In this document: positions 1 to 5,035 of the stretch, piece after piece
Numbering within the stretch: position 1 is the stretch's first letter
How the letters are laid out: each line of letters begins with the position of its first letter
Source: Syntrophobacterales bacterium
GTDB taxonomy: Bacteria; Desulfobacterota; Syntrophobacteria; BM002
Direction: 5' to 3'
DNA length: 5,035 nt
NCBI GenBank assembly: GCA_030613915.1
Contig: JAUWKY010000196.1
Location: 1 to 5,035 of the forward strand
The notes under the pieces: generated by a model
The model's input: only the letters and a program-made list of their open reading frames with translations
Told to the model about the DNA's origin: nothing
Databases searched by the model: none
Translations under genes and position numbers: made by a program

Positions 1-933
1 GGCCGGCACAATGTACCGGGCGAAATGTGATCTTCCCTTGATCCGAGTCAAAAAGGAAAAGGCGGCGAGCACCTGCAGGTTGCGGCACAGTGCGACATGA
101 GGGTATTTCTGCAGAAACTCATCAACTGAACTTTCGGTCAACGTACCGAATGCTCTGCTGTATGCTGTCAACAACTCTTGCTGAATCGCCTCCGGCAGTT
201 GCACGTAGGGATCTAAAAGGAGCGCCGCCAGATCGTATTGAGGGGGACCTAAACGCGCTCCCTGAAAGTCTATGAGGTAGAGGAGATCACCCTTCAACAT
301 GAGGTTGCGTGACTGAAAATCTCGGTGCAGGAAAAACAGCTGTTCGCCTCCTTCTCCCGCTTGCGACGCCAAAAGGGAAAAGTCTCGCTCCACATAATTA
401 GAATCTATTTCCAGTCCGAGCGCTCCCACCAAAAAACTCCACCTGAAGTATTCCAACTCCCGTTCGATGATGAATTGTTGGTTGTATACGGAAGTATCAA
501 AACAATGTCGCGTTTCTAGACCCTCGGTGGCTCGTACTTGCATCTTCAGGAGCACGTCAATCGCCTGGCCATAGTGAGCGGGCAGGCGCTCAGCATCTGC
601 CACCACTGCATCCTGGAGATGAACCGAGCCTAAGTCTTCAACAAGAGTCAACCCCTCTGAGCGATGGTAACCATAGATTTCTGGTACAGGGACACCTTTC
701 TGGAGCAGATGCCGGCCAAGGTAAACGTAAGAATCGTTCTCATTAGGAAAGGTCTCATCTCCTGGTGGGCTCCAAATCAAGATCAGGCTTTCCTTCTGGC
801 TGGCCACCCGATAGAAAGTACGCTCCGACCCGTCGCCATGAAGCGGTTGCCAGCGCAAAGATCCACTCAGTACGGTATTCTCCCGAATCAACTCTTCAGC
901 TCGGCTTTTTGGAAATTCAGGCCGTCCTTTCAA
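1..933 (-). CDS. amgK: AmgK-like cell-wall amino-sugar kinase (APH/choline kinase fold), partial, C-terminus off the left edge
   Basis: Reading the minus strand from 933 gives 311 uninterrupted codons running off the window. Visible motifs: a glycine-rich N-lobe stretch HGDGSERTFYRV (residues 32-43), LVEDLGS (97-103), the catalytic loop HRDFQSRN (203-210; D205 the presumed base, N210 a metal ligand), LIDFQGARLGPP (220-231; D222 the DFG-like metal ligand) and QYDLAALL (232-239). The HRDFQSRN/DFQGAR/YDLA combination is characteristic of AmgK, the kinase that phosphorylates MurNAc and GlcNAc at C1 in peptidoglycan recycling; it is not a drug-resistance APH. Known AmgK proteins are about 340-350 residues, so some 30-40 are probably missing. 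The start is taken as TTG at 931-933: an AGGGGG lies 9 nt upstream, an in-frame stop lies just beyond, and the first in-frame ATG is not until residue 131. It lies 99 bp downstream of the nucleotidyltransferase gene, probably in the same transcript. No signal peptide, so cytoplasmic. The family call is firm; the substrate is inferred from family and context. Confidence 0.88.
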   Translation of the reverse strand, partial: MKGRPEFPKSRAEELIRENTVLSGSLRWQPLHGDGSERTFYRVASQKESLILIWSPPGDETFPNENDSYVYLGRHLLQKGVPVPEIYGYHRSEGLTLVEDLGSVHLQDAVVADAERLPAHYGQAIDVLLKMQVRATEGLETRHCFDTSVYNQQFIIERELEYFRWSFLVGALGLEIDSNYVERDFSLLASQAGEGGEQLFFLHRDFQSRNLMLKGDLLYLIDFQGARLGPPQYDLAALLLDPYVQLPEAIQQELLTAYSRAFGTLTESSVDEFLQKYPHVALCRNLQVLAAFSFLTRIKGRSHFARYIVPA

Positions 934-942
934 AACAAGAAA

Positions 943-948
943 CCCCCT
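943..948 (-). promoter_or_regulatory. Ribosome binding site deciding the TTG start of the kinase
   Basis: On the minus strand AGGGGG is followed by a 9-nt spacer and then TTG at 931-933. An ATG closer to the repeat array, at 957-959, is in a different frame and meets a stop after a few codons, so this site supports TTG as the real start. Confidence 0.55.
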
Positions 949-979
949 GGTAGTTTCGCATTGCGCCTTTCACATTTAT

Positions 980-1056
980 CATTCCGCAATCCCAAATCCG
1001 CAATCCGAAATTCGAAATCTACAATCCTCAATCTACAGTCTAAAATCTAAAATCTG
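980..1056. repeat. Degenerate heptanucleotide tandem array, 11 units in strict 7-bp register
   Basis: From 980 the plus strand divides into eleven consecutive 7-mers fitting approximately MAATCYR: CATTCCG, CAATCCC, AAATCCG, CAATCCG, AAATTCG, AAATCTA, CAATCCT, CAATCTA, CAGTCTA, AAATCTA and AAATCTG (980-986 through 1050-1056). No unit breaks the register. The array occupies most of the gap between the nucleotidyltransferase and the kinase, and its distal end lies inside the nucleotidyltransferase reading frame. Short heptameric tandem repeats (STRRs) are known from intergenic regions of filamentous cyanobacteria; this is a similar class of object by form only. It is not a CRISPR, since there are no spacers. 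Function is unknown. Confidence 0.85.
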
Positions 1057-2010
1057 CCCTCTCCCCTCTGCCCCGATCACTACTCCCTCCAGGGACTCCG
1101 TGACCACCACTCCATCACCAATAATACTGTCTCGGATCGAACAACCACTTCCAATGGTAACCTGTTCCCAGATAACGCTCCTCTGAATCCCAACTCCATG
1201 CTCCAGTTCACATCCGGCCCCGATGCAGACCATGTCATCGAAATGAACTCCTGAGCCAAGACGAGCAGATTCATGAACTACTGCTTTGCCGTCAACCTGA
1301 AGTCTCGGCACCGGAGCTCTTGACATTCGGAAAAGATCCTCATGCATCTGGAGATACCCGTGCAGGCTCCCCAGCTCTCGCCAGTACTCATCCTGGACCA
1401 CGTGAGCCATTACCTTTTCTCCCCCGGCAATGAGTTGGAGGTAACAATCAATGATGGACGAGGGGGTGCCAGCCGGAATCCCAGCGAGCACCCTGCGCTC
1501 CAGCACCTGAATTCCGGTGAAGGCCAGGTGCTGTTCAGAGCCACCGCTGAATCCCAGAATACGGCCGTCACTGGCCACCTTTACCCCGTTAAACAGCGGC
1601 TCATCTTTCAGAACCAATGTTACGGTAGCACCAGAGTCCTCATGACTACGAAGCACCGCCTGGAGATCAATTGCGCTGAGGATATCCCCATTGACAACCA
1701 CCAAAGGACGCTGATCCCAAAAATCCATAACATTGCGGATGCCGCCACCTGTACCCAACAATGTCTTCTCCACCCGCAGGTGCACAGGAATGGGAAAGTC
1801 CGATCTCTCAATATATTCTATCAGCTTTTCACTGAGATGATAGATATTGACTATCACCTCCTCTGCCCCGCCTGAGCAAAGATAGGCAACCAGCCAATCC
1901 AACAACGGCTGATTCTGCACTGGAACCAACACCTTTGGTCTGCTCAGGGTCAAGGGCCGGAGTCGCGTCGCCAAACCAGCAGCCAAAATCATCGCTCTGA
2001 AAGATTTCAT
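1033..2010 (-). CDS. MurU-like NDP-sugar nucleotidyltransferase with C-terminal left-handed beta-helix
   Basis: A 325-residue cytoplasmic protein. Residues 1-225 form a nucleotidyltransferase core: MILAAGLATRLRPLT (7-21) with PK (25-26) is the nucleotide-binding signature, LLGTGGGI (84-91) resembles the MurU/HddC type, VVVNGDI (104-110) supplies the metal-binding D109, FTGIQVL is at 164-170, and YWRELGSLHGYL (209-220) occupies the position of the usual W-x-D-x-G-T motif. Residues about 240-305 are hexapeptide-type repeats (ESARLGSGV, IGAGCEL, SVIWEQVTIG, SIIGDGVVV), a left-handed beta-helix like that of mannose-1-phosphate guanylyltransferases. Pseudomonas MurU is about 225 residues and lacks it. 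Joined to an AmgK-like kinase and divergent from NagZ, the likely reaction is MurNAc-1-phosphate + UTP to UDP-MurNAc + PPi. A GDP-mannose or heptose-1-phosphate nucleotidyltransferase is the alternative. The ATG at 2008-2010 directly precedes the conserved core; its ribosome binding site (GGTG, 4-nt spacing) is weak. The last seven residues and the stop come from a heptamer repeat. Confidence 0.82.
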   Translation of the reverse strand: MKSFRAMILAAGLATRLRPLTLSRPKVLVPVQNQPLLDWLVAYLCSGGAEEVIVNIYHLSEKLIEYIERSDFPIPVHLRVEKTLLGTGGGIRNVMDFWDQRPLVVVNGDILSAIDLQAVLRSHEDSGATVTLVLKDEPLFNGVKVASDGRILGFSGGSEQHLAFTGIQVLERRVLAGIPAGTPSSIIDCYLQLIAGGEKVMAHVVQDEYWRELGSLHGYLQMHEDLFRMSRAPVPRLQVDGKAVVHESARLGSGVHFDDMVCIGAGCELEHGVGIQRSVIWEQVTIGSGCSIRDSIIGDGVVVTESLEGVVIGAEGRGQILDFRL

Positions 2011-2101
2011 CTCTCACCGAAAAGTGGCCAAATACTACTGCAACGAAATGTCAGCAACCATTGTCATGCCCACGCAGAAGTGGATGCCTCAATGTAATCA
2101 C

Positions 2102-2127
2102 TGGACAAACTACGGCTTATATATAAT
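2102..2127 (+). promoter_or_regulatory. Candidate sigma-70-like promoter for nagZ (weak)
   Basis: A perfect TATAAT occurs at 2122-2127 in the run TATATATAAT. The best -35-like element, TGGACA (2102-2107), lies only 14 bp upstream, shorter than the usual 16-18, so the match is poor. The same A/T-rich core offers TATAAG or TATATA on the minus strand, so it could serve either direction. Used for nagZ, it would give a leader of roughly 180 nt that includes the inverted repeat at 2191-2269. Confidence 0.25.
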
Positions 2128-2190
2128 GATTCTCTGCGTCATATAGCAGATGTTGTCCGCAGGAGCAAATGGACCGCTTGAAACCAGTGT

Positions 2191-2269
2191 ACCACAACGA
2201 AAAACACGAAGATCACAAAGGTTACGATGTTGGCAAATTTCTCTTTGTGTCCCTTGTGAGCTTTGTGGT
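2191..2269. repeat. Imperfect inverted repeat of the CACGAAG/CTTTGTG type upstream of nagZ
   Basis: The left arm 2191-2220 begins ACCACAA and ends CACAAAG; the right arm 2243-2269 begins CTTTGTG and ends TTGTGGT. These 7-bp ends pair perfectly, with imperfect pairing between and a 22-nt loop (2221-2242). The right arm itself is a loose repetition of CTTTGTG, CTTGTG and CTTTGTG. Similar A/G-rich CACAAAG/CACGAAG intergenic repeats are, as I recall, dispersed in several environmental bacterial genomes. It ends 48 bp before the nagZ start, so it could fold in the nagZ leader RNA. It lacks the G/C stem plus T-run of an intrinsic terminator. Confidence 0.6.
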
Positions 2270-2302
2270 AATTTCCTTCTGCTCGTTTATTGGCTCGCAG
2301 AT

Positions 2303-2307
2303 GGAGG
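2303..2307 (+). promoter_or_regulatory. Ribosome binding site of nagZ
   Basis: GGAGG lies 10 nt before the ATG at 2318-2320. This spacing supports the chosen start, and translation from it yields the beta-strand and helix pattern expected at the NagZ N-terminus with no signal sequence. Confidence 0.65.
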
Positions 2308-2317
2308 TTCTTAGGCA

Positions 2318-3358
2318 ATGAAGCTTCAGGAAAGGCTTGGCGAGTTGCTGCTGGTTGGTTTTATGGGAGAGGAAATGAATACTTCATTGGCCGCCCACAT
2401 CCGCGATTTACAGCCAGCAGGTCTCATATTTTTTAGCAGAAATATCAGTGGACCTGAGCAGTTGGCTCAGCTAACCCGTGATATTCAGACTCTTGCCTTG
2501 CAGGAACTCGGACGTCCCCTTTTGCTGGCTGTGGATCAGGAAGGAGGCTCTGTAGCCAGAATGGGGCCACCCTTCACTCAAATTCCGGATGCTGTTAGCC
2601 TGGGAAGAAGTGGCTGTGAGTTGGCGCGCCACTACTCACGGCTCACCGCCCGTGAGATGTTCCAGGTGGGTTTGAATCTGAATTTGGCACCGGTTCTGGA
2701 TGTCAACACCTCAGGTGCAGCTGGGGTAATGGAGCAACGGTCCTTCGGAGATGACCCTTCCCTGGTGACTCAATGCGGTATTGCAGCCATCAGCGCAACT
2801 CAGGATGAAAATATAATGGCCACTGCCAAACATTTTCCTGGACTGGGGCGCGCCCACAATGATCCTCACCACGACCTCCCAGTGGTATCAGCTGAGGGAG
2901 AAGAACTTGAGCGCACTGATCTACCTCCTTTCAGAGCTGCCATCCAGGCAGATGTGGCCTGTGTGATGACCTCTCACACCCTCTACCCGGCGCTTGATCC
3001 AGAGAACCCTGGCACTTTTTCTCCCACCATTCTCCGCAACCTACTGCGAGCTCAACTGGGCTTTGATGGTGTGCTCATCACTGATGACCTGGAAATGGGG
3101 GCGGTTGTTGAGCGATATTCTGAGGCGGATGCTCCAATCGCGGCTTTACAGGCTGGTGCTGATCTGTTGTTGGTTTGTAACGATTTGGAAAAGATGCATC
3201 TAACAGCTGAAGTCGTTTTGGATGGTCTGAATCGTGGGATGCTCGACCCGCAAGATTTGGCTCTTTCTCTCACCAGGGTGGCAAAGCTTAGAAAGACGTA
3301 TCTAGACCCCCCCCATTTGGCTGATGTGGCCACTGTGGCCACTCACTTCTCCACCTGA
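2318..3358 (+). CDS. nagZ: NagZ, cytoplasmic beta-N-acetylhexosaminidase (glycoside hydrolase family 3)
   Basis: A 346-residue protein covering a single GH3 TIM barrel, the length typical of Gram-negative NagZ. It hydrolyses the beta-1,4 bond of GlcNAc-1,6-anhydroMurNAc muropeptides to give GlcNAc and anhydroMurNAc-peptide in peptidoglycan recycling. Visible landmarks: AGLIFFSRN (34-42), AVDQEGGSVARM (71-82) for substrate binding, NLAPVLDVN (122-130), QRSFGDDP (140-147), KHFPGLG (171-177), the flexible catalytic loop with D182-P-H184 (the Asp-His general acid/base pair; Ser/Thr is more usual between them), CVMTSHTLYPALD (215-227) and ITDDLEMGAV (254-263) with nucleophile D256. No signal peptide or lipobox, so it acts in the cytoplasm. 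It is divergent from the nucleotidyltransferase-kinase pair, matching a shared pathway. Its last 16 bp overlap the convergent YihY-like gene. Near its 3' end are a C8 tract and a duplicated 9-mer, both after the barrel, where sequence change should be tolerated. Confidence 0.95.
   Translation: MKLQERLGELLLVGFMGEEMNTSLAAHIRDLQPAGLIFFSRNISGPEQLAQLTRDIQTLALQELGRPLLLAVDQEGGSVARMGPPFTQIPDAVSLGRSGCELARHYSRLTAREMFQVGLNLNLAPVLDVNTSGAAGVMEQRSFGDDPSLVTQCGIAAISATQDENIMATAKHFPGLGRAHNDPHHDLPVVSAEGEELERTDLPPFRAAIQADVACVMTSHTLYPALDPENPGTFSPTILRNLLRAQLGFDGVLITDDLEMGAVVERYSEADAPIAALQAGADLLLVCNDLEKMHLTAEVVLDGLNRGMLDPQDLALSLTRVAKLRKTYLDPPHLADVATVATHFST
3307..3314 (+). repeat. Homopolymeric C8 tract inside the nagZ 3' end
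   Basis: Eight consecutive C bases encode part of D330-P331-P332. Adding one C would end the protein five residues later (PPPFG, then TGA); losing one would read through into a different, longer tail. The catalytic barrel is complete upstream, so slippage here would alter only the tail. Confidence 0.6.
3325..3342. repeat. Tandem 9-bp duplication forming a G/C-rich hairpin in the convergent overlap
   Basis: TGTGGCCAC occurs twice head to tail (3325-3333 and 3334-3342) and encodes VAT-VAT near the NagZ C-terminus. Each copy contains the palindrome GTGGCCAC, so either transcript can form a 6-bp GTGGCC/GGCCAC stem with a 5-nt loop (3326-3342). On the minus strand the hairpin follows the YihY-family stop codon directly. 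Neither side has a T-run, so it is not a standard intrinsic terminator, though it is the only strong hairpin I see between the two converging genes. Confidence 0.55.
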
Positions 3359-4761
3359 TTTACCCCAAGTTCTGCGCTGACTTCACCGTCTGTGATTTCG
3401 TCAGTTTCCGCGCTAAGGTCATCAGTCTCATCTTCGCTGTCGGCGAATTCCTCTTTGGCTCTAGCCAGCAGAGCGGCCACACTCAGACCTTCAACTCCCT
3501 CTCTCCCCTGCTCACGGACGAGGCTGAGAATTTCTTGTACAATATCCCCGTAGCCGTTCGGGGCTGTGGCGCCCTCGATTGACTTCCTCTCTTCGAGTCC
3601 TTCCACTAGATCAAAAACCATGAGGTGCTTCAGGTCTATTGCCGGCAGGACTTCAAAGCCATTCTCCCCGCTCGCCTTGAGAGCTCCTAGATTCTCAAGA
3701 CGCTCCGTGATCGCCCTCGTCTCCTCCGCCGGTATTTGCATTCTTTCTGCCAGTTCCATTATTGTTGGCGGCGGTTTGCCCGCCTCGAAACATTTGCCAA
3801 CCAAAAGGAGTAACTGCAGTCCCCAATAACTTTTATTTCCGGTGGGCTGCGCTCGCCACCGCTGTTTTAAACGGAACTTTGCCAGATTCTGGTGGGCGAA
3901 AGCGATCTCTGCGCCTAATAGTAGGATGACCCAGCTAACGAAGACCCATATGAGGAGCACGGGGAGCTGTGACAGGGCGCCGTAGATAGCACCATAGGTT
4001 TGAAAGCCAAACTGATAGTGAATATAGGCCCACTGCGAGAACTGCCAGAGGGTTCCACCTATGATCCCGCCAGCGGAGGCGGAGATCGGGTTCACCCGCG
4101 TGTTGGGCATGAAAAGATAGACGAAGGAGAAGGCCAACCACATCACGAAAAATGGGGCCAGTTTCAGCACATACACATAAAGTCGGCCCAAGAAGTCTAT
4201 GGATAAAAGTTGCTGGGTTACGAGATGGCTCTTTACAAAGGTTGTCAGACTCACGGCCACAAACATGGCTACTGGCAGGATCACCACCAAGCCCAGATAA
4301 TCGCTGCATTTTCTCAGCCAGGGTCTGCCGCGATCCACTTCCCAGATCTGGTTGAAGGCCATTTCAATGTTGGTCAGTACCAGAATCATGGTAACGAAAA
4401 GAAATGTTATTCCCAGAGTACCGAGTGAACCCACGTGGATACGGGAGACGTATTCCATAATGTATTCGGTGACCGGGTGGGAGCCGCCTGTGAGCCTCTC
4501 TAGGATGAAGGGTTCCAGGGCCCGTTGCACCCCCAGTCCTTTCAACAGTGCGAACATAAGAGCCAGAAGAGGCACCAGGGTTAGCAGGGTGGTATAGGTG
4601 AGACCGGAAGCTCGCAGCAAACTGTTGTCCCGCCAGAACTCTTGCCAAACGTAGGTCGCAAGCTGCAATTGCTTATAAAGGAAGCCTTTGAGGCGTGGCA
4701 GTTTATCAATTTCAACCAACCATATGTCATTGCCAAAAAATCTTCGGATACGATTGGACAT
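3343..4761 (-). CDS. YihY/BrkB-family inner-membrane protein with C-terminal cytosolic extension
   Basis: A 472-residue protein. Residues 30-300 match the YihY/virulence factor BrkB family (once misnamed ribonuclease BN): ASGLTYTTLLTLVPLLA (51-67), NIEMAFNQIWEVDRGRPWLR (131-150) and GAIYGALSQLPVLL (257-270) followed by LLGAEIAFA (281-289). About six hydrophobic segments can be placed near 54-76, 115-135, 155-176, 198-218, 228-248 and 265-288. The basic N-terminus before the first segment suits an inner-membrane protein with a cytoplasmic N-terminus. Residues 301-472 form a soluble tail beyond the usual length of about 290: a helix-turn-helix-like stretch TIMELAERMQIPAEE (333-347) and a very acidic end (438-460). 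The biochemical function of the family is unsettled; transport or envelope roles have been proposed. The ATG at 4759-4761 has GGAGG 4 nt upstream. The gene converges on nagZ with a 16-bp overlap and starts about 40 bp from a large palindrome that may affect its expression. Confidence 0.9.
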   Translation of the reverse strand: MSNRIRRFFGNDIWLVEIDKLPRLKGFLYKQLQLATYVWQEFWRDNSLLRASGLTYTTLLTLVPLLALMFALLKGLGVQRALEPFILERLTGGSHPVTEYIMEYVSRIHVGSLGTLGITFLFVTMILVLTNIEMAFNQIWEVDRGRPWLRKCSDYLGLVVILPVAMFVAVSLTTFVKSHLVTQQLLSIDFLGRLYVYVLKLAPFFVMWLAFSFVYLFMPNTRVNPISASAGGIIGGTLWQFSQWAYIHYQFGFQTYGAIYGALSQLPVLLIWVFVSWVILLLGAEIAFAHQNLAKFRLKQRWRAQPTGNKSYWGLQLLLLVGKCFEAGKPPPTIMELAERMQIPAEETRAITERLENLGALKASGENGFEVLPAIDLKHLMVFDLVEGLEERKSIEGATAPNGYGDIVQEILSLVREQGREGVEGLSVAALLARAKEEFADSEDETDDLSAETDEITDGEVSAELGVNQVEK

Positions 4762-4765
4762 CGTA

Positions 4766-4770
4766 CCTCC
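4766..4770 (-). promoter_or_regulatory. Ribosome binding site of the YihY-family gene
   Basis: GGAGG on the minus strand (inside GAGGAGGT) lies 4 nt before the ATG at 4759-4761. The spacing is on the short side, but the match is strong and there is no better nearby start. Confidence 0.55.
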
Positions 4771-4799
4771 TCGCTCCTTTGTCTCTTACTTTGAAAGTC

Positions 4800-5005
4800 T
4801 GTCTTTACCCTAATGTTGCATACCCAAACCGGTAAAAATCGCTACGCTCGCGTGATAGTGCGCCATCCGCGAGCGTGCTCGCCTCGGACAGGATCTCACG
4901 TACGGTCAAGTACTGTTCATCCTGTCCCAGCCTGCGCGCGCCCACATTTGGCGCACTCTGACGCGTTTTTCCTCGGCGTGGGTATGCAACGTCAGGGTTA
5001 AGATA
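4800..5005. repeat. Large nested palindrome, MITE-like or structured-RNA element
   Basis: The outer arms 4800-4825 and 4980-5005 pair at 22 of 26 positions by Watson-Crick rules, including an 11-bp perfect block GTTGCATACCC/GGGTATGCAAC. The stem continues inward with CCGG (4829-4832) against CC..GG, AAAAA (4834-4838) with TTTTT (4966-4970), CGCGT (4849-4853) with ACGCG (4961-4965), and AGTGCGCCA (4857-4865) with TGGCGCACT (4949-4957). The centre is a 9-bp stem GGACAGGAT (4886-4894) with ATCCTGTCC (4919-4927). Taking 4808-4997 as the element, with ends CCCT/AGGG, a TTA direct repeat flanks it (4805-4807 and 4998-5000), as a 3-bp target duplication would. There is no credible coding capacity. 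It could be a non-autonomous transposable element or a folded RNA; I do not recognise its family. Confidence 0.7.
4844..4876. repeat. Alternative hairpin inside the palindrome
   Basis: ACGCTCGCG (4844-4852) and CGCGAGCGT (4868-4876) are perfect 9-bp inverted arms with a 15-nt loop. The loop carries AGTGCGCCA, which is also complementary to TGGCGCACT at 4949-4957. Part of this hairpin (4849-4853) competes with the long-range CGCGT/ACGCG pairing. Confidence 0.55.
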
Positions 5006-5029
5006 ATGAAATGATGAATTTCAGTCAAT

Positions 5030-5035
5030 AGGAGA
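5030..5035 (+). promoter_or_regulatory. Possible ribosome binding site of a gene beyond the right edge
   Basis: The window ends in AGGAGA on the plus strand, after an A/T-rich stretch (5003-5030). No start codon with a lasting frame follows inside the window. If real, a plus-strand gene would start a few bases past the edge, divergent from the YihY-family gene. Confidence 0.3.

Follow-up and report, generated by a model that had tools for sequence, protein, structure and literature searches.

What is the large palindrome that lies upstream of yihY in this genome, and how did it come to be there? The window, the whole stretch of 5035 bases that was analysed, is contig C203 of a 2.25-Mb draft genome (351 contigs, 79% complete), and the palindrome occupies its terminal part. 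A sequence-only reading had described positions 4800-5005 as one self-complementary unit and had proposed a miniature inverted-repeat transposable element (MITE), with a branched structured transcript as the alternative. The comparisons made here firmly support the MITE reading, in that copies, empty sites and covariation were all found. The element is very probably a non-coding MITE copy of ~190 bp that was inserted between genes at a TWWA site with duplication of 4 bp, likely by a DDE-type transposase acting in trans.

We examined the extent and fold of the window copy (Table 1). Direct reading confirmed the outer 26-bp arms, with 22 pairs between 4800-4825 and 4980-5005. The inverted arms at 4802-4842 and 4963-5003 (41 nt, 78% complementary), the inner arms (30 nt, 73%) and the central stem (12 nt, 92%) were likewise real. 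The 4800-5005 segment folded at -101.8 kcal/mol (z -9.9) and was far more stable than its dinucleotide shuffles, none of 200 of which equalled it. The exact element spans 190 bp and agrees with the unit with CCCT/AGGG ends that had been proposed. Its minus strand formed three inner hairpins and had a fold energy of -107.3 kcal/mol (z -10.65); the three hairpin domains claimed at the outset thus hold for the window copy but not as the usual family form, as three loops on that strand were seen in 9/62 copies. The longest ORF within or crossing the element is 62 aa, indicating that it is non-coding. Rfam covariance models gave no match to the window, either at the gathering threshold or at E values up to 5.

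Table 1. Features of the window and of the yihY upstream region (window positions unless another stretch is named)
Feature	Position	Strand	Basis or remark
MITE copy, 190 bp, CCCT...AGGG	4808..4997	-	strand "-" is the best-folding strand in nearly all family copies
Left terminal inverted repeat, CCCTAATGTTGCATACCCA	4808..4826	+	end pattern, aligned copies
Right terminal inverted repeat, CCCTGACGTTGCATACCCA (- strand reading)	4979..4997	-	probably from another copy
Left TTTA of 4-bp target duplication	4804..4807		partner TTTA on contig C211, same genome
Inner inverted arms, 4849-4878 / 4936-4965	4849..4965		repeat search, fold, covariation
Central hairpin, arms 4883-4894 / 4919-4930	4883..4930		repeat search, covariation
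Contig right flank, probable misassembly (or recombination) through repeat	4998..5035		93% identity to right flank of C57 copy
yihY/BrkB-family membrane protein gene (PF03631), insertion in 5' region	3343..4761	-	domain match
TTGGCA-N6-TTGCTT motif	L103 420-470 (contig C211); L191-L198		upstream of yihY

The element belongs to a family of uncultured Desulfobacterota from sediments, with the ends CCCTAAYGTTGCADACC, also written CCCTAAYGTTGCA. As the sequence-only reading had predicted, many copies were found in the same genome and in relatives. Sequence search recovered 17 full-length copies in the own genome (78-100% identity, all 17 aligned), together with one copy truncated at a contig end and shorter pieces and derivatives. 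The terminal inverted repeats (TIRs) are common to these 17 and to a 62-copy alignment of the family. With up to two mismatches allowed, the 19-base end pattern matched 47 times in the own genome, compared with once for a reversed control. The element was present in 9 of the 59 genomes searched, comprising 8 of the 9 genomes of the genus (G006 being the sole member without it), 1 of 3 others of the family (G009) and none of 47 more distant ones. Matches were few in G008 (1), G002 (4) and G004 (5), and the end pattern alone occurred once each in G010 and G011, which is the control level. The exact 18-base end pattern was found in 2 of 395 genomes of the phylum, G007 and the genome that holds the window. 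When named genomes were scanned, the ends turned up in 96 stretches of uncultured Desulfobacterota assemblies. The 80 stretches listed include Syntrophobacterales CSMAG_766, Desulfobacteraceae BM002, bin435, bin617, bin63, ALJrbin.12, ALJrbin.32, ALSabin.159 and FCS_Desulfobacterota_29; also among those listed are single contigs of 4484_190.2 and Desulforhopalus GLR1684 and two contigs of CSMAG_30, in which inward end pairs lie 87-198 bp apart. Plasmid and phage collections gave no match to the element. End-pattern matches in viral contigs proved to be three copies of one sequence with the second end absent, and look like chance.

Altogether, 102 distinct copies occupy 93 distinct insertion sites. 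One insertion lies at an identical site in three genomes (L168 in G008, L166 in G007 and L137 in G004), and some copies are therefore old; L137, the aligned copy of the three, still folds (z -4.3). Solo ends without a near partner occur at many genome places (L090 4297, L094 2619, L096 2280, L184 1704 and others), conceivably either as decayed copies or as one-ended events. At L115, L139, L157 and L289, elements abut another end with one TTAA-like site in common, an arrangement that would arise when a new copy enters the duplication left by an older one. No published description of this MITE family from a Desulfobacterota genus was found, judged by the best-ranked titles and abstract openings and with the literal end sequences included in the search.

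We next asked whether the copies follow an insertion rule. From 98 inward-facing end pairs, five longer than 218 bp and three with N in the right flank were removed, leaving 90 for the duplication test. Identical 4-mers flanked 23 of these 90 copies, against a shuffle mean of 10.7 and a maximum of 22 in 2000 shuffles. When duplication lengths from 1 to 12 were compared, the excess appeared at 4 bp alone, and it sits at the two inner positions of the 4-mer (62% and 61% identity, compared with 41% and 46% expected). The target reads TWWA, the commonest flank pairs being TTTA/TTTA (8), TAAA/TAAA (7) and TTAA/TTAA (6). Neither TTTA nor TAAA is a palindrome, which identifies the flanking 4-mers as direct duplications rather than as outward continuations of the inverted repeat. 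The TTA flanks predicted earlier were thus right as to a direct duplication and wrong as to its sequence and length, which are TWWA and 4 bp. As for the TTA direct repeat reported around the window element itself, it mixed two loci; the duplication at yihY is TTTA. An exact 4-bp duplication was absent in 67/90 copies; this would be expected where copies have aged or, in a few cases, where their ends have shifted.

Empty sites had also been predicted, and they were found at yihY in G001 and at six further sites. Homology of the window to its three nearest relatives (G001, G003 and G007) ends at 4806/4807, the left end of the element, and the yihY locus of G001 reads TTGTATAAAGACAGAC, with the insert absent. 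Contig C211 of the own genome carries ssb (PF00436), an intergenic region and then TTGTATAAA followed directly by CCCTAATG, which is the other element end. The yihY junctions of the own genome are thus TTGTATAAA joined to CCCT on C211 and AGGG joined to TAAAGACAGAC on the minus strand of the window. Taken together, these junctions give TAAA-element-TAAA, and the G001 allele is therefore the exact empty site; across the two contigs, the site shows a perfect TTTA/TTTA duplication. The start of the same ssb-like gene is readable upstream of yihY in G001, G002, G003, G004, G007 and G008, and no element was present at the yihY position in the sequences read from G002, G003, G004, G006, G007 and G008. 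The second site, on contig C57, lies 5' of a gene of the OmpA family, whose G005 orthologue matches PF00691. G005 and G007, and more distantly G002, show both flanks with an empty site between them; in G006 the right flank alone is visible and the element is absent. Among the loci compared, junction-spanning matches were obtained for 16 of 108 copies, short-flank copies being skipped. Six of the 16 read as empty sites (the C57 site again, in L002, and those of L008, L003:1503, L117, L308:1302 and L165), three of them with a discrepancy of a base or two. The remaining ten consist of tandem copies, partial elements and matches that are gapped or weak.

The flank to the right of the window element is foreign to the yihY locus of relatives, and bases 4994-5035 match the right flank of the C57 copy at 93% identity. 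This flank probably derives from another locus, the contig end having been misjoined through the repeat, and the right half of the window element may therefore belong to that other locus as well. The first ~350 bases of C211 (L103 1-350) are A+T-rich, unlike the rest of that contig, and are joined inside the element; they matched none of the four stretches compared and are likely contamination or a misjoin in the draft genome. Alternatively, both odd joins may have arisen by recombination between copies. On C57, a 106-base chromosomal stretch separates the element from a further solo right end (L090 6955-7076), and the window right flank matches the beginning of this stretch. A two-ended composite carrying host DNA is conceivable there.

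Folding was compared across the family on an alignment of 62 of the 102 distinct copies. Even on the plus strand, 59/62 copies folded with z below -4 (30 shuffles each). When the plus-strand hairpin of the window was placed on the 62 copies, 88.3% of cells paired, compared with 30-46% for slid versions. Both-side changes occurred in 28 pairs versus 15.0 in shuffles, and the covariation score was 0.129 versus 0.071, a value reached by none of 500 shuffles; related sequences may exceed such shuffles without structure, so that the score alone is not proof. RNAalifold gave a consensus of -58.9 kcal/mol on the minus strand versus -17.0 on the plus strand with default scoring, and of -147.1 versus -131.0 with RIBOSUM scoring, where standard pairs made up 94.6% versus 90.9%. 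The covariation that had been suggested as a check was thus borne out by both-side changes beyond shuffles and by a minus-strand consensus. The plus-strand consensus is weak because the minus strand folds better: it did so in 61/62 copies (mean -106.1 versus -87.3 kcal/mol), in 37/40 further copies and in 5/6 short derivatives, and DNA parameters also favoured it in 61/62 copies. The alternative of a structured transcript therefore gained support for folding, on the strand opposite to the one that had been written out. One consensus pair of the minus strand is CG in 22, UA in 22 and UG in 18 of the 62 copies. In the plus-strand comparison, pair 7-199 of the TIRs reads CG in 28 copies and UA in 27.

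We further counted changes at 66 strand-neutral pairs. On plus-strand letters, Watson-Crick pairs changed to A-C, which is a wobble on the minus strand, 116 times and to G-U 56 times, as counted by parsimony on a quick maximum-likelihood tree of related copies, with gene conversion outside the model. The A-C to G-U ratio was 26:4 on internal branches and 90:52 on terminal ones, and counting by pairs gave an excess of 32:10 (p = 0.0009). The direction was the same for pairs taken from the plus-strand fold (107:55), the minus-strand fold (94:60) or both (56:29), and sister copies alone showed a weaker bias (53:33, p = 0.04). Unpaired columns had balanced transitions (45:44). Paired columns taken one side at a time were nearly balanced as well (G>A plus T>C 145, C>T plus A>G 141), a point against the folding reading, but many transitions of the second kind there repair A-C pairs. 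Since strand-neutral mutation in a palindrome makes both mismatch classes equally, we read the A-C excess as selection on one strand. Folding of one strand in single-stranded form, whether as RNA or as DNA, was thus probably selected, most clearly in ancestral lineages, a reading to which these counts lend moderate support. It is possible, though on the doubtful side, that propagation depends on one strand folding, in which case the hairpin would be part of the life cycle, selected in spreading lineages and relaxed after insertion.

The family copies are intergenic: among the 48 site entries that were classified, of 93 sites, 2 fall inside an ORF call. Their orientation to tandem neighbours was unbiased (17 versus 12, p = 0.46; strict ORF calls, one entry per site), as it was in two stricter settings (12 versus 9 and 11 versus 9). 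A bias of 34 versus 18 tandem neighbours obtained with loose ORF calls (83/95 rows classified) was gone with the stricter calls. Upstream of yihY, the motif TTGGCA-N6-TTGCTT, which by consensus we take to be a sigma-54 promoter, is exact in 9 of the 10 genomes surveyed and differs by one mismatch in G010; the survey left out G005 and G011, which showed distant yihY relatives only. The element of the own genome lies 7 bases downstream of this motif, so that transcription would begin within or next to the element and place the minus-strand fold ahead of yihY. A yihY transcript carrying the minus-strand hairpin in its leader is accordingly a prediction, as is an effect on yihY, and sigma-54 regulation of a BrkB/YihY protein would be of interest. 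Other family members lie near yihY at L191 702-844 (G003), L192 1249-1354 (G007) and L198 1089-1379 (G009), which makes the stretch look like a repeated target. Elsewhere in the window (1-3358), adjoining genes carry APH kinase, sugar nucleotidyltransferase and glycoside hydrolase 3 domains, presumably an AmgK-MurU-NagZ cell-wall recycling cluster. Another kind of repeat, A+T-rich, degenerate and built of AATCC/AAATCT units, was seen by eye in intergenic positions at window 965-1060 and at L090 2330-2470 and 5150-5200.

An insertion sequence sharing the ends of the element had been anticipated; it was searched for in the own genome, G005, G007, G009 and 11 long end pairs, and was not found. 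The own draft genome contains no IS1380-type transposase (PF13701). None of the PF13701 matches, found in G005 (under the cut-off), in G007 and in G009, is flanked by inward-facing MITE ends, and the inverted repeats surrounding the IS1380-type gene of G007, tried as a partner, gave no clear TIR. In G005, a single contig, all 53 end matches pair at MITE distance only, with no longer element; in G009, no autonomous element was seen among the end matches listed, of 108. The loci compared contain 11 distinct long inward end pairs, including the 2040- and 3871-bp pairs of G009. These hold 23 ORFs of at least 130 aa, of which 20 were scanned: none had a transposase domain and four had no domain at all. 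As transposase candidates these ORFs were rejected, being ordinary genes (MreB, PilZ, NusG, TetR, T2SSE, GGDEF and others) or domainless. PF13843 (DDE_Tnp_1_7) was found in 0/12 genomes, with its controls equally silent. As a transposase-bearing relative was not found, we infer that movement in trans by a DDE-type transposase is likely.

Several other explanations have to be weighed against the MITE reading. That the inverted repeat is an assembly artefact might be suspected from the chimeric look of the contig end; the recurrence of the element in nine genomes that were assembled separately, G002, G005 and G009 each as a single contig, reduces this chance to practically nil, and the artefact reading is refuted for the element and stands for the 38 bases at the contig end listed in Table 1. 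A non-mobile regulatory part of the host, such as a cis-acting RNA or a terminator of yihY, would account for the very stable fold, the position upstream of yihY and the covariation, but not for many copies beside unrelated genes or for the empty yihY locus in G001. As the primary identity it is refuted by empty site and copy number and has hardly any probability left, whereas regulation acquired after insertion stays possible. A REP/REPIN-like palindrome mobilised by a Y1 (RAYT) transposase would also be palindromic and intergenic with a conserved single-strand fold. Neither target duplication nor long TIRs are expected of Y1 transposition, however; the family has both, and the duplication statistic argues against Y1, which leaves this origin highly improbable. 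The ends of IS1380 begin with CC and its duplication is 4-5 bp. With its CCC ends and TTAA-like target, the family could have been derived by deletion from an IS1380-like (or bacterial piggyBac-like) transposon. The TWWA target with its 4-bp duplication would fit such an origin, and piggyBac is described in PMC7351741 as integrating at TTAA. Against such a derivative stand the PF13701 matches in three genomes that lack these ends and the 20/23 ORFs scanned in the long pairs, none with a transposase domain, and we consider it a serious but somewhat unlikely origin.

The covariation itself could stem from palindrome-templated mutation, in which template switching corrects one arm after the other, instead of selection. 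In line with this, both arms change together even in the TIRs (pair 7-199), and in 28 cases one Watson-Crick pair was replaced by another along a single branch (12 terminal, 16 internal). Under arm correction, however, the two mismatch classes would be expected to fare alike; A-C mismatches reverted to Watson-Crick pairs 10 times on internal and 9 times on terminal branches versus 0 for G-U, and it is on internal branches that A-C mismatches are most in excess. Templated mutation is therefore unlikely as the explanation, though far from negligible, and selection on one strand is the reading we retain.

The many copies, conserved ends, 4-bp duplication and empty sites show that the MITE inserts between genes at TWWA and duplicates 4 bp; the mover is likely a borrowed enzyme, putatively a DDE-type transposase acting in trans. 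The window copy sits between a sigma-54-like promoter and yihY, and the strand that a yihY leader would carry is the one whose folding the family has kept. Because there is no orientation preference toward genes, one-strand folding would more likely serve the element itself, as RNA or single-stranded DNA, than the host. Filled and empty sites thus define the target of a MITE family in a genus met as metagenome assemblies only. By comparing wobble with mirror mismatches, the strand test tells selection on one strand apart from palindromy as such; if the strand effect holds, a single-strand versus a duplex role of bacterial MITE hairpins becomes testable by counting.

Among known systems, REPINs are palindromic, non-autonomous and intergenic, being pairs of short REPs tied to Y1 enzymes, and the window family is unlike them in its long TIRs and target duplication. 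IS1380 and piggyBac transposons are alike in the TTAA-like 4-bp target and the CCC ends, and no transposase gene with these ends was found. The Correia/NEMIS elements of Neisseria differ from the window family in ends and target and resemble it as small MITEs with TIRs and a hairpin-forming strand; as described in PMC2229807 and PMC10969869, they have 24-bp TIRs and an RNA hairpin, and RNase III cleaves their transcripts. The enterobacterial ERIC/IRU elements, as outlined in PMC2229807, measure 127 bp, are multi-copy with target duplication and have transcripts that fold into long stem-loops, and their orientation matters for the effect on mRNA. The window family shares the copy number, the long stem-loop fold and the target duplication, and differs in its 190-bp length, TWWA target, absence of gene-orientation bias and absence of an Rfam match. 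QMITE2 of Coxiella burnetii, as depicted in PMC10969869, consists of a direct repeat, TIRs of 23-29 bp and a core of 113-145 bp, has a transcript with a predicted fold at about -113 and has a duplication of 7-9 bp; compared by description only, it is like the window family in combining TIR, core and direct repeat with strong folding, and unlike it in the duplication (4 bp versus 7-9 bp). By analogy, this MITE family may work like the ERIC, Correia/NEMIS and QMITE elements.
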